NCBI RefSeq assembly: GCF_000021545.1
Contig: NC_012438.1
Location: forward strand, 372,001 to 436,000
DNA: 64,000 bases
Origin: Sulfurihydrogenibium azorense Az-Fu1
Lineage (GTDB): Bacteria; Aquificota; Aquificia; Aquificales; Hydrogenothermaceae
Reading direction: 5' to 3'
Position numbers and translations under genes: made by a program. How positions within the stretch are numbered: the stretch's first letter is position 1; the number at the start of each line of letters is the position of its first letter. This document shows, in pieces, positions 1 to 64,000 of the stretch. Under the pieces are notes generated by a model that saw only the letters and a list, made by a program, of their open reading frames with translations, was not told where the DNA came from and did no database searches.

Positions 1-1
1 A

Positions 2-760
2 GATGCTCAAACAGGAGAAATACTGGCAGACCTTGTAGAGGAAGGACAGTCTGTTATAGTTGCCAAAGGTGGGAGAGGTGGTAAAGGAAACGCAGCTTTT
101 AAAAGTCCTACAAATCAAGCTCCTTTAACTGCAGAGCCTGGAGAAAAAGGAGAAGAAAAATGGATAGAACTTGAGTTAAAATTGCTCGCAGATGTAGGAA
201 TAATAGGTTTTCCAAACGCTGGAAAATCTACATTAATATCAGTACTATCAAAAGCAAAACCAAAAATAGCAGACTATCCATTTACAACCTTAACACCAGT
301 CTTAGGTGTTTTACAACTTGATGTAGATGACTTTTTGGTGTTGGCAGACATTCCCGGACTTATAGAGGGAGCTTCTGAGGGACATGGACTTGGACATGAA
401 TTTTTAAGACATATAGAAAGAACCAAATTTTTAATACATCTGATAGATGTCTCAGACTTTAGAGAGAGAGACCCAATAGATGCGTTCAACATAATCAACA
501 AGGAGTTGGAAAACTACTCACCAGACCTTTTAAAAAAGCCTCAGATAGTAGTTGCAAATAAGATAGACGCTTTAAGTGATAAATCTTTAATAGATAAACT
601 TGAAAAGTACTTTGCAGAAAAAGGTTATCCATTTGTAGCTGTATCCCTAATAACGAAAGAAGGAGTAGATAAACTTATAAACATACTAAGAGAAAAGAAG
701 AAAGAATGGATATCAAACTTGGAGAAAAAAGATGAAAGTACTGTTTTGGGGAACACCTGA
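2..760 (+). CDS. obgE: Obg family GTPase, 5' end outside the window
   Basis: Only the last 252 codons are present; the frame is open from base 2, so the start lies upstream. The first residues belong to the glycine-rich Obg fold (KGGRGGKGN). The GTPase domain follows: P-loop GFPNAGKST, switch motif [13 protein letters not shown]3 [10 protein letters not shown]4 NKID, and a G5-like SLITKEG. Obg proteins bind the large ribosomal subunit and act in ribosome maturation and stress control. The C-terminal tail is short. The stop overlaps the start of fmt by 29 bp, which suggests co-transcription and translational coupling. Confidence 0.95.
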
Positions 761-1667
761 GTTTGCAGTAGAGAGTTTAAAAGCACTTATTCAATCAAAC
801 CATCAAGTTGTAGCAGTAATAACCCAGCCAGACAAACCAAAAGGTAGAGGTCAAAAAGTTCAACCTCCACCTGTAAAAGAAGAAGCTCTAAAACACAACA
901 TACCAGTACTTCAACCTGAAAAAATAAAAAATAATCAAGAATTTGTAGAAACTATAAAACAGCTAAATCCCGATATCTCTGTAGTTGTTGCCTATGGGAA
1001 AATCCTTCCAGAAGAGATTATAAACATTCCAAAGTATAAAACTATAAACGTCCATGCATCACTGCTACCTAAATACAGAGGGGCAGCTCCTATTCAAAGG
1101 GCAATCATGGATGGAGAAGAAGAGACAGGCGTTTGTATAATGGAGATAGTTAAAGAGTTAGATGCAGGAGATGTTTACGCTTGCACGAAGGTAAAAATAC
1201 TCCCTGAAGACGATATCATAACCCTTCACGACAAACTTGCAAAAGAAGGTGCAAAGCTCCTAATAGAAGTTTTAGATAAAATAGAAAAAGGTCAAATAGA
1301 AAAAGTTCCTCAAGACCACTCAAAAGCTACTTACGCAAAACCAATAGAGAAAGAAGAAGGTAAAATAGACTGGAATAAACCTGCAAAAGATATTTTTAAT
1401 CAAGTAAGAGCCTTAAAAGTATGGCCTAAAGCTTTTGCAAACTTTAGGGACTTTCAGGTAAAGATATTGAATGTAGAAGTTTTAAAGGAATGTAAAGAAG
1501 GAAAACCGGGAGAAATATTAAAAGCGAGCGATAAAGAAGGAATAGTCGTAAAAACTAAAGACGGATGTTTACTTATAAGAACTATCCAGTTCCCGAACTC
1601 AAAACCAATATCATCTCAAGAAGCTGTAAGAGGATACAGGATAAAAGAAGGGGAAAAATTTGAATAA
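732..1667 (+). CDS. fmt: Methionyl-tRNA formyltransferase
   Basis: The 311-residue product matches the usual family length of about 310. It transfers a formyl group from 10-formyl-THF to initiator Met-tRNA. The N-terminal hydrolase fold starts [16 protein letters not shown]; the catalytic and folate-binding segment [17 protein letters not shown] is near residues 105-120, followed by ELDAGDV. The C-terminal OB-like tRNA-binding domain occupies roughly residues 205-311. ATG is chosen because it gives the canonical N-terminus, although it lies 29 bp inside obg. It overlaps folK by 8 bp, so obg-fmt-folK is probably one operon. Confidence 0.97.
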
Positions 1668-2112
1668 GATTTTTTTAGGGCTTGGTAGTAATGTTGGAGA
1701 TAGACTTACAAACTTAAATAGAGCTATAAAAATCCTATCAGACAAGATACAAATTTTAAAAGTATCAAAAATCTATGAAACTAAACCAATAGGAGTAGAG
1801 AATCAGCCAGACTTTTTAAATATGGCTGTAATGGGACAAACAGAGTTAGACCATTTATCTTTATTTGAATTTGTTAAAAATGTTGAAAAACAGGTAGGAA
1901 GAGTTTACAGATACAGATGGGGTCCACGGGAGATAGATATAGACATACTTTTTTATAATGATTTAATCTATAAGTCTAAAGCTTTAGAAATACCTCATCC
2001 AAGACTACATGAAAGAGATTTTGTTTTAAAACCTTTGATGGATTTAGACCCAGATTTTATTCATCCTGTTTTTAAAAAGAGTATAAGAGAGTTGTATGAA
2101 GAATTAAAATGA
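1660..2112 (+). CDS. folK: 2-amino-4-hydroxy-6-hydroxymethyldihydropteridine pyrophosphokinase
   Basis: The 150-residue HPPK transfers pyrophosphate from ATP to the pterin alcohol in folate biosynthesis. The N-terminus [12 protein letters not shown] and the HPPK signature [14 protein letters not shown] (near residues 88-101) are clear, and the length is typical. The start is TTG at 1660, inside the end of fmt, preceded by a GAAGGGG ribosome-binding sequence. The stop is 4 bases from the 3' end of the convergent tRNA-Phe gene. Confidence 0.96.
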
Positions 2113-2116
2113 GAAG

Positions 2117-2189
2117 TGGCCAAGGGCGGAATCGAACCGCCGACACTGCGGTTTTCAGCCGCATGCTCTACCGACTGAGCTACCTGGCC
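2117..2189 (-). tRNA. tRNA-Phe (anticodon GAA)
   Basis: Read on the minus strand, the 73-nt cloverleaf begins GGCCAGGTAGCTCAG and has a 7-bp acceptor stem (GGCCAGG with CTTGGCC, one G-T pair). The anticodon loop CTGAAAA carries GAA, and the T arm is GGCGG TTCGATT CCGCC. The discriminator is A. CCA is not encoded: the next bases read CTT. It converges on folK and has its own consensus-like promoter just upstream. Confidence 0.97.
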
Positions 2190-2202
2190 ATCAGGGATAA
2201 AT

Positions 2203-2231
2203 ATTATATACCAAATATAAATTTTCTGCAA
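2203..2231 (-). promoter_or_regulatory. Sigma-70-type promoter of tRNA-Phe
   Basis: On the minus strand a -35 TTGCAG (2231-2226) and a perfect -10 TATAAT (2208-2203) are separated by exactly 17 bases. The tRNA begins 13 bases past the -10 box. The position and spacing make this the likely tRNA promoter. Confidence 0.8.
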
Positions 2232-2245
2232 CTTTTTGTATGTAC

Positions 2246-3673
2246 TCAACGAAGCAAAATCAGGAAAAGGTAAATTACAATACTTCCTACTGCGTTTAAG
2301 AAAAGTCCAAATTTAACCATGTCTTGTAATTTTATAAAGCCAGTTGAGTAAACGATGGCGTTTGGTGGTGTTGCTATTGGAAACATAAACGCAAAGCTGG
2401 CAGCGACAATAATAGCTAAAGTAGGATAAACAAAGTCTATTTGATTATTTTTTAAAAGGGCAATGATTATAGGTGCAAAGATTATTACAGTTGCAGTGTT
2501 TGAGTTTATCTCTGTTAGCAGTATAATCGCTATAATTAAAATAAATAGTAGTAGTGGAATGTATGTTATATAACCACTTAAACTTTTTGCTATAATCTCT
2601 CCAAGACCTGAAGACGATATTAACTTTCCTATAGATATACCTGATGCAAAGAGTATAACCGTATTCCAGTCAACTTCTTTTAAATCCTCTACTGTCAAAA
2701 CAGTTTGGTAATTTTTTAAATCTTTTGGTATTAAAAATAAAAGTCCTGCACATAAGACTGCTACGATACTTTCAGGAATTTTTTTACTTATCTGTTTTCC
2801 TATATCTTCAAAACCTAAAACTTCTATAAAAGATGGAAGAATCCATAAAAATACTGCTAGTAAAAACACAGCTGCAACAATTTTTTCTTCTCTTGATATT
2901 TTTGGAAGTTTTTCTTTCTCTTTTTGAAGAACTGTTTTTATCTCTTGGGGGTTAAATTTTACTTTCCTTAGAAAGAATCCAATGTAAAGTATCATTATTA
3001 CATACATAGATAAAGCTATAGGAAGCATTAACAACATCCATTGGAAAAAGTCTATTTTTATTCCTTCTTCTTTTAAAAATCCAAGTCCCACAAGGTTTGT
3101 AGGTGAACCTACTATTGTGCCAATACCTCCTATAGAAGCTGAGTAAGCAATACTTAAAAGCATAAATGATGCAAAAGTTTTATAACCGTATATTTTTTCA
3201 TCTTTTAAAAGATAGACAACTCCTAAAACGATAGGAAGCATCATGGCAGTTGTAGCAGTATTACTGAGCCACATAGAAAGTAAGAATGTTATTGAAGAAA
3301 AACCAATTATGAGTCTTATAGGACTTTTGATGAAAAAATCTTTAGAAAGAATGTTTAAAGATATTCTTTTATCTAAACCGTATTTGTTGACACTGTGAGC
3401 AATAAGAAAACTACCTATCATAAGCAAAATAACTGGATTAGAAAATCCTATAAATACTTTATCTACATCTGCAATACCGTAAAAAACCGCTAAAAGCAGT
3501 CCAAAAAGTCCAGTTATACCCAGTGGAACAACTTCAAAGAGCCACCAAAATATACACAAAATTAATATTCCTAAAACAACCTTGGGCTCAAAAGGAATAT
3601 TTACCAACTGTGTATGGACCCCAGTTATAAAACCTATTATTCCAAGTAGTAATCCTAATATCTTACTCTTCAT
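2246..3673 (-). CDS. SLC13 (DASS) family anion/dicarboxylate transporter
   Basis: This 475-residue polytopic membrane protein has about 12 hydrophobic segments. It carries the SLC13 signature around SNTATTAMMLP (near residues 135-145) and the paired SNTATVIIFAPI segment in the second half, plus the PIATPPNAIVYSTG motif. Members are sodium-coupled importers of dicarboxylates or sulfate; the substrate here cannot be read from sequence. The start overlaps the 3' end of the homoserine dehydrogenase gene by 11 bp, so the two are co-transcribed, though the link may be only positional. Confidence 0.9.
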   Translation of the reverse strand: MKSKILGLLLGIIGFITGVHTQLVNIPFEPKVVLGILILCIFWWLFEVVPLGITGLFGLLLAVFYGIADVDKVFIGFSNPVILLMIGSFLIAHSVNKYGLDKRISLNILSKDFFIKSPIRLIIGFSSITFLLSMWLSNTATTAMMLPIVLGVVYLLKDEKIYGYKTFASFMLLSIAYSASIGGIGTIVGSPTNLVGLGFLKEEGIKIDFFQWMLLMLPIALSMYVIMILYIGFFLRKVKFNPQEIKTVLQKEKEKLPKISREEKIVAAVFLLAVFLWILPSFIEVLGFEDIGKQISKKIPESIVAVLCAGLLFLIPKDLKNYQTVLTVEDLKEVDWNTVILFASGISIGKLISSSGLGEIIAKSLSGYITYIPLLLFILIIAIILLTEINSNTATVIIFAPIIIALLKNNQIDFVYPTLAIIVAASFAFMFPIATPPNAIVYSTGFIKLQDMVKFGLFLNAVGSIVIYLFLILLR

Positions 3674-4988
3674 CTTCTACCCTAATTATTGTAGGGTCTT
3701 CTATACTGTAATGGTTTTCTACAATTTCTTTTATAGCTTGTTGGATGTTGTTTTCTGAAGCTGTATGGGTAAGTATAACAAGGGGGACAACCTTTTCGTT
3801 AATCATTTTTTGAAGTTTTAAAACTTTTTCTTTTTGTATGACAGCTGCAATGCTTATGTTGTATTTAGCAAACACAGAGGCTATTTTTGCAAGTATACCT
3901 GTTATATCTGGAACAGTAAATCTTATGTAGTATCTTGTGTAAAAATCTTTTACTTTTGTAAGGTTAAGGTCTTTATGCTTCCAGTTCATAGAGGTTATTT
4001 CTATTTCTTTTCCTATGTTTAACTGTATGGACTTTGCAATACTTACAATATCACTTACTACTGCACTGGCAGTAGGGAAGCTCCCTGCTCCCCTTCCATA
4101 AAACATTGTCTCTCCTACGTTGTCTCCCTCTACCATCACAGCGTTAAAGACACCGTCAACCTTAGATAAAGGGTTATCTGAAGGTAAAAAGGTAGGATGG
4201 ACTCTTATCTCAACTTCATCGTTGTGAGATTTTGCAATGGCTAAAAGTTTAAGAGTGTAGCCAAGCTCCCTTCCAAGGTCTATATCTAAAGTGTCTATCT
4301 TTTCTATACCTTCTACATACACTTGGGAAAATTCTACAAAACCTCCAAAGGATAAAGATGATAGTATTGATATTTTGTGAGCTGCGTCTGTTCCGTTTAT
4401 GTCAAGGGTAGGGTCTGCTTCTGCATAGCCTTTTTCTTGAGCTTCTTTTAATGCTTGGGAAAAGCTTTTTCCCTCTTTATACATAGATGTTAGTATGTAG
4501 TTAGTTGTTCCGTTTAGTATGCCGTATATCTTTTTAATCTCGTTGGCTACAAGTCCCTCCCTTAAGGCTTTTATTATAGGTATTCCTCCTGCTACAGCTG
4601 CTTCAAAACCTATTCTTAGGTTTTTCTCTTCTGCTTTTGTGAATACATCTTTTCCTTTTTCTGCTAAGAGAGCTTTGTTTGCAGTAACTATATGTTTACC
4701 TTTGTCAAGTGCTTGTATAATCAAGTTGTAAGGAAAGTCTATACCTCCTGTTAGTTCTACTACTATGTCTATGTTTTCGTCGTTTAGTATTTCGTCTAAG
4801 TTTTTAGCTCTTCTTTCTTCTTCTATGGGATGGGGAAAGGTTTTGTTCCAGTTTCTTGTGTAGACTTTTTTTAGATTTATCTCTACTCCTGATTTTTGTT
4901 TTAAAAGTTCCTTTTGGGTGTCTAATATCTTTCCAACACCGTTTCCGACTACACCGTATCCTACTATAGCAACATTTACCTGTTTCAA
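3663..4988 (-). CDS. hom: Homoserine dehydrogenase with C-terminal ACT domain
   Basis: The 441-residue enzyme reduces aspartate semialdehyde to homoserine for threonine and methionine synthesis. A Rossmann motif VAIVGYGVVGNGVGKIL opens the protein. The catalytic region contains GGIPIIKALREGL and GILNGTTNYIL (near residues 140-170). An ACT domain starts near residue 350 (RFTVPDITGILAKIASVF), typical of threonine-feedback control. It is divergent from ridA across a 63-bp gap. Homoserine kinase (thrB) is elsewhere in this window. Confidence 0.96.
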   Translation of the reverse strand: MKQVNVAIVGYGVVGNGVGKILDTQKELLKQKSGVEINLKKVYTRNWNKTFPHPIEEERRAKNLDEILNDENIDIVVELTGGIDFPYNLIIQALDKGKHIVTANKALLAEKGKDVFTKAEEKNLRIGFEAAVAGGIPIIKALREGLVANEIKKIYGILNGTTNYILTSMYKEGKSFSQALKEAQEKGYAEADPTLDINGTDAAHKISILSSLSFGGFVEFSQVYVEGIEKIDTLDIDLGRELGYTLKLLAIAKSHNDEVEIRVHPTFLPSDNPLSKVDGVFNAVMVEGDNVGETMFYGRGAGSFPTASAVVSDIVSIAKSIQLNIGKEIEITSMNWKHKDLNLTKVKDFYTRYYIRFTVPDITGILAKIASVFAKYNISIAAVIQKEKVLKLQKMINEKVVPLVILTHTASENNIQQAIKEIVENHYSIEDPTIIRVEDEE

Positions 4989-5051
4989 AAGACAGCCTCC
5001 AGTTGTTATTTTGGTATAATTTTAACATAATGAAAATTTTAGAGGTTAAAA

Positions 5052-5426
5052 ATGCAAGTAATTTATACAGAAAAAGCCCCAAAACCGATAGGTCCTTACT
5101 CTCAGGCTGTAAAGTATGAAAATCTAATTTTCATATCAGGACAGATAGCAATAGACCCATCTACCAACGAGTTTGTAAATTCAGATGTAGCAACTCAAAC
5201 AAAGATAATAATGGAAAACATAAAAGCCATCTTAGAAGAGGCAGGAATTAACCTGAATCATGTTATAAAAACTACTATTTTTTTAAAAAATTTAGAAGAT
5301 TTTCAAGTTGTAAATGAGATTTATGGACAATATTTTAAAGACCACAAACCTGCAAGGTCAACAGTAGAAGTAAGCCGCCTTCCAAAAAATGCTTTAGTTG
5401 AAATAGAAGTTATAGCAGGATTGTGA
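5052..5426 (+). CDS. ridA: RidA family 2-iminobutanoate/2-iminopropanoate deaminase
   Basis: The 124-residue protein matches the RidA/YjgF family in length and motifs: APKPIGPYSQAV at the start, FISGQIAIDP, and the substrate-binding arginine in RPARSTVEVSRLP near residue 105. The family hydrolyses reactive enamines and imines released by PLP enzymes such as threonine dehydratase. A TATAAT box at 5015-5020 sits about 30 bases upstream, without a clear -35. The neighbouring divergent gene is homoserine dehydrogenase, a plausible metabolic partner. Confidence 0.95.
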   Translation: MQVIYTEKAPKPIGPYSQAVKYENLIFISGQIAIDPSTNEFVNSDVATQTKIIMENIKAILEEAGINLNHVIKTTIFLKNLEDFQVVNEIYGQYFKDHKPARSTVEVSRLPKNALVEIEVIAGL

Positions 5427-5538
5427 TAATAGAAAAATAGGTAAATATGGATGTAAAATGCTAAAAAGGAAAACAAAAGCCTTAGTTTTTATTAAATGGA
5501 ATTTATTACCTTCTAAGTGATTTTTAATTGAATACCAC

Positions 5539-5567
5539 TTGCATCTGTTTGGATTTTGTAATATAAT
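5539..5567 (+). promoter_or_regulatory. Sigma-70-type promoter of tRNA-Leu
   Basis: A -35 TTGCAT (5539-5544) and a perfect -10 TATAAT (5562-5567) are 17 bases apart. tRNA-Leu begins 14 bases after the -10 box. The arrangement mirrors the tRNA-Phe promoter of this window. Confidence 0.8.
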
Positions 5568-5581
5568 ATTTATCATCTAAA

Positions 5582-5668
5582 GGGAAAGTGGCGGAACTGG
5601 CAGACGCGAGGGACTTAAAATCCCTTGGCCGAAAGGCCGTGAGGGTTCGATTCCCTCCTTTCCCACCA
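5582..5668 (+). tRNA. tRNA-Leu (anticodon UAA)
   Basis: The 87-nt class II tRNA has acceptor GGGAAAG paired with CTTTCCC, and an anticodon loop CTTAAAA carrying TAA. A long variable arm (TGGCCGAAAGGCCG) and the T arm GAGGG TTCGATT CCCTC follow. The 3' CCA is encoded, unlike in the tRNA-Phe gene of this window. It stands alone between ridA and a toxin-antitoxin pair; tRNA-proximal sites are common integration points, but no attachment repeat was seen. Confidence 0.97.
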
Positions 5669-5765
5669 TATATTTAGTCCTACTTTAAATTAAATATTAC
5701 TCAAGGTTGAAAAATCTTTTCAAATCTATTAAATTTAAAAGTATGAAAAATTTTTGGGATTTGTT

Positions 5766-5993
5766 ATGAAGATATTAATAGAGATGCCAGATCAAGAAGT
5801 TTATGAAATAGGTAGAAAAGTAGTTCAAGAGAAAATTCAGGAGTATTTAGAAATATTAAAATTAGAAAAAGTATTAGATGAAATCTCAAAGGAAATTAAG
5901 GATGCTTTTTCAGAAGAAAACTACTGGGAAAAAGTAGAAAAAATTAGAGAAGAAGCTTGGCAAGAGTATAAAAAAGGCTTTGATCTGAAGTGA
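5766..5993 (+). CDS. Putative antitoxin of a VapBC-like pair
   Basis: A short, strongly charged, helical protein of 75 residues from the ATG at 5766 (an in-frame TTG at 5754 is a poorer start). It has no recognised DNA-binding motif. It overlaps the following PIN-domain toxin gene by 4 bp (GTGA), which is the classic small-antitoxin then toxin layout. The antitoxin role is inferred from this context, not from sequence similarity. It lies just downstream of tRNA-Leu, in an accessory-type position. Confidence 0.6.
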   Translation: MKILIEMPDQEVYEIGRKVVQEKIQEYLEILKLEKVLDEISKEIKDAFSEENYWEKVEKIREEAWQEYKKGFDLK

Positions 5994-6416
5994 AGGTTAT
6001 AATTGATGCTAACATTATATTTTCTGCGTTGATCAAAGGGAGTTCTATTTATTTATCTTTGGTAAAGAACTTGGAAGTTTATGCACCAGATTTTATATTT
6101 CTAGAATTAGAGAAGTATGAAGATAGAATTTTAAACAAAACTTCTTCTAAAGAAAAAATGAGGAAAATAACTTATGAAATTTTAAAAAAATATCCACGTT
6201 ATTCCTAAAATAGTACTTAAAAAATCAAGTATTGAAAGCGCTTATAAGCTTTGCAGGGAAATAGATGAGAAAGATACACCTTATGTTGCTTTAGCGATAG
6301 AATTAGATGCATACTTATGGACAAATGATAAAAAGTTAGCTGAAAAGCTGATAGAAAAGGGATTTAAGAGAATATTAACAACGGATCAAATCATCGAAAT
6401 TATAGATCTTAGGTAA
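5990..6416 (+). pseudogene. PIN-domain toxin (VapC-like), frameshifted at a 7-A run
   Basis: The first frame (5990-6208, GTG start) gives KVIIDANIIFSALIKG, the PIN N-terminus with its metal-binding Asp, then stops. From about 6195 the next frame continues with HVIPKIVLKKS and the conserved second half DEKDTPYVALAIELDAYLWT followed by NDKKL, to a stop at 6414-6416. Removing one A from the run at 6184-6190 joins the two into a protein of about 141 residues, normal for PIN toxins. Family members are ribonucleases. The break may be decay, a homopolymer sequencing error, or slippage. Confidence 0.8.
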
Positions 6417-6449
6417 TACGCCTGAAAAGAAATTTTTCAAACTATAAAC

Positions 6450-8174
6450 TTACTTAACCATCCTTATATCATCTACTATAAACTCTACACTTTCTATACC
6501 TTTGTAGTTGCTTATTTCAGGAATGTACACTATGTCAATTATAGAACCTACAGATATTTGATTGATAATATCTTGACCCTTCCACCACTTTACCGTAAAG
6601 ACTTTTTTATTTCTATCCCTTAAATCAAGGATGACTAAATTTTTTCCATAAACAGAAAAGTAATCTACTCTCAAGTGCCTATCTATAAACTTTGGATAAG
6701 GATTTTTTTCTCCAAATGGAGCCAACTGATAGATCTGTAATATTTTTCCTTTATCCCAGTAAGACAGTGGGACTTCCATATCAACCTCTTTTACAGCCCA
6801 TGGTTTTTCTTCGGCAACCTCCTCTACCGACCTGTTAAGTCTATATCTAAGGTCATGGATTTTGTCAGACTTTGTTGAAAATCCCGCAGCTGCAGAGTGG
6901 CCACCAAACTTTTCAAATAAGTCTTTACATTTATCTAAAGCTTTGTATATGTTTACTTTTGCTACACTTCTTGCAGACCCAACAGCTTTACCATTTTCTA
7001 TAGATAGAATAACAGTGGGTATTTTGTACTTTTCTGCTAACTTTCCAGCTACAATTCCTATTACTCCACTATGCCAGTTCTCTCTACCTAAGACTATTGC
7101 GTTTTCAAAAGGATACTTGTTTAATTCTGATTCAGCTTCTTTTATTACATTATCTGTTATTTTCTGTCTTTTTCTGTTTAGATTTTCAAGTTCATTTGCT
7201 AAAATAGTTGCCCGAGTTTCATCTTTTGTAATTAAAAGTTTTACAGACTTCCTTGCGTCTGCTAACCTTCCAGCTGCGTTTATTCTTGGTCCTATCATAA
7301 AGCCTATATCTTGTGTGTTTATATCTCTTTGGATTGATGCAGCTTCTGTTAGTTTTGTGATACCTACTCTGTGTTTTTTGTTTATCTCTTCTATTCCTGT
7401 TTTTACCATCACTCTGTTTATAAAAGACATAGGTACTACATCAGCTACAGTTCCTATGGCTACTATATCTAAATAGCTTCTTAACTTTATCTCTATATTT
7501 AGTAGTCTCTTTATTAGAGAAATAAGGTAAAAGGCAATACCTACTGTTGCTAAGTGTTTAAACATAGGGCTTATTTTTTCATCATCGTAAAATTTTGGAT
7601 TTACAATGTTTATACTTGAGTCAAAACTCAATGGATTTTTATCTGTCCAAAAATCTGATGGTTCATGATGGTCTAAAACAAAGACTTCTAACCCTAAGCT
7701 TTTTGCGTAAAGAAGTTCTTCGATAGCGTTTGTACCACTATCAACTACTATTAAAATATCTGCTTCAGTAGATATGCTTTTTATTGCTTCTTTGTTTAAG
7801 CCGTAGCCTTCTGTAAATCTACTTGGTATGTAATACTTAACAGGAACTTTAATATCTCTAAAAAAGTTTACAAGTAAAGCTGTGCTTGTTATACCATCTG
7901 CATCGTAATCTCCGTATATAACTATTCTTTTTTGTTTTTTTATTGCATCTACTAACTTTATCGCTACTTCTTCTAACGAGTAAAAGTAAGACGGATTTAT
8001 CAGGTTTCTAAGTTGAGGGATTATGTAATCATCGGAAAAATCTTTATCGAATAAATCTTTTCTGTTGTAAAGAACTTGTGCAAAGACTTCTCCAAACCTT
8101 TCTTTTAAATGTTGTGGAGCTGGATTAGTTTGACTTAGCAAAACCCACTGATAACCACTTAATCCTATATCCAA
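6450..8174 (-). CDS. recJ: Single-stranded-DNA-specific 5'-3' exonuclease RecJ
   Basis: The 574-residue protein is typical for RecJ. DHH phosphoesterase motifs appear in order: YGDYDADGITSTALL near residue 90, IVVDSGTNAIEEL, FVLDHHEP near residue 165, GTVADVVPM near 245, and GPRINAAGRLADA. The DHHA1 domain has GKAVGSARS and FGGHSAAAGFS. A C-terminal OB-like part follows. RecJ acts in recombinational repair and mismatch repair. Its start is next to the stop of the small upstream gene at 8175, so the two are probably co-transcribed. Confidence 0.97.
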   Translation of the reverse strand: MDIGLSGYQWVLLSQTNPAPQHLKERFGEVFAQVLYNRKDLFDKDFSDDYIIPQLRNLINPSYFYSLEEVAIKLVDAIKKQKRIVIYGDYDADGITSTALLVNFFRDIKVPVKYYIPSRFTEGYGLNKEAIKSISTEADILIVVDSGTNAIEELLYAKSLGLEVFVLDHHEPSDFWTDKNPLSFDSSINIVNPKFYDDEKISPMFKHLATVGIAFYLISLIKRLLNIEIKLRSYLDIVAIGTVADVVPMSFINRVMVKTGIEEINKKHRVGITKLTEAASIQRDINTQDIGFMIGPRINAAGRLADARKSVKLLITKDETRATILANELENLNRKRQKITDNVIKEAESELNKYPFENAIVLGRENWHSGVIGIVAGKLAEKYKIPTVILSIENGKAVGSARSVAKVNIYKALDKCKDLFEKFGGHSAAAGFSTKSDKIHDLRYRLNRSVEEVAEEKPWAVKEVDMEVPLSYWDKGKILQIYQLAPFGEKNPYPKFIDRHLRVDYFSVYGKNLVILDLRDRNKKVFTVKWWKGQDIINQISVGSIIDIVYIPEISNYKGIESVEFIVDDIRMVK

Positions 8175-8423
8175 CTACTTTTCCCTCTTTTTTGTAAATT
8201 TTAAAAGCTCACCATTTAAGGCATCTATTGTTACGTAACCTTTCTCACCGTAGACTTTGTAATAACACTCTCCAGACCTATTTTTTGAGAGTTTTACAGA
8301 GGTTATATTTCCTACATAAGATGATGCAGTTTTTTCAACATCAGACATAGAGATTTTAGGTTGACACTCTGTAGCAAAAGTAATAGAAAATAGTAGTAAA
8401 ATGGAAGTAATCAACTTTTTCAT
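8175..8423 (-). CDS. Small exported protein with PepSY-like C-terminus
   Basis: The chosen ATG at 8423 follows a strong ribosome-binding site (GAGGTGG) and gives 82 residues; an upstream in-frame TTG would add 9 more. Residues 1-18 are a signal peptide (MKKLITSILLLFSITFA, cut before TECQ). The mature part ends YVTIDALNGELLKFTKK, which resembles the PepSY fold. Two cysteines could form a disulfide. It is followed directly by recJ. Its precise role is unknown; PepSY proteins are often periplasmic modulators. Confidence 0.65.
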   Translation of the reverse strand: MKKLITSILLLFSITFATECQPKISMSDVEKTASSYVGNITSVKLSKNRSGECYYKVYGEKGYVTIDALNGELLKFTKKREK

Positions 8424-8531
8424 TATTCCACCTCTCAAGAGTAGGTTCAAAGAATGTATAAAAATTTTAACACAAGTGATACTTAAATTTTTGGTATAAT
8501 TTTACTTTAAAAAAAATTCTTGGAGGAGTTT

Positions 8532-9104
8532 ATGGGCGTTAAAATTGATATCAATAGGATAGCAAGAGACCAGTTTATCCTTGTTGACAACCAACCTTAT
8601 AAAGTTGTAAGTTATGAGCACGTAAAACCCGGAAAGGGACAGGCATTTGTTAGAGTTAGAGCAAAAAATATGAGAACAGGAAACGTAACAGAATTTACAT
8701 TTAAATCATCTGACTCTATTGAACTTGCGGACTTTGAACAGAGGTTTATGAACTACTCCTACACTGATGGGTCTTACTATTACTTTTTAGATACAAACAC
8801 TTATGAAACATTTGCTGTTCCTGCTGAAAATATGGAGTATGAAGCTCAGTTTTTAAAAGAAGGTATGCAGGTGGTTGTTTTCTTAGATAGAGGAAACCCT
8901 ATAGGTATAGAACTTCCAAAACATGAAGTCTACGAAGTTATTGAAACAGAACCGGGATTTAAAGGAGATACAGCAACAGGAACTACAAAACCTGCAAAAA
9001 TAGAAACAGGTGCTGTTATACAGGTACCTCTTTTTATTAACGTAGGAGATAAGATAAAAGTAGACACGGAAAAGGGAACTTACATAGAGAGAGTTAACAA
9101 GTAA
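8532..9104 (+). CDS. efp: Translation elongation factor P
   Basis: The 190-residue protein (ATG at 8532 after TTGGAGGAG) has the three beta-barrel domains of EF-P. The modified lysine lies in the loop VKPGKGQAF, at Lys35. The C-terminal signature GFKGDTATG and TGAVIQVPLFINVGDKI are clear. EF-P relieves ribosome stalling at polyproline. A TATAAT at 8495-8500 is a likely -10 box. accB follows after 33 bp that hold a small hairpin (9107-9112 with 9121-9126). Confidence 0.97.
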   Translation: MGVKIDINRIARDQFILVDNQPYKVVSYEHVKPGKGQAFVRVRAKNMRTGNVTEFTFKSSDSIELADFEQRFMNYSYTDGSYYYFLDTNTYETFAVPAENMEYEAQFLKEGMQVVVFLDRGNPIGIELPKHEVYEVIETEPGFKGDTATGTTKPAKIETGAVIQVPLFINVGDKIKVDTEKGTYIERVNK

Positions 9105-9137
9105 ATCTTTCCTGATACAGGGAAAGTTGGAGGAGTT

Positions 9138-9614
9138 ATGGATAAGAGTTTTGTGTTTGAACTTATTGAAAAGATAAAAGACACAAAAATAGAAGAGATA
9201 GAAATATCAACAGAAGAAGGGAAGATACATATAAAACAGTATTTGGGACCAAAGGAAGTAGTTATGTCCCAACCTACAGCTCCACAAATTCAGTATATTC
9301 CTCAGCCAGTTGTAGAGATAAAAGAAGAGATAAAAACATCTTCAGAGCCTTTAGTAAAGGAAGAGTCTAACAAAAAGTATCATGTTATAAAATCACCTTT
9401 AGTAGGAACGTTTTACAGAGCTCCATCTCCCGGAGCTCCACCCTTTGTAGAAGAAGGAGATATGGTTTCAAAAGGGCAGGTGCTTTGTATTATAGAAGCT
9501 CTAAAAGTTATGAACGAGATAGAGTCCGATGTTGATGGTAGAGTTGCTAAAATCTTAGTTGAAAACGGACAGCCTGTAGAGTACGGCCAAGAACTATTTT
9601 ACATAGAGGTGTAA
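9138..9614 (+). CDS. accB: Biotin carboxyl carrier protein of acetyl-CoA carboxylase
   Basis: The 158-residue AccB carries carboxybiotin between biotin carboxylase and carboxyltransferase in fatty-acid synthesis. The variable linker (residues 35-85) is followed by the biotinyl domain, with [20 protein letters not shown] and the biotin site EALKVMNE, a variant of the common EAMKM with the acceptor Lys near residue 121. It follows efp, an order also found in many other bacteria. The biotin carboxylase gene accC is not adjacent here. Confidence 0.95.
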
Positions 9615-9617
9615 TGA

Positions 9618-10556
9618 ATGTTTCATAACATACTGATTACTGGTGGAGCTGGATTTATAGGGTCTAACCTTGCGCTGAAACTACAAAAAGAGTACCCTAA
9701 TAGTAAAATACTTATATTAGATGACTTTTCAAGTGCAAACTTTAAAAACTTAAAAGGTTTTAAAGGTATAGTTTACTCATGTGATGTTTCAACAGACGAA
9801 GTTTTCTTCAAGATAGAAGATTTTAAACCTGACGTTATCTTTCACCTTGCCTCAATAACAGACACGACTGTAACAGACCAAGAGTATATGATGAGAAGAA
9901 ACGTAGATGGATTTAAAAACGTTCTTGAACTTGCCTACGATAATGAAAGTATAGTAGTGTATGCTTCTTCAGCTTCTGTTTATGGAAATGTTAGAGAAAA
10001 AGTCCCTTTAAAAGAAGATAGGGAGAAATCTCCAGAGAATGTTTACGCTTTTTCTAAGTATATAATGGATAACCTTGCTCAAGAGTTTGCAGAAAAAACA
10101 AGTCTTAAGATAGTTGGAGTTAGGTACTTTAACGTTTACGGTCCAAGAGAAGCCCATAAAGGAAAGTTTGCAAGTATGATTTACCAGCTTTACTTACAGA
10201 TGAAATCAGGACAAAGACCAAGGATATTTAAATGGGGAGAGCAAAAAAGAGACTTTGTTTATGTTAAAGATGCAGTAGATGCTACTATACTTGCAGCAAA
10301 AGCTCCAAGGTCAACTGTTTACAATGTAGGTAGTGGAGAGGCTACATCGTTTAACGATGTTATTAAATACCTAAATCAAGCTCTTGGAACAGATTTTGAG
10401 CCTGAGTACTTTGACTGTCCGTACGACTTTTACCAAGAGTACACCCAAGCAGATATGACAAAGATAAAAGAAGAGCTTGGATTTGTTCCAAGATACTCAA
10501 TTCAAAGAGGAATTAAAGAGTATGTTGATATATTAGAAGGTAGAATAAATGAGTAA
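9618..10556 (+). CDS. hldD: ADP-L-glycero-D-manno-heptose-6-epimerase-like NAD-dependent epimerase
   Basis: The 312-residue extended SDR protein has the NAD-binding motif ILITGGAGFIGSNLALKL at the N-terminus. The catalytic YAFSK (YxxxK) is near residue 140, followed by VRYFNVYGPREAHKGKFASM, a pattern typical of HldD. HldD makes the L,D-heptose precursor of the LPS inner core. The heptose-7-phosphate kinase gene of the same pathway lies at 24.5 kb. The stop overlaps the start of thrB by 8 bp. Other nucleotide-sugar epimerases are possible but less likely. Confidence 0.85.
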   Translation: MFHNILITGGAGFIGSNLALKLQKEYPNSKILILDDFSSANFKNLKGFKGIVYSCDVSTDEVFFKIEDFKPDVIFHLASITDTTVTDQEYMMRRNVDGFKNVLELAYDNESIVVYASSASVYGNVREKVPLKEDREKSPENVYAFSKYIMDNLAQEFAEKTSLKIVGVRYFNVYGPREAHKGKFASMIYQLYLQMKSGQRPRIFKWGEQKRDFVYVKDAVDATILAAKAPRSTVYNVGSGEATSFNDVIKYLNQALGTDFEPEYFDCPYDFYQEYTQADMTKIKEELGFVPRYSIQRGIKEYVDILEGRINE

Positions 10557-11460
10557 AAAGGTCGTAAAGGTAAGAGTTCCAGCAACTACTGCCAACTTAG
10601 GTCCTGGCTTTGATACATTTGGACTTGCTTTAACTTTGTATAACGAGTTTGAAGTAGAAGAAGAAGACGGGGTATATATAGAGTCCTACCCTAAAAATGA
10701 GTTTATAGAAAACCCTGAAAATAACCTTTTTATAAAGGTAATTAAGTACCTTTGTGAAGCTGAAGGAAAGACTTTCCATGGTGCAAGGTTAAAACAGACT
10801 GTAAACATTCCTGTTGCAAGGGGACTAGGAAGTAGTGCTACTGCTATAGTGGCAGGAATACTTACAGGTTTTGCAGTTCACAAAAAACCTTTAACAGATG
10901 AAGAGTTTTTCAAAGTGGCTTACTTGTTTGAACCTCATCCGGATAACCTTCTTCCAGCTTGGAAAGGTGGCTTTATAACTGCTTTAAAAACAGAAGATAA
11001 AACTTACTACAGTAAAATGGACTTTCCAAAGGAGATAAAAGCTGTTGTAGTTATCCCAGACTTTGAACTCTCTACAGAAAAAGCAAGGTTAGTTTTACCA
11101 TCTCAAGTACCTTTAAAAGATGCTATATTTAACCTTCAAAGGTCTGCTTTGTTTATTAGGGCATTGGAAGAAAGAAGGTATGACCTTCTTAAGGTAGTTA
11201 TGGAAGACAGACTACATCAACCCTATAGAAAAAATCTTATTCCAAACTTTGATAAAGTCATCCAAAGTGCCTATGAAAATGGAGCTCTTGGTGCTTGTTT
11301 AAGTGGAGCTGGAAGTACAATATTGGCTTTAGCTACAGAAAACTTTGACAAAATAGGACTTTCTATGGTAGAAGCCTTTAAAGAAGTTTCAATAAATGCT
11401 GAGTATAAAGTGTTAGAAGTTGATACCCAAGGTGCAACAGTAGAAATTTTTGAAAAATAA
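10549..11460 (+). CDS. thrB: Homoserine kinase
   Basis: The 303-residue GHMP kinase phosphorylates homoserine on the way to threonine. The N-terminus VRVPATTANLGPGFDTFGLAL is characteristic, and the GHMP ATP-binding loop is VARGLGSSATAIVAG near residues 88-102. The C-terminal motif GACLSGAGSTILAL is present. It is translationally coupled to hldD (8-bp overlap) and followed 23 bp later by the CgeB-like gene. Homoserine dehydrogenase is at 3.7 kb on the other strand. Confidence 0.96.
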   Translation: MSKKVVKVRVPATTANLGPGFDTFGLALTLYNEFEVEEEDGVYIESYPKNEFIENPENNLFIKVIKYLCEAEGKTFHGARLKQTVNIPVARGLGSSATAIVAGILTGFAVHKKPLTDEEFFKVAYLFEPHPDNLLPAWKGGFITALKTEDKTYYSKMDFPKEIKAVVVIPDFELSTEKARLVLPSQVPLKDAIFNLQRSALFIRALEERRYDLLKVVMEDRLHQPYRKNLIPNFDKVIQSAYENGALGACLSGAGSTILALATENFDKIGLSMVEAFKEVSINAEYKVLEVDTQGATVEIFEK

Positions 11461-11483
11461 AAGTATTTAAAAGGAGTTTTCCA

Positions 11484-12728
11484 ATGGAAGAAAACAAAGT
11501 TTTAAAACCGAGGGTAGTTTTTTTAAAGACACCTGACCCAAAACAGATGTCAGAGTCTATAATAGATGGATTGGCTAAATCAATTTCTGCAAGAAACTTT
11601 GAAGTTAAGGTGATAGACCTTACAGCTGAAAACGTTCAAGATGTTATAAATGAAATAATAGAGTATAAACCTCTTTTTACTGTTGATTTAAACCTTGATG
11701 GAATGATATACGCAGAAAGGGAAGGTCAGCAGCAACCTTTCTGTGATTTGCTTGGGAACATTCATATAACATGGTTTATAGATGACCCTATGATACATTT
11801 TACAAAACTCAAGCCTGTTTTACAATCAAACCAGATACTTTACGTAAATATAGATATAGAACACGCCCAGTGGTTAAGGTCTGCAGGTAAAAACGTTGCA
11901 TTTATTCCACCCGGAGTAAACCCTTCAAAAATACCACCACTTAGAGAAAAAGAGTTTGAAGTTGCATTTGTAGGTCCAATTACAGACCCGAATATGATAG
12001 AAAGTCAGTGGCAAGAAAGGTTTGACCCTAACTTGTTTGGATTTGCAGTAGAACTTGGAAGGCTTATATACAGAAACCCTGATATGCCTATTAGATTTGC
12101 ATCTGGATACTTAATATCCCAGTTAAATCCTGATTTTCAAGCAGCTCTATACCAGTTCCAGCAAGAAAACGAAGCAGATTTCATGGCACTACTGACAGAG
12201 ATAGGTTTGTATGCAATGTACTTAAGAAGATGGTCTATATTAGATGCTATAGAAAACTATGAGGTGAACGTTTTAGGACCTGTTATAGGAGAGCCAAAAG
12301 AAAACGTTGTAGTTCATGAAGATATTGTTACTCAAAAAGATGTTATAGACTTTCTATCAAGAACAAAAATATCCCTTCTAAGTCAACCACCTTTTATACC
12401 TACAGGACTTGGATTTACAGTTTTTGACAGTGTTGCTACTGGAAGTTTAACCTTTGTAGAAGAAAGACTTTTATCAAAATCATTCTTTACTCCAGAAAAA
12501 GAGATAATTACATACCATCCTATAGATTTCATTGAGATAGAAGGAAAAGTTGCTTACTACCTTGAAGAAGCTGCTGACGAGATGGCTGAAATATCAAAAG
12601 CTGGAAGAGATAAAGTTTTAAGGGAACACACTATTTACCAAAGAGGAGAAATGCTTGCAAACATAATGGAAGATATAATAAAACAATCTCTCCAAGAAGA
12701 ACAAAAAAGTGAAAGTAAGGAGGAGTAG
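11484..12728 (+). CDS. CgeB/DUF3880-like glycosyltransferase family protein
   Basis: The 414-residue protein has a well-spaced ribosome-binding site (AAAGGAG) before ATG. The N-terminal half has Rossmann-like features and the segment NIHITWFIDDPMIHF, as in DUF3880/CgeB proteins. The middle part FEVAFVGPI and the C-terminal GLGFTVFDSVATGSLTFVEE resemble the nucleotide-sugar side of GT4-like enzymes. The target is unknown. The preceding heptose epimerase gene fits a surface-polysaccharide role, but this is only context. The purH start is immediately after its stop. Confidence 0.65.
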   Translation: MEENKVLKPRVVFLKTPDPKQMSESIIDGLAKSISARNFEVKVIDLTAENVQDVINEIIEYKPLFTVDLNLDGMIYAEREGQQQPFCDLLGNIHITWFIDDPMIHFTKLKPVLQSNQILYVNIDIEHAQWLRSAGKNVAFIPPGVNPSKIPPLREKEFEVAFVGPITDPNMIESQWQERFDPNLFGFAVELGRLIYRNPDMPIRFASGYLISQLNPDFQAALYQFQQENEADFMALLTEIGLYAMYLRRWSILDAIENYEVNVLGPVIGEPKENVVVHEDIVTQKDVIDFLSRTKISLLSQPPFIPTGLGFTVFDSVATGSLTFVEERLLSKSFFTPEKEIITYHPIDFIEIEGKVAYYLEEAADEMAEISKAGRDKVLREHTIYQRGEMLANIMEDIIKQSLQEEQKSESKEE

Positions 12729-12926
12729 TTGAAAAGAGCTTTAATATCTGTATCAAACAAAACAGGAGTTATAGATTTTGCAAGAGAACTTGTAAACCTT
12801 GGTTATGAGATAGTGTCTTCTTCAGGGACTGCTAAATACTTAAAAGAAAATGGTATAAATGTAATAGAAGTATCTCAAGTCACAGGCTTTCCCGAAATAT
12901 TGGACGGAAGGTTTATGAGACTTTAG
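12729..12926 (+). pseudogene. purH: purH 5' fragment (IMP cyclohydrolase domain start)
   Basis: The TTG start gives the MGS-like N-terminus of Pur[20 protein letters not shown], then [13 protein letters not shown] and FPEILDGR, which matches the family up to the residue before the usual VKTLHP motif. After DGR the frame runs into FMRL and a stop. The remaining two-thirds of the IMP cyclohydrolase domain and the start of the AICAR transformylase domain are missing. The C-terminal part resumes at once in another frame. PurH catalyses the last two steps of IMP synthesis. The junction is at about 12911-12914. Confidence 0.9.
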
Positions 12927-13312
12927 AAGTGGTAACAGAAAGAAAACCAACAGAAAAAGAGTTAGAAGACTTAATATTTGCATTAAAAGTAGTAAAACAT
13001 GTTAAATCAAACGCAGTTGTAATAGCTAAAGACAAAAGGTCTATAGGTATAGGGGTAGGTCAAACTTCAAGGGTTGACAGTTTAGAAACAGCTGTTAAGA
13101 AAGCTCAAGAGTTTGGACTTGAGTTAGAAGGAAGTGTTCTTGCATCGGAAGCATTCTTCCCGTTTAGAGATAGTATAGATTTTGCCGCTAAGTATGGGAT
13201 AAAGGCTGTAATTCAGCCCGGAGGTTCTATAAGGGACAACGAAGTTATTCAAGCTTGTAATGAGTACTCAATTGCTATGATTTTTACAAAAATGAGACAC
13301 TTTAAACACTAA
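12914..13312 (+). pseudogene. purH: purH 3' fragment (AICAR transformylase C-terminus)
   Basis: This frame encodes [20 protein letters not shown] and continues to the conserved PurH end: [36 protein letters not shown] and the terminal FTKMRHFKH. It is in a different frame from the 5' fragment. Inserting 955 bases at the junction restores a single frame of 512 residues, the normal PurH length, and 955 is also the length of both tandem duplications in this window. A GTG at 12929 could act as a start, but an independent protein is unlikely. Confidence 0.88.
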
Positions 13313-13322
13313 GGGAGTTTTG

Positions 13323-14177
13323 ATGATTCTTTTAAATGGAAAGGAGTTAGCTGAAAAGATTAAAAACCAGATAAAGCAAGAATTACAAGAGTTTTTAAAT
13401 AAAGGCTACAGAAGACCTACTTTAGCTGTTATACTTGTGGGAGAAAATCCTGCAAGTCAGATATACGTTAATAAAAAGATTAAAGACTGTCAGTCTGTTG
13501 GAATAAACTCTAAACCCTTCTTCTTGCCAGAGAACATAACTCAGATAGAACTTTTAGACCTTATAGGACAGCTTAACGGAGATGAGGAAGTTGACGGAAT
13601 TTTAGTTCAGCTCCCTCTTCCTTCTCATATAAACACTTTAGAGATAATAGAAGCTATAAATCCAAAAAAAGACGTTGATGGTTTTCATCCTCTTAATGTA
13701 GGAAAACTTGCAACTGGAAGAAATGATGGTATAATCCCTTGCACTCCTTACGGTATAATGAAACTCCTTGAGTACTACAATATAGACACTTTTGGAAAGG
13801 ATGTTGTAGTAGTAGGGGCAAGTAATATAGTAGGAAAGCCTATGTCCTTGCTGTTTTTAAAAGATGAAAAATCTACTGTTACTATATGTCATAAAAATAC
13901 GAAAGATTTAAAATCCCACACATTAAAAGCAGATATTCTTGTGGTTGCTGTAGGTAAACCTAAACTTATAACTGCAGATATGGTTAAAGAAGGAGCAGTT
14001 GTCATAGATGTAGGTATAAACAGGGTTGATGGTAAAATAGTTGGAGACGTAGACTTTGAAAATGTAAGTAAAAAAGTATCAGCCATAACACCTGTTCCCG
14101 GTGGTGTTGGTCCTATGACTGTTGCTATGCTACTTTATAACACTTTTCAGGCTTATAAAAATAACGTTATTTCTTAG
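13323..14177 (+). CDS. folD: Bifunctional methylenetetrahydrofolate dehydrogenase/cyclohydrolase
   Basis: The 284-residue FolD interconverts 5,10-methylene-THF and 10-formyl-THF. Both signatures are present: [17 protein letters not shown] near residue 40, with the catalytic Lys, and the NADP-binding part [19 protein letters not shown] near 160, plus [16 protein letters not shown] near the end. The ATG at 13323, after AAGGGAGTT, is preferred to the TTG one codon upstream. The 3' end overlaps the convergent mog gene by 11 bp. It lies next to purH, whose product uses formyl-folate. Confidence 0.96.
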
Positions 14178-14697
14178 GACGAAAAGCTTTTACTTTAGAT
14201 GGGTCTGTGTCAATAAACGGTCCATCTATAAGCTCAATACAGTAAGGTATAGCTGGAAAAACTGCATCAAGACACAGTTTTATAGACTGAGGCTTACCTG
14301 GAAGGTTTACTATTAGACAGCTACCTCTTATTCCAGCTGTTTGTCTTGATAAAATAGCAGTAGGTACCTGCTGCAGAGAAACTTGTCTCATCAGTTCTCC
14401 AAATCCGGGCATCATCTTTTCACAGACTGATTCCGTTGCCTCAGGTGTAACATCTCTTTTAGCTGGTCCAGTTCCTCCAGTAGTAAGAATAAGACAACAG
14501 CCTTTATTATCTACCATATCTATCATAGTTTCTTTTATAACTTCAAACTCGTCAGGTATAACTCTGTAGTCTACTTCAAAAGGTGTGATTAAAACATCGT
14601 TTAAATAATCTATAATTGCTTTTCCACTTATATCTTCGTATATTCCTCTACTTGCCCTGTCTGATATGGTTAGTACTCCTATTAAAGCTTTATCCAT
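14167..14697 (-). CDS. mog: Molybdopterin adenylyltransferase-like protein (MogA/MoaB family)
   Basis: The 176-residue protein belongs to the MoCF-biosynthesis fold. [19 protein letters not shown] is at the N-terminus, and the nucleotide/molybdopterin loop [20 protein letters not shown] is near residues 69-88, followed by [13 protein letters not shown]. It adenylylates molybdopterin before metal insertion. It runs 4 bp after the V4R-like gene and downstream of moaA on the same strand, so the three may form one transcript for molybdenum or tungsten cofactor synthesis. Confidence 0.93.
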
Positions 14698-14701
14698 TTT
14701 C

Positions 14702-15238
14702 TTACCTCAAAAATATAAATTTACATTTTTGATTTTCGTAATCCCTTTCAACCCATTGAATGCCCTTTACACCCTCTTCTAACTTCCTTACAAAAGCCTC
14801 TATAAATCCCCATCCACACCAACAAACACAGTGTTCAATAGGTGCTAAGTTTCTTGGTTTTAAAACGCCTTCGTAAAATACACAGTTACATATATACGCT
14901 TCGTTTTTGTTTCTTTCTATCTTGTATGCAAAACCAAACGTGTTCAAACTTTTTTCAAGTAATTCTTCCCATTCTTCTTTTGGATGGTTATCCATCAAAA
15001 CTTTAGCAACTTCTCTACCAAGCTGTCTTATAATAGCATAACCACCTTTTTTACCGTAAATATTTTGCACTTCATCAGCAAATGCAAAAACTATATCTTT
15101 CCCTGTAGGAGAGCCTTTTAGTTTTTCAGGTAAAACTCTTAGTATTTCGTCAACCGCTTTATCCCCCAAGATATTCCTTGTTAAAGATACAAGTGTATCA
15201 ATAACTTCTTTGTCAATCTGACCTTTAATCTCTGCCAT
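14702..15238 (-). CDS. V4R-domain-like cysteine-rich protein
   Basis: The 178-residue protein has a helical N-terminal half and GGYAIIRQLGREVAKVLM, a pattern typical of V4R/heme-NO-binding-like folds. The C-terminal cysteine-rich stretch (CNCVFYEG, then EHCVCWCGWGF near residues 145-155) could bind a metal or small ligand. The start follows TTTAGGTGA. It lies between moaA and mog, so a link to cofactor or small-molecule sensing is possible, but its function is unknown. The V4R assignment rests on pattern reading only. Confidence 0.6.
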   Translation of the reverse strand: MAEIKGQIDKEVIDTLVSLTRNILGDKAVDEILRVLPEKLKGSPTGKDIVFAFADEVQNIYGKKGGYAIIRQLGREVAKVLMDNHPKEEWEELLEKSLNTFGFAYKIERNKNEAYICNCVFYEGVLKPRNLAPIEHCVCWCGWGFIEAFVRKLEEGVKGIQWVERDYENQKCKFIFLR

Positions 15239-15298
15239 GGCAAATCACCTAAAATTTTTTAGAAAAATTATACACTAAAAAATTCAAATTAAATTAAT

Positions 15299-16264
15299 TT
15301 ACCCACCTATACTTGTCATTACCCTGACACAGTCTGAAAAAGCATAGCTACTATTTTTAATCTTTAGATTTGATATTTCTTTTGCTACTAATACTTGCTG
15401 TAAAAATCTGTCTAAATCTTCCTCACTTCCGTATCTCAAAACTTCTTTTACAGGAATCTCTTCATCTGTTCTAAGACATAATTTAATACTACCTTCAGCA
15501 GTGAGTCTTAATTTAGAACAACCATCGCAGAATGGATTTGATATAGGGGTAATAAATCCAATTTTTGCCTTATACTTTGGTATCTCATAGACTCTAGCAG
15601 CACCACTACCGATTGAAAACGACGGAATTAGTGTCCCATATTTTTCCTCTATTTTTCTTTTTATCTCTTCAAGAGGTTGAACCATATCTTTTTCCCATTT
15701 TATAGACCCTTGTCCAAGTGGCATCATTTCTATAAATCTAACCTCTACGCCGTAATCTATGGCAAACTCTACAAAATCAAGAGCTTCATCTTCATTTAAA
15801 CCTTTTATTACCACCGCATTTATCTTTATAGGGTCAAACCCTAACTTTTTACTTACTCTTATACCTTCTAAAACATCTTCTAATCTTCCTTTGGTTATTT
15901 TGTAGAATAAATCTGGTTTTAGGCTATCTATACTTATGTTTAATCTATTTAACCCAGCTTTTCTTAATTTTTCCGCATGATAAGATAGTGTTATTCCATT
16001 TGTTGTCATTCCTATATCTTCTATCTGAGGAATGCTTTTAAGTAGTGATACTAAATTTTCTATTTGTGGTCTGACTAAAGGTTCTCCGCCTGTTATTCTG
16101 ACTTTTTTTAGTCCATACTTTGTCATCGCTTTGACTAACTTTGCAATTTCTTCATATCTTAATATCTCATCGTGAGGAATAAACTCCATATTATCTGGTC
16201 TGCAGTAAAAACATTTTAAATTACATTTATCTGTTACAGATATTCTTAAATATGAGATTTCCAT
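15299..16264 (-). CDS. moaA: GTP 3',8-cyclase (radical SAM)
   Basis: The 321-residue MoaA carries out the first step of molybdenum cofactor synthesis. The radical-SAM cluster site is CNLKCFYC (Cys14, 18 and 21 from the chosen start), followed by RITGGEPLVRP. The second 4Fe-4S site is FCDGCSKLRLTAEGSIKLC near residue 245. The ATG at 16264 follows GAGGGTAGAA and gives the standard N-terminus; a frame extension to 16351 adds 29 atypical residues and is rejected. The usual terminal Gly-Gly is present (SIGG). Confidence 0.95.
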   Translation of the reverse strand: MEISYLRISVTDKCNLKCFYCRPDNMEFIPHDEILRYEEIAKLVKAMTKYGLKKVRITGGEPLVRPQIENLVSLLKSIPQIEDIGMTTNGITLSYHAEKLRKAGLNRLNISIDSLKPDLFYKITKGRLEDVLEGIRVSKKLGFDPIKINAVVIKGLNEDEALDFVEFAIDYGVEVRFIEMMPLGQGSIKWEKDMVQPLEEIKRKIEEKYGTLIPSFSIGSGAARVYEIPKYKAKIGFITPISNPFCDGCSKLRLTAEGSIKLCLRTDEEIPVKEVLRYGSEEDLDRFLQQVLVAKEISNLKIKNSSYAFSDCVRVMTSIGG

Positions 16265-16371
16265 ATTTCTACCCTCAAGTGTAATTCCTAGATATAAAGG
16301 ATATACCTTTTTTGGCGATTTGACAAGTATGGAATAACGAAAATATTGCATAAAAAAAGTGCAGTATATAG

Positions 16372-16400
16372 TTGACTTTTTAATTTATCTATCTCATAAT
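16372..16400 (+). promoter_or_regulatory. Promoter of the cold-shock gene pair
   Basis: A -35 TTGACT (16372-16377) and a -10 CATAAT (16395-16400) are separated by 17 bases. The predicted transcript would have a 5' leader of about 147 nt before the first csp start. Long leaders are a hallmark of cold-shock mRNAs. Confidence 0.75.
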
Positions 16401-16503
16401 ATGTGTACATAGATAATAGAAGATGTTTAAAGAAGTACCAAGGGGAGTAAGACACACAATCAAAAAGTCTTCAAAAGTCCCAAAATCAAAAGTATTTCTT
16501 TAA

Positions 16504-16521
16504 ACCTCTTCTGTTAGAGGT
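16504..16521 (+). promoter_or_regulatory. Hairpin in the csp 5' leader
   Basis: ACCTCT (16504-16509) pairs perfectly with AGAGGT (16516-16521) around a 6-base loop, about 20 bases before the GGAGG ribosome-binding site at about 16542. No U run follows, so it is not a simple terminator. A structural role in the leader, for example temperature-dependent folding, is inference. Confidence 0.45.
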
Positions 16522-16553
16522 AATTTTAAATTAATTTTTGGAGGTTTTTTGTC

Positions 16554-16760
16554 GTGCGTATCACAGGTACAGTTAAGTGGTTCAACTCAAAGAAAGGATT
16601 TGGCTTCATCACAAGAGATGATGGCCAAGGAGATGTTTTTGTTCATTTTTCAGCAATTCAGTCAAGAGGTTTCAAAACTCTTGAAGAAGGTCAAAAAGTA
16701 GAGTTTGAAATCGCTCAGGACGAGAAAGGTCCTAAAGCAGCAAACGTAGTTAGAGTTTAG
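16554..16760 (+). CDS. Cold-shock protein (CspA family), first copy
   Basis: The 68-residue single cold-shock domain has the RNA-binding motifs KGFGFITRD (RNP1) and DVFVHFSAI (RNP2). It binds single-stranded nucleic acid and acts as an RNA chaperone. The GTG start at 16554 follows TTGGAGG with 8-base spacing. A strong promoter and a leader of about 147 nt lie upstream. A second, closely similar copy follows 12 bp later. Confidence 0.96.
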
Positions 16761-16772
16761 GAGGAAGAAGGT

Positions 16773-16979
16773 ATGAAAGTTACAGGAACAGTGAAATGGT
16801 TTGATTCTAAAAAAGGATTTGGTTTTATCACAAGAGATGATAACGGGCAGGATATATTCGTTCACTTCTCAGCTATTCAAGGTAGAGGGTTTAAAAACCT
16901 TGAAGAAGGTCAAAAAGTAGAGTTTGAAATAGTTCAAGAAGAAAAAGGTCCAAGAGCTGCTAACGTAGTTAAGTTGTAA
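16773..16979 (+). CDS. Cold-shock protein (CspA family), second copy
   Basis: The 68-residue paralogue of the preceding gene differs at about a dozen positions, for example [21 protein letters not shown] follows AGGAGGAAG. RNP1 (KGFGFITRD) and RNP2 are intact. The two copies differ much more at the DNA level than the exact duplications elsewhere in the window, so this is a true old gene duplication. A strong terminator closes the pair. Confidence 0.96.
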
Positions 16980-16988
16980 AGAATATAC

Positions 16989-17020
16989 AAGGGAGCTTCC
17001 AAAGCTCCCTTAATTTTTTT
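16989..17020 (+). terminator. Rho-independent terminator of the csp pair
   Basis: A perfect 10-bp stem (AAGGGAGCTT, 16989-16998, with AAGCTCCCTT, 17002-17011) has a 3-base loop and is followed by AATTTTTTT. It lies 9 bases after the second csp stop. Confidence 0.93.
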
Positions 17021-17188
17021 CCTTGTAGTTTTTTCAATTTTCTTCTTTCAGCAGTATCTTGTAAATCATTTGAAGCTTTGGCTTCAATTGAGGTAAATTT
17101 TCTTTTATCATATGTGCTTTATTAAAATCTTTCAAAAAATCAGTTTTAGAATATAATAATTCAAAGATAATACCGATAGGTAGTTGAA

Positions 17189-18457
17189 ATGAAAAAATTT
17201 TTAGTTTTACTTTTACTATTTATTTTTAAATTCTCATTTGCTGAAGTCTTTGTTGGTAAGTGGAACGATGCTATAACTCCTACCACAGTTGATTATGTAA
17301 AAAGGTTAGTGGAGAAGGCAGAAAGAGAAAATGGAAAAGCAGTTATACTTATGCTTGATACACCGGGTGGTTTAGACACTTCAATGAGAGAGATAATAAA
17401 GATAATACAAAACACGTCAATACCTTTTGTTGTTTTTGTATATCCACCAGGGTCAAGAGCTGCGTCAGCAGGTGCTATAATCACAGTATCAGCTGATATT
17501 GCAGCTATGGCTCCTTCTACTAACATAGGCTCTGCTTCTCCTGTTTCTATGGAAGGTAGAGATATTGAAGAGACGATGAAGAAAAAAGTAGTAAACGATA
17601 TGGTTGCGTTTGTGAGTGCCATTGCAAAGGAAAAAGGTAGAAACAGTGAAATAATACAAAAGATGATAACAGAAAGTGTAAACCTTCCATCCGACGAAGC
17701 TGTTAATAAAAAGGTTGTTGATTTAGTGGCAAAAGATTTAAACGATTTGATAGATAAGATAAATGGTAAAAAGATTGTTAAAAACAATAGAGAGATAATT
17801 TTAAACCTAAAAGGTGATAAGATTGTATTTGTAGAAAAAAGTTTTAAAGAAGAGCTTTTATCTTTTCTATCTAACCCAACGGTTGCTTACTTTCTTTTGA
17901 TGATTGGATTTTACGGAATATTTTTTGAACTTTACAATCCGGGAAGTATAATCCCCGGAACGGTTGGTTTAATATCTCTGGCTTTGGCTTTGTACTCCTT
18001 AAACATCTTGTCTGTAAACTGGCTTGGAGTTGTGCTTATAGGTTTAGGTATACTATTCTTTATTTTAGAGGCTATAACACCGTTGTTTGGTGGACTTGCT
18101 TTAGCCGGAACTATCTCAATACTTCTTGGGTCCATAATCTTACTTCCTTCTGATTCGCCTTACGGTGACCTTTCTTTATCTGTTATAATACCTGTTGTTT
18201 TATTTAGTGCTGTATTCTTCTTTATTGTTAGTTATCTATCCTTAAAAGTTCACAAAGAAAAGCCTAAAACAGGTATAGAAGCCATGGTAGGAGATATAGC
18301 TGAAGTTGTAAGTGATATTGATAAGAAAGGTGGTAAAGTGATGTATCACGGAGAACTTTGGAACGCTTACTCGGATAAGTTTATACCAGCAGGTAGTAAA
18401 GTTAAGATAGTTGAAGTTAATGGATTAAAGTTAAAAGTAGAGGAAGTTAAAGAGTGA
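17189..18457 (+). CDS. nfeD: NfeD/ClpP-class membrane serine protease
   Basis: The 422-residue protein begins with a signal peptide (residues 1-19, ending FSFA). A ClpP-like protease domain follows, with LDTPGGLDTSM and the nucleophile region SRAASAGAIITVSADIAAM near residues 95-113. Four or five membrane segments lie around residues 230-360, and the last ~60 residues form a NfeD OB-fold. Such proteins act in membrane quality control with stomatin partners; none is adjacent. This full copy is intact, but its 3' half is repeated at 18913-19412. A TATAAT at 17152-17157 may be its -10 box. Confidence 0.93.
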   Translation: MKKFLVLLLLFIFKFSFAEVFVGKWNDAITPTTVDYVKRLVEKAERENGKAVILMLDTPGGLDTSMREIIKIIQNTSIPFVVFVYPPGSRAASAGAIITVSADIAAMAPSTNIGSASPVSMEGRDIEETMKKKVVNDMVAFVSAIAKEKGRNSEIIQKMITESVNLPSDEAVNKKVVDLVAKDLNDLIDKINGKKIVKNNREIILNLKGDKIVFVEKSFKEELLSFLSNPTVAYFLLMIGFYGIFFELYNPGSIIPGTVGLISLALALYSLNILSVNWLGVVLIGLGILFFILEAITPLFGGLALAGTISILLGSIILLPSDSPYGDLSLSVIIPVVLFSAVFFFIVSYLSLKVHKEKPKTGIEAMVGDIAEVVSDIDKKGGKVMYHGELWNAYSDKFIPAGSKVKIVEVNGLKLKVEEVKE

Positions 18458-18927
18458 AGATAAGACCACTACCTGATGAAGTTGTAAATAAAATAGCAGC
18501 TGGTGAAGTTGTAGAAAGACCGTCTTCCGTATTAAAAGAACTTATAGAAAACTCCCTTGATACATCTGCATCTTTGATAGAAGTTTCTATAGAAAAAGCT
18601 GGTAAAAGACTTATATCTGTGTTTGACAACGGGGAAGGTATTGAAAAACAAGACCTTATCAACGCAGTAAAAAGACATTACACAAGTAAGATAAAAGCTT
18701 TAGAAGACTTATACAGTATTATCACTTACGGTTTTAGGGGAGAGGCTCTATCAAGTATATCTTCTGTAAGTAGGCTTACAATAACTTCAAGGACTAAAAA
18801 CGACTTACACGGCAGTCAATTATCTTTAGAAGGTGGTAAAATTCTGTCTTTCTCAGAAGTTGGTTGTCCTGTAGGGACAAAAGTAGAAGTTAAAGACCTT
18901 TTCTTTAACGTTGAACGGTTGGTTTAA
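18454..18927 (+). pseudogene. mutL: mutL 5' fragment in the first duplicate unit
   Basis: The first 153 codons equal those of the full mutL at 19409, including the GHKL motifs [20 protein letters not shown] and [11 protein letters not shown]. The frame then crosses the duplication junction at 18913 into nfeD sequence read in the wrong frame and stops after five residues. It lacks the transducer and C-terminal domains and cannot be a functional MutL. It is a by-product of the tandem duplication or an assembly artefact. Confidence 0.9.
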
Positions 18928-19412
18928 TATCTCTGGCTTTGGCTTTGTACTCCTTAAACATCTTGTCTGTAAACTGGCTTGGAGTTGTGCTTATAGGTTT
19001 AGGTATACTATTCTTTATTTTAGAGGCTATAACACCGTTGTTTGGTGGACTTGCTTTAGCCGGAACTATCTCAATACTTCTTGGGTCCATAATCTTACTT
19101 CCTTCTGATTCGCCTTACGGTGACCTTTCTTTATCTGTTATAATACCTGTTGTTTTATTTAGTGCTGTATTCTTCTTTATTGTTAGTTATCTATCCTTAA
19201 AAGTTCACAAAGAAAAGCCTAAAACAGGTATAGAAGCCATGGTAGGAGATATAGCTGAAGTTGTAAGTGATATTGATAAGAAAGGTGGTAAAGTGATGTA
19301 TCACGGAGAACTTTGGAACGCTTACTCGGATAAGTTTATACCAGCAGGTAGTAAAGTTAAGATAGTTGAAGTTAATGGATTAAAGTTAAAAGTAGAGGAA
19401 GTTAAAGAGTGA
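18913..19412 (+). pseudogene. nfeD: nfeD 3' fragment in the second duplicate unit
   Basis: This repeats the last ~165 codons of nfeD: the second half of the membrane region and the C-terminal OB-fold, ending [13 protein letters not shown]. An open frame exists from ATG 18939 (157 residues) but has no upstream protease domain or ribosome-binding site of its own. Its stop overlaps the GTG start of the full mutL, as in the first copy. Confidence 0.9.
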
Positions 19413-20962
19413 AGATAAGACCACTACCTGATGAAGTTGTAAATAAAATAGCAGCTGGTGAAGTTGTAGAAAGACCGTCTTCCGTATTAAAAGAACTTAT
19501 AGAAAACTCCCTTGATACATCTGCATCTTTGATAGAAGTTTCTATAGAAAAAGCTGGTAAAAGACTTATATCTGTGTTTGACAACGGGGAAGGTATTGAA
19601 AAACAAGACCTTATCAACGCAGTAAAAAGACATTACACAAGTAAGATAAAAGCTTTAGAAGACTTATACAGTATTATCACTTACGGTTTTAGGGGAGAGG
19701 CTCTATCAAGTATATCTTCTGTAAGTAGGCTTACAATAACTTCAAGGACTAAAAACGACTTACACGGCAGTCAATTATCTTTAGAAGGTGGTAAAATTCT
19801 GTCTTTCTCAGAAGTTGGTTGTCCTGTAGGGACAAAAGTAGAAGTTAAAGACCTTTTCTTTAACGTTCTTGCAAGGGAAAAATTTTTAAAATCTGAAAAC
19901 ACAGAAAACATCCATAATGTCTCTGTCTTTTTAAACTACGCCATTGCAAACCCTGATAAACACTTTAAACTATCTATAGACTCAAAACAGGTTTACAATC
20001 TCTATCCTTCCTCTTTAAAAGAAAGGTTAACGCTTATCTACGGTAAAGATTTTGTTGAAAATTTAAAGTATGTAGAGTATGAAAACTATTTAGGTAAAGT
20101 TTATGGATTTGTCAGTTTAGATTCAGTTAAAAATAAAAAAAGCCATATATTTATCAACAAAAGACCTGTCAAAAGTCCTTTTATTAGTTCTATAATGAAG
20201 AAGAAAATTGGAGATAACTTTTTTATCTTATTTTTTGACCTACCACCTTACTTTGTAGATGTAAATGTTCATCCTGCAAAGATAGAAGTTAAGTTCCAAA
20301 AAGAGAAAGTGATAGTTGATATGATTGAGTCTTTACTAAAAGATAACCTAAATGAGTTTAAAGCTTTTACCGTTTCATACCAAGAGTTAAAACAGCCAAA
20401 GTCAACATACCAAACAAAAGAAGGAAAGTTTGAGATAATCGGCCAGATTGAAGACACATTTATAGTGGCTTACAGTGATTCTTACGTTTACTTTATTGAC
20501 CAGCATGTAGCAAACGAGAGAGTTATGTATGAAATTATACTTTCACAGCTTAAAGAAAGTAAGAAAATCCCATCTCAAAGATTACTATCTCCTTTTAAGT
20601 TAGATTTATCTCCTAAACAGGAGTTTATACTAAAAGAGATTAATGATACATTAGAGACCTTAGGCTTTAAAGTGGAAAATAACTACTTAATATCAATACC
20701 TTACAATATGCAGATTTCAAAAGCAGTAGAAACACTGTATGAAATAGTAGAAAGTTATCCTGATATTACCCATGAAAAAGTAGCCTCTTCACTGTCCTGT
20801 AGAATGTCAATTACAGCTGGAGATAGACTTACATTAGAAAAAGCTCAGGAACTTATAAAAAACTGGATAAAGACAGAAAATCCAAATGTTTGCCCCCACG
20901 GAAGACCGATTTATTATAAAATATCTATAGATGAAATAAAAAAAGCGGTAGGTAGAAAGTGA
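19409..20962 (+). CDS. mutL: DNA mismatch repair protein MutL
   Basis: The full 517-residue MutL starts at GTG 19409, overlapping the nfeD-type stop. The N-terminal GHKL ATPase has [29 protein letters not shown] and [10 protein letters not shown] near residue 285. The C-terminal endonuclease domain has [12 protein letters not shown] (a variant of DQHA-x2-E-x4-E) and CPHGRP, so this is a nicking-type MutL as in bacteria without MutH. pyrF overlaps by 4 bp. The first third is duplicated upstream. Confidence 0.96.
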
Positions 20963-21645
20963 ATATAGCTTTAGCCTTAGACGTAGAACACGATAAGCAA
21001 GCTTACAAAATACTTGACGAAATTCAAGAGAAGATAATAGTAAAAGTAGGTTATGCACTTTTTATAAGGTACGGTAAAGAGTTAGTTAAAAACATAAAAT
21101 ATAGAGGTTTTGAGCTTTTTTTAGACCTAAAGCTCCATGATATACCAAACACAGTTTACAACGGTGTAAAAGCAGCTGTAGAAGTAGGAGCTGACTATCT
21201 AACCATCCATACCTTAGGTGGTAGAGATATGATTGAAAAAGCTGTAGAGGGAAAAGATGGTTCAAATCTAAAACTCTTAGGAGTAACTATTCTAACAAGC
21301 CATTCTCAAGATTATGTAAACTACATAAAAAGTCAGTACTCACTACAAGATTTAGCTTTAAACCTTGCAAAGGAAGGGATTTTAAACGGCTTAGATGGTA
21401 TAGTTTGCTCTTCCCATGAAGTAAAATACTTAAAATTAAACATAGATAAACCGTTTTTAGCAGTAGTCCCTGGTATAAGATTAACAACGGAGAAAACTGA
21501 TGATCAAACAAGGATAGCCACTCCAAAAGAAGCTGTCTTAAATGGAGCTGACATTTTAGTAATAGGAAGACCTATCTTACAGTCTCAAGATAAAAATCAA
21601 ACAATAAAAAAAATCAAGGAAATGATAGATGAAGCAAGGGCTTAG
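20959..21645 (+). CDS. pyrF: Orotidine 5'-phosphate decarboxylase
   Basis: The 228-residue TIM barrel makes UMP from OMP. The catalytic motif [11 protein letters not shown] is near residues 53-63. The phosphate-binding end has VVPGIRL near residue 170 and [13 protein letters not shown] near residue 200. GTG at 20959 overlaps the stop of mutL, and the 3' end overlaps rpoN by 17 bp, so nfeD-mutL-pyrF-rpoN reads as one operon. Confidence 0.96.
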
Positions 21646-21931
21646 TCTTAAGCTTCAAAATAAGTTAAAGTTAACTCTATCTTTAAAACAGCAGCTGAAT
21701 ATTATAACCCTACCAAAAAGTGAGTTAATCCAAGAGATAAATAGAGAGTTAGAGGAAAACCCTTTTTTGGAAGAGATATCTCACATCCAACCTGATTTAA
21801 ATTTAGAAAAGGTAGAATTCGGCTCCTACTACGAAGAAGATGAGGAGAAAGACCCTTTTTATAAACTAACCTATAAACCTTCTTTATACGACATTTTACA
21901 AACACAGATAGAGTTGCAAGAAGGACTGTAA
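21629..21931 (+). pseudogene. rpoN: rpoN 5' fragment (sigma-54 region I)
   Basis: The ATG start gives the glutamine- and leucine-rich activator-interacting region of sigma-54: LKLTLSLKQQLNIITLPKSE, then REL-EENPFLEE. An acidic linker and SLYDILQTQIEL, the start of the core-binding region, follow. The frame ends at 21931. The rest of the core-binding region and the DNA-binding domain are missing, apart from the last ~25 codons, which follow at once in another frame. The location just before hpf is the classic rpoN-hpf order. Confidence 0.9.
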
Positions 21932-21987
21932 CAAAGTATAGAGAAGAGATGAATATACCTGACTCAAGAAAAAGAAAAAAAAATTAA
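21913..21987 (+). pseudogene. rpoN: rpoN 3' fragment (RpoN box)
   Basis: Read from 21913, this frame gives VARRTVTKYREEMNIPDS and then RKRKKN before a stop. ARRTVxKYRE is the RpoN box, the -24 element recognition helix and the hallmark of sigma-54. It is shifted by one frame from the 5' fragment. Restoring 955 bases at the junction makes a single 437-residue protein, within the normal sigma-54 range of about 400-480. Confidence 0.9.
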
Positions 21988-21997
21988 GGAGGAAAAC

Positions 21998-22561
21998 ATG
22001 CAAGTAGAACACGTGGGAAAAAACATTGAGCTAACAGATTTTATTAAAGCTTATACAGAACATAAGCTTGAGAGGTTAAAAAACTATTTAAAAGATTTAG
22101 ACACTTCAGAAGACTCTGTTAGAGTTAGGGTTGTTTACGATTTTGAAAAACGCAGACATAGAAACAGAGTAGATATTGACATTTACTTTAACACTCCAGG
22201 TGGTGGTGTAATACACGCTTGGGAAGAAAGTAACGACCTTTACTCTGCTATTGACTTTGTTATAGATGAAGTTGAGAGACAACTTATTAGGTTAAAAAGT
22301 AGAAGGATAGAAGAAAAAAGAAGACAGGCAAAGTTAGAATCTTTAAAAGAACATTCAGTAACCACTCCTTCAATAGAAAGACCGTTAATAACCCTTGAGC
22401 CTTTACCATCCGAAAAGCCTATGAGTGTAGAAGATGCAAGGTTATTGTTGGAAGAGACAGGGGCGTTTTTCTTACCGTTTATAAACTCTGAGACAGGACA
22501 GGTTAATGTTATATACAGAAAAAAAGCAGGGAATTACGGTTTAATTGCTCCTAACGTTTAA
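21998..22561 (+). CDS. hpf: Ribosome hibernation promoting factor, long form
   Basis: The 187-residue protein has an N-terminal S30AE domain (about residues 1-100) and the C-terminal dimerisation domain of long HPF, with MSVEDARLLLEETGAFFLPF and NVIYRKKAGNYGLIAP. Long HPF dimerises 70S ribosomes into inactive 100S particles. ATG follows TAAGGAGG. It comes 10 bp after the rpoN remnant, a widespread gene order. An own promoter is not obvious. Confidence 0.95.
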   Translation: MQVEHVGKNIELTDFIKAYTEHKLERLKNYLKDLDTSEDSVRVRVVYDFEKRRHRNRVDIDIYFNTPGGGVIHAWEESNDLYSAIDFVIDEVERQLIRLKSRRIEEKRRQAKLESLKEHSVTTPSIERPLITLEPLPSEKPMSVEDARLLLEETGAFFLPFINSETGQVNVIYRKKAGNYGLIAPNV

Positions 22562-22562
22562 C

Positions 22563-22591
22563 TTTACACAGATATAAATTTTTGATATAAT
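22563..22591 (+). promoter_or_regulatory. Promoter of the rplM-rpsI operon
   Basis: A -35 TTTACA (22563-22568) and a perfect -10 TATAAT (22586-22591) are 17 bases apart and begin just after the hpf stop. The rplM start is 36 bases past the -10 box, leaving room for a short leader with the GAGAGGAG ribosome-binding site. Confidence 0.8.
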
Positions 22592-22626
22592 ACTGTTTTG
22601 AATTTTTTAAAGAGAGGAGTGGAAGA

Positions 22627-23079
22627 ATGAAGACATTCTATCTTCGTAAAGAAGATGTTAAAAGAGACTGGTACATAATAGACGCTAAAGGAAAAAATTT
22701 AGGAAGACTTGCGTCTTTGATAGCAAACGTTTTAAGAGGAAAACATAAGCCTTACTTTCAACCAGATGTAGACTGTGGAGATTACGTAATTGTGTTAAAC
22801 GCAGACAAATTTACCGTAACTGGTAAAAAGTTAACTGATAAAGAGTACAAATTCCACACAAACACTCCCGGTGGATTAAAAGTTAGAAGCCTCCAATGGA
22901 TGATAGAAAACAGACCAACAAGAGCTTTAGAATTGGCTGTAGAAAGAATGCTTCCTAAAAACAAACTCCAAAAAAGATACATGAAAAGGTTAAAACTTTA
23001 CACAGGAGAAGAGCATAATCATACAGCTCAAAATCCAAAATCTTTAGAAGAGTTAGCAAAACTCTGGAAAGTATTTTAA
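22627..23079 (+). CDS. rplM: 50S ribosomal protein L13 (uL13)
   Basis: The 150-residue L13 has WYIIDAKGKNLGRLASLIAN at the start and LRGKHKPYFQPDVDCGDYV, followed by AVERMLPKNKLQKRYMKRL. The family length is about 142-150. It binds 23S rRNA early in 50S assembly. rpsI follows 9 bp later, the universal rplM-rpsI pair. Confidence 0.98.
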   Translation: MKTFYLRKEDVKRDWYIIDAKGKNLGRLASLIANVLRGKHKPYFQPDVDCGDYVIVLNADKFTVTGKKLTDKEYKFHTNTPGGLKVRSLQWMIENRPTRALELAVERMLPKNKLQKRYMKRLKLYTGEEHNHTAQNPKSLEELAKLWKVF

Positions 23080-23088
23080 GGAGGTATT

Positions 23089-23517
23089 ATGGAAAAAACA
23101 GTAAAAATAGACCCTAAAAACTCATTCTATGGAACAGGAAGAAGAAAAGAAGCAATTGCAAGAGTTTGGATATTTCCAGGTGAAGGTAAAATAAAGGTTA
23201 GAAGCTCTTCTGGAAAAGAATGGGACGCGAAAGATTACTTTGAAAGAGATATCTTAATGGCTAAAATAAACCATCCATTTGTAGTTACAGAAACACTTGG
23301 TAAATTTGATGTTTATGCAACTGTTAAAGGAAGTGGAAAACCAGCTCAAGCAGAAGCTGTTATGTATGGAATAGCAAAAGCTTTAGAGTCTTACAATCCA
23401 TCTCTAAGACCAGCTCTAAAGTCTGCAGGATTGATGACAAGAGATGCTAGAGTTAAAGAACGTAAGAAGTACAACCAAATGGGTGCAAGAGCGAAATACA
23501 GATGGTCTAAACGTTAA
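23089..23517 (+). CDS. rpsI: 30S ribosomal protein S9 (uS9)
   Basis: The 142-residue S9 has the family signature FYGTGRRKEAIARVWIFPG and ends in the basic tail KYNQMGARAKYRWSKR, whose last Arg reaches the P-site tRNA. ATG follows AAGGAGG. argC starts 5 bp after the stop, so argC and the heptose kinase gene are probably read from the ribosomal-protein promoter. Confidence 0.98.
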   Translation: MEKTVKIDPKNSFYGTGRRKEAIARVWIFPGEGKIKVRSSSGKEWDAKDYFERDILMAKINHPFVVTETLGKFDVYATVKGSGKPAQAEAVMYGIAKALESYNPSLRPALKSAGLMTRDARVKERKKYNQMGARAKYRWSKR

Positions 23518-23522
23518 TATAA

Positions 23523-24548
23523 ATGTATGTTGCTATAGCAGGAGCATCAGGATACACTGGTGCTGAGCTTTTAAGAATACTGTCAAGATACAAAGATATA
23601 GAAATAAATCAGATAACTTCAAGACAGTATACAGGGAAAACGCTAAAAGATGTTTTCCCTGTTTTTACAAAATCAAAGTATGAAAATCTTACATTTAAAG
23701 AAAATTTAGATTTAAGTATATCAGATATTTACTTTCTCTGTCTGCCTCATGAAGCATCTTTAGAATTAGTAAAACAGCTTTACGATAACGGTAAAATCAT
23801 AATAGATCTGTCAGCTGCCTATAGGATAAAAAAATCTGAAGTTTATAAAGAATATTACGGTTTTGAACATAACTATCCTCATTTGTTAGAAGAAGCTGTT
23901 TATGGACTTCCAGAGATTTATAGAGATAAAATAAAAACTGCAAAAATTGTAGCAAATCCGGGGTGTTATCCTACAGCTACCTTACTGGGTTTGTATCCTC
24001 TTATAAAGAATAATTTACTCAATCAAAACAACTCTGTTATTGTAAACGCTCTATCAGGAATATCTGGAGCTGGAAGACATTTAAAAGAAGACTTTATGTA
24101 CCCAGAAAGTTATTCAAATGTTTACGCCTATAATATTACAAAACACAGACACACTCCAGAAATGGAAGATGTTATAGAAAATGTATCTAAGAAAAAGATT
24201 TCAATAAGATTTACTCCACACATTATTCCTATATCAAGAGGGATGCTATCTACTATAAATGTTTTTATAGAGATATCTAAGAAAGATTTAAAAGAGCTTT
24301 ACTACGATACTTATAAAAATGAATACTTTATAAGACTTCAAGATAGACCATCAAGGGTAAAAGAAGTAATCGGCACAAACTTTTGTGATATTTATGTAGA
24401 TTACGATGAAAAAAATAAAATCGCAGTCATTACTTCTGCCATAGATAACCTATCAAAAGGCGCTTCTTCTCAGGCTGTTCAAAATTTAAATATAATCTTA
24501 AATAAACCAGAAAACTACTGTTTAGAGAATTTACCTTTATTCCCATGA
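23523..24548 (+). CDS. argC: N-acetyl-gamma-glutamyl-phosphate reductase
   Basis: The 341-residue NADP-dependent enzyme reduces N-acetylglutamyl-phosphate in arginine synthesis. It has VAIAGASGYTGAELLRIL at the N-terminus and the catalytic Cys in NPGCYPTATLLGLYPL near residue 150. HIIPISRGMLSTI is near residue 238. The start has no strong ribosome-binding site and sits 5 bp after rpsI, so it may be reached by translational coupling. argJ of the same pathway is at 32.3 kb. Confidence 0.95.
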   Translation: MYVAIAGASGYTGAELLRILSRYKDIEINQITSRQYTGKTLKDVFPVFTKSKYENLTFKENLDLSISDIYFLCLPHEASLELVKQLYDNGKIIIDLSAAYRIKKSEVYKEYYGFEHNYPHLLEEAVYGLPEIYRDKIKTAKIVANPGCYPTATLLGLYPLIKNNLLNQNNSVIVNALSGISGAGRHLKEDFMYPESYSNVYAYNITKHRHTPEMEDVIENVSKKKISIRFTPHIIPISRGMLSTINVFIEISKKDLKELYYDTYKNEYFIRLQDRPSRVKEVIGTNFCDIYVDYDEKNKIAVITSAIDNLSKGASSQAVQNLNIILNKPENYCLENLPLFP

Positions 24549-25510
24549 TAAGTGTACAACGAGCAGAAGAGCTTATCTCAAAATTTAGTAATATAAAGAT
24601 AGCTGTTGTAGGTGATGTTATCCTTGATAAGTATCTATGGGGAGAAGTAGAGAGAATATCTCCTGAAGCTCCGGTTCCAATAGTTGATGTAAAAAGAGAA
24701 ACGTTATCTTTAGGTGGAGCTTCAAACGTCGCTAACAACATAGTAGCTTTAGATGCAACTGCCTATATGGTTGGAATTGTAGGAGATGATGAAAACGGTA
24801 GACTTATAGAAAAACTTATTAAAGAAAAAGGTATACACTCTGTTTTAATCAAAGACAGTTCAAGACCAACAATAGAAAAAACAAGGGTTATAGCAGTCAG
24901 TCAACAACTTTTAAGAATAGATAGAGAAGAAAGAAAGCCATTAGATAGAGAAATAGAAGAAAAGTTATTAGAATCTCTAAAAAGTATTGAAAGTAAAGTA
25001 GATGGCTTTATTGTATCTGATTATGGTAAAGGAGTTGTCACTGAAAAAATAATGAGTTATATAAAATCCACTAACAAACCTGTTTTTGTAGACCCAAAAC
25101 CTTCTAACTTTCACTTATACGAAGAAATTACAATAATGACTCCAAATAAAAAAGAGGCCTACGAAAGTATAAAAGCTGATAAATCAGAAAGTATAGAAGA
25201 AGTAGGAAAAAGGATAATGGAAAGTCTAAGGATAAACCAACTTCTTATAACCCTTGGCAGTGAAGGGATGGTTCTCTTTGAGAGAGGTAAAGTTTTAAAA
25301 ATTCCGGCTAAAGCAAGGAAAGTTTTTGATGTTACAGGAGCTGGCGATACGGTAATTTCTGTTTTAGCTTTATCAAGGTTAGCAAGTGGATCATGGGAAG
25401 AGAGTGCTACTATATCCAATTATGCAGCTGGCTATGTGGTAGGGGAGATTGGAACTGCTACAGTAAATAGAAAAATACTACTTGAAACTATTGAATCTCA
25501 GAGAGATTGA
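24545..25510 (+). CDS. D-glycero-beta-D-manno-heptose-7-phosphate kinase (RfaE1/HldE kinase domain)
   Basis: The 321-residue PfkB/ribokinase-fold kinase has VVGDVILDKYLWGEVERISPE at the N-terminus, then GGASNVANNIVALDA near residue 58. The catalytic anion hole is DVTGAGDTVISVLAL near residue 263. It phosphorylates heptose-7-phosphate in ADP-heptose synthesis. Only the kinase domain is present; the adenylyltransferase domain (RfaE2) of fused HldE is absent, so it is a split-type enzyme. hldD at 9.6 kb belongs to the same pathway. It overlaps argC by 4 bp. Confidence 0.9.
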   Translation: MISVQRAEELISKFSNIKIAVVGDVILDKYLWGEVERISPEAPVPIVDVKRETLSLGGASNVANNIVALDATAYMVGIVGDDENGRLIEKLIKEKGIHSVLIKDSSRPTIEKTRVIAVSQQLLRIDREERKPLDREIEEKLLESLKSIESKVDGFIVSDYGKGVVTEKIMSYIKSTNKPVFVDPKPSNFHLYEEITIMTPNKKEAYESIKADKSESIEEVGKRIMESLRINQLLITLGSEGMVLFERGKVLKIPAKARKVFDVTGAGDTVISVLALSRLASGSWEESATISNYAAGYVVGEIGTATVNRKILLETIESQRD

Positions 25511-26744
25511 TAGGTTCTTTAAAGAAGTAACCTTGACCATAGTCTATTCCTAACTCTTTCACTTTATCAAATATTTCTTGTGAAGATATAAATTCAGCAA
25601 CTGTAGGTATGTTAAGCTCTTTTGTAAGTCCTCTAATAGCTTTTACTGCACTATAGGAAATTGAGTCTTTGTCTATTTTCCTAATGATTTGACCGTCTAT
25701 TTTAATGTAATCAAAACTAAGTTCTACTATATGCAATATATTAGAATAACCACTACCAAAATCATCTAAGGCAATCTTGTATCCAGCATCTTTTAGTGTA
25801 TTTATCTTATCTCTCAGTTTTGAATACTCACTTACACTTTCAGATTCTAAAAGTTCAATAGTGACTTTTTCTCTAAGGTTTTTTCCTAATGATAGTAAAA
25901 TTTTCAATATATCTTCATCCAGTATATCTGAAGGTAGCAGATTTACGCTTATATTTATGTTTTTTCTATTTAAAATTGAAAAATTAAACTCTAACATCTT
26001 TCTTGTTAACTCTTTATAAACATGACTCCCTTTAATAGAATTTAGAAACATTCCCGGTAAGATAATTTTTCTTTCTTTCGTTAATATCCTTACTAAACTT
26101 TCATATTTAAATGTTTTAAACGTCTGTACATTAAATATTGGTTGGTAAAAGCATATCACTCTATTTTCTAATATAGCCTCTTTTATATCGGAAAGTCTTC
26201 TATCAATAAGGTTAATACTTCTATCGCTGTAAAGTTCAACTCTGTTTTTACCTTTTTCTTTAGCCAGTAGTAGAGCTTTGTCTGCCTTTTTAAATGCATC
26301 CTCAAAACTCTTTTCTTTATCAGCATTGATGTATAAACCTGCAGAAACGGTTATTTTAACTTTGTCTTTTATTATAAAGAATGGGTTGATTGCAACTTTA
26401 CTTACAATCTTTTCAGCTATGCCTAAATAGTTAGTATCGTTCCCATCTTTTTCTAAAAGTATTAAGAATTCATCATGACCTACTCTGATAATTTTGTCGT
26501 TTTCCCTAATATTTCTTTTTATAAGACTTACAAGGTCTCTAAGGATTAGTTCTAAGAATTCTTTACCGTAGATATTTAATAAATTTGATAAGTTGTCCAC
26601 ATCTATCAATAAGAAAGCATACCTTTTCTTTAAGAAATCTTTTTCTATAATGTCAATATAATCCCTATTGTATGCACCTGTTGTTTTATCTATGTATTTT
26701 TCTTCTTCATTTTTTCTTTTATTAAAAAACTCTAAAATGTTCAT
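25488..26744 (-). CDS. GGDEF/EAL domain protein
   Basis: The 418-residue cytoplasmic protein has a GGDEF-like domain (about residues 18-165) with IIRVGHDEFLILLE, so the usual GGDEF is GHDEF. An EAL domain (about residues 180-418) follows, with ESL in place of EAL (KYESLVRI), then IELLESES, ALDDFGSGYSNI, YIKIDG and GQGYFF. Most phosphodiesterase residues are kept and the cyclase motif is altered, so c-di-GMP breakdown is more likely than synthesis. Its 3' end overlaps the kinase gene by 23 bp. Its N-terminal part is repeated at 26.9-27.7 kb. Confidence 0.88.
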   Translation of the reverse strand: MNILEFFNKRKNEEEKYIDKTTGAYNRDYIDIIEKDFLKKRYAFLLIDVDNLSNLLNIYGKEFLELILRDLVSLIKRNIRENDKIIRVGHDEFLILLEKDGNDTNYLGIAEKIVSKVAINPFFIIKDKVKITVSAGLYINADKEKSFEDAFKKADKALLLAKEKGKNRVELYSDRSINLIDRRLSDIKEAILENRVICFYQPIFNVQTFKTFKYESLVRILTKERKIILPGMFLNSIKGSHVYKELTRKMLEFNFSILNRKNINISVNLLPSDILDEDILKILLSLGKNLREKVTIELLESESVSEYSKLRDKINTLKDAGYKIALDDFGSGYSNILHIVELSFDYIKIDGQIIRKIDKDSISYSAVKAIRGLTKELNIPTVAEFISSQEIFDKVKELGIDYGQGYFFKEPINLSEIQ

Positions 26745-26767
26745 AAAATTGATTATAACATAAAATA

Positions 26768-26912
26768 TTATTTATTAAACTTTTCTTTTAACTCTGCTAC
26801 TGTTTGGTGAGTATTATGACACTTTGAACAGTTATTCATAGATATCCATCCTACAGATTTGTAAATCTCTTCCTTGTTTTTGGATTGTAAAGCCTTTGAT
26901 AAAAGGTTTAAC
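26768..26912 (-). pseudogene. Cytochrome c 3' fragment in the first duplicate unit
   Basis: This repeats the last 47 codons of the triheme cytochrome at 27723-28541, including its third heme motif CSKCH. It is joined at 26913 to GGDEF/EAL sequence and has no start. It exists only because of the 955-bp duplication. Confidence 0.85.
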
Positions 26913-27699
26913 TGTTTTTTCTATTTAAAATTGAAAAATTAAACTCTAACATCTTTCTTGTTAACTCTTTATAAACATGACTCCCTTTAATAGAATTTAG
27001 AAACATTCCCGGTAAGATAATTTTTCTTTCTTTCGTTAATATCCTTACTAAACTTTCATATTTAAATGTTTTAAACGTCTGTACATTAAATATTGGTTGG
27101 TAAAAGCATATCACTCTATTTTCTAATATAGCCTCTTTTATATCGGAAAGTCTTCTATCAATAAGGTTAATACTTCTATCGCTGTAAAGTTCAACTCTGT
27201 TTTTACCTTTTTCTTTAGCCAGTAGTAGAGCTTTGTCTGCCTTTTTAAATGCATCCTCAAAACTCTTTTCTTTATCAGCATTGATGTATAAACCTGCAGA
27301 AACGGTTATTTTAACTTTGTCTTTTATTATAAAGAATGGGTTGATTGCAACTTTACTTACAATCTTTTCAGCTATGCCTAAATAGTTAGTATCGTTCCCA
27401 TCTTTTTCTAAAAGTATTAAGAATTCATCATGACCTACTCTGATAATTTTGTCGTTTTCCCTAATATTTCTTTTTATAAGACTTACAAGGTCTCTAAGGA
27501 TTAGTTCTAAGAATTCTTTACCGTAGATATTTAATAAATTTGATAAGTTGTCCACATCTATCAATAAGAAAGCATACCTTTTCTTTAAGAAATCTTTTTC
27601 TATAATGTCAATATAATCCCTATTGTATGCACCTGTTGTTTTATCTATGTATTTTTCTTCTTCATTTTTTCTTTTATTAAAAAACTCTAAAATGTTCAT
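26908..27699 (-). pseudogene. GGDEF/EAL 5' fragment in the second duplicate unit
   Basis: The 263-codon frame is identical to residues 1-262 of the GGDEF/EAL protein at 25488-26744, then ends one residue after the junction. It keeps the altered GGDEF domain (VGHDEF) and only the first part of the EAL domain, without DDFGSG or the later catalytic residues. If the duplication were real, this copy would sit directly downstream of the cytochrome gene and could be expressed; more likely it is an artefact. Confidence 0.88.
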
Positions 27700-27722
27700 A
27701 AAATTGATTATAACATAAAATA

Positions 27723-28541
27723 TTATTTATTAAACTTTTCTTTTAACTCTGCTACTGTTTGGTGAGTATTATGACACTTTGAACAGTTATTCATAGATAT
27801 CCATCCTACAGATTTGTAAATCTCTTCCTTGTTTTTGGATTGTAAAGCCTTTGATAAAAGGTTTAACTTTTCTTCTAACTCTTTGCCTTGATATATTTCA
27901 ATGGATAGTTTGTTGTTATGACACTCATTACAACTTTGAGATATACCCTTAACTCTTTTTATGAAGTTGTTTCCTTCTGCTACTGCTTTATCAAACTTTC
28001 CATCTTCTAAGTAAACTCTCATTTTTTTCATAGAGTCAGAAACTTTTTTCATATAATCGTGAAACTCTACATTAGACCTGCTTACAGGGTCTTCTATATT
28101 TATAACTTCAAAAGATGGGTAATGGTAAAGGATTTTTGTTGATACTTTGTAGTTTTGGTGGCACTGCATACAGGATTTACCTACAGCGTCAGCGTTAAAT
28201 TTTACTTTTTCCATATCTTTTGACTTTACAGCTTCAACAAGGGCATTTACTTCATTCTTCTTTAACCCTTTATCAAACTCAGGAACCATTTTACCTATGT
28301 TTAAATAGTTCTCTCTTAAAATGTTTGCCCATTTTTCTGCATTTTTCCAATCATTTTCCTGTATGTTTGTAAACATTCCTGTAAAAGCTGTTGACATTGC
28401 GTACATACTGTTTAAAAACTCCATTTTATTTGAGTTTGGAGGATAGTACTTTGAAAGAGTCTTTGGTGGTTCTTTTAACGTTAAATCTCCAGCGTAAGAA
28501 ATAGATACACATAAGGCTATAGCAGTTAGATACTTTTTCAT
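27723..28541 (-). CDS. Exported triheme c-type cytochrome
   Basis: ATG at 28541 follows GGGAGGTTT and gives 272 residues with a signal peptide (MKKYLTAIALCVSISYA). A longer frame to 28649 lacks this logic. Three heme sites are visible: CMQCH near residue 123, CNECH near 203 and CSKCH near 255. Extra histidines could be second axial ligands. The helical spacing resembles cytochrome c'-like or NapC-associated electron carriers, but no exact family is recognised. It is periplasmic by inference. Its last 145 bases are also present at 26768-26912. Confidence 0.82.
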   Translation of the reverse strand: MKKYLTAIALCVSISYAGDLTLKEPPKTLSKYYPPNSNKMEFLNSMYAMSTAFTGMFTNIQENDWKNAEKWANILRENYLNIGKMVPEFDKGLKKNEVNALVEAVKSKDMEKVKFNADAVGKSCMQCHQNYKVSTKILYHYPSFEVINIEDPVSRSNVEFHDYMKKVSDSMKKMRVYLEDGKFDKAVAEGNNFIKRVKGISQSCNECHNNKLSIEIYQGKELEEKLNLLSKALQSKNKEEIYKSVGWISMNNCSKCHNTHQTVAELKEKFNK

Positions 28542-28679
28542 AATAAACCTCCCAATCTTTGATTTGTTATAATAATAATAATCGTATTTTTTGGATTTTG
28601 CAAAGCAAATGAGATTTGTCATATCTATTTTTTGATTAAAATTGGACAATTTTTTGAATATTAAATTTGGAGGATTTAG

Positions 28680-29165
28680 ATGGAAAATATAAAACCAGAA
28701 ATACTAGAAAAGATGAAAAACTTTGTAAATACATTTGCGGAAAAATCTGGCACTGTACCAAATCCTAATGAAGAAGTAAGGATGGCTGTCATACAAGGAC
28801 TTGCAGCTCATGTCCAAGAATTAGGAAAACCTCTATGCCCATGCAACTTTTATCCTGATAAAAAAGAAGAAGTTAAAAAAAGAAGATGGATATGTGCTTG
28901 TGATGAGATGCAAATATTTAAATACTGTCATTGTTTACTGTTTACAACACCAGAAGGTTTACCTATAACTGAATACTTACCAGAATGGCATGAAGGAAGA
29001 CAGATATATGGCTTAGTTAAAGACCCAACTCCAGATAAAGGAAGGTCTCTATCTAAAGTAGAAAACATAGTAGAAAACCTCAAAGAATATATAAAAGAAC
29101 ACGGGCTTGATATACCTGAAGAAGATATATTAAAGTTTGCTCAAGAAACTGCGAAAAAGAAATAA
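28680..29165 (+). CDS. Ferredoxin-thioredoxin reductase catalytic (beta) subunit
   Basis: The 161-residue protein shows the FTR cysteine pattern CPC-x16-CxC-x8-CHC around residues 58-87 (CPC, then CAC instead of the usual CPC, then CHC). These cysteines hold the 4Fe-4S cluster and the redox disulfide that passes ferredoxin electrons to thioredoxin. The C-terminal ~70 residues extend beyond the plant-type core. No variable (alpha) subunit is adjacent, as in many non-phototrophs. ATG follows TTGGAGGA. It is divergent from the cytochrome gene. Confidence 0.92.
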   Translation: MENIKPEILEKMKNFVNTFAEKSGTVPNPNEEVRMAVIQGLAAHVQELGKPLCPCNFYPDKKEEVKKRRWICACDEMQIFKYCHCLLFTTPEGLPITEYLPEWHEGRQIYGLVKDPTPDKGRSLSKVENIVENLKEYIKEHGLDIPEEDILKFAQETAKKK

Positions 29166-29189
29166 GAATAAAGAATCAGGTTTTATATT

Positions 29190-29438
29190 ATGAAGGGATG
29201 TGAAATTTTAAACAAAATAGAATCTTTAGGGGGTCATCTAAAAGAGGAGGAATTAGAAACACTTCTTGAAATAATTCGTCGTCAAATAAAATTTATGTTA
29301 AAGTATAACATTCTAATGACGCCTAAAAATTATGAAAGATGGTTTTTAGTTTTTTGTCATTTAGTAGAAAGTAAAGAGTCCTTAACGGATAAAGAAATAT
29401 TTAATCTCTATGGGCGATTGTATGAAAAAAAATTTTAA
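29190..29438 (+). CDS. N-terminal module of a diguanylate cyclase, probably split by frameshift
   Basis: The 82-residue frame contains MTPKNYERWFLVFCHLVESK near residues 43-62, a pattern I associate with the N-termini of GGDEF proteins in this lineage. It runs into an 8-A run (29423-29430) and stops, while the next frame continues as the GGDEF protein, overlapping by 29 bp. Removing one A joins them into one protein of about 344 residues. As it stands it may be a separate small protein. Confidence 0.6.
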   Translation: MKGCEILNKIESLGGHLKEEELETLLEIIRRQIKFMLKYNILMTPKNYERWFLVFCHLVESKESLTDKEIFNLYGRLYEKKF

Positions 29439-30225
29439 TATTGGCAAAGAAGAAAAATTTTTTGAAATAAACATAAGAGAAACATCAGATAAATTGGAAA
29501 AAATAGCAGACAGCATAGAAGAAAAACTCCTTGATATATTAAACGTTGCTTACTTACATAAGGAAAACATACAGAAGCATGAGGAGATTACCAAAAAGTC
29601 AGATGACGAAAAATTTTCTAAGATTCTACAAGAACTTGAATTTATAAAAAATCAGAATGAAAGTTTAACAAAGAAGTTAGAAAATTACCATAAAGAAATT
29701 CAAAATCTGAACATGGAACTAAAAATTGCAAAACAAGACGCAACTATTGATTTCTTAACAGGTGTTGTAAATCGTAGAAGTTTTGACAGAACATTGGGGA
29801 ATTTGTTAAAAGAAGTAAGGGAAAAGGATTATATCTTTACGTTAATCTTATTAGATATTGATAATTTTAAATCTGTTAACGATACTTATGGACATTTGGC
29901 TGGTGATTTAGTTTTGAAAGAGATTTCTACTGTTTTAAGAATCTTTTTAAGGGCTAATACAATAATTGGAAGGATAGGAGGAGAAGAGTTTGGAATAATC
30001 TTACCTGGAGTGTCTTTAGAAAATGGAATAAAAGTAGCTGAAAGAATAAGAAGTATTATTGAAAATAGAGAAGTAAAATTTGAAGATAGAATAATAAAAT
30101 TTACTGCCAGTTTTGGCGTAACAGAAAGTAAAAAAGAAGATACAAAAGAATCAATATATAAGAGAGTAGATGAAGCACTTTATATTGCTAAAAGAAATGG
30201 GAAAAATAGAGTAGCCTTTTTATAA
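29410..30225 (+). CDS. GGDEF diguanylate cyclase
   Basis: The 271-residue frame has a helical or coiled-coil region (about residues 10-105) and a GGDEF domain (about 110-271). It keeps DFLTGVVNRRSFDRTL, LLDIDNFKSVNDTYGH, the active site RIGGEEFGIILPG and DEALYIAKRNGKNRV, so c-di-GMP synthesis is likely. No membrane segment is seen. An I-site RxxD before the active site is not evident. The start at 29410 or the ATG at 29422 may be secondary, since the true start may be that of the upstream 82-codon frame. Confidence 0.9.
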   Translation: MGDCMKKNFNIGKEEKFFEINIRETSDKLEKIADSIEEKLLDILNVAYLHKENIQKHEEITKKSDDEKFSKILQELEFIKNQNESLTKKLENYHKEIQNLNMELKIAKQDATIDFLTGVVNRRSFDRTLGNLLKEVREKDYIFTLILLDIDNFKSVNDTYGHLAGDLVLKEISTVLRIFLRANTIIGRIGGEEFGIILPGVSLENGIKVAERIRSIIENREVKFEDRIIKFTASFGVTESKKEDTKESIYKRVDEALYIAKRNGKNRVAFL

Positions 30226-30231
30226 ACTGTG

Positions 30232-30252
30232 AAGCCGGCTGAAAGCCGGCTT
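30232..30252. terminator. GC-rich hairpin between the convergent cyclase and speD genes
   Basis: A perfect 9-bp stem (AAGCCGGCT, 30232-30240, with AGCCGGCTT, 30244-30252) has a GAA loop and lies 7 bases after the cyclase stop, just before the speD stop. The following GTTTGTT is a weak U tract. It may terminate both convergent genes. Confidence 0.6.
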
Positions 30253-30257
30253 GTTTG

Positions 30258-30683
30258 TTACATTAATCTATTTCTTTGTGAAGATGTTATAGTTGTTGCT
30301 AAAGATATATCCCTTGGAAACTCAGTTCCTCTTGAAGTTGTTTGAATTTCAAGTTTATCCGTTCCAAAGAAAGACTTAATGATTTCCAATGCAGCTGGAA
30401 TATTAAATTCTTTACATGAGAAGATATCTATTGAAAAGTATCCTTTCTCCGGAAAAGTGTGGATACTTATATGGCTCTCAGCTATAATAACAAACCCAGA
30501 TACTCCCCAGTCTTCTGGTTTCTCTCCACCATCATACTTAAATACGTATGGTGGCATTATCTTTGTCATGCCTATCTCTGCTGGAAGGGTGTCTAAGAAG
30601 TTCGTTACAGCTTCCACACTTGCTAACGCCTCAAACGACCCTTCATAACCATCAACCATTAAATGGGGTCCAAATCCTATCAA
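30258..30683 (-). CDS. speH: S-adenosylmethionine decarboxylase proenzyme
   Basis: The 141-residue AdoMetDC of the short bacterial/archaeal type supplies decarboxylated SAM for spermidine and longer polyamines, which matter in thermophiles. The self-cleavage site is in [19 protein letters not shown]: the Ser before HISIHT's second half becomes the pyruvoyl group. [17 protein letters not shown] follows. The start is TTG at 30683 after AAAGGAGGA; an internal ATG would cut the conserved GFGPHL. Confidence 0.93.
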
Positions 30684-30888
30684 CTCTGGTTATCCTCCTT
30701 TAAAATTAAATTTGTGGTATAAAAGATATATTAAAAATTTTTAAAAGTAAATATACTTTTGCATATTTTTTGTGCAAATTAAAATTTTTGCCTTGGATTT
30801 TTCAAGGTAGAAACATGATATAAGTTATTGTGAATATTTATTAACTAATATAGATTTTTAGTACAAATTGTTTTTAGGAGAGCGTTTA

Positions 30889-32145
30889 ATGAGCCATTAT
30901 ATAGAACCTAAACTTACTATAGAGCTTGCCCATCAGTGTGTTAAATGTTCAGCTTGTCGTCAGGTTTGTCCAACTTACTCTGTTGTAAAAGAGGAAAGGT
31001 CTTCTCCACGAGGAAGGTTAGCTTTGGCTGAAGCAGTAGTTGACGGAATACTTCCTTTAACGGAAGATATAGCAGCTCAGTGGAACCAGTGTGCTATGTG
31101 TAGAAGATGTGAGTGGATATGTCCTAACGAAGTAGAGTACAAAGAGATAATGTTTAGAGCCAGAAATATGGCAAAAGAAAAAAGTAAAAAGGATTACTTT
31201 AAAAATGTTGTTTTTAAAGGTCTTGCTATGATGGGTAATCCTCTTACAAAAATAGGTATGAAATTTGCTCCTGCTTTAATGGAAGCTTACGGAAAAATGC
31301 TTGGAAAAGAGGTACCTGAATATAACGCAGTTTATATAGATGTAGGTATCCCTAAGTATGCTAAACTTATGCCAAAGCCTTCTGCAAAACCTTTTGGCCT
31401 TAGAGGTAAAGAGGTAAAATCAGAAAAATCAAAAGGTAGACTTTTATTTTTTACTGGATGTATGATAGATGCATTTCAAGGAAAGGTTGGAGAGAGTGTT
31501 TTAAAACTTATGGAAAAGGCCGGATACGACGTAGTTGTTCCAAAAGATATAAGATGCTGTGGAGCTCCTCACCTTTACAGCGGAGAGATAGACTCTTTTA
31601 ATAAACTTATGAAACACAACAAACAGGAGATAGATAAGTACCAGTTTGATTACATAGTGGTTGCATGTCCAACGTGTGGTGGAGCTCTAAAAGAAGAGTA
31701 TAAGTACCCTGTTAAAGACTTTGCGGAAATATTAGAAGAAGAAGGATTCTTTACATTTAGAGGTAAAGGTGAAAAAGTAACCTTCCATTTCCCATGCCAC
31801 TCTTACACTGCTATGAAGACAGACCCTAATGTCTTTAGAAATGTTTTAAAAAACGTTAAAGATGCAAATTATGTAGAAGGTGAAGAGGCAATGATGTGTT
31901 GCGGTTTTGCAGGGTACTTCTCTGTTGCAAACTACGAAGTAGCATCTGAACTCCAAAAAAGGAAGATAGAGGACCTGAAAAAAACTCAGGCAACGTATGT
32001 TTTAAGTGATTGTCCCGGATGTGTTTTAAACCTTGCTGATGGAATGTACAAACATGGAGACTATAAAAATGTAAAAGTTATGCACCTTGCGGAGTACTTG
32101 GCAGAGAGGTTAGAAGATGAAAGTGTTAGTGAAGAAAGAAAGTAA
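30889..32145 (+). CDS. GlcF/LutA-like Fe-S oxidoreductase with two CCG domains
   Basis: ATG at 30889 follows TTAGGAGAG (418 residues). Two 4Fe-4S ferredoxin motifs open the protein: [12 protein letters not shown] and [12 protein letters not shown] (residues ~17-90). Two CCG domains follow: FTGCMIDAF with [11 protein letters not shown] and ACPTCGG, then FPCHSYTAM with [11 protein letters not shown] and DCPGCVLNL. This is the architecture of glycolate oxidase subunit GlcF and related lactate or heterodisulfide-type reductases. No flavin subunit is adjacent, so the substrate is open. It overlaps rubredoxin by 29 bp. Confidence 0.88.
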
Positions 32146-32302
32146 TGTAAAGTACAGATGTAGAGTATGTGGATACGTGTACGACCCAGAAAAAGGAGAT
32201 GAGATAAATCTAATATCTCCTGGTGTAGAATTTGTAGACCTTCCTGATAAGTGGAGGTGTCCTGTTTGTAATTACTCAAAAAAGGAGTTTAGAAAGATTT
32301 AG
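32117..32302 (+). CDS. Rubredoxin
   Basis: The 61-residue protein has the two iron-binding knuckles [16 protein letters not shown] and [14 protein letters not shown] (CxxC...CxxC). It is a one-electron carrier. The ATG lies inside the end of the GlcF-like gene, which implies translational coupling and suggests the two proteins exchange electrons. It converges on argJ with a 4-bp overlap. Confidence 0.95.
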
Positions 32303-33459
32303 GTTGTATACTCTGCATTTATCTCTACGTACTTGTAGCCTAAATCACAGGTGTAGAAAGTCCACTCTTGCTCTCCTCTACTAAGGTAAAGGTTTATAAC
32401 AATTTCTTTATTATTTTTTAAATACTCTATAGCAGCTGACCTATCAAATTCTATTGGTTCTCCGTTATAGAGTAGAAAATCTCCTAAGTAAAGTTTAACT
32501 TTTGAAAAGTCTATATCTAAATGAAGTTGTCCTACTGCTGAAAGTATTCTTCCCCAGTTTGGGTCGTTTCCAAACATTGCTGTTTTAAAGAGGTTTGATG
32601 TTGCTATAGCTTCTCCAACTTTTTTGGCTTCTTCTTTAGATGATGCTTGAAATACATTTATCTCTATCAGTTTCGTTGCACCTTCTCCATCTTTAACAAT
32701 CATCTTTGCAAGTTCTAAAGCCACTTCGTAAAGTTTTTTTGTAAAGTACACCCTGTTTGAGTCATTTATTTCAACCTTTGACTCTCCTGTTGCGACTACT
32801 ACAAAACTATCATTTGTACTTTCACATCCATCTACTGATATTGAGTTAAAAGTCCTATCTACAACAAGTTTTGTAGCTTTGTCTAAAAGGTCTTTGTCTA
32901 TTTTAACGTCTGTAAATATATAAGCAAGCATAGTTGCCATGTTTGGATGTATCATTCCAGCACCTTTTGCTATACCTTTTACAGTAAATACTTCTCCATC
33001 TATCATTCCAGTTGTTTCATAGTACTTATAAAAAGTATCTGTTGTAGATATAGCTCTTGCTGCCAATTCTAAATCTAAATCTTGAAGGTTTTGACAGGCT
33101 TGTTTTATACCATTTTCTACTTTATCCATAGGAAGCTGAACGCCTATCACACCTGTTGAAAACACCATAACCTCTGATTTATCTAAACCTAAACACTCTG
33201 CAGTAATTTCCACCATCTTTTCTGCATTCTCAAAACCTTTTTGACCTGTAGCTGCGTTTGCATTTCCACTGTTTATAACCAAAGCTAATATTCTATCTTG
33301 AATCTCACAAACCAATCTATCGTATAAAACTGGAGCTGCTGCCAGTGAGTTTTGAGTAAACACTGCGCTGTAAACAGAAAGGGGAAATTTAACAACAAGG
33401 ATATCGTAATCCCCTGATGGTTTTATTCCAGCTTTTGCAACACCCATTTTAATATTCAT
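32299..33459 (-). CDS. argJ: Glutamate N-acetyltransferase / amino-acid acetyltransferase
   Basis: The 386-residue ArgJ cycles the acetyl group in arginine synthesis. The self-cleaving site is [16 protein letters not shown] near residues 175-190, with the Thr as nucleophile after cleavage. [13 protein letters not shown] and [15 protein letters not shown] are family signatures. It overlaps the end of nuoG by 11 bp. argC is about 8 kb away on the other strand. Confidence 0.96.
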
Positions 33460-35344
33460 CTAACACCCCTAAGTTTTTTAATTTCCAGTTTGTAAGATTT
33501 TCAGACCTTAAAGAAAAGTAAGAACAGTCCCATATATCTTGTTGATATTTTAATATCCAATCTGGAATTGAGTAATCGAAAGGTTTTATGTCTATCTTAA
33601 GGTTATTTAACTGTAGCATTGATTTTAATTTATTTAAAACATCACTGTTTTTATAAATAGGTTTTATTGAAGCCTTTGACTTTCTTTGGCCTGTTAAAAA
33701 GTCGTAATGTCCATCCTCTTCTATCCAAGTATTTAAGGGAATTACTACATCACTTATTAAAGCCAGTCCATCTTCAAAAGGTGTAAATAAAATTTTTGTT
33801 TTTAGTTTGTTTAATATCTCTTTAAGCTTTTCTTCTTCTACTACTAAAGATATCTCCTCTCCAAACATTACAATGTTTTCTATCTCACCTGATATAACTT
33901 TTTCAAAGATTTGTGTTATTGGATAGATATTTTTAATGTAATTTACAACTCCAAAAGCGTTTGAGTATGGAGGAGATATTATAATTTTACAGCCTTTTTC
34001 AACTTCAAGGTTTTTAAGAACCTCTCCTAAGTACCTTGCATCTTCTCCATAAAAATAAGATGAGTATACTATTACACTTCCTTCTTGTGCCACTTCCTTT
34101 AGTTTTTCTATTATCTCTCTGCCTTTAGCCTGTATAAAGTAAGGATACAGCTTCTTTATTCTTCCTAAACTTTCTCCTATGTACACAACTTTTTTCTTCA
34201 TATAGTAAGTTAAAACAGGGTTAGTTAAGGTAATATCATCTCCTATAACTATATAGTGGCTTGCGTTTTTAATCTCCTCTTGGGTAGGAGGTTTATAATC
34301 CCCAAAACCTTCAAGTAGTGGAACAACGTCTAACGTTATAATTGAGGTTGTAAGTAGTCCAAAACTGTTTATACTTTCTAAAACTTCGTTTGATAGGTAA
34401 GGAGATACAATAACAGCTGTTTTTGAAGGGTTTTTGTTTACTGTCTCAGCTATTTGTTTTAAAGCGTTATCTAAAGATGTATTTTCTCCGTTAATCTTTG
34501 GAGTTTTTAATCTGTTTGTATTAAATGAATCATAACCTAAGTAAGGTTTTGCACATACTTCAAGTTCTGCTGTGCTTCTTATTCTGTAAATCTTTTTTCC
34601 ATCGTGGTCTATTACAACTGGACAGCCTAAACTACATATGCTACAGTGGGTAAAAGTCTCATTTAAAAGCCAAGGACGTGCATTGTACTTAAAAGGTTTA
34701 AATAGTATTGCACCAACAGGACATATATCAACACACAGCCCACACATCTCACAGCTACTTGTATCCATAGGTTTTTTAACCGGGTCTATTAAAGTTTCAA
34801 AGGCTCTTTCAAGTGGGTAAAGAGAATGAGACTGATTTATGTTATCACAAACACTTACACATTTCATACATAAAACACATCTATTTGATACATACTCAAG
34901 GTAATCACTTTCCCAGTCAACTTCTTCCCTTATTTTTTCAAAGGGTGTTATGGGCAGGACTGGATTTTGAGGTCCCCAGTAGGTTCCCCAGTTTTGAAGG
35001 TCACACTCTCCAGCTTTATCACATATAGGACAGTCAAGTGGATGCCTTGTAAAAAGCATCTCTAAAATAAACTTTCTGTCTTCTTTTACCTTTTCGTTTT
35101 CTGTTTCTATTTCCATTCCATCGTAAACATAACTACCACAGGCAATTATACTTCTTCTTGCTTTTACATCGTAAACAAGACACATTCTACAACCACCAAA
35201 GATAGGTAGTTTTTCGTGATAACAGAAGGTAGGTATTAGTTTATTTAATTTTTTTGCAGCTTCTAAAACAGTTGTACCCTTGTCAACTTGTATCTCTATA
35301 CCATCTATTTTTATGTTTACTTTTTCCATAGGTTTTAACTCCAT
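33449..35344 (-). CDS. nuoG: NADH-quinone oxidoreductase subunit G
   Basis: The 631-residue NuoG has an N-terminal 2Fe-2S domain (CYHEKLPIFGGCRMCLV), the His-Cys3 cluster motif HPLDCPICDKAGECDLQ near residue 100, two 4Fe-4S motifs (CVLCMKCVSVC and CEMCGLCVDICP), and a further cluster motif CSICSLGCP. A molybdopterin-type remnant domain follows. It is part of the peripheral arm of complex I. No other nuo gene is adjacent, so complex I genes are scattered. A METhionine at codon 6 is an alternative start. Confidence 0.93.
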   Translation of the reverse strand: MELKPMEKVNIKIDGIEIQVDKGTTVLEAAKKLNKLIPTFCYHEKLPIFGGCRMCLVYDVKARRSIIACGSYVYDGMEIETENEKVKEDRKFILEMLFTRHPLDCPICDKAGECDLQNWGTYWGPQNPVLPITPFEKIREEVDWESDYLEYVSNRCVLCMKCVSVCDNINQSHSLYPLERAFETLIDPVKKPMDTSSCEMCGLCVDICPVGAILFKPFKYNARPWLLNETFTHCSICSLGCPVVIDHDGKKIYRIRSTAELEVCAKPYLGYDSFNTNRLKTPKINGENTSLDNALKQIAETVNKNPSKTAVIVSPYLSNEVLESINSFGLLTTSIITLDVVPLLEGFGDYKPPTQEEIKNASHYIVIGDDITLTNPVLTYYMKKKVVYIGESLGRIKKLYPYFIQAKGREIIEKLKEVAQEGSVIVYSSYFYGEDARYLGEVLKNLEVEKGCKIIISPPYSNAFGVVNYIKNIYPITQIFEKVISGEIENIVMFGEEISLVVEEEKLKEILNKLKTKILFTPFEDGLALISDVVIPLNTWIEEDGHYDFLTGQRKSKASIKPIYKNSDVLNKLKSMLQLNNLKIDIKPFDYSIPDWILKYQQDIWDCSYFSLRSENLTNWKLKNLGVLDEY

Positions 35345-35437
35345 CTCTTAGACTTTAAAAGCATTATAACAAAAATTTTGAATTTATTCTAATTTTCTGA
35401 TATTATAATGTATGATATTTACAACAAGGAGGAGTTT

Positions 35438-35878
35438 ATGCACGTAGGGATAAGTCTTGATTACACCCTTTTTATCCAATTAGGTTTATTTTTAGTTTTT
35501 ATGTTCGTAATGAAAAAAGTCTACTTTGATCCATACTTACAGGCATTTGAGGAAAGAGAAACGACAGTTAAGAAACTACTGGAAGAAGCTGAAGTAAACA
35601 ACAGACAAGCTCAAGAGATTTTAAAAGAAGTTGATGCAATTTTATCAAAAGTCAAAGAAGAGAGTAAAAAAATCTTAGATGAATCTTCAAAGGAGACAAA
35701 CCAAATTGTTGCAGATATTATAAGAAAGGCTCAAGAAGAAGCTGAAAAAGAGATAGAAGAAGCTAAAAAGGATATAGACAGAGTAGCTGAAATAGAGATA
35801 AAAGCGTTAGATACAACTATAGAAAAAATAGCAGAGAAGATAGTAGATAAACTAACTCTTAAGGAGAAAGCGGCATGA
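35438..35878 (+). CDS. atpF': ATP synthase F0 subunit b' (first b-type subunit)
   Basis: ATG at 35438 follows AAGGAGGAG and gives 146 residues; a frame start 30 bases earlier is less likely. One membrane helix (residues ~8-27, FIQLGLFLVFMFVMKKV) is followed by a long charged helix, as in the peripheral stalk. Two b-type genes side by side imply a b-b' heterodimer, as in phototrophs and Aquificota. A TATAAT at 35404-35409 is the likely -10 box of the operon. Confidence 0.93.
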   Translation: MHVGISLDYTLFIQLGLFLVFMFVMKKVYFDPYLQAFEERETTVKKLLEEAEVNNRQAQEILKEVDAILSKVKEESKKILDESSKETNQIVADIIRKAQEEAEKEIEEAKKDIDRVAEIEIKALDTTIEKIAEKIVDKLTLKEKAA

Positions 35879-36411
35879 AAAAAGCTATTTTAATGGGTTT
35901 GTTTATAGTAGGAATCTCTTTTGCATCTGAAGGTTCTGAGGAGTCAGGTGTTTTAATCTGGAAAGCTGTTAACACGGTTATTCTTTTGGCTGTGATAGCC
36001 TACTTTGGTGGAAAACATATTAAAAGATTTCTAGAAAATAGAAGACAGTCGGTTGCAGATATGGTTTTGCAAGCCCAAAAAGCTAAAGAAGATAGTATTA
36101 AAGCTTTAGAAGAAGCAAAGAAAAAGTTAGAGGAAGCAAACTATAAACTTGAGGAAGGTATAAAACTTGCTAAAGAGACAGCTGAAAACGAGAGGAAACA
36201 CGCAATTGCCCAAGCCAACGAGATAGCAGAAAGAATAAAGGCTCAAGCAAAAGAAACTATAAATATAGAAATTAAAAGAGCAGAGTTAAAAATTAAAAAG
36301 TATGCCACATCAAAAGCCTTAGAGTTAGCTCAAAACCTTTTAAATCAAAAAGTAGATCCAGAAACAACAAAAGCTATAGTAAATAAAACAATAAAACAAC
36401 TGGAGGCTTAA
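35875..36411 (+). CDS. atpF: ATP synthase F0 subunit b
   Basis: The 178-residue b subunit has an N-terminal hydrophobic segment that looks like a cleavable signal (residues 1-16, ISFA) and then the membrane helix WKAVNTVILLAVIAYFGGKHI. The long coiled coil (residues ~50-165) reaches up to the delta subunit. It overlaps b' by 4 bp. The signal-like start is a known oddity of some Aquificota b subunits only as far as I recall; treat it as an observation. Confidence 0.93.
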   Translation: MKKAILMGLFIVGISFASEGSEESGVLIWKAVNTVILLAVIAYFGGKHIKRFLENRRQSVADMVLQAQKAKEDSIKALEEAKKKLEEANYKLEEGIKLAKETAENERKHAIAQANEIAERIKAQAKETINIEIKRAELKIKKYATSKALELAQNLLNQKVDPETTKAIVNKTIKQLEA

Positions 36412-36412
36412 G

Positions 36413-36961
36413 TTGAAAGTAGATAAAAAGTTTTTGAAGAAAGTTGTTAAAGGGATGATAAAAGTTCTTGGAAATGATGAGGAAAAGCTTTCTAACACAT
36501 CAAAAGCTTTAGATATTCTTTCTTTACTTTACAAATCTAACTCAAACTTTAGAAATATAATTTTAAGTCCAACAGTTTCTTTAGAAGAAAAAGAGAAAGC
36601 TGTTTCAAAAATTTTAGATGTTTTAAATCTACCTCAAGAAGTAAAACCTTTTATTTTTTTGGCTGTAAAAGAAAACAAAGGAAACATTATTAAAGAATTA
36701 AACAAAGCTTTTAGATTTGAAGTAGAAAAGTTCTTTGCAACAGTTCAAGGAGAAGTTATTACAGCTCATCCTATTGATGAAGACCTTTTAAACCAAATAA
36801 AAACTGTACTTGAGTCTAAAATAGGTAAAAAGATTGAGTTTACAGTTAAAGAAGATAAAAGTTTAATTGGTGGAGCTGTTATAAAAGCTGGAAGTTATAT
36901 ACTTGATACGTCTGTAAGAAATTACTTAAAACAGTTAGAAAGGTCATTAACAAGATTTTAA
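36413..36961 (+). CDS. atpH: ATP synthase F1 subunit delta
   Basis: The 182-residue delta subunit links the stalk to the alpha3beta3 head. It has the N-terminal helical bundle and the C-terminal signature VKEDKSLIGGAVIKAGSYIL followed by DTSVRNYLKQLERSL. The start is TTG at 36413, one base after the b stop, with GGAGG inside the end of atpF. Confidence 0.95.
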   Translation: MKVDKKFLKKVVKGMIKVLGNDEEKLSNTSKALDILSLLYKSNSNFRNIILSPTVSLEEKEKAVSKILDVLNLPQEVKPFIFLAVKENKGNIIKELNKAFRFEVEKFFATVQGEVITAHPIDEDLLNQIKTVLESKIGKKIEFTVKEDKSLIGGAVIKAGSYILDTSVRNYLKQLERSLTRF

Positions 36962-36981
36962 TATACCAGGAGGTTGAATAG

Positions 36982-38496
36982 ATGTCTGTTATAAGAGCTG
37001 ATGAAGTTTTAGAGCAGTTAAACAAGCAAATTCAAGAGTTTGAAGTTTCTGCAAACCTTGAGGAGATTGGAACTGTTATTCAGGTGGGAGATGGTGTTGC
37101 TCGTATTTACGGTCTTGAAAAGGCAATGATGGGTGAGATGCTTGAGTTTGAAAATGGTGTAGTTGGTGTTGTATTTAACCTTGAAGAAGATAATGTAGGT
37201 GCAGTTTTACTTGGATCTGACGTAAACGTAAGAGAAGGTAGTGTAGTAAAAAGAACTGGGAAAATTTTGTCTATTCCAGTAGGAAAAGGACTTCTTGGAA
37301 GAGTAGTTGATGGACTTGGAAATCCGATAGACGGAAAAGGTCCTATAACAGATATAGCTTACTACTCTCCAGTTGAAAAAATTGCTCCGGGTGTAGTCAA
37401 GAGAAAATCAGTACACGAACCACTTCAAACAGGTATAAAAGCAATTGATGCAATGATTCCAATAGGTAGAGGACAAAGAGAGTTAATAATCGGAGATAGG
37501 GCAACAGGTAAAACTACAATTGCTATAGATACTATACTTAACCAAAAAGGTCAAGGTGTTTACTGTATCTATGTAGCAATAGGACAAAAGAGAGCAAACG
37601 TTGTTCACATAGTTGAAACGTTGCAGAAACATGGTGCAATGGAGTATACAACTGTCGTTGCTGCTACAGCTTCAGACCCTGCAACTATGCAATATATAGC
37701 TCCATTTGTTGGATGTACAATAGGTGAGTACTTTAGAGACAACGGAATGCACGCTTTAGTTATATACGATGACCTTACAAAACACGCTTACGCTTACAGA
37801 CAGTTATCACTTCTCTTGAGAAGACCACCAGGAAGGGAAGCATACCCTGGAGACGTTTTCTACCTTCACTCAAGATTGTTAGAGAGAGCTGCTAAGTTAA
37901 ACGATGAACTTGGAGCAGGTTCTTTAACTGCTTTACCTATTATAGAAACTCAAGCAGGTGACGTTGCTGCATACATTCCAACTAACGTTATATCTATTAC
38001 TGACGGTCAGATATTCCTTGAGGCAGACTTGTTCTATAAAGGTATAAGACCTGCTATTAACGTTGGTATCTCTGTTTCAAGGGTAGGTGGTGCTGCTCAA
38101 ATAAAAGCTATGAAACAAGTTGCAGGTACTTTAAGACTTGACCTAGCTCAGTTTAGAGAGCTTGAGGCATTCGTTCAGTTTGCATCAGACCTTGATAAAG
38201 CAACTCAGGCTCAGATTGCAAGAGGTCAAAGAATGGTTGAACTTTTAAAGCAACCACCTAACCAGCCTGTTCCAGTAGAAAAACAAGTTGCAATTATATA
38301 CATAGCAGGACAAGGGTACTTAGACGATGTACCTGTAAACGCTATTCAAAAATTTGAAAAAGAGTTTTACACATTCTTAGATACAGAAAAACCAGATATC
38401 CTTGAAGCTATAAGAAGGGAAAAAGCTTTAACAGACGATATAAAAGCAAAACTTGATGCGGCTGTTAAAGAGTTTAAGAAAAAAGTCGCATTTTAG
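36982..38496 (+). CDS. atpA: ATP synthase F1 subunit alpha
   Basis: The 504-residue alpha subunit has the P-loop [14 protein letters not shown] near residues 170-183 and the alpha/beta signature [17 protein letters not shown] near 365. It forms the noncatalytic nucleotide site of the F1 head. ATG follows CCAGGAGGT. The operon order b'-b-delta-alpha-gamma-beta is kept. Confidence 0.98.
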
Positions 38497-38506
38497 GAGA
38501 TGAAAA

Positions 38507-39385
38507 ATGGCTAAGTTATCTCCAAGGGATATAAAAAGAAAAATAAACGGTATAAAGAACACAAGAAGAATAACTTCGGCTATGAAGATGGTTTCTGCGG
38601 CCAAGTTAAGAAAGGCCCAGAACCTTCTTTATGCTACAAGACCTTATTCAGAAAAGTTGTATGAACTTATATCAGATTTATCTATCTATATAGACAGGGA
38701 ATCCCATCCACTATTAGCAAAAAGAGAAGTTAAAAATGTAGACCTCATCGTTATAACAGCTGATAGAGGACTTGCAGGAGCTTTTAACTCAAACGTTTTA
38801 AAAACGGCTTGGAGAGAGATACAAAACCTTCAATCACAAGGAAAAACTGTAAATTTGATTTTAATAGGTAGAAAAGGAGTAAACTTCTTTAAAAACAAAG
38901 GTTTAAATATTGTTGCATCTTACGAAGATATATATAGAAACCAAATGAACCTTTCATTTACCTCTATGCTTGGAGGTATCGTATCTTCAAGATTTATAGA
39001 AGAAAAAACAGATGCTATTTACTTAATTAACAACGAGCTTATAACATCTTCTACTTATGAAACAAAAATTAGAGAACTTCTACCGTTAGAGCCTAAAGCA
39101 AGTTCTCCTAAAAAGTACGATGAAATGAGTATATATAACATTGAACCTTCTAAAGAAGAGGTTTTGGATTCTCTACTCCAAAGGTACATTAACTTTCAGC
39201 TTTATAGAGCTTTAGTTGAATCTTCAGCTGCAGAACATTCTGCAAGAATGATAGCAATGGATAACGCAACTAAAAACGCAGGAGAAGCAATTAGAAAATG
39301 GACTATCATATTTAATAAAGCAAGACAAGAAGCTATTACAACAGAGCTTATAGACATTATTAACGCTGCTGAAGCAATTAAGTAA
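38507..39385 (+). CDS. atpG: ATP synthase F1 subunit gamma
   Basis: The 292-residue gamma subunit forms the rotor shaft. The N-terminal helix IKRKINGIKNTRRITSAMKM and the C-terminal signature SSAAEHSARMIAMDNATKNA (near residue 245) are diagnostic. ATG follows TAGGAGATG. Confidence 0.97.
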   Translation: MAKLSPRDIKRKINGIKNTRRITSAMKMVSAAKLRKAQNLLYATRPYSEKLYELISDLSIYIDRESHPLLAKREVKNVDLIVITADRGLAGAFNSNVLKTAWREIQNLQSQGKTVNLILIGRKGVNFFKNKGLNIVASYEDIYRNQMNLSFTSMLGGIVSSRFIEEKTDAIYLINNELITSSTYETKIRELLPLEPKASSPKKYDEMSIYNIEPSKEEVLDSLLQRYINFQLYRALVESSAAEHSARMIAMDNATKNAGEAIRKWTIIFNKARQEAITTELIDIINAAEAIK

Positions 39386-39404
39386 AAATCAAGGAGGATT
39401 ATAG

Positions 39405-40829
<1,425 letters not shown>

Positions 40830-40836
40830 CATTAAC

Positions 40837-40860
40837 GGGAGGTTAATCCCTCCCTTTTTA
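40837..40860 (+). terminator. Rho-independent terminator of the atp operon
   Basis: GGGAGG (40837-40842) pairs with CCTCCC (40849-40854) around a 6-base loop and is followed by a TTTTTA/TTTTT tract. It begins 8 bases after the atpD stop. Confidence 0.9.
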
Positions 40861-40879
40861 TTTTTAAGAGGATTTGAAT

Positions 40880-40963
40880 ATGGAGCTAGTTTTAATCGTT
40901 ATGGGCTTGTTTTTCTTAGTGGTTTTGTTTGCTGGAATATTAGGTATGAAAATCTCTAAGTAG
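40880..40963 (+). CDS. 27-residue predicted membrane microprotein
   Basis: ATG at 40880 follows AAGAGGATT with good spacing and opens a 27-codon frame: MELVLIVMGLFFLVVLFAG followed by ILGMKISK. It is one hydrophobic helix with a positively charged end, consistent with an inner-membrane peptide with the C-terminus inside. It lies after the atp terminator, where atpC would normally be, and overlaps the end of the convergent tsaD by 24 bp. Read-through or its own promoter would be needed. The coding status is unproven; the function is unknown. Confidence 0.45.
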   Translation: MELVLIVMGLFFLVVLFAGILGMKISK

Positions 40964-41956
40964 TTGAGGGAATCTATCTATTCTACACTTGGCTTTAGCT
41001 TCAAAATCTAATTTAAATCCTTTCTTGTATTTTGAAAATCTTTTAAATCCTGTAAAAGCAACCATAGCTCCATTGTCTGTACAAAGATTTAGAGGAGGGT
41101 AGTAAAACTCTATACCTTTTATTTTTGAAACCTCTTCTCTTAGCTTTGAGTTAGCTGATACACCACCTGCTATTACAACTCTTTTTACGTTAAACTCATT
41201 ACAAGCATCTAACGTCTTTTTTAAAAGTGTTTCTATGATGGCTCCTTGGAAAGAAGCTGCTATATCTTCTTTTGTATGTATGCCTTTTCTGATTTCTTTT
41301 ATCACAGCTGTTTTTAAACCACTGAATGAAAAGTTAAACCTGTTTTCTCCTTTTTCGTTTATCATTGGTCTTGGAAATTTTATCACTTCTTTTCCGTTTT
41401 GAGCTAGTCTGTCTATCACAGGACCTCCCGGGAAACCCAAGTCCATAGCCCTTGCTACTTTATCGAAAACTTCTCCCACTGCATCGTCTAAAGTTCCTCC
41501 TATGTATAGGTAATCTTCAAAGTCTTTAACCAAGATTAGTTCTGTATGTCCTCCGGATACTACAAGAGCTATAAATGGATACTCAATTTCTTTAACTAAA
41601 AAGTTGGCAAAGATGTGTGCTTCTATATGATGTACAGGTACAATTGGTTTGTTTATGGAAAATGATAAAGATTTTGCAGCTGATACACCTACTACTAACG
41701 ATATAATTAATCCCGGCATAAATGTTGCAGTTACTACGTCAACATCGTTTAAGCTGATTTTTGCATCTTTTAATGCTTTGTCTAAAACAGGTAAAAAGTT
41801 TTTTGTGTGTTCTCTGGCAGCAAGTTCTGGGTAAACTCCTCCAAACTCTAAATGTATAAACTGAGACGATACTACATTGGAAAGAATACCCCTTTCACTG
41901 TCATAAACAGCTACAGAGGTATCATCACAAGAACTTTCTATCCCTAAGACTATCAT
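40940..41956 (-). CDS. tsaD: tRNA N6-adenosine threonylcarbamoyltransferase
   Basis: The 338-residue TsaD (Kae1/YgjD) attaches threonylcarbamoyl to A37 of ANN-decoding tRNAs. It has GIESSCDDTSVAVYD at the start, the metal-binding histidines in VPVHHIEAHIFANF near residue 110, VVSGGHTELILVKD, and GGVSANSKLREEV near residue 270. It is 1 bp from ctpA upstream on the same strand. Confidence 0.97.
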   Translation of the reverse strand: MIVLGIESSCDDTSVAVYDSERGILSNVVSSQFIHLEFGGVYPELAAREHTKNFLPVLDKALKDAKISLNDVDVVTATFMPGLIISLVVGVSAAKSLSFSINKPIVPVHHIEAHIFANFLVKEIEYPFIALVVSGGHTELILVKDFEDYLYIGGTLDDAVGEVFDKVARAMDLGFPGGPVIDRLAQNGKEVIKFPRPMINEKGENRFNFSFSGLKTAVIKEIRKGIHTKEDIAASFQGAIIETLLKKTLDACNEFNVKRVVIAGGVSANSKLREEVSKIKGIEFYYPPLNLCTDNGAMVAFTGFKRFSKYKKGFKLDFEAKAKCRIDRFPQLLRDFHT

Positions 41957-41957
41957 C

Positions 41958-43184
41958 CTAATTCAACTTCTTTGCAAAGTTTAAAATTTTTATTGCATTT
42001 ATGGCAGCTTCAAGTTGAGGGTCTTTTATCTCAACTTCTTTTCCGTTCATTTTTGCTTCTCTTTCTGCTTTTGCTCTTTCTGCTTCTTCTTCTTCACTTA
42101 CTTTTACGATTATATCCGGAGTTATGCCTTTATTCATTATAAGATTTCCATTTGGAGTGTAATAGTGTGCCACTGTTAATTTTACACCAGAACCATCAGG
42201 TAAAGGTATGAGAGTTTGTACAGAAGCTTTACCAAAGGTTGTATCACCGACTATAATCGCTCTGTTATTATCTTTTAAAGCTCCTGTTAAAATCTCAGAA
42301 GCTGATGCAGAGCCTTTATTAACGATAACCGCTATTGGAATTTTTTTATCCACTACTGGTTCTGATTGGGAGTAGAACTCTTCTTTGTTTTTTGGGTCTC
42401 TACCTTGTGTGTAAACGATTAATTTACCTTTTGGTAGTAGCATATCAGCTATTGAAACTGCAGAGGTAAGTAATCCTCCCGGATTGTTTCTAAGGTCTAT
42501 GATAATACCTTCTTTGTTTTTGAATGATTTTAAAGCTTTTTCAAACTCTTCAGCTGAGTTTTCTTGAAACTGGGTTAACCTTATATACCCAATTTTTCCA
42601 TTTTCTAATTCTTTTGTTTTAACACTTTTTACTTTTATTAAGTCTCTTACTAACTCTACTTTAAATGGTTTTTCTACACCTTTTCTAAATATAGTTAATG
42701 TAACTTTTGTTCCGGGTTTTCCTCTCATCTTTTTAACTGCTTGGAAAAGGGTCATTTTGTCTGTAGGTTCTCCGTCTATCTCTACTATCCAGTCTCCAGG
42801 TTTTATTCCTGCTTTAAATGCAGGAGTATCTTCTATTGGTGATACGACTAAAAGTTTGTTGTTTTCCATAGTTACTTCCATTCCAAGTCCACCAAACTCT
42901 CCCTGTGTTTCTGATGTAAACTCTTTAAACTCTTCGGGTGTAAAGAAAGTTGAGTAAGGGTCAAGAGATGATAGTAAACCTCTTAGTGAGCCATAAAGTA
43001 ATTTTTTAGGGTCTGTTGGTTCAACGTAGTTATCCTCTACTAGTTTTAAAACATCTGTATAGGTTCTAATTATTTGAATATCTTCACTGTAATCTGTTTT
43101 TGGAGTTTTTGCGTTAAGTCCAAAGCTCATTCCGGCAACAAATATTAAAATCACACCTACAACCATTGAGATTCTGCTTTTCAT
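41958..43184 (-). CDS. ctpA: S41 carboxyl-terminal processing protease
   Basis: The 408-residue periplasmic protease has an N-terminal signal or anchor (VVGVILIFVAGMSFG), a PDZ domain (residues ~95-175, with GGLGMEVTMENNKLLV and FKAGIKPGDWIVEIDG), and the catalytic Ser in NKGSASASEILTGALKD near residue 295. The catalytic Lys is in TTFGKASVQTLIPL near 320. It degrades or trims periplasmic proteins from the C-terminus. It is followed by tsaD. Confidence 0.96.
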   Translation of the reverse strand: MKSRISMVVGVILIFVAGMSFGLNAKTPKTDYSEDIQIIRTYTDVLKLVEDNYVEPTDPKKLLYGSLRGLLSSLDPYSTFFTPEEFKEFTSETQGEFGGLGMEVTMENNKLLVVSPIEDTPAFKAGIKPGDWIVEIDGEPTDKMTLFQAVKKMRGKPGTKVTLTIFRKGVEKPFKVELVRDLIKVKSVKTKELENGKIGYIRLTQFQENSAEEFEKALKSFKNKEGIIIDLRNNPGGLLTSAVSIADMLLPKGKLIVYTQGRDPKNKEEFYSQSEPVVDKKIPIAVIVNKGSASASEILTGALKDNNRAIIVGDTTFGKASVQTLIPLPDGSGVKLTVAHYYTPNGNLIMNKGITPDIIVKVSEEEEAERAKAEREAKMNGKEVEIKDPQLEAAINAIKILNFAKKLN

Positions 43185-43238
43185 CTTATCTCCTTAATAA
43201 GTTTTTATCTAAAATTTAGTATATCATAAACTTATTTT

Positions 43239-44261
43239 CTATCTACTGCTTGAAAATATAAAATCAATTTCTTCTTTTTCAAGTTTGGGATAGTTCTCTA
43301 TCTCTATGTTTTCTAAAAGATGGTTTACTTTACTCATACCTATAAGCACTGTTCCTACTCCCGGAGTACTTCTTACAAACTGTATAGGGATATGGACATC
43401 TTTTTCTACTTTGAATAATTTTTTAGCATTTTCATCAAATCTTCTAACTATTCTTCCTTGGAATAATGGTGCGCTTATGTATGTATATATACCAAGAATT
43501 TGAGTTGCTTCTAAAGTGGAGTAGAGCTTACCATTATAATATTGATTTTTAAGTGTGTAGCTTTCTGTCATCGCTAAATTATAAGGTAGTTGAATAAATC
43601 TAAAGTGATGGTTTTCCCCTCCTACATCCTTAGCAATATCAAAAATCTCAAACAAGTTTAGGTGTTGAATGTGGTCAGGGGGGACTCTAAAGCCGTTCCA
43701 TGTTGCAAGTCCATAGTATCTTAACTTTCCTTGATTTACTTTTCCTTCTAAGAGTCTAAAAACGGTCCATAGTTTTTTGTAAAATGTCTGTTTATCTACT
43801 ATTTGAAGTTGGTCTTCTGGGTTGTGTAGAAAGTATATATCAATGTAATCTGTATCTAAGTTTTCTAAACTTTTTTCAAAAGACCAGTCTATGTATTTTG
43901 GAGTTAGCATGTTTCCGTAAGGTGTAATATCTTCTTTACTTACGATACCCTTATCTATAAAGTTTTCCTTCAAATATTGTGTTATGTTTTCTACTTTAAG
44001 TCTACTGTCCCTTGGAAAGTATCCTCCTTTTGTGGAGATTATTAAACTTTTCCTATCTATATTTTTTAATACTCTACCTATAACCCTTTCACTTTCCATA
44101 TCCCTGTAGTTTATAGCTGTATCTACTACGTTAATACCTAACTCCACTGCTTTTTTTATAGTCTCTTCGTAGTTTTTATTTGTGTTTTCATCGGGACTGC
44201 CTAAGTAAGTTCCAATACCTATCTCGGATAATTTTAAATCTAAAAAGTTTTTATAGTTCAT
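43239..44261 (-). CDS. Aldo/keto reductase family oxidoreductase
   Basis: The ATG at 44261 follows AAGGTGAAAG and gives 340 residues; a GTG three codons upstream is possible. The TIM barrel has the catalytic pattern of the family: IGIGTYLG, DTAINYRDMESERVIGR with Asp and Tyr near residues 48-53, and STKGGYFPRD with Lys near 80. The later helices contain VRSTPGVGTVLIGMS, the NADPH phosphate-binding part. The catalytic His is not obvious, as in some subfamilies (LHNPEDQ). The substrate is unknown. The start overlaps the phosphoesterase gene. Confidence 0.85.
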   Translation of the reverse strand: MNYKNFLDLKLSEIGIGTYLGSPDENTNKNYEETIKKAVELGINVVDTAINYRDMESERVIGRVLKNIDRKSLIISTKGGYFPRDSRLKVENITQYLKENFIDKGIVSKEDITPYGNMLTPKYIDWSFEKSLENLDTDYIDIYFLHNPEDQLQIVDKQTFYKKLWTVFRLLEGKVNQGKLRYYGLATWNGFRVPPDHIQHLNLFEIFDIAKDVGGENHHFRFIQLPYNLAMTESYTLKNQYYNGKLYSTLEATQILGIYTYISAPLFQGRIVRRFDENAKKLFKVEKDVHIPIQFVRSTPGVGTVLIGMSKVNHLLENIEIENYPKLEKEEIDFIFSSSR

Positions 44262-45030
44262 AACTTTCACCTTCTTTTATTTGTATTCTTTTTAATTTTT
44301 TTTCTTCTGTGTCTAAAAATAAAGCTTGAAATATGTATCTTCCTTCTTCTGGTTCGTATTTTACAGGCATTCCTGTTATGAATTTTTCTATAATCTGTGG
44401 AGCTTTAATTCCTATCACCGAGTCGTAAGCACCTGTCAATCCTACATCTGATATGTAAGCTGTACCTTTTGGTAAAAATCTTTCATCTGAAGTTTGTACA
44501 TGGGTGTGAGTTCCAAAGACTAAGGTTGCCCGTGAATCTACGTAATAGCCAAAGGCTTGTTTTTCTGATGTAGCTTCTCCGTGAAAATCTACTATTATAT
44601 AGTCTGATGTATCTTTTACTTTGTTGTAGATTTCGTCAAAGGTTCTAAAGGGGCAGTCTAAGGGAATTCCAATAAAGACTCTTCCCATAAGATTTATAAC
44701 TGTTATTCTTTTATTGTTTTTTTCATAAGTGTTAAATCCTTTACCTTTTGCAAGGGGAGGAAGGTTTGCAGGTCTAAGTAGTCTTTCATCGTCTATGATT
44801 GTATACACTTCTTTTTTATCAAATGTATGGTTTCCAGAGGTTATAACGTCTACTCCTGCAGTAATCACTTCTTCAAAAGTAGGTTTTGTAATACCGTTTC
44901 CGTGGGCTAAATTTTCTCCGTTTAAAACTACAAAGTCTATACTTAACTTTTCTTTAAGGGAAGGAAGAACCTCTTTAACAGCTCTCCTTCCCGTTCTTCC
45001 GATTACATCTCCAATAACTAAAAATCTCAT
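44251..45030 (-). CDS. YmdB-like metallophosphoesterase
   Basis: The 259-residue protein matches the YmdB/TIGR00282 family: FLVIGDVIGRTGRRAVKEVL at the start, NGENLAHGNGIT, TSGNHTFDKKEV, VDFHGEATSEKQAFG and GTHTHVQTSDERFLP. These carry the di-metal ligands. Related proteins hydrolyse 2',3'-cyclic nucleotides. It lies 7 bp after rny; rny-ymdB adjacency is widely conserved, which supports the call. Confidence 0.92.
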   Translation of the reverse strand: MRFLVIGDVIGRTGRRAVKEVLPSLKEKLSIDFVVLNGENLAHGNGITKPTFEEVITAGVDVITSGNHTFDKKEVYTIIDDERLLRPANLPPLAKGKGFNTYEKNNKRITVINLMGRVFIGIPLDCPFRTFDEIYNKVKDTSDYIIVDFHGEATSEKQAFGYYVDSRATLVFGTHTHVQTSDERFLPKGTAYISDVGLTGAYDSVIGIKAPQIIEKFITGMPVKYEPEEGRYIFQALFLDTEEKKLKRIQIKEGESYEL

Positions 45031-45037
45031 CTTTAAC

Positions 45038-46732
45038 CTACTTGGCTACTTCTACAAATCTTGACTCTCTTATTGTAACAACTTTTATCTGTCCTGGGAA
45101 CTCTACTTCTTTTTCTATTCTTTTTGCTATCTCTTTTGTTAAGAGGTAAGCTTCTTCGTCAGAGAGTTTTTCTGCGTTTACAATTACCCTTACTTCTCTA
45201 CCTGCCTGTATTGCAAAGGACTTTTCTACATTTTCAAAAGAGTTAACAATTGCTTCTATCTTTTCAAGTCTATTTATATAAGATTGGAGTACTTCTCTTC
45301 TTGCTCCGGGTCTTGCCGCCGATAGTGCGTCAGCTGCTGCAACTAAAACAGCTTCAGGGTACCTTGCAGGTTCATCTCCATGGTGGTAGAGGATTGCGTT
45401 TATGACGTAGTCAGGTTCTCCGTATCTCTTTGCAATCTCAGCTCCAACTTTGGAGTGAGCTCCTCCAACTTCGTGGGAGATTGCTTTACCTATATCGTGC
45501 ATAAGTCCTCCCCTTCTTGCCATCTTTTCATCTAAACCAAGCATTGCAGCCATCATTCCTGCAAGGTATGCTACTTCTTTAGTGTGTAGTAAAACGTTTT
45601 GGGTATAAGATGTTCTGTAGTTTAACTTTCCTATGTAGTAGTAAAGTTCAGGATGGACGTCTGTGAAACCAAGTTCAAGGCATGTTTCTTCTCCTAACTT
45701 CCTAATGTGCTGGTCCATTTCTTCTTTTACTTTTTCAACAACCTCTTCTATCCTTCCCGGATGTATTCTACCATCAGCTATAAGTCTTTCTAAAGCTATT
45801 TTTGCAATCTCTCTCCTTAAAGGGTCAAAAGAAGATATTGTAACTATATCTGGTGTATCGTCTATTATTAAATCTACTCCTGTTGCCATCTCAAAGGCTC
45901 TTATATTTCTTCCTTCCCTTCCTATTATTCTACCTTTTATATCGTTACTTGGAAGGTCAACAACTGAAACTGTGTAGGTAGTAGTTGCTTCTGGTGCAAG
46001 TCTTTGAATCGCTGTAACAAGGGTCCATTTAGCCTCTTTTTCTGCGTTTTTCTTTGCTTCCTCTTCAATCTCTCTCATAAGCTTAGCAGCTTCTAATTTT
46101 GCTTCTTCCTCTACTTTTCTCATAAGTTCTGCTTTTGCTTCTTCTTTTGTCATACTTGCAATCCTTTGAAGCTCTAGTATGTAATGTTCTTCAGCAGATT
46201 TTAGTTTTTCTTCTTTTTCTTTTAACTGTTTCTCTAAAGCTTTTATTTCTGATTCTAACTTAGCAATTTCAGCAGCTCTTTTCTCTATCTCTTCTTCTCT
46301 GTGTTCTAACCTTGCAAGTCTTTTCTCTAACTGGGACTCTCTCATTAAAAGTTGTTTTTCTAAGTTTTGAAGTTCCTCTCTTTTTTGTCTTATTTCATTT
46401 TCAAGTTCTTGTTTTCTTTTCAATAGTTCTTTCTCTATAATAAACTCTTGCTGTTCTTTCAATTTTAGTGCTTCTTTCTCTATCTCTGATGCCCTTATCT
46501 TAGCTTCTCTTTCAGCTTCTTTTAATATCCTTTCTACTTCTTTCTCGGCTTCCTTTTTTATCCTTTCTGCTTCCTCTTTTGCAAGTTTTTCTATCTCTTC
46601 TTTTCTACTTAATACTTTGTTATACTCTTCTTCTTTTTCTTTCAGTTTCTTTTCTACCATTACTTTACAAGCAGTAAATCCTGCTCCACCAGCAAAAACT
46701 GCAGATAATAATCCTACTATTACTTCGTTCAT
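45038..46732 (-). CDS. rny: Ribonuclease Y
   Basis: The 564-residue membrane-anchored endoribonuclease starts mRNA decay. An N-terminal membrane helix (residues 1-22) is followed by a very long charged coiled coil (~25-250), then a KH domain (IIGREGRNIRAFEMATGVDL) and an HD domain with HTKEVAYLAG and RGGLMHDIGKAI. The C-terminus IREVRVIVNAEKLS-type region is present. It overlaps fthC upstream by 4 bp. Confidence 0.97.
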   Translation of the reverse strand: MNEVIVGLLSAVFAGGAGFTACKVMVEKKLKEKEEEYNKVLSRKEEIEKLAKEEAERIKKEAEKEVERILKEAEREAKIRASEIEKEALKLKEQQEFIIEKELLKRKQELENEIRQKREELQNLEKQLLMRESQLEKRLARLEHREEEIEKRAAEIAKLESEIKALEKQLKEKEEKLKSAEEHYILELQRIASMTKEEAKAELMRKVEEEAKLEAAKLMREIEEEAKKNAEKEAKWTLVTAIQRLAPEATTTYTVSVVDLPSNDIKGRIIGREGRNIRAFEMATGVDLIIDDTPDIVTISSFDPLRREIAKIALERLIADGRIHPGRIEEVVEKVKEEMDQHIRKLGEETCLELGFTDVHPELYYYIGKLNYRTSYTQNVLLHTKEVAYLAGMMAAMLGLDEKMARRGGLMHDIGKAISHEVGGAHSKVGAEIAKRYGEPDYVINAILYHHGDEPARYPEAVLVAAADALSAARPGARREVLQSYINRLEKIEAIVNSFENVEKSFAIQAGREVRVIVNAEKLSDEEAYLLTKEIAKRIEKEVEFPGQIKVVTIRESRFVEVAK

Positions 46733-47292
46733 TTTACTTCCTCCTTTTTTGTTTTTAAAATTTGTGTTGGTGTAATAATTAAATCAACTCTAAAATCGTG
46801 GGGTTCGTGGGGTACTTTTTCTAAAAGTTGAAAATCGTAGCAAAATCCTATTTTTAACGAATCTTTTCTTAGTTTTGGTAAAAATCTATCATAGTAGCCT
46901 TTCCCATAACCAATTCTGTATCCTTCTTTATCGTAAGCAACTGCAGGGACAACTATTAAATCTATTTCTTTAGGGTTTATTTGGAATCCTACAGGCTCCT
47001 TAATGCCAGCATAACCTACGATTAGATTGTCTAATTCCTTAATAATAGTTGGTTTAATGTCTTGCCCTGATACTTTTGGTAATACTACTGTTTTTCTTTC
47101 TTGAAGTAATTTTTTTATCAATACTGTAGTATCTACTTCTTTTTTATGGGGATAGTAAAGCATAAATGTTTTAAAATTTGAGAGGTCAAGTTTAAGTAGA
47201 AAATTGTTTATTATCTTATGAGAGTCTTCCTGCCAGTTGGGATAAATTTCTCTTTTTGCTAAAATCTTCTTCCTAAGTTCTTCTTTCAACAT
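46729..47292 (-). CDS. fthC: 5-formyltetrahydrofolate cyclo-ligase
   Basis: The 187-residue enzyme converts 5-formyl-THF to 5,10-methenyl-THF with ATP. The family motif IGYGKGYYDRFLPKL is near residues 127-141, and VVPAVAYDKEGYR comes just before it. The ATG at 47292 sits 2 bases after a GGGAGG ribosome-binding site that is folded into a hairpin. It lies directly downstream of the 6S RNA, the same neighbourhood as in many bacteria (ssrS-ygfA). Confidence 0.95.
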   Translation of the reverse strand: MLKEELRKKILAKREIYPNWQEDSHKIINNFLLKLDLSNFKTFMLYYPHKKEVDTTVLIKKLLQERKTVVLPKVSGQDIKPTIIKELDNLIVGYAGIKEPVGFQINPKEIDLIVVPAVAYDKEGYRIGYGKGYYDRFLPKLRKDSLKIGFCYDFQLLEKVPHEPHDFRVDLIITPTQILKTKKEEVK

Positions 47293-47315
47293 GACCTCCC
47301 AAAAGTTGGAAGGTC
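47293..47315 (-). promoter_or_regulatory. Hairpin covering the fthC ribosome-binding site
   Basis: On the minus strand GACCTTCCAA pairs with TTGGGAGGTC around a 3-base loop, with one mismatch. The 3' arm contains GGGAGG, the fthC ribosome-binding site, and ends next to the ATG. The structure should hinder initiation unless it melts. A heat- or ligand-responsive role is inference. Confidence 0.55.
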
Positions 47316-47321
47316 AGGGCT

Positions 47322-47510
47322 AAAAAAGTGGTCAAGGCCCCCACGAAGGCCGACGGGATTGGTAGCCTTGTTCTTGGGCGCTTACCCAATAGGTGGGTGC
47401 TCCCACTGTAGTCCCACGGGATCTACAGGATGTCGAGCTCCCTTTCTGATGTATATAGCCCAGAAATAGCTTATACCATCCCTATCGAACCCCGCAGGTT
47501 AGCCTTAATC
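47322..47510 (-). ncRNA. ssrS: 6S RNA
   Basis: On the minus strand this ~185-nt region folds as 6S RNA does. A closing stem pairs AAGGC (47506-47502) with GCCTT (47338-47334). A second stem pairs GGGATGGTA (47482-47474) with TACCAATCCC (47364-47355). A large central bubble follows, with a small hairpin on its 3' strand (TTGGG with CCCAA). The apical arm pairs GGGAGCTC with GAGCACCC and CTGTAG with CTACAG. A U run ends it. The neighbour fthC is the classic 6S partner. 6S RNA sequesters housekeeping RNA polymerase. The ends are approximate. Confidence 0.78.
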
Positions 47511-47557
47511 TTTTCTAAATCTATATAAAATCTATTTATCACTTTTTCAGCTCCTGA

Positions 47558-49966
47558 CTACTTCCTTAATTCAATATCAGGATAAATTAATTTAAGTTTG
47601 TTTAAAATTTCTTCAACTTCTAAATTTACCTCTTCATCTGATAAGTTTTTATCAGGGTGTAAAAACTCAACTGAGACTGCTACACTTTTACGACTGTTAG
47701 ATAAGAAGTAAACATCAAAAAGTTTGATATTTTTAACAAGGTTTGAAGCTTTCTTTAAATCCTCTATTAAATTACCAACTTTCAAGTTTACATCGATAAC
47801 AAAGGCAAGGTCTCTTTTTACTGGTGGATACTTTGGAATCTCTTTGTAAATAATAGGCCTTTTATTTAGGTAGTATGTGTAAATGTATCCTTCTTTTAAC
47901 GGATTTTCATTAATATCCCTTGGAACGTACTTTAACTTTAACTCAAAAACAAAAGTATTTTTAGGAATTTCAAACTCTGCTGCAACTTTAGGATGAATCT
48001 TTCCAACATAACCTACTGTATAGCCCATTACTATTATATTAGCTGATTCGTAAGGATGTAAGAATACAGGTAAATTTTCATCTGAAACCAAGTAATCTAA
48101 ACCAAGGAAGGTTAGAAAGTTGTCTATAACACCTTTTAATGACAAGAAATCCCAATCCCTGTTTGTACTGAAGCTTCTTATAGGTGAGGTGTAGTTGTAC
48201 CCATCTACCAGTTTACCACTTACAAGTCCTGCTACGTTTATTGACTCGTGGTCATCAAAAAAAGTTGATGAAAGTTCAAAAATAGATAAGTCTTTTCTAC
48301 CAAACCTTAAGTTTTCAACTTGATTTTGAATAAGACTTACTACAACAGTGTCTCTCATAACACTTTGAGATTTTAAAATGTAGTTTTGTATATGGATTTT
48401 AGGAAGTGGTAAAGATAAGGTGTTATAAAAATCAGGTGATGTAAAGGTGTAGTTTAAAACTTCTGTAAAACCACTATTTAAGAAAAACTGGCGTACCTTA
48501 GTGTCAAACTCGTAATCTTTAGGTTTGCTAAAAATTTTTGTAGGTATTTTAGGGTAGTCTTCTTCAAATTTATCATACCCGTAAACTCTTGCAACCTCTT
48601 CAACTAAGTCTATCTCCCTTTCTAAATCGTAAGACCTAAATGAAGGAATGTGGACCTTAAACTCTTCTCCCTCTTTTTCTACTGGAATTTCCAGTCCTGT
48701 AAGTATTTTTATAGTAGTTTCATCTTCTATCTTACTACCTAAGATTTTTTCTATAAAAGAAGGTCTAAGTACTACAGTTTTAGGCTGGTATGGTTTTAGG
48801 TATAGGTCTTTTACGGTTTTAACCTCTCCTCCTGCTAAGGAAAGTATTAAAGAAACTGCCTTGTCAGAAGCTGTAGAACAGTTTTCTATATCTACACCCC
48901 TTTCAAACCTGTAGGATGAATCTGTAAGGATAGAGAGCCTTTTAGCAGTTTTTCTTACACTGGTAGGGTCAAAGACAGCAGATTCTAAAAGAATATTCTG
49001 TGTATTTTGGTCTATCTTACTGTTTTCTCCACCTATTACTCCGGCGATGGCTAAAGGCTTTTTATCGTCAGCAATAACTATATCTTGGTTGGTTAAAACC
49101 CTCTCCTGACCGTCTAAGGTTAAGATCTTTTCTCCTTCAAAGGCGTTTCTAACTGTAATTTTACCTTCAATCTTATCTAAATCAAAAGCGTGAAGTGGTT
49201 GACCTTCCTGAAGGAGTATGTAGTTTGTTATATCTACAATGTTGTTTATAACAGACAATCCAGATTTTATAAGTTTTAACCTTACAGATAGAGGAGACTG
49301 TTTTACTTTTATACCTTTTATAACTGTAGCTTTATACCTTAATACTTTATCCGTTTGAATGTTTATCTCTATAGAATTTTCTACGCTAGGAAGCTGAGGA
49401 TAGTAATCTTTTCTCTTTAAACCAAAGGCAGCTGCTATCTCTCTACTTAGACCTTTAACACTTAAAACATCTCCTCTATTTGGAGTTATCTCTATTTCAA
49501 AAATATCATCACTGCCTATGTCTAAAACTTTGTTTGCGTCTACTCCAATGGGTGTGTCTTCGTCTAACAAGAAAATACCATCAGACTTTTCTTCTAAACC
49601 AAGTTCTTGTAGGGATAAAAGCATACCTTCAGAAGAAATAGATCCAAACTTAACAGGTTTAATCTCTTTTCCTAATATAACAGCTCCAGGCTGTGCAAGT
49701 ATTACAACACTTCCTGCCTTTACATTGTCAGCTCCGGTGATAACTTGATACTCTCTTTCTCCATCACTTACCTTACAAACGAAAAGTTTATCTTTTTCTG
49801 GATGCTTTTCTACAGATAAGATTTTTACTGTAGTTATATTAGGAATGTAATTACCAAATTTGTAAACGGTTGTTTCTATACCTATAAGGTTTAATTTCTC
49901 TGCAACTTCACTAGCAGGGATATCAATATCAACAAACTCTTTAACCCACGAGTAAGGAACTTTCAT
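47558..49966 (-). CDS. pheT: Phenylalanine-tRNA ligase beta subunit
   Basis: The 802-residue beta subunit is of standard length. The N-terminal tRNA-binding domain (KVLSVEKHPEKDKLFVCKV, ~40-150) is followed by B3/B4 editing-type modules, the B5 domain, and a catalytic-like core. The C-terminal anticodon-binding domain has YPPVKRDLAFVIDVNLKVG. It pairs with PheS as a (alpha-beta)2 enzyme. It overlaps pheS by 4 bp. Confidence 0.97.
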   Translation of the reverse strand: MKVPYSWVKEFVDIDIPASEVAEKLNLIGIETTVYKFGNYIPNITTVKILSVEKHPEKDKLFVCKVSDGEREYQVITGADNVKAGSVVILAQPGAVILGKEIKPVKFGSISSEGMLLSLQELGLEEKSDGIFLLDEDTPIGVDANKVLDIGSDDIFEIEITPNRGDVLSVKGLSREIAAAFGLKRKDYYPQLPSVENSIEINIQTDKVLRYKATVIKGIKVKQSPLSVRLKLIKSGLSVINNIVDITNYILLQEGQPLHAFDLDKIEGKITVRNAFEGEKILTLDGQERVLTNQDIVIADDKKPLAIAGVIGGENSKIDQNTQNILLESAVFDPTSVRKTAKRLSILTDSSYRFERGVDIENCSTASDKAVSLILSLAGGEVKTVKDLYLKPYQPKTVVLRPSFIEKILGSKIEDETTIKILTGLEIPVEKEGEEFKVHIPSFRSYDLEREIDLVEEVARVYGYDKFEEDYPKIPTKIFSKPKDYEFDTKVRQFFLNSGFTEVLNYTFTSPDFYNTLSLPLPKIHIQNYILKSQSVMRDTVVVSLIQNQVENLRFGRKDLSIFELSSTFFDDHESINVAGLVSGKLVDGYNYTSPIRSFSTNRDWDFLSLKGVIDNFLTFLGLDYLVSDENLPVFLHPYESANIIVMGYTVGYVGKIHPKVAAEFEIPKNTFVFELKLKYVPRDINENPLKEGYIYTYYLNKRPIIYKEIPKYPPVKRDLAFVIDVNLKVGNLIEDLKKASNLVKNIKLFDVYFLSNSRKSVAVSVEFLHPDKNLSDEEVNLEVEEILNKLKLIYPDIELRK

Positions 49967-50997
49967 ACTATCCCCTTAAACTGAGAGTTAAACCTCATAT
50001 CGTTAGTAAAAAGTAGTCTAATATCTGTTATCTGGTACTTTAACATAGTGATTCTCTCTATTCCAAGTCCAAATGCAAAACCCGAGTAAACTGTAGGATC
50101 TATACCACAAGCAGTAAATACGTTTGGATCTACCATACCACAACCAAGTATCTCAAGCCATCCAGTGTTTTTACAAACTTTACATCCCTTTCCGCCACAA
50201 ACGGTACAACCAATATCAACCTCAGCTGAAGGCTCTGTAAATGGGAAGTAGCTTGGTCTAAACCTTATAGGAATGTTTTTACCAAACACTGACTCTAAAA
50301 ATATCTTTAAAATACCTTTTAAGTGTCTAAATGTTATATCTTGGTCAACTACAAGCCCTTCTATCTGGTGAAACATGGGAGAGTGGGTAGGGTCTAAGTC
50401 TTTTCTATAAACTCTACCTGGAGCTACTATAGCAATTGGTGGTTTCTTTTTTAGCATAGTTCTTATTTGAACTGGAGATGTGTGGGTTCTAAGAAGCATA
50501 CCGTTGTTTAAATAAAAAGTGTCCTGCATATCCCTTGCAGGATGGTTTTCTGGGATGTTTAACATCGTAAAGTTATAGTCCTCATACTCAACCTCTGGTC
50601 CCGATTCAACAGAAAATCCCATATACAGGAATATATCTGTAATCTCTTTTAATGTCTGTAAAACAGGGTGAGGACTTCCAACATCAAACCAGTTTGGAGG
50701 TAAGGATACGTCTATCTTTTCTCTTTTTAAGGCATCTTCTAACTCTTTCTTTTTAAAGTTTTCTTCATACTCTCTTATCTTTTCTTCTAAAAACTCTTTT
50801 ATAGAGTTTGCAAGTTGTCCAATTTCTTTTCTTTCTTCAGGTGGCAAGGTACCTAAGGTTTTTAGGATAGATGTTATTACTCCTTTTTTTCCTAGGTACT
50901 TTACTCTAATTTCATTTAAAGATGAGGGGTCTTTAACCCCTTCTATCTCCTTTAAAACTTCTTCCTTAAGATTAAGAAGCTGAGCTTTTACATCCAT
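49963..50997 (-). CDS. pheS: Phenylalanine-tRNA ligase alpha subunit
   Basis: The 344-residue catalytic alpha subunit has an N-terminal coiled coil (residues 1-90) and class II motifs: MGFSVESGPEVEYEDYNF, HPARDMQDTFYL, HSPMFHQIEGLVVD (motif 2 region) and GFAFGLGIERITMLKY (motif 3). A CxxC pair (CTVCGGKGCKVCKNTGW) is inserted near residue 255. It starts 4 bp after rplT. Confidence 0.97.
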   Translation of the reverse strand: MDVKAQLLNLKEEVLKEIEGVKDPSSLNEIRVKYLGKKGVITSILKTLGTLPPEERKEIGQLANSIKEFLEEKIREYEENFKKKELEDALKREKIDVSLPPNWFDVGSPHPVLQTLKEITDIFLYMGFSVESGPEVEYEDYNFTMLNIPENHPARDMQDTFYLNNGMLLRTHTSPVQIRTMLKKKPPIAIVAPGRVYRKDLDPTHSPMFHQIEGLVVDQDITFRHLKGILKIFLESVFGKNIPIRFRPSYFPFTEPSAEVDIGCTVCGGKGCKVCKNTGWLEILGCGMVDPNVFTACGIDPTVYSGFAFGLGIERITMLKYQITDIRLLFTNDMRFNSQFKGIV

Positions 50998-51001
50998 AAA
51001 T

Positions 51002-51355
51002 TTAAGCCGCTAAAGCAGATTTTGCAGTTTCTACCAATTTTGCAAAAGCTTGCATATCGTTTACAGCCATATCTGCAAGGATTTTTCTGTCAAGTTCTAT
51101 CCCTGCTTTCTTTAAACCGTTGATAAACTGGCTATAATTAATACCGTTTAATCTTGCAGCTGCGTTTATTCTTGTTATCCATAGAGATCTAAACTGTCTT
51201 TTCTTCTGTCTTCTATCTCTGTAAGCGTAAGCCAGAGAGTGCATTACCTGTTCTTTTGCTCTTCTGTAAGACCTATGTTTTTGTCCGTAATAACCTTTCG
51301 CTAACTTTAAGATTCTCTTTTTATGTTTCTTTGAAGACGGTCCTTTTACTCTCAT
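51002..51355 (-). CDS. rplT: 50S ribosomal protein L20 (bL20)
   Basis: The 117-residue L20 has the basic N-terminus [20 protein letters not shown] and the family motif [17 protein letters not shown]. It nucleates 50S assembly. The order rpmI-rplT-pheS-pheT is conserved, but infC, which usually leads this operon, is absent. Confidence 0.97.
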
Positions 51356-51370
51356 TTTTATTACCTCCTT

Positions 51371-51574
51371 TTATTCGTTTGGTAAAAGTGCTTTAAGTTT
51401 GTGCTCTATACATTTTGGAGCATACTGTGGTCTTCTTCCTTGTCTTTTCCTTTTAGATGATTTTTTAGTGTTGTAGTGAGAAACACCACCTTTTGTGTAC
51501 TTTACTTTTCCTTTTGCTGTAATTTTTAATCTTTTTGCAGCAGTTCTATTTGTTTTCATTTTAACTTTTGCCAC
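51371..51574 (-). CDS. rpmI: 50S ribosomal protein L35 (bL35)
   Basis: The 67-residue basic protein has KMKTNRTAAKRLKITAKGK and HYNTKKSSKRKR, both typical of L35. ATG follows AAGGAGGAT. It is the first gene of the minus-strand operon, divergent from rplY. Confidence 0.97.
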   Translation of the reverse strand: MAKVKMKTNRTAAKRLKITAKGKVKYTKGGVSHYNTKKSSKRKRQGRRPQYAPKCIEHKLKALLPNE

Positions 51575-51606
51575 TGTTATCCTCCTTCAAAAATTTGTAA
51601 GAGATA

Positions 51607-51648
51607 ATTATAACATACTTTCCAAAAAAAATTAAAATATGTTATAAT
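51607..51648. promoter_or_regulatory. Divergent promoter region between rpmI and rplY
   Basis: A TATAAT on the minus strand (51612-51607) points to rpmI and a TATAAT on the plus strand (51643-51648) points to rplY, 39 bases before its start. Neither has a good -35 match at 17 bases, so these are candidates from the -10 boxes only. Confidence 0.5.
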
Positions 51649-51686
51649 GTTTTTTCATTTAAATTTAAATGAAGGAGGATGTTTAA

Positions 51687-52277
51687 ATGATTCAAACGAT
51701 AGAGTGGAAAGCATTACCAAGAAAAAAAGGAACAAAATCAGAAGTTAAGCAAAACAGAATGAAAGGATTAATACCAGCAGAAGTTTACGGAAAAGGACAT
51801 CCTAACGTGTCTGTGTATATACAGAAAAAAGCTCTTTTAAGCAGACCTCACGGAAACTTCCTTATTAACCTTTTAGTAGAGGGAGACCCAGAGCCTAAAC
51901 TATGTATTTTAAAAGATATTCAGTACAATTACTTAGGAGATGAGCCTATCCATGTTGACCTTTACGAAGTTACTTCAGGAGTTGAGTTTGATATAGAAGT
52001 ACCTGTAGAGTTTGTAGGTAAAGCTAAAGGTGTAGAAAAAGGTGGAATATTTGAAGCCCATTTACACTCAATTATTGTTAGAACAGAGCCTAAGAACATT
52101 CCAGAAAAGATAGTTGTAGATGTATCTAACCTTGATATAGGAGATGTTTTACACGTTAGAGATATTACTCCTCCAGAAGGTGTTAAGATAATGACCCACG
52201 GAGATGAAGTTTTAGCTGTAGTAGCTGAACCTGAAGAAGAGGTAGCTGAAGAAACTACAGAAGGAGCTTCTGCTTAA
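51687..52277 (+). CDS. rplY: 50S ribosomal protein L25 (bL25, CTC type)
   Basis: The 196-residue protein has the 5S-rRNA-binding L25 domain (residues ~5-90, with KGLIPAEVYGKGHPN and VDLYEV) and the C-terminal TL5/CTC extension (~95-185) found in stress-type L25. The acidic tail ends EEEVAEETTEGASA. ATG follows GAAGGAGGA. pth follows directly, the usual rplY-pth pair. Confidence 0.96.
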   Translation: MIQTIEWKALPRKKGTKSEVKQNRMKGLIPAEVYGKGHPNVSVYIQKKALLSRPHGNFLINLLVEGDPEPKLCILKDIQYNYLGDEPIHVDLYEVTSGVEFDIEVPVEFVGKAKGVEKGGIFEAHLHSIIVRTEPKNIPEKIVVDVSNLDIGDVLHVRDITPPEGVKIMTHGDEVLAVVAEPEEEVAEETTEGASA

Positions 52278-52847
52278 TTGATTAAAGCTATAATAGGACT
52301 TGGAAATCCAGGTCAAAAGTATAAAGATACACGCCATAACGTCGGTTTTATGGTTGCCGACGCTGTGGCAAAAGCTATAAAATGTGATAATAAATATAAA
52401 GAAAAAGACTTTTCTCACATATACGAATGTCCAGATTATGATGTTATAATTGCAAAGCCTCAAACATATATGAATTTAAGTGGGAATGCAGTTTTAAATC
52501 TACTGGAAGATTACAATTTAAAGCCTAGTGAGATACTTGTGGTACATGATGACTTAGACCTGAACTTAGGTACCATAAGACTTAGGACAAAAGGTTCAAG
52601 TGGTGGGCATAATGGTTTAAAATCTATAATAGGTATGATAAAAACGGAAGAGTTTCCAAGATTAAAGATAGGAATAGGAAGACCTGCGAGAAAAGAAGAA
52701 GTATCGGATTATGTACTTTCTCCTTTTACGAAAGAAGAAAAGTTTGTATTAGATAAAGTTATAGCTGCTTCTACTGAGTGTATATTAAATGTGTTAAAAT
52801 ATGGGATAGAAAAGTCTATGGGTAGTTGTAATAAAAGTGTAATTTAA
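52278..52847 (+). CDS. pth: Peptidyl-tRNA hydrolase
   Basis: The 189-residue Pth recycles peptidyl-tRNA released by abortive translation. GLGNPGQKYKDTRHNVGFM contains the catalytic His near residue 20. PQTYMNLSGNAV, VVHDDLDLNLGTIRLR with the catalytic Asp near 93, and SSGGHNGLKSI follow. The TTG start sits directly after the rplY stop. Confidence 0.97.
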   Translation: MIKAIIGLGNPGQKYKDTRHNVGFMVADAVAKAIKCDNKYKEKDFSHIYECPDYDVIIAKPQTYMNLSGNAVLNLLEDYNLKPSEILVVHDDLDLNLGTIRLRTKGSSGGHNGLKSIIGMIKTEEFPRLKIGIGRPARKEEVSDYVLSPFTKEEKFVLDKVIAASTECILNVLKYGIEKSMGSCNKSVI

Positions 52848-52893
52848 GCCTTGCTTTCCTGTAAATGCAGGAAGGCTGATTTTATAAAAATCA
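52848..52893 (+). promoter_or_regulatory. Tandem hairpins in the rpsF leader
   Basis: Between pth and rpsF, TTCCTG (52856-52861) pairs with CAGGAA (52868-52873), extended by GCC/GGC across a bulge. A second hairpin TGATTTT/AAAATCA (52877-52893) ends about 8 bases before the ribosome-binding site. Ribosomal S6 operons are often autoregulated through leader structures, but the CCG motif of the known S6:S18 element is not evident. Confidence 0.4.
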
Positions 52894-52912
52894 TCCAAAA
52901 GGAGGTATATGT

Positions 52913-53227
52913 ATGAGACATTACGAGCTTGTGTTCGTTTTGAAACCAACTCTTTCTGAAGAAGAGTTAAACAGTAGGGTAGAAGCAATCCAAAACCTGA
53001 TTAAAGAGAATCAAGGAGAGATTTACAACTTAGAAAAGTGGGGAAGAAGAAATCTTGCTTACCCTATTCAAAAGTTCAACTCAGGCTATTACTATCTAAT
53101 CAACTACAAAACAGATAACAACAAACTTGCAGGTATTTTAGAGTACAACCTCAGGATAACAGAAGATGTTATAAGATTCTTAAACATGAAGATCCATGTT
53201 AAAGAGGACAAAAAAGAGGTAGCATAA
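52913..53227 (+). CDS. rpsF: 30S ribosomal protein S6 (bS6)
   Basis: The 104-residue S6 begins MRHYELVFVLKPTLSEEE and has KWGRRNLAYPIQKFNSGYY near residues 43-61. ATG follows AAAAGGAGGT. It heads the conserved rpsF-ssb-rpsR-rplI-dnaB cluster; S6 and S18 bind the 30S platform together. Confidence 0.97.
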   Translation: MRHYELVFVLKPTLSEEELNSRVEAIQNLIKENQGEIYNLEKWGRRNLAYPIQKFNSGYYYLINYKTDNNKLAGILEYNLRITEDVIRFLNMKIHVKEDKKEVA

Positions 53228-53229
53228 TT

Positions 53230-53646
53230 ATGCTTAATAAAGTTTTACTTATTGGTAGACTTACGAGAGATCCCGAGGTCAGATACCTTCCAAGTGGAAT
53301 GCAAGTAACTACCTTTTCACTAGCCGTTAATAGAAGATTTAAAGATAAAGGGGGCAATTGGCAAGAGGAGACTTACTTTTTTGATATTGAAAGTTTTGGA
53401 GGATTAGCTGAAAGACTCGGAAGACAGCTATCAAAGGGAAACCAAATCCTACTTGAAGGATCTTTAAGACAAGACAAGTGGGAAAATCAAGCAGGAGAAA
53501 AAAGGTCTAGAGTTAAGATAGTTGCTGAAAGGGTGGCATTACTTTCAAAACCTACCCAACCTGATTCAAATCAAAAACCTTCTTACGAAGGTAGTGAGTT
53601 TGTAGAGCCTACAGATTTAAACTCTGATGAAGATGTACCATTTTAA
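53230..53646 (+). CDS. ssb: Single-stranded DNA-binding protein
   Basis: The 138-residue SSB has an OB-fold (residues 1-105: NKVLLIGRLTRDPEVRYLPS, TFSLAVNRRF) and a linker. It ends in the acidic tip SDEDVPF that docks partner proteins. It starts 2 bp after rpsF. Confidence 0.97.
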   Translation: MLNKVLLIGRLTRDPEVRYLPSGMQVTTFSLAVNRRFKDKGGNWQEETYFFDIESFGGLAERLGRQLSKGNQILLEGSLRQDKWENQAGEKRSRVKIVAERVALLSKPTQPDSNQKPSYEGSEFVEPTDLNSDEDVPF

Positions 53647-53671
53647 TTTTTGAAAAAGGAGGTATTTAGAT

Positions 53672-53902
53672 ATGCAACAAAACAAACCATTTTTCCAAAA
53701 GAGAAAAAAGTACTGTAAGTTCTGTGCAGAGAAAAAAGAACCCAACTATAAAGATGTTGAAATGTTGAAAGAGTTTATATCAGAAAGAGGTAGGATAATT
53801 CCAAGAAGAATATCAGGAACATGTGCAAAACACCAAAGAAAGTTATCTGTGGAAATCAAAAAAGCAAGACAACTTGCTTTAATACCTTATGTAATAGTGT
53901 AA
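53672..53902 (+). CDS. rpsR: 30S ribosomal protein S18 (bS18)
   Basis: The 76-residue S18 has [20 protein letters not shown] and the motif [19 protein letters not shown]. The two N-terminal cysteines and the later Cys keep a zinc-binding-type pattern. ATG follows AAAGGAGG. Confidence 0.97.
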
Positions 53903-53914
53903 GGAGGTTAGAAG

Positions 53915-54358
53915 ATGAAAGTTATCTTAACTAAAGATGTAGAAGGTTGGGGAACTCTTGGAGATATTATAGAAGTAAAAGATGGATTTGCAAGAAACTA
54001 CCTTATACCAAGAGGGTTAGCTTATCCTGCAAATGACCAGTATGTAAAATATGTTCAAGAAATACTAAATCATAAAGCAAGGAAGCTCCAAAGAGAAAAA
54101 GAAAAAGCTTTGGAACTTGCTAAGAAGTTAGATGGAGTAGAGATAGAGATAAAAAGACCTATCGGTGTTACTGGAAAGATGTACGGGTCAGTTGGAACAA
54201 ACGATATAGCTGAAAAGTTAGCAGAAAAGGGTATAGAGATAGACAGGAAAAAGATAATGCTTAGAAGCCCAATAAGAAATCTTGGAAGTTATAATGTTCA
54301 AATTAAACTTCATCCTGAAGTTTCCGCCACTATAAGAGTTCACGTTCAGCCTGAATAA
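53915..54358 (+). CDS. rplI: 50S ribosomal protein L9 (bL9)
   Basis: The 147-residue L9 has the N-terminal rRNA-binding domain (VILTKDVEGWGTLGDIIEVK and DGFARNYLIPRGLA), a long connecting helix, and the C-terminal domain ending RVHVQPE. dnaB follows 2 bp later. Confidence 0.97.
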   Translation: MKVILTKDVEGWGTLGDIIEVKDGFARNYLIPRGLAYPANDQYVKYVQEILNHKARKLQREKEKALELAKKLDGVEIEIKRPIGVTGKMYGSVGTNDIAEKLAEKGIEIDRKKIMLRSPIRNLGSYNVQIKLHPEVSATIRVHVQPE

Positions 54359-54360
54359 TT

Positions 54361-55764
54361 ATGGCTACCAATAATGACAGCCCTGTCTTGCCTTACGATG
54401 AGGTTACAGAAAGGGCTGTCCTTGGTAGTTTACTTGTCTATCCAGAAATTGTAGATATAGTTGTAACAAAGTTAAAACCTTACGATTTTTTTAATCAAAG
54501 ACACAGAGAAGTATTTAACGCTATAGTAGCTTTATTTAACGATAGTAAACCTATAGAACCTATACTAGTAAAAGAGTACTTAGAAAAAAAAGGTACTTTA
54601 GATTTAGTAGGTGGATTACATTTTCTTACTGAGCTTGCTTTAGAAGCAGTCCCTCCAGAGACAGTTTATCAACTTATTGATATTTTAAAAGAAAAATCTA
54701 CTTTAAGATCTTTAATAGAATCAGCTCAAAAAATAATAACAAAAGCAAAATCTCCAAGTACGGACATAAATACTCTCTTAGAAGAAGCTGAAAGTATTAT
54801 ATTTCAAGTAACTGAATCTAAAGAGACTATCTACTACTACAGTCTTGGAGAAGTGTTAAAAGAAACTCTAAGAATAATAAATGAGCTTGCAAAAAAAGAA
54901 ACTGTAGTAACCGGTATTCCGACAGGATTTTACGAATTAGATAGGCTTACAACCGGCTTTCATCCCGGAGATTTGGTAATAATAGCTGCAAGACCGGGAA
55001 TGGGTAAAACAAGTTTTGCATTATCAATACTTCATCATCTTTCTATTGTAGAAAATGTACCCTCTGCTTTTTTCTCACTGGAGATGTCTAAAGAACAGAT
55101 TGCTATGAGATTACTAGGAGAAGAGACAAAGATACCTTTAAAAAAAATTAGGTCTGGATTTTTGAATGATAAAGAGATAGAAGCAATTACGAATGCAGCA
55201 CTAAAAATGATGAAAACTCCGTTGTACATAGATGATACGGCATCTTTGTCTATTTTAGATTTAAAAGCAAAAGCAAGAAGACTGAAAAAAGAGAAAGATA
55301 TAAAGATAATAGTTGTAGACTATCTCCAGCTTTTAAGGTCCCATAGGAGAGTAGAAAATAGACAACAAGAGGTAGCAGAAATATCAAGGGGATTAAAAGG
55401 TTTAGCAAAGGAGCTTGGAATACCTGTTGTAGCTTTAGCTCAACTTTCTCGTCAGGCTGAGATGAGAGCAGATAAAAGACCCCAGCTTGCAGATTTAAGA
55501 GAAAGTGGTTCTATAGAGCAAGATGCAGATCTTGTTTTGTTCATACATAGACCTGAGTATTACAAGAAAAATCCGTCTCCTCAAGAGGAAGGTCTTGCAG
55601 AGATAATAATTGCTAAACAGAGAAACGGTCCTACAGGCGTTATAAACTTAGCCTTTATAAAAGAAATAACAAAATTTGAAAATTTAGCAAAAACAAGTGA
55701 TAATATAGTAGAAGAAGAGTTTGAAGAAATAAATCAATACGAAGAAGATGGGGTAGATTTCTAA
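54361..55764 (+). CDS. dnaB: Replicative DNA helicase DnaB
   Basis: The 467-residue hexameric helicase has an N-terminal domain (residues ~8-110: PYDEVTERAVLGSLLVYPE) and a RecA-like domain with Walker A ARPGMGKTSFAL near residue 210. Walker B is IIVVDYLQLL near 318, and there is an arginine-finger region further on. No intein is present. It lies at the end of the ribosomal cluster; the MlaE-type permease start touches its stop codon. Confidence 0.97.
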   Translation: MATNNDSPVLPYDEVTERAVLGSLLVYPEIVDIVVTKLKPYDFFNQRHREVFNAIVALFNDSKPIEPILVKEYLEKKGTLDLVGGLHFLTELALEAVPPETVYQLIDILKEKSTLRSLIESAQKIITKAKSPSTDINTLLEEAESIIFQVTESKETIYYYSLGEVLKETLRIINELAKKETVVTGIPTGFYELDRLTTGFHPGDLVIIAARPGMGKTSFALSILHHLSIVENVPSAFFSLEMSKEQIAMRLLGEETKIPLKKIRSGFLNDKEIEAITNAALKMMKTPLYIDDTASLSILDLKAKARRLKKEKDIKIIVVDYLQLLRSHRRVENRQQEVAEISRGLKGLAKELGIPVVALAQLSRQAEMRADKRPQLADLRESGSIEQDADLVLFIHRPEYYKKNPSPQEEGLAEIIIAKQRNGPTGVINLAFIKEITKFENLAKTSDNIVEEEFEEINQYEEDGVDF

Positions 55765-56507
55765 TGTTTTTTACAAAGTTTGTGGAACACACAGGAGAGA
55801 TAACTTTATTCTTTATAAAAACATTGATTGCCACTTTTAAGAGATTCCCAAAATTAAAGCATATTTTAAAGTATATGGAAGATATTGGTGTAAATGCCGC
55901 CTTACTTATAATTTTAACAGGATTTTTTACCGGTGGTGTTTTGGTTGTTGAGACCTATCCAACTTTCCATAAGTTTAACGCAGAGTATTTGATGGGTGCT
56001 TTAGTATCTCTCTCTTTGGCAAGGGAGCTTTCTCCGGTTTTAGTCGCTCTTCTTGTAACTGCAAGGTCCGGTTCTGCAATTGCTGCAAACATCGGTACAA
56101 TGAGAATAACAGAACAAATAGATGCCCTTGAAGTTATGGCTGTAAATCCATACAGTTATCTTGTTTCTCCAAGACTGATTGCAGCTGTAGTAATGGTTCC
56201 TGCATTAACTGTTTTGTCTTATGTAAGTGGTGTTATAGGTGGTTATTTTACCTCTGTTTACATATACGGAATAAACGAGTATATGTACTGGGAAAAGTTA
56301 AAGGATTTTACAGAGTTAAAAGACATCTTTGGTGGACTTTATAAAGCAGCTGTTTTTGGAGCTGTTTTGACTATTGTAACATCATACTTTGGTTATATCA
56401 CAAAAGGAGGAGCAGAAGGAGTTGGAAGGTCTACAACAACAGCTGTGGTAGTGGCTTCCGTTTTAATACTCATACTTGACTACTTCTTAACAGCTCTCAT
56501 TTACTGA
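55764..56507 (+). CDS. mlaE: MlaE-family ABC transporter permease
   Basis: The 247-residue membrane protein has five to six helices and the family pattern LSLARELSPVLVALLVTARSGSAIAANIG near residues 88-115, then ALEVMAVNPYSYLVSPRLIA. Such permeases move phospholipids between the inner and outer membranes. The ATPase (MlaF) and MCE protein (MlaD) genes are not adjacent. It overlaps dnaB and the next gene by one base each. Confidence 0.92.
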   Translation: MFFTKFVEHTGEITLFFIKTLIATFKRFPKLKHILKYMEDIGVNAALLIILTGFFTGGVLVVETYPTFHKFNAEYLMGALVSLSLARELSPVLVALLVTARSGSAIAANIGTMRITEQIDALEVMAVNPYSYLVSPRLIAAVVMVPALTVLSYVSGVIGGYFTSVYIYGINEYMYWEKLKDFTELKDIFGGLYKAAVFGAVLTIVTSYFGYITKGGAEGVGRSTTTAVVVASVLILILDYFLTALIY

Positions 56508-57574
56508 TGAAAATACTAGATAGATACATATACGAAAAACTAACAGTTTACTTTTTAATAGTATTTCCTGCTTTTTCTTTAGTGTCGGTTTTTGTTGAGC
56601 TTATAGAGATTCTTAGAAAATCAAAGGTTCAGGACTTTAATTTAATATTGATTTACATTCTGGCAAAACTTCCAGAAAATTTTTACTACATTGTTCCAAT
56701 CTCTTTGATTATATCTGCTTTTGTTGTAGCAAATGAGATTGTAAAATCAAGAGAGATTTACCCTATACTGTTAAATGGTATATCTATCAACTACATATCT
56801 ACAAGAATAGTAATTTTTTCTATTTTTATTTCTTTTTTACAGGTTCTAAATCTTGAGGTTTTAATGCCAAAGTCTAACAAAGTGTATGTAGAGACTTACC
56901 AGAAACTAAAAAATCAGCCTCTGGAAGATGAAAAAGCCATAGCTTACAACCTCTGGCTTAGGTTAGATGAAAAAAATTTTATATACTTTGATTTTTTTGA
57001 TTTAGAGAAGAAAGTTGGTAAAGAGATAGTTCTTATAAGTATGGATGAAAACTTTTTACCTACAAACAGGTGGGAAGCTGAAAGTTTTAAAGTAGAGTCA
57101 AACAGTTTAACCCTTTTGAGAGGGAAAGAGATTACTGTAAAGTCTATAGAAGATGTAAAAGTAAGTAAATTTGATGAAAAAAAAGTGTATGTAAGTGTTG
57201 ACCCGGAAAAGATAAAAAAACTTATTAAAGAGAAAAAGCCAGTATCTATTACTCAACTTTACAAAGTTGCAAAAATAGCTCAAAACTACGGATACGATGC
57301 ATCTTACTTTTGGAGTAAATTTTATCAAAAGTTAGCAACTGTGATATCTCCTTTTATTTTAACTGTTTTTGCAGTTGGTTTTATATGGAGAAAAAACAAG
57401 TTTATAACGTTAGCTGGCTTTTTGTCTACTGTGCTTTACTGGTATGGGACTTCGATAGTCTCTGCTATAGCTTCAGTTGGAAATATCCCTTACTACTTTA
57501 TATTTTCTTTTGATGTTTTGTTCTTAAGTATAGGATTTTATCTAATGTTTAAAACTAAACATCCTGAGCTTTAG
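56507..57574 (+). CDS. LptF/LptG family permease
   Basis: The 355-residue YjgP/YjgQ-type protein has N-terminal membrane helices (LDRYIYEKLTVYFLIVFPAF), a periplasmic beta-jellyroll (~140-240), and three C-terminal helices (~270-350). It belongs to the LPS transport complex LptB2FG. LptF and LptG cannot be told apart here. It follows the lipid permease gene, so this end of the operon serves the envelope. The 3' end overlaps the convergent pheA by 20 bp. Confidence 0.88.
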   Translation: MKILDRYIYEKLTVYFLIVFPAFSLVSVFVELIEILRKSKVQDFNLILIYILAKLPENFYYIVPISLIISAFVVANEIVKSREIYPILLNGISINYISTRIVIFSIFISFLQVLNLEVLMPKSNKVYVETYQKLKNQPLEDEKAIAYNLWLRLDEKNFIYFDFFDLEKKVGKEIVLISMDENFLPTNRWEAESFKVESNSLTLLRGKEITVKSIEDVKVSKFDEKKVYVSVDPEKIKKLIKEKKPVSITQLYKVAKIAQNYGYDASYFWSKFYQKLATVISPFILTVFAVGFIWRKNKFITLAGFLSTVLYWYGTSIVSAIASVGNIPYYFIFSFDVLFLSIGFYLMFKTKHPEL

Positions 57575-58637
57575 GGTAAGACCCTAAAATTTTAAAAAAA
57601 GGTACACTGCTTTTTAGCTCTTCTAATGTTTTAGATACTTTTTCTTCATGGATGTGTCCTTCTATGTCTGTGAAAAATATGTAGTCCCAAGCTTCTTTTT
57701 TAGAAGGTCTTGACTCAATTTTTGTCATATTTATCTGGTTTTTGTAGAAAGGCTCTAAAGCTTTGTAGAGAGCTCCTACTTCATTTTTTACTGAAAAGAT
57801 AAACGTTGTTTTGTCTTTTCCTGTGGGCTGTGGTATCTCATTTCCTATTATCAAAAATCTTGTGTAGTTATAAAGGTGTTTATCAATTTTCCTTTCTAGT
57901 ATATGAAGCCCATAGACTATTGCAGCTGATTCACTTGCTATAGCTGCAGCTTCGTAATCGTCCCTTGCCATCTCTGCTGCTTTTGCTGTACTTTCTACTT
58001 CTATTATCTGGGCATTTGGCATATTTTTTTGAAGCCAATCTCTACACTCAGCTATTGCAAACTTATGACTGTATATCCTTTGGATTTCGTTTATATTTGG
58101 GTTTATACTCATTAGATGAAGGGATATCTCTAGTATAACTTCTCCAATAATTTTTAAATCGTAATCCAAAAACATATCAAGAGTGTAGTTAACAACGCCT
58201 TCTATAGTGTTTTCAACGGGAACAACGCCGTAGTTTACTTTCTTTTTGGCAATCTCTTCAAACACATCTTTGATAGTTGAGACAGGAATGTGGTCAACTG
58301 CACTTCCAAAGTATTTTAAACTTGCCTGATGGGTAAATGTAGCCTTTGGTCCAAGGTAGGCAACTTTTATATTCTCTTCAACACTTCTACATGCGGATAT
58401 TATTTCTCTAAAAATATGTTTTATTACATCGTTTGAAAGGGGTCCTGTGTTTAATTTTTCTAATCTTTCAAAAATTTCTTTTTCTCTACTTGGAACAAAT
58501 ATCGGAAGATTGTTTTTTTTCTTTATTTCTCCTACTTGTTTTGCAAGTAAAGCCCTTTTGTTTAAAAGTTGCAGTATGGTTTGGTCTATATCGTCTATCT
58601 CTTTTCGAAGATTTTTTAACTCTTCTTGATACTCCAT
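57555..58637 (-). CDS. pheA: Bifunctional chorismate mutase / prephenate dehydratase
   Basis: The 360-residue P-protein has an AroQ chorismate mutase domain (residues ~1-90, LRKEIDDIDQTILQLLNKRA). The prephenate dehydratase domain (~95-270) has VAYLGPKATFTHQASLKYFG, VPVENTIEGVVNYTLD and YTRFLIIG. The C-terminal ACT domain holds ESRPSKKEAWDYIFF, the phenylalanine-binding motif for feedback control. It is followed upstream by suhB. Confidence 0.96.
   Translation of the reverse strand: MEYQEELKNLRKEIDDIDQTILQLLNKRALLAKQVGEIKKKNNLPIFVPSREKEIFERLEKLNTGPLSNDVIKHIFREIISACRSVEENIKVAYLGPKATFTHQASLKYFGSAVDHIPVSTIKDVFEEIAKKKVNYGVVPVENTIEGVVNYTLDMFLDYDLKIIGEVILEISLHLMSINPNINEIQRIYSHKFAIAECRDWLQKNMPNAQIIEVESTAKAAEMARDDYEAAAIASESAAIVYGLHILERKIDKHLYNYTRFLIIGNEIPQPTGKDKTTFIFSVKNEVGALYKALEPFYKNQINMTKIESRPSKKEAWDYIFFTDIEGHIHEEKVSKTLEELKSSVPFFKILGSYPKAQDV
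57570..57593 (+). terminator. Candidate terminator at the end of the envelope operon
   Basis: TTTAGGGT (57570-57577) pairs with ACCCTAAA (57581-57588) around AAG and is followed by ATTTT. The stem includes the stop codon of the LptF/G gene and lies inside the 3' end of pheA. The U tract is short. Confidence 0.45.
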
Positions 58638-58639
58638 TG

Positions 58640-59413
58640 TTATCCTCTTTTATTAACAATATCAAAAAGAATCTTATAAATCTTTTCTCCTCCTGCTATT
58701 ATGTCTCCCGATGAAAAGTCCTCTCCTCCTTCAAAGTTAGTACACATTCCTCCTGCTTCTTTTATTAGGAGTATTCCTGCTGCTATATCCCATATTGATA
58801 ACTTCATCTCGAAAAATCCGTCAAAAACCCCCTCTGCTACTAACGCCAAATCTACGGCAGCAGCTCCCGGTCTTCTAACACCTGAGAAGGTAATCATTGC
58901 ATCCTTTAACATAGAAAGATAACTATCTAACTCTTTTATCTCTCTAAAAGGAAAACCTGTTGATACGACAGCTGCCTCTACAGGTCTATCTGATACTTTA
59001 ATCTTTTCTCCGTTTAGGTAAGCACCTTCTCCTTTTCCTGCCCAGTAAAGTTTGTCTAAAATAGGTACGTAGATACTTCCTGCTATAATGTCGCCCTTGT
59101 GAATTAAGGCAACAGATACAGCAAAAATCTCAAATCCACAGATATAATTCTTTGTGCCATCTAAAGGGTCTACTACCCATACATAATCACTATTTCCAAA
59201 CTTTCCGTCTTCTTCTCCTAAAAAAGAGTGGTCGGGATACTTTGAAAGTATGTAACTTCTTATCCTCTCTTCAGAAAGCTTGTCTACGTAGGTAACAAAA
59301 TCTTTTATTCCTTTACTTTCTACATCAGATTTTTTAACTTTTCTAAAGTTTTCTTTAAGGATTCCTCCTCCTATTAAAGCTGCCTCTTTTGCTACCTGTA
59401 CAAAATCGTTCAA
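58640..59413 (-). CDS. suhB: Inositol monophosphatase family protein
   Basis: The 257-residue protein has the metal-binding motifs of the family: FLGEEDGKF near residue 67, VVDPLDGTKNYICGFEIFAV near residue 85, and WDIAAGILLIKEAGG near 205. It hydrolyses inositol phosphates or related sugar phosphates such as fructose-1,6-bisphosphate. It is packed between pheA and pgk with gaps of 2 bp and none. Confidence 0.93.
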   Translation of the reverse strand: MNDFVQVAKEAALIGGGILKENFRKVKKSDVESKGIKDFVTYVDKLSEERIRSYILSKYPDHSFLGEEDGKFGNSDYVWVVDPLDGTKNYICGFEIFAVSVALIHKGDIIAGSIYVPILDKLYWAGKGEGAYLNGEKIKVSDRPVEAAVVSTGFPFREIKELDSYLSMLKDAMITFSGVRRPGAAAVDLALVAEGVFDGFFEMKLSIWDIAAGILLIKEAGGMCTNFEGGEDFSSGDIIAGGEKIYKILFDIVNKRG

Positions 59414-60613
59414 CTACGTCTCCTTTTTTGTTATAGCTTGTAAACAAGGTAGCTGTTTACCTTCAAGAAGTTCTAAGAAAGCTCCTCCTCCTGTAGAAAG
59501 ATAACTGATTTTGTCTACTACTCCTGCCTTATGAATAGCGTAGTCTGTATCTCCACCACCTGCTATAGATAAAGCAGGAGATTCTGCTATTGCATGGGCA
59601 AGTTCAAATGTACCCATTTTAAACTTTTCTATCTCAAATACTCCCATAGGTCCGTTCCATACTATCGTTTGAACATCTTTTAATATCTCTTTTATAAGGA
59701 CTATAGAAGCATGGCCTATATCAAGACCAAGCCAGCCTTTTGGTATTTCTTGCCATGGTACTTCTATAACAGGTGTTTGGTCTGAAACTGCTTGACCACA
59801 GACAAAGTCTACTGGAAGGTAAAACTTTACATCTTTTTGTTTTGCTTTTTCTATAATTTCTAATGCTTTTTCAAGCATATCATCTTCAACTAATGACGAA
59901 CCTACGTTGTATCCCATAGCTTTTATAAAAGTAAAAGCCATAGCTCCACCAATAAAAATCTTGTCAACTTTATCTATTAAAAACTCTATCACACCTAACT
60001 TAGATGATACTTTAGACCCTCCTAAGAAAGCTACTACGGGTCTTTGTGGGTTTAAAAGAGCTTTTCTAAAGTACTCAAGCTCTCTTTCAAGTAAAAATCC
60101 CATAACAACAGGTTGAATAAAGTCTTTTATTCCGTAAACAGAAGAATGTTTTCTATGACAAGTCCCAAATGCATCTATTACATAGATTTCTGCTAAAGAA
60201 GCGAGTTTTTTAGCAAAATCTGGGTCGTTAGTTTCTTCCTCTTTGTGAAATCTTAAGTTTTCTAATAGGATTATATCTCCTTCTTTCATATTAAAAACTA
60301 CTTCTTCAACTTCTTTACCTATACAGTCTGGTAAAAATTTAACCTCTTTACCTAACAACCTTTCTAACCTTTTTGCAACGGGATATAAGGAGTATTTAGG
60401 GTCAGGTTTTCCTTTTGGTCTTCCAAGATGGGAAGCGAGAATTATTTTTGCATTTCTATCTAAAAGGTAGTTTATAGTAGGTATAGTTTCTCTTATTCTT
60501 ACATCATCAACAATATTACCATATTCATCTAATGGTACGTTGTAATCAACCCTTACAAAAACTCTCTTTCCAGATACATCTACGTCCTTTAATGTTAGAT
60601 AACCATCAAACAT
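59414..60613 (-). CDS. pgk: Phosphoglycerate kinase
   Basis: The 399-residue enzyme has GKRVFVRVDYNVPLDEYG at the start, ASHLGRPKGKPDPKYSL near residue 60, and AFLGGSKVSSKLGVIEFL near residue 195. The nucleotide site is near WNGPMGVFEIEKF, and the C-terminal AGGGDTDYAI is present. It works in glycolysis and gluconeogenesis. Confidence 0.97.
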   Translation of the reverse strand: MFDGYLTLKDVDVSGKRVFVRVDYNVPLDEYGNIVDDVRIRETIPTINYLLDRNAKIILASHLGRPKGKPDPKYSLYPVAKRLERLLGKEVKFLPDCIGKEVEEVVFNMKEGDIILLENLRFHKEEETNDPDFAKKLASLAEIYVIDAFGTCHRKHSSVYGIKDFIQPVVMGFLLERELEYFRKALLNPQRPVVAFLGGSKVSSKLGVIEFLIDKVDKIFIGGAMAFTFIKAMGYNVGSSLVEDDMLEKALEIIEKAKQKDVKFYLPVDFVCGQAVSDQTPVIEVPWQEIPKGWLGLDIGHASIVLIKEILKDVQTIVWNGPMGVFEIEKFKMGTFELAHAIAESPALSIAGGGDTDYAIHKAGVVDKISYLSTGGGAFLELLEGKQLPCLQAITKKET

Positions 60614-60630
60614 AGATGCGCACCCCCTTT

Positions 60631-60987
60631 TTAGCTTTCTTCTTCATTTTCTCCTTCTATTGTGTCAAAAAGGTTAAATCCATCTGAATCTATACCTTTT
60701 AGCTTTAAAGCAGTTTCTCTGAGAAGTTCTAAGTAAGAAGCTATTTCTTTAAAAGACTCAAGCATTGCAGAAAGTTTAACTATCTGGCTAGGTGGTAATT
60801 TTTTTTCATAAACTCTTATAGCTTTTTTTATAGCAGCTTTTGTTATAACTATTTCTCCAGCTTTTTTTTGCCACTCACTCCAAAACTCGTTCGTTCCAAG
60901 AGGACTTTTTACTATAAATCTGTCTAAGTTTGTTATCTCTTGAGCTAAAAGTAAATCAAAATCATTGAAATTTTTAACTTTTTTCAT
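60631..60987 (-). CDS. Conserved-looking helical protein of unknown function
   Basis: The 118-residue protein starts with MKKVKNFNDFDLLLAQEITN and is largely helical and charged, with an acidic end (EGENEEES). No motif, signal peptide or membrane helix is seen. It sits between guaB (12 bp downstream of its stop) and pgk (17 bp), so it is co-transcribed with central metabolism genes. The ribosome-binding site AGGAGGATTT is strong, which supports it as a real gene. I do not recognise the family. Confidence 0.75.
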   Translation of the reverse strand: MKKVKNFNDFDLLLAQEITNLDRFIVKSPLGTNEFWSEWQKKAGEIVITKAAIKKAIRVYEKKLPPSQIVKLSAMLESFKEIASYLELLRETALKLKGIDSDGFNLFDTIEGENEEES

Positions 60988-60999
60988 TTATAAATCCTC

Positions 61000-64000
<3,001 letters not shown>

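Follow-up and report, generated by a model that had tools for sequence, protein, structure and literature searches.

Two kinds of described system resemble the repeat discussed here—natural tandem duplication in bacteria, and the false tandem duplication that errors of assembly or finishing can create. Bacteria do undergo tandem duplication, and recent copies are identical. False duplications of the general assembly or finishing kind show exact adjacent copies, homology-free junctions, truncated gene fragments, and absence from relatives; those of the overlap type lengthen the sequence. The locus shares its identical, head-to-tail copies with the natural system and all four of the listed traits with the artificial one; however, it departs from both. 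Unlike a natural tandem duplication, it recurs at the same size at three unrelated loci with kilobase spacing, has 0–1 base of junction homology, and comes with paired losses. Unlike the usual assembly error, its gains are paired with losses, a single step size is used throughout, and the edges fall on a 1000-base grid.

The window, i.e. the whole 64,000-base stretch of DNA that was analysed, covers positions 372001–436000 of NC_012438, the single 1,640,877-base contig of Sulfurihydrogenibium azorense Az-Fu1, a genome reportedly announced by Reysenbach et al. in 2009. Its alpha-carbonic anhydrase matches PDB 4x5s, the S. azorense enzyme, with full identity across 228 aligned residues. From comparison of this sequence with those of relatives, we argue that the duplication is almost certainly a technical artefact, in which whole-kilobase stretches would carry correct sequence taken from a coordinate 955 bases too far along. 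The features discussed are collected in Table 1.

Table 1. Features of the window, in window coordinates; the designation of features as false or out of register follows the preferred, artefactual reading.
Feature	Position	Strand	Remarks
purH, apparently cut by a 955-base loss	12729..13312	+	ORFs of 65 and 127 aa, versus a 512-aa protein in G005
First stretch, putatively out of register	12912..18912		~6000 bases long; the left edge fits best after 12910 or 12911
First copy, first repeat	17958..18912		End of nfeD, start of mutL
Putatively false mutL start	18454–18927		157 aa
Second copy, first repeat	18913..19867		Yields the putatively false mutL start and nfeD end
Putatively false nfeD end	18939–19412		157 aa
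rpoN, apparently interrupted by loss of 955 bases near 21912	21629..21931	+	100-aa ORF, activator-interacting domain
Second stretch, putatively out of register	21912..26912		~5000 bases long; the left edge lies after 21911 or 21912
Intact GGDEF/EAL gene	25488..26744	-	418 aa
First copy, second repeat	25958..26912		Last 955 bases of the second stretch
Second copy, second repeat	26913..27867		In register with downstream sequence
Putatively false GGDEF/partial-EAL ORF created by the repeat	26908..27699	-	263 aa
Multi-CXXCH cytochrome gene	27723–28649		

Two repeats of 955 bases

The second repeat of the window, which involves the GGDEF/EAL gene, consists of two adjacent copies without a single mismatch; one extra base matches as well, so that the sequence equals itself 955 bases on over a run of 956. 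The intact gene encodes PF00990 and PF00563 in one chain, i.e. a GGDEF and an EAL domain, and its product is 85% identical over 402 residues to that of a single-copy gene in G005, the genome of a congener. The shorter ORF beside the cytochrome gene also matches GGDEF, but its match to the EAL profile covers positions 3–73 of 236, so that most of the EAL domain is absent. The sequence-only reading had described an identical 955-base copy that ends within the EAL domain and leaves a truncated ORF next to the cytochrome gene, and this description is confirmed.

Named relatives of the 418-residue protein were limited to two distant matches (35% and 26% identity), which are uninformative for the locus, the source genome possibly having been left out of that search. 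By eye, the signatures of this protein look degenerate—VGHDEF in place of the GGDEF signature and ESL in place of EAL. Its GGDEF or EAL activity may be lost or altered.

The first repeat of the window spans the end of nfeD and the start of mutL, and begins exactly 8000 bases before the second. Both periods are 955, so the earlier observation that the two duplications agree in size to the base holds. Junction homology amounts to 0 bases in the first repeat and 1 base in the second. Close by, at 16554–16979, two neighbouring 68-aa genes look cold-shock-like by eye, with repeat units that are 81% alike in DNA.

Gains paired with losses in comparison with relatives

In searches of seven genomes of the genus, the first repeat unit was matched in all seven and the second in six; for both units, adjacent copies were found only in the window's genome. 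The second match of the first unit in G005 is a 38-base piece elsewhere. Comparison with the same locus in related strains had been proposed as a check by the sequence-only reading. Contig 8 of G005 shows colinearity with the window region, its kilobase blocks being about 81–95% identical, and holds each repeat unit once.

Relative to this contig, the offset of the window runs in sequence order through 254, 1209–1240, 285, 1240 and 285, and every step equals 955 (ahead of the final step, BLAST ends at an offset of 1242 rather than 1240 owing to a gap of two bases close by; from the self-repeat, the step is 955). The four steps are a loss near 12911 in purH, a gain at 18912 in nfeD/mutL, a loss near 21912 in rpoN, and a gain at 26912 in the GGDEF/EAL gene. 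Gains and losses alternate, their lengths sum to zero, and both stretches between a loss and the following gain carry sequence that belongs 955 bases further on. The two duplications first described are present in the sequence as reported, but the picture they gave was incomplete; each would mark where a misplaced stretch ends on the right, the losses in purH and rpoN marking where these stretches start on the left. A further change of offset at 30806–30815, where G005 is ~6.8 kb longer, was considered as an additional event and rejected—it lies ~100 bases off the grid described below and looks like an ordinary insertion or deletion.

At the same place, G005 contig 8 encodes whole PurH (512 aa) and RpoN (437 aa) proteins. 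When the G005 PurH was searched in the window's genome, residues 1–65 and 367–512 were found at this locus, and elsewhere there was one weak match (38% over 57 residues); the missing middle was not found elsewhere in the genome when the whole protein served as query. In rpoN, the missing 955 bases fall between the N-terminal domain and the last residues, and the C-terminal end of the protein continues out of frame up to about 21981. The surviving ends of both genes lie in the frame expected for a loss of 1 modulo 3; 955 is 1 modulo 3, and the frame changes fit a loss of that size.

The RpoN DNA-binding domain is matched in 34 of 41 family genomes; in the window's genome the match covers profile positions 137–160 only, and there is no intact rpoN. 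Among the other 33 matching genomes, 32 have a nearly whole domain, and one (G015) has positions 2–73. The seven family genomes without a match are each below 90% complete or more than 5% contaminated. The window's genome is scored 99.99% complete and is the sole one of the 41 having just the last 24 positions of the domain. It also has six strong matches to the sigma-54-activator domain (225–243 bits) and four weak ones (20–29 bits). The strong matches alone are suggestive; the presence of activators is by itself not specific, because the activator family is also matched in control genomes that lack a match to the RpoN domain (14 of 14 controls for the former, 4 of 14 for the latter).

A shared grid and a third repeat

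The edges of these events are placed regularly. In genome coordinates, the gains fall after 390912 (exact) and after 398912 or 398913, and the best-fitting edges of the losses fall after 384910–384911 and 393911–393912; all four edges within the window are at most 2 bases from position 912 modulo 1000.

We scanned genome positions 72001–756000 (684,000 of the 1,640,877 bases) for stretches of 25 or more bases that recur exactly 955 bases further on, and found four, of 955, 955, 956, and 29 bases. Chance is excluded as a source of the repeats, since these were the only four such runs in 684,000 bases. One of them is a third repeat at genome 81958–82912 and 82913–83867, with the same period and grid, an exact run of 955, and a junction homology of 0; it precedes the first repeat by exactly 308,000 bases. 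On a naive estimate, the gain edges of the second and third repeats would fall on the same residue as the first with a probability of about 2e-6. A further figure of 3e-8 for the losses was set aside, as it included the third event and took the edges to agree to within a single base.

The third repeat is probably also paired with a loss. After genome 77911, 5 kb before the repeat, 916 bases are absent relative to G005 contig 14, on the grid and with no gap on the query side; the pairing is graded as probable because the length is 916 rather than 955, and because several further insertion or deletion differences from G005 occur in the stretch concerned (genome 77912–82912). In the sequence absent here, G005 has a 254-aa TonB-domain gene, for which a search run without a positive control gave no match in the window's genome. 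The best joint edge of the losses over all three events is after position 911, not 912. Tentatively, with one or two bases per site bearing on the point, the shifted stretches may be 6001, 5001, and 5001 bases long, as expected if each were taken inclusively from a start to that start plus a multiple of 1000. By eye, an RNase H-like ORF beside the third loss appears cut at its start, and the third repeat lies inside an outer-membrane-protein-like ORF.

A mobile or otherwise ordinary repeat was also considered and rejected. In the 684 kb that were scanned, the other repeats with 40 or more exact bases and no more than 20 kb apart occur at distances of 120, 397, 439, 836, 4589, 17629, and 17995 bases. 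The first of these, near genome 330645, is a real adjacent repeat (exact run 131) of another size and off the grid; in the remaining six, the exact run is shorter than the distance. The same scan revealed no adjacent exact repeats in 180 kb of G005 contig 8 or in 200 kb of G025, and none in 200 kb of G002 except a run of N.

These results bear on two other explanations. The piece between the false junctions (18913–26912) is exactly 8000 bases long, and this was the origin of the idea that a contig of that length had been joined end to end with its neighbours, leaving 955-base overlaps untrimmed. Such a join leaves unexplained the 955-base losses in purH, which is outside the piece, and in rpoN, which is inside it, as well as the third repeat 308 kb away; the idea was dropped on these grounds, and we consider it very improbable. 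The other explanation holds that tandem duplications genuinely took place in the cultured strain, very recently, through slippage or unequal recombination, and that purH and rpoN independently suffered genuine deletions. The sequence flanking the copies is left unbroken at the junctions, which is in keeping with this, as is the known identity of recent natural copies. It would require, however, three duplications of exactly 955 bases spaced by exact multiples of 1000 bases, two losses of that same size on the same grid, and the loss of purH from an autotroph lineage without another copy. The junctions in the window also offer 0–1 base of homology; homology-free duplications are possible, and this lack alone is not decisive. 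Taken together, we find real duplication scarcely credible. The view of the sequence-only reading, that equal size in unrelated sequences argues against independent biological origins, is borne out by the shared size of 955, the 1000-base grid, the cancelling lengths, and the third repeat.

Proposed register-shifted patches and their possible consequences

The artefact that we favour would work as follows. At the left edge of a shifted stretch 955 bases would be lost and at the right edge 955 bases would be doubled, leaving the flanks untouched and the total length the same. The nfeD/mutL repeat would be the right edge of the first stretch in Table 1, whose left edge cuts purH, and the GGDEF/EAL repeat the right edge of the second, whose left edge cuts rpoN. 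Such patches could arise if pieces of one version of the chromosome, cut by coordinate in 1000-base units, were pasted into another version whose numbering is 955 bases apart, e.g. because its start point had been moved or it carried a single additional insertion. No software with precisely this behaviour is known to us. In the real chromosome, each repeat unit is most likely single-copy, with purH and rpoN whole.

Where the error entered is a separate matter, which concerns the origin of the artefact rather than the choice between artefact and biology. The error could lie solely in the copy analysed here, the deposited record being sound. The published length of S. azorense Az-Fu1 (NC_012438), 1,640,877 bases (PMC5441870), is the same as that of the analysed sequence, and is compatible with a copy-only error; because the shift is length-neutral, the published length neither supports nor contradicts an artefact. 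A run of N of ~5 kb in the control stretch of G002 likewise indicates that local processing in kilobase units may occur. Counted from the first base of the contig, however, the phase of the grid is 912 and not 0, which is expected if the error preceded the choice of start point, and no such repeat is present in the scanned stretches of the three other genomes (G005, G025, and G002). We therefore regard a copy-only error as possible, though somewhat unlikely. The phase suggests instead that the error predates the final choice of start point and belongs to the original finishing work. Among the matches listed in searches of the open-licence literature on the S. azorense genome, purH, rpoN, and misassembly, no report of such an error was found in the portions seen, including those of PMC4227106, PMC3403428, and PMC5441870.

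On balance, we lean towards the reading that the public Az-Fu1 reference itself holds several patches that are 955 bases out of register and leave the total length unchanged. In that record, purH, rpoN, and probably tonB would then be falsely truncated or absent, the additional fragments of GGDEF/EAL, mutL, and nfeD would be false as well, and other genomes from the same pipeline could share the error. A shift of this kind is invisible in genome size, and the affected genome is still scored 99.99% complete; such cases would be revealed by a simple screen for adjacent exact repeats that share one period and have their edges on one grid.

No biological mechanism is required for the feature, which is useful as a warning on purH, rpoN, mutL/nfeD, the GGDEF/EAL gene, and probably tonB in this sequence. 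If the error is in the deposit, studies of gene content would count a Sulfurihydrogenibium without a working rpoN or purH, and would include non-existent extra fragments of c-di-GMP genes and mutL.
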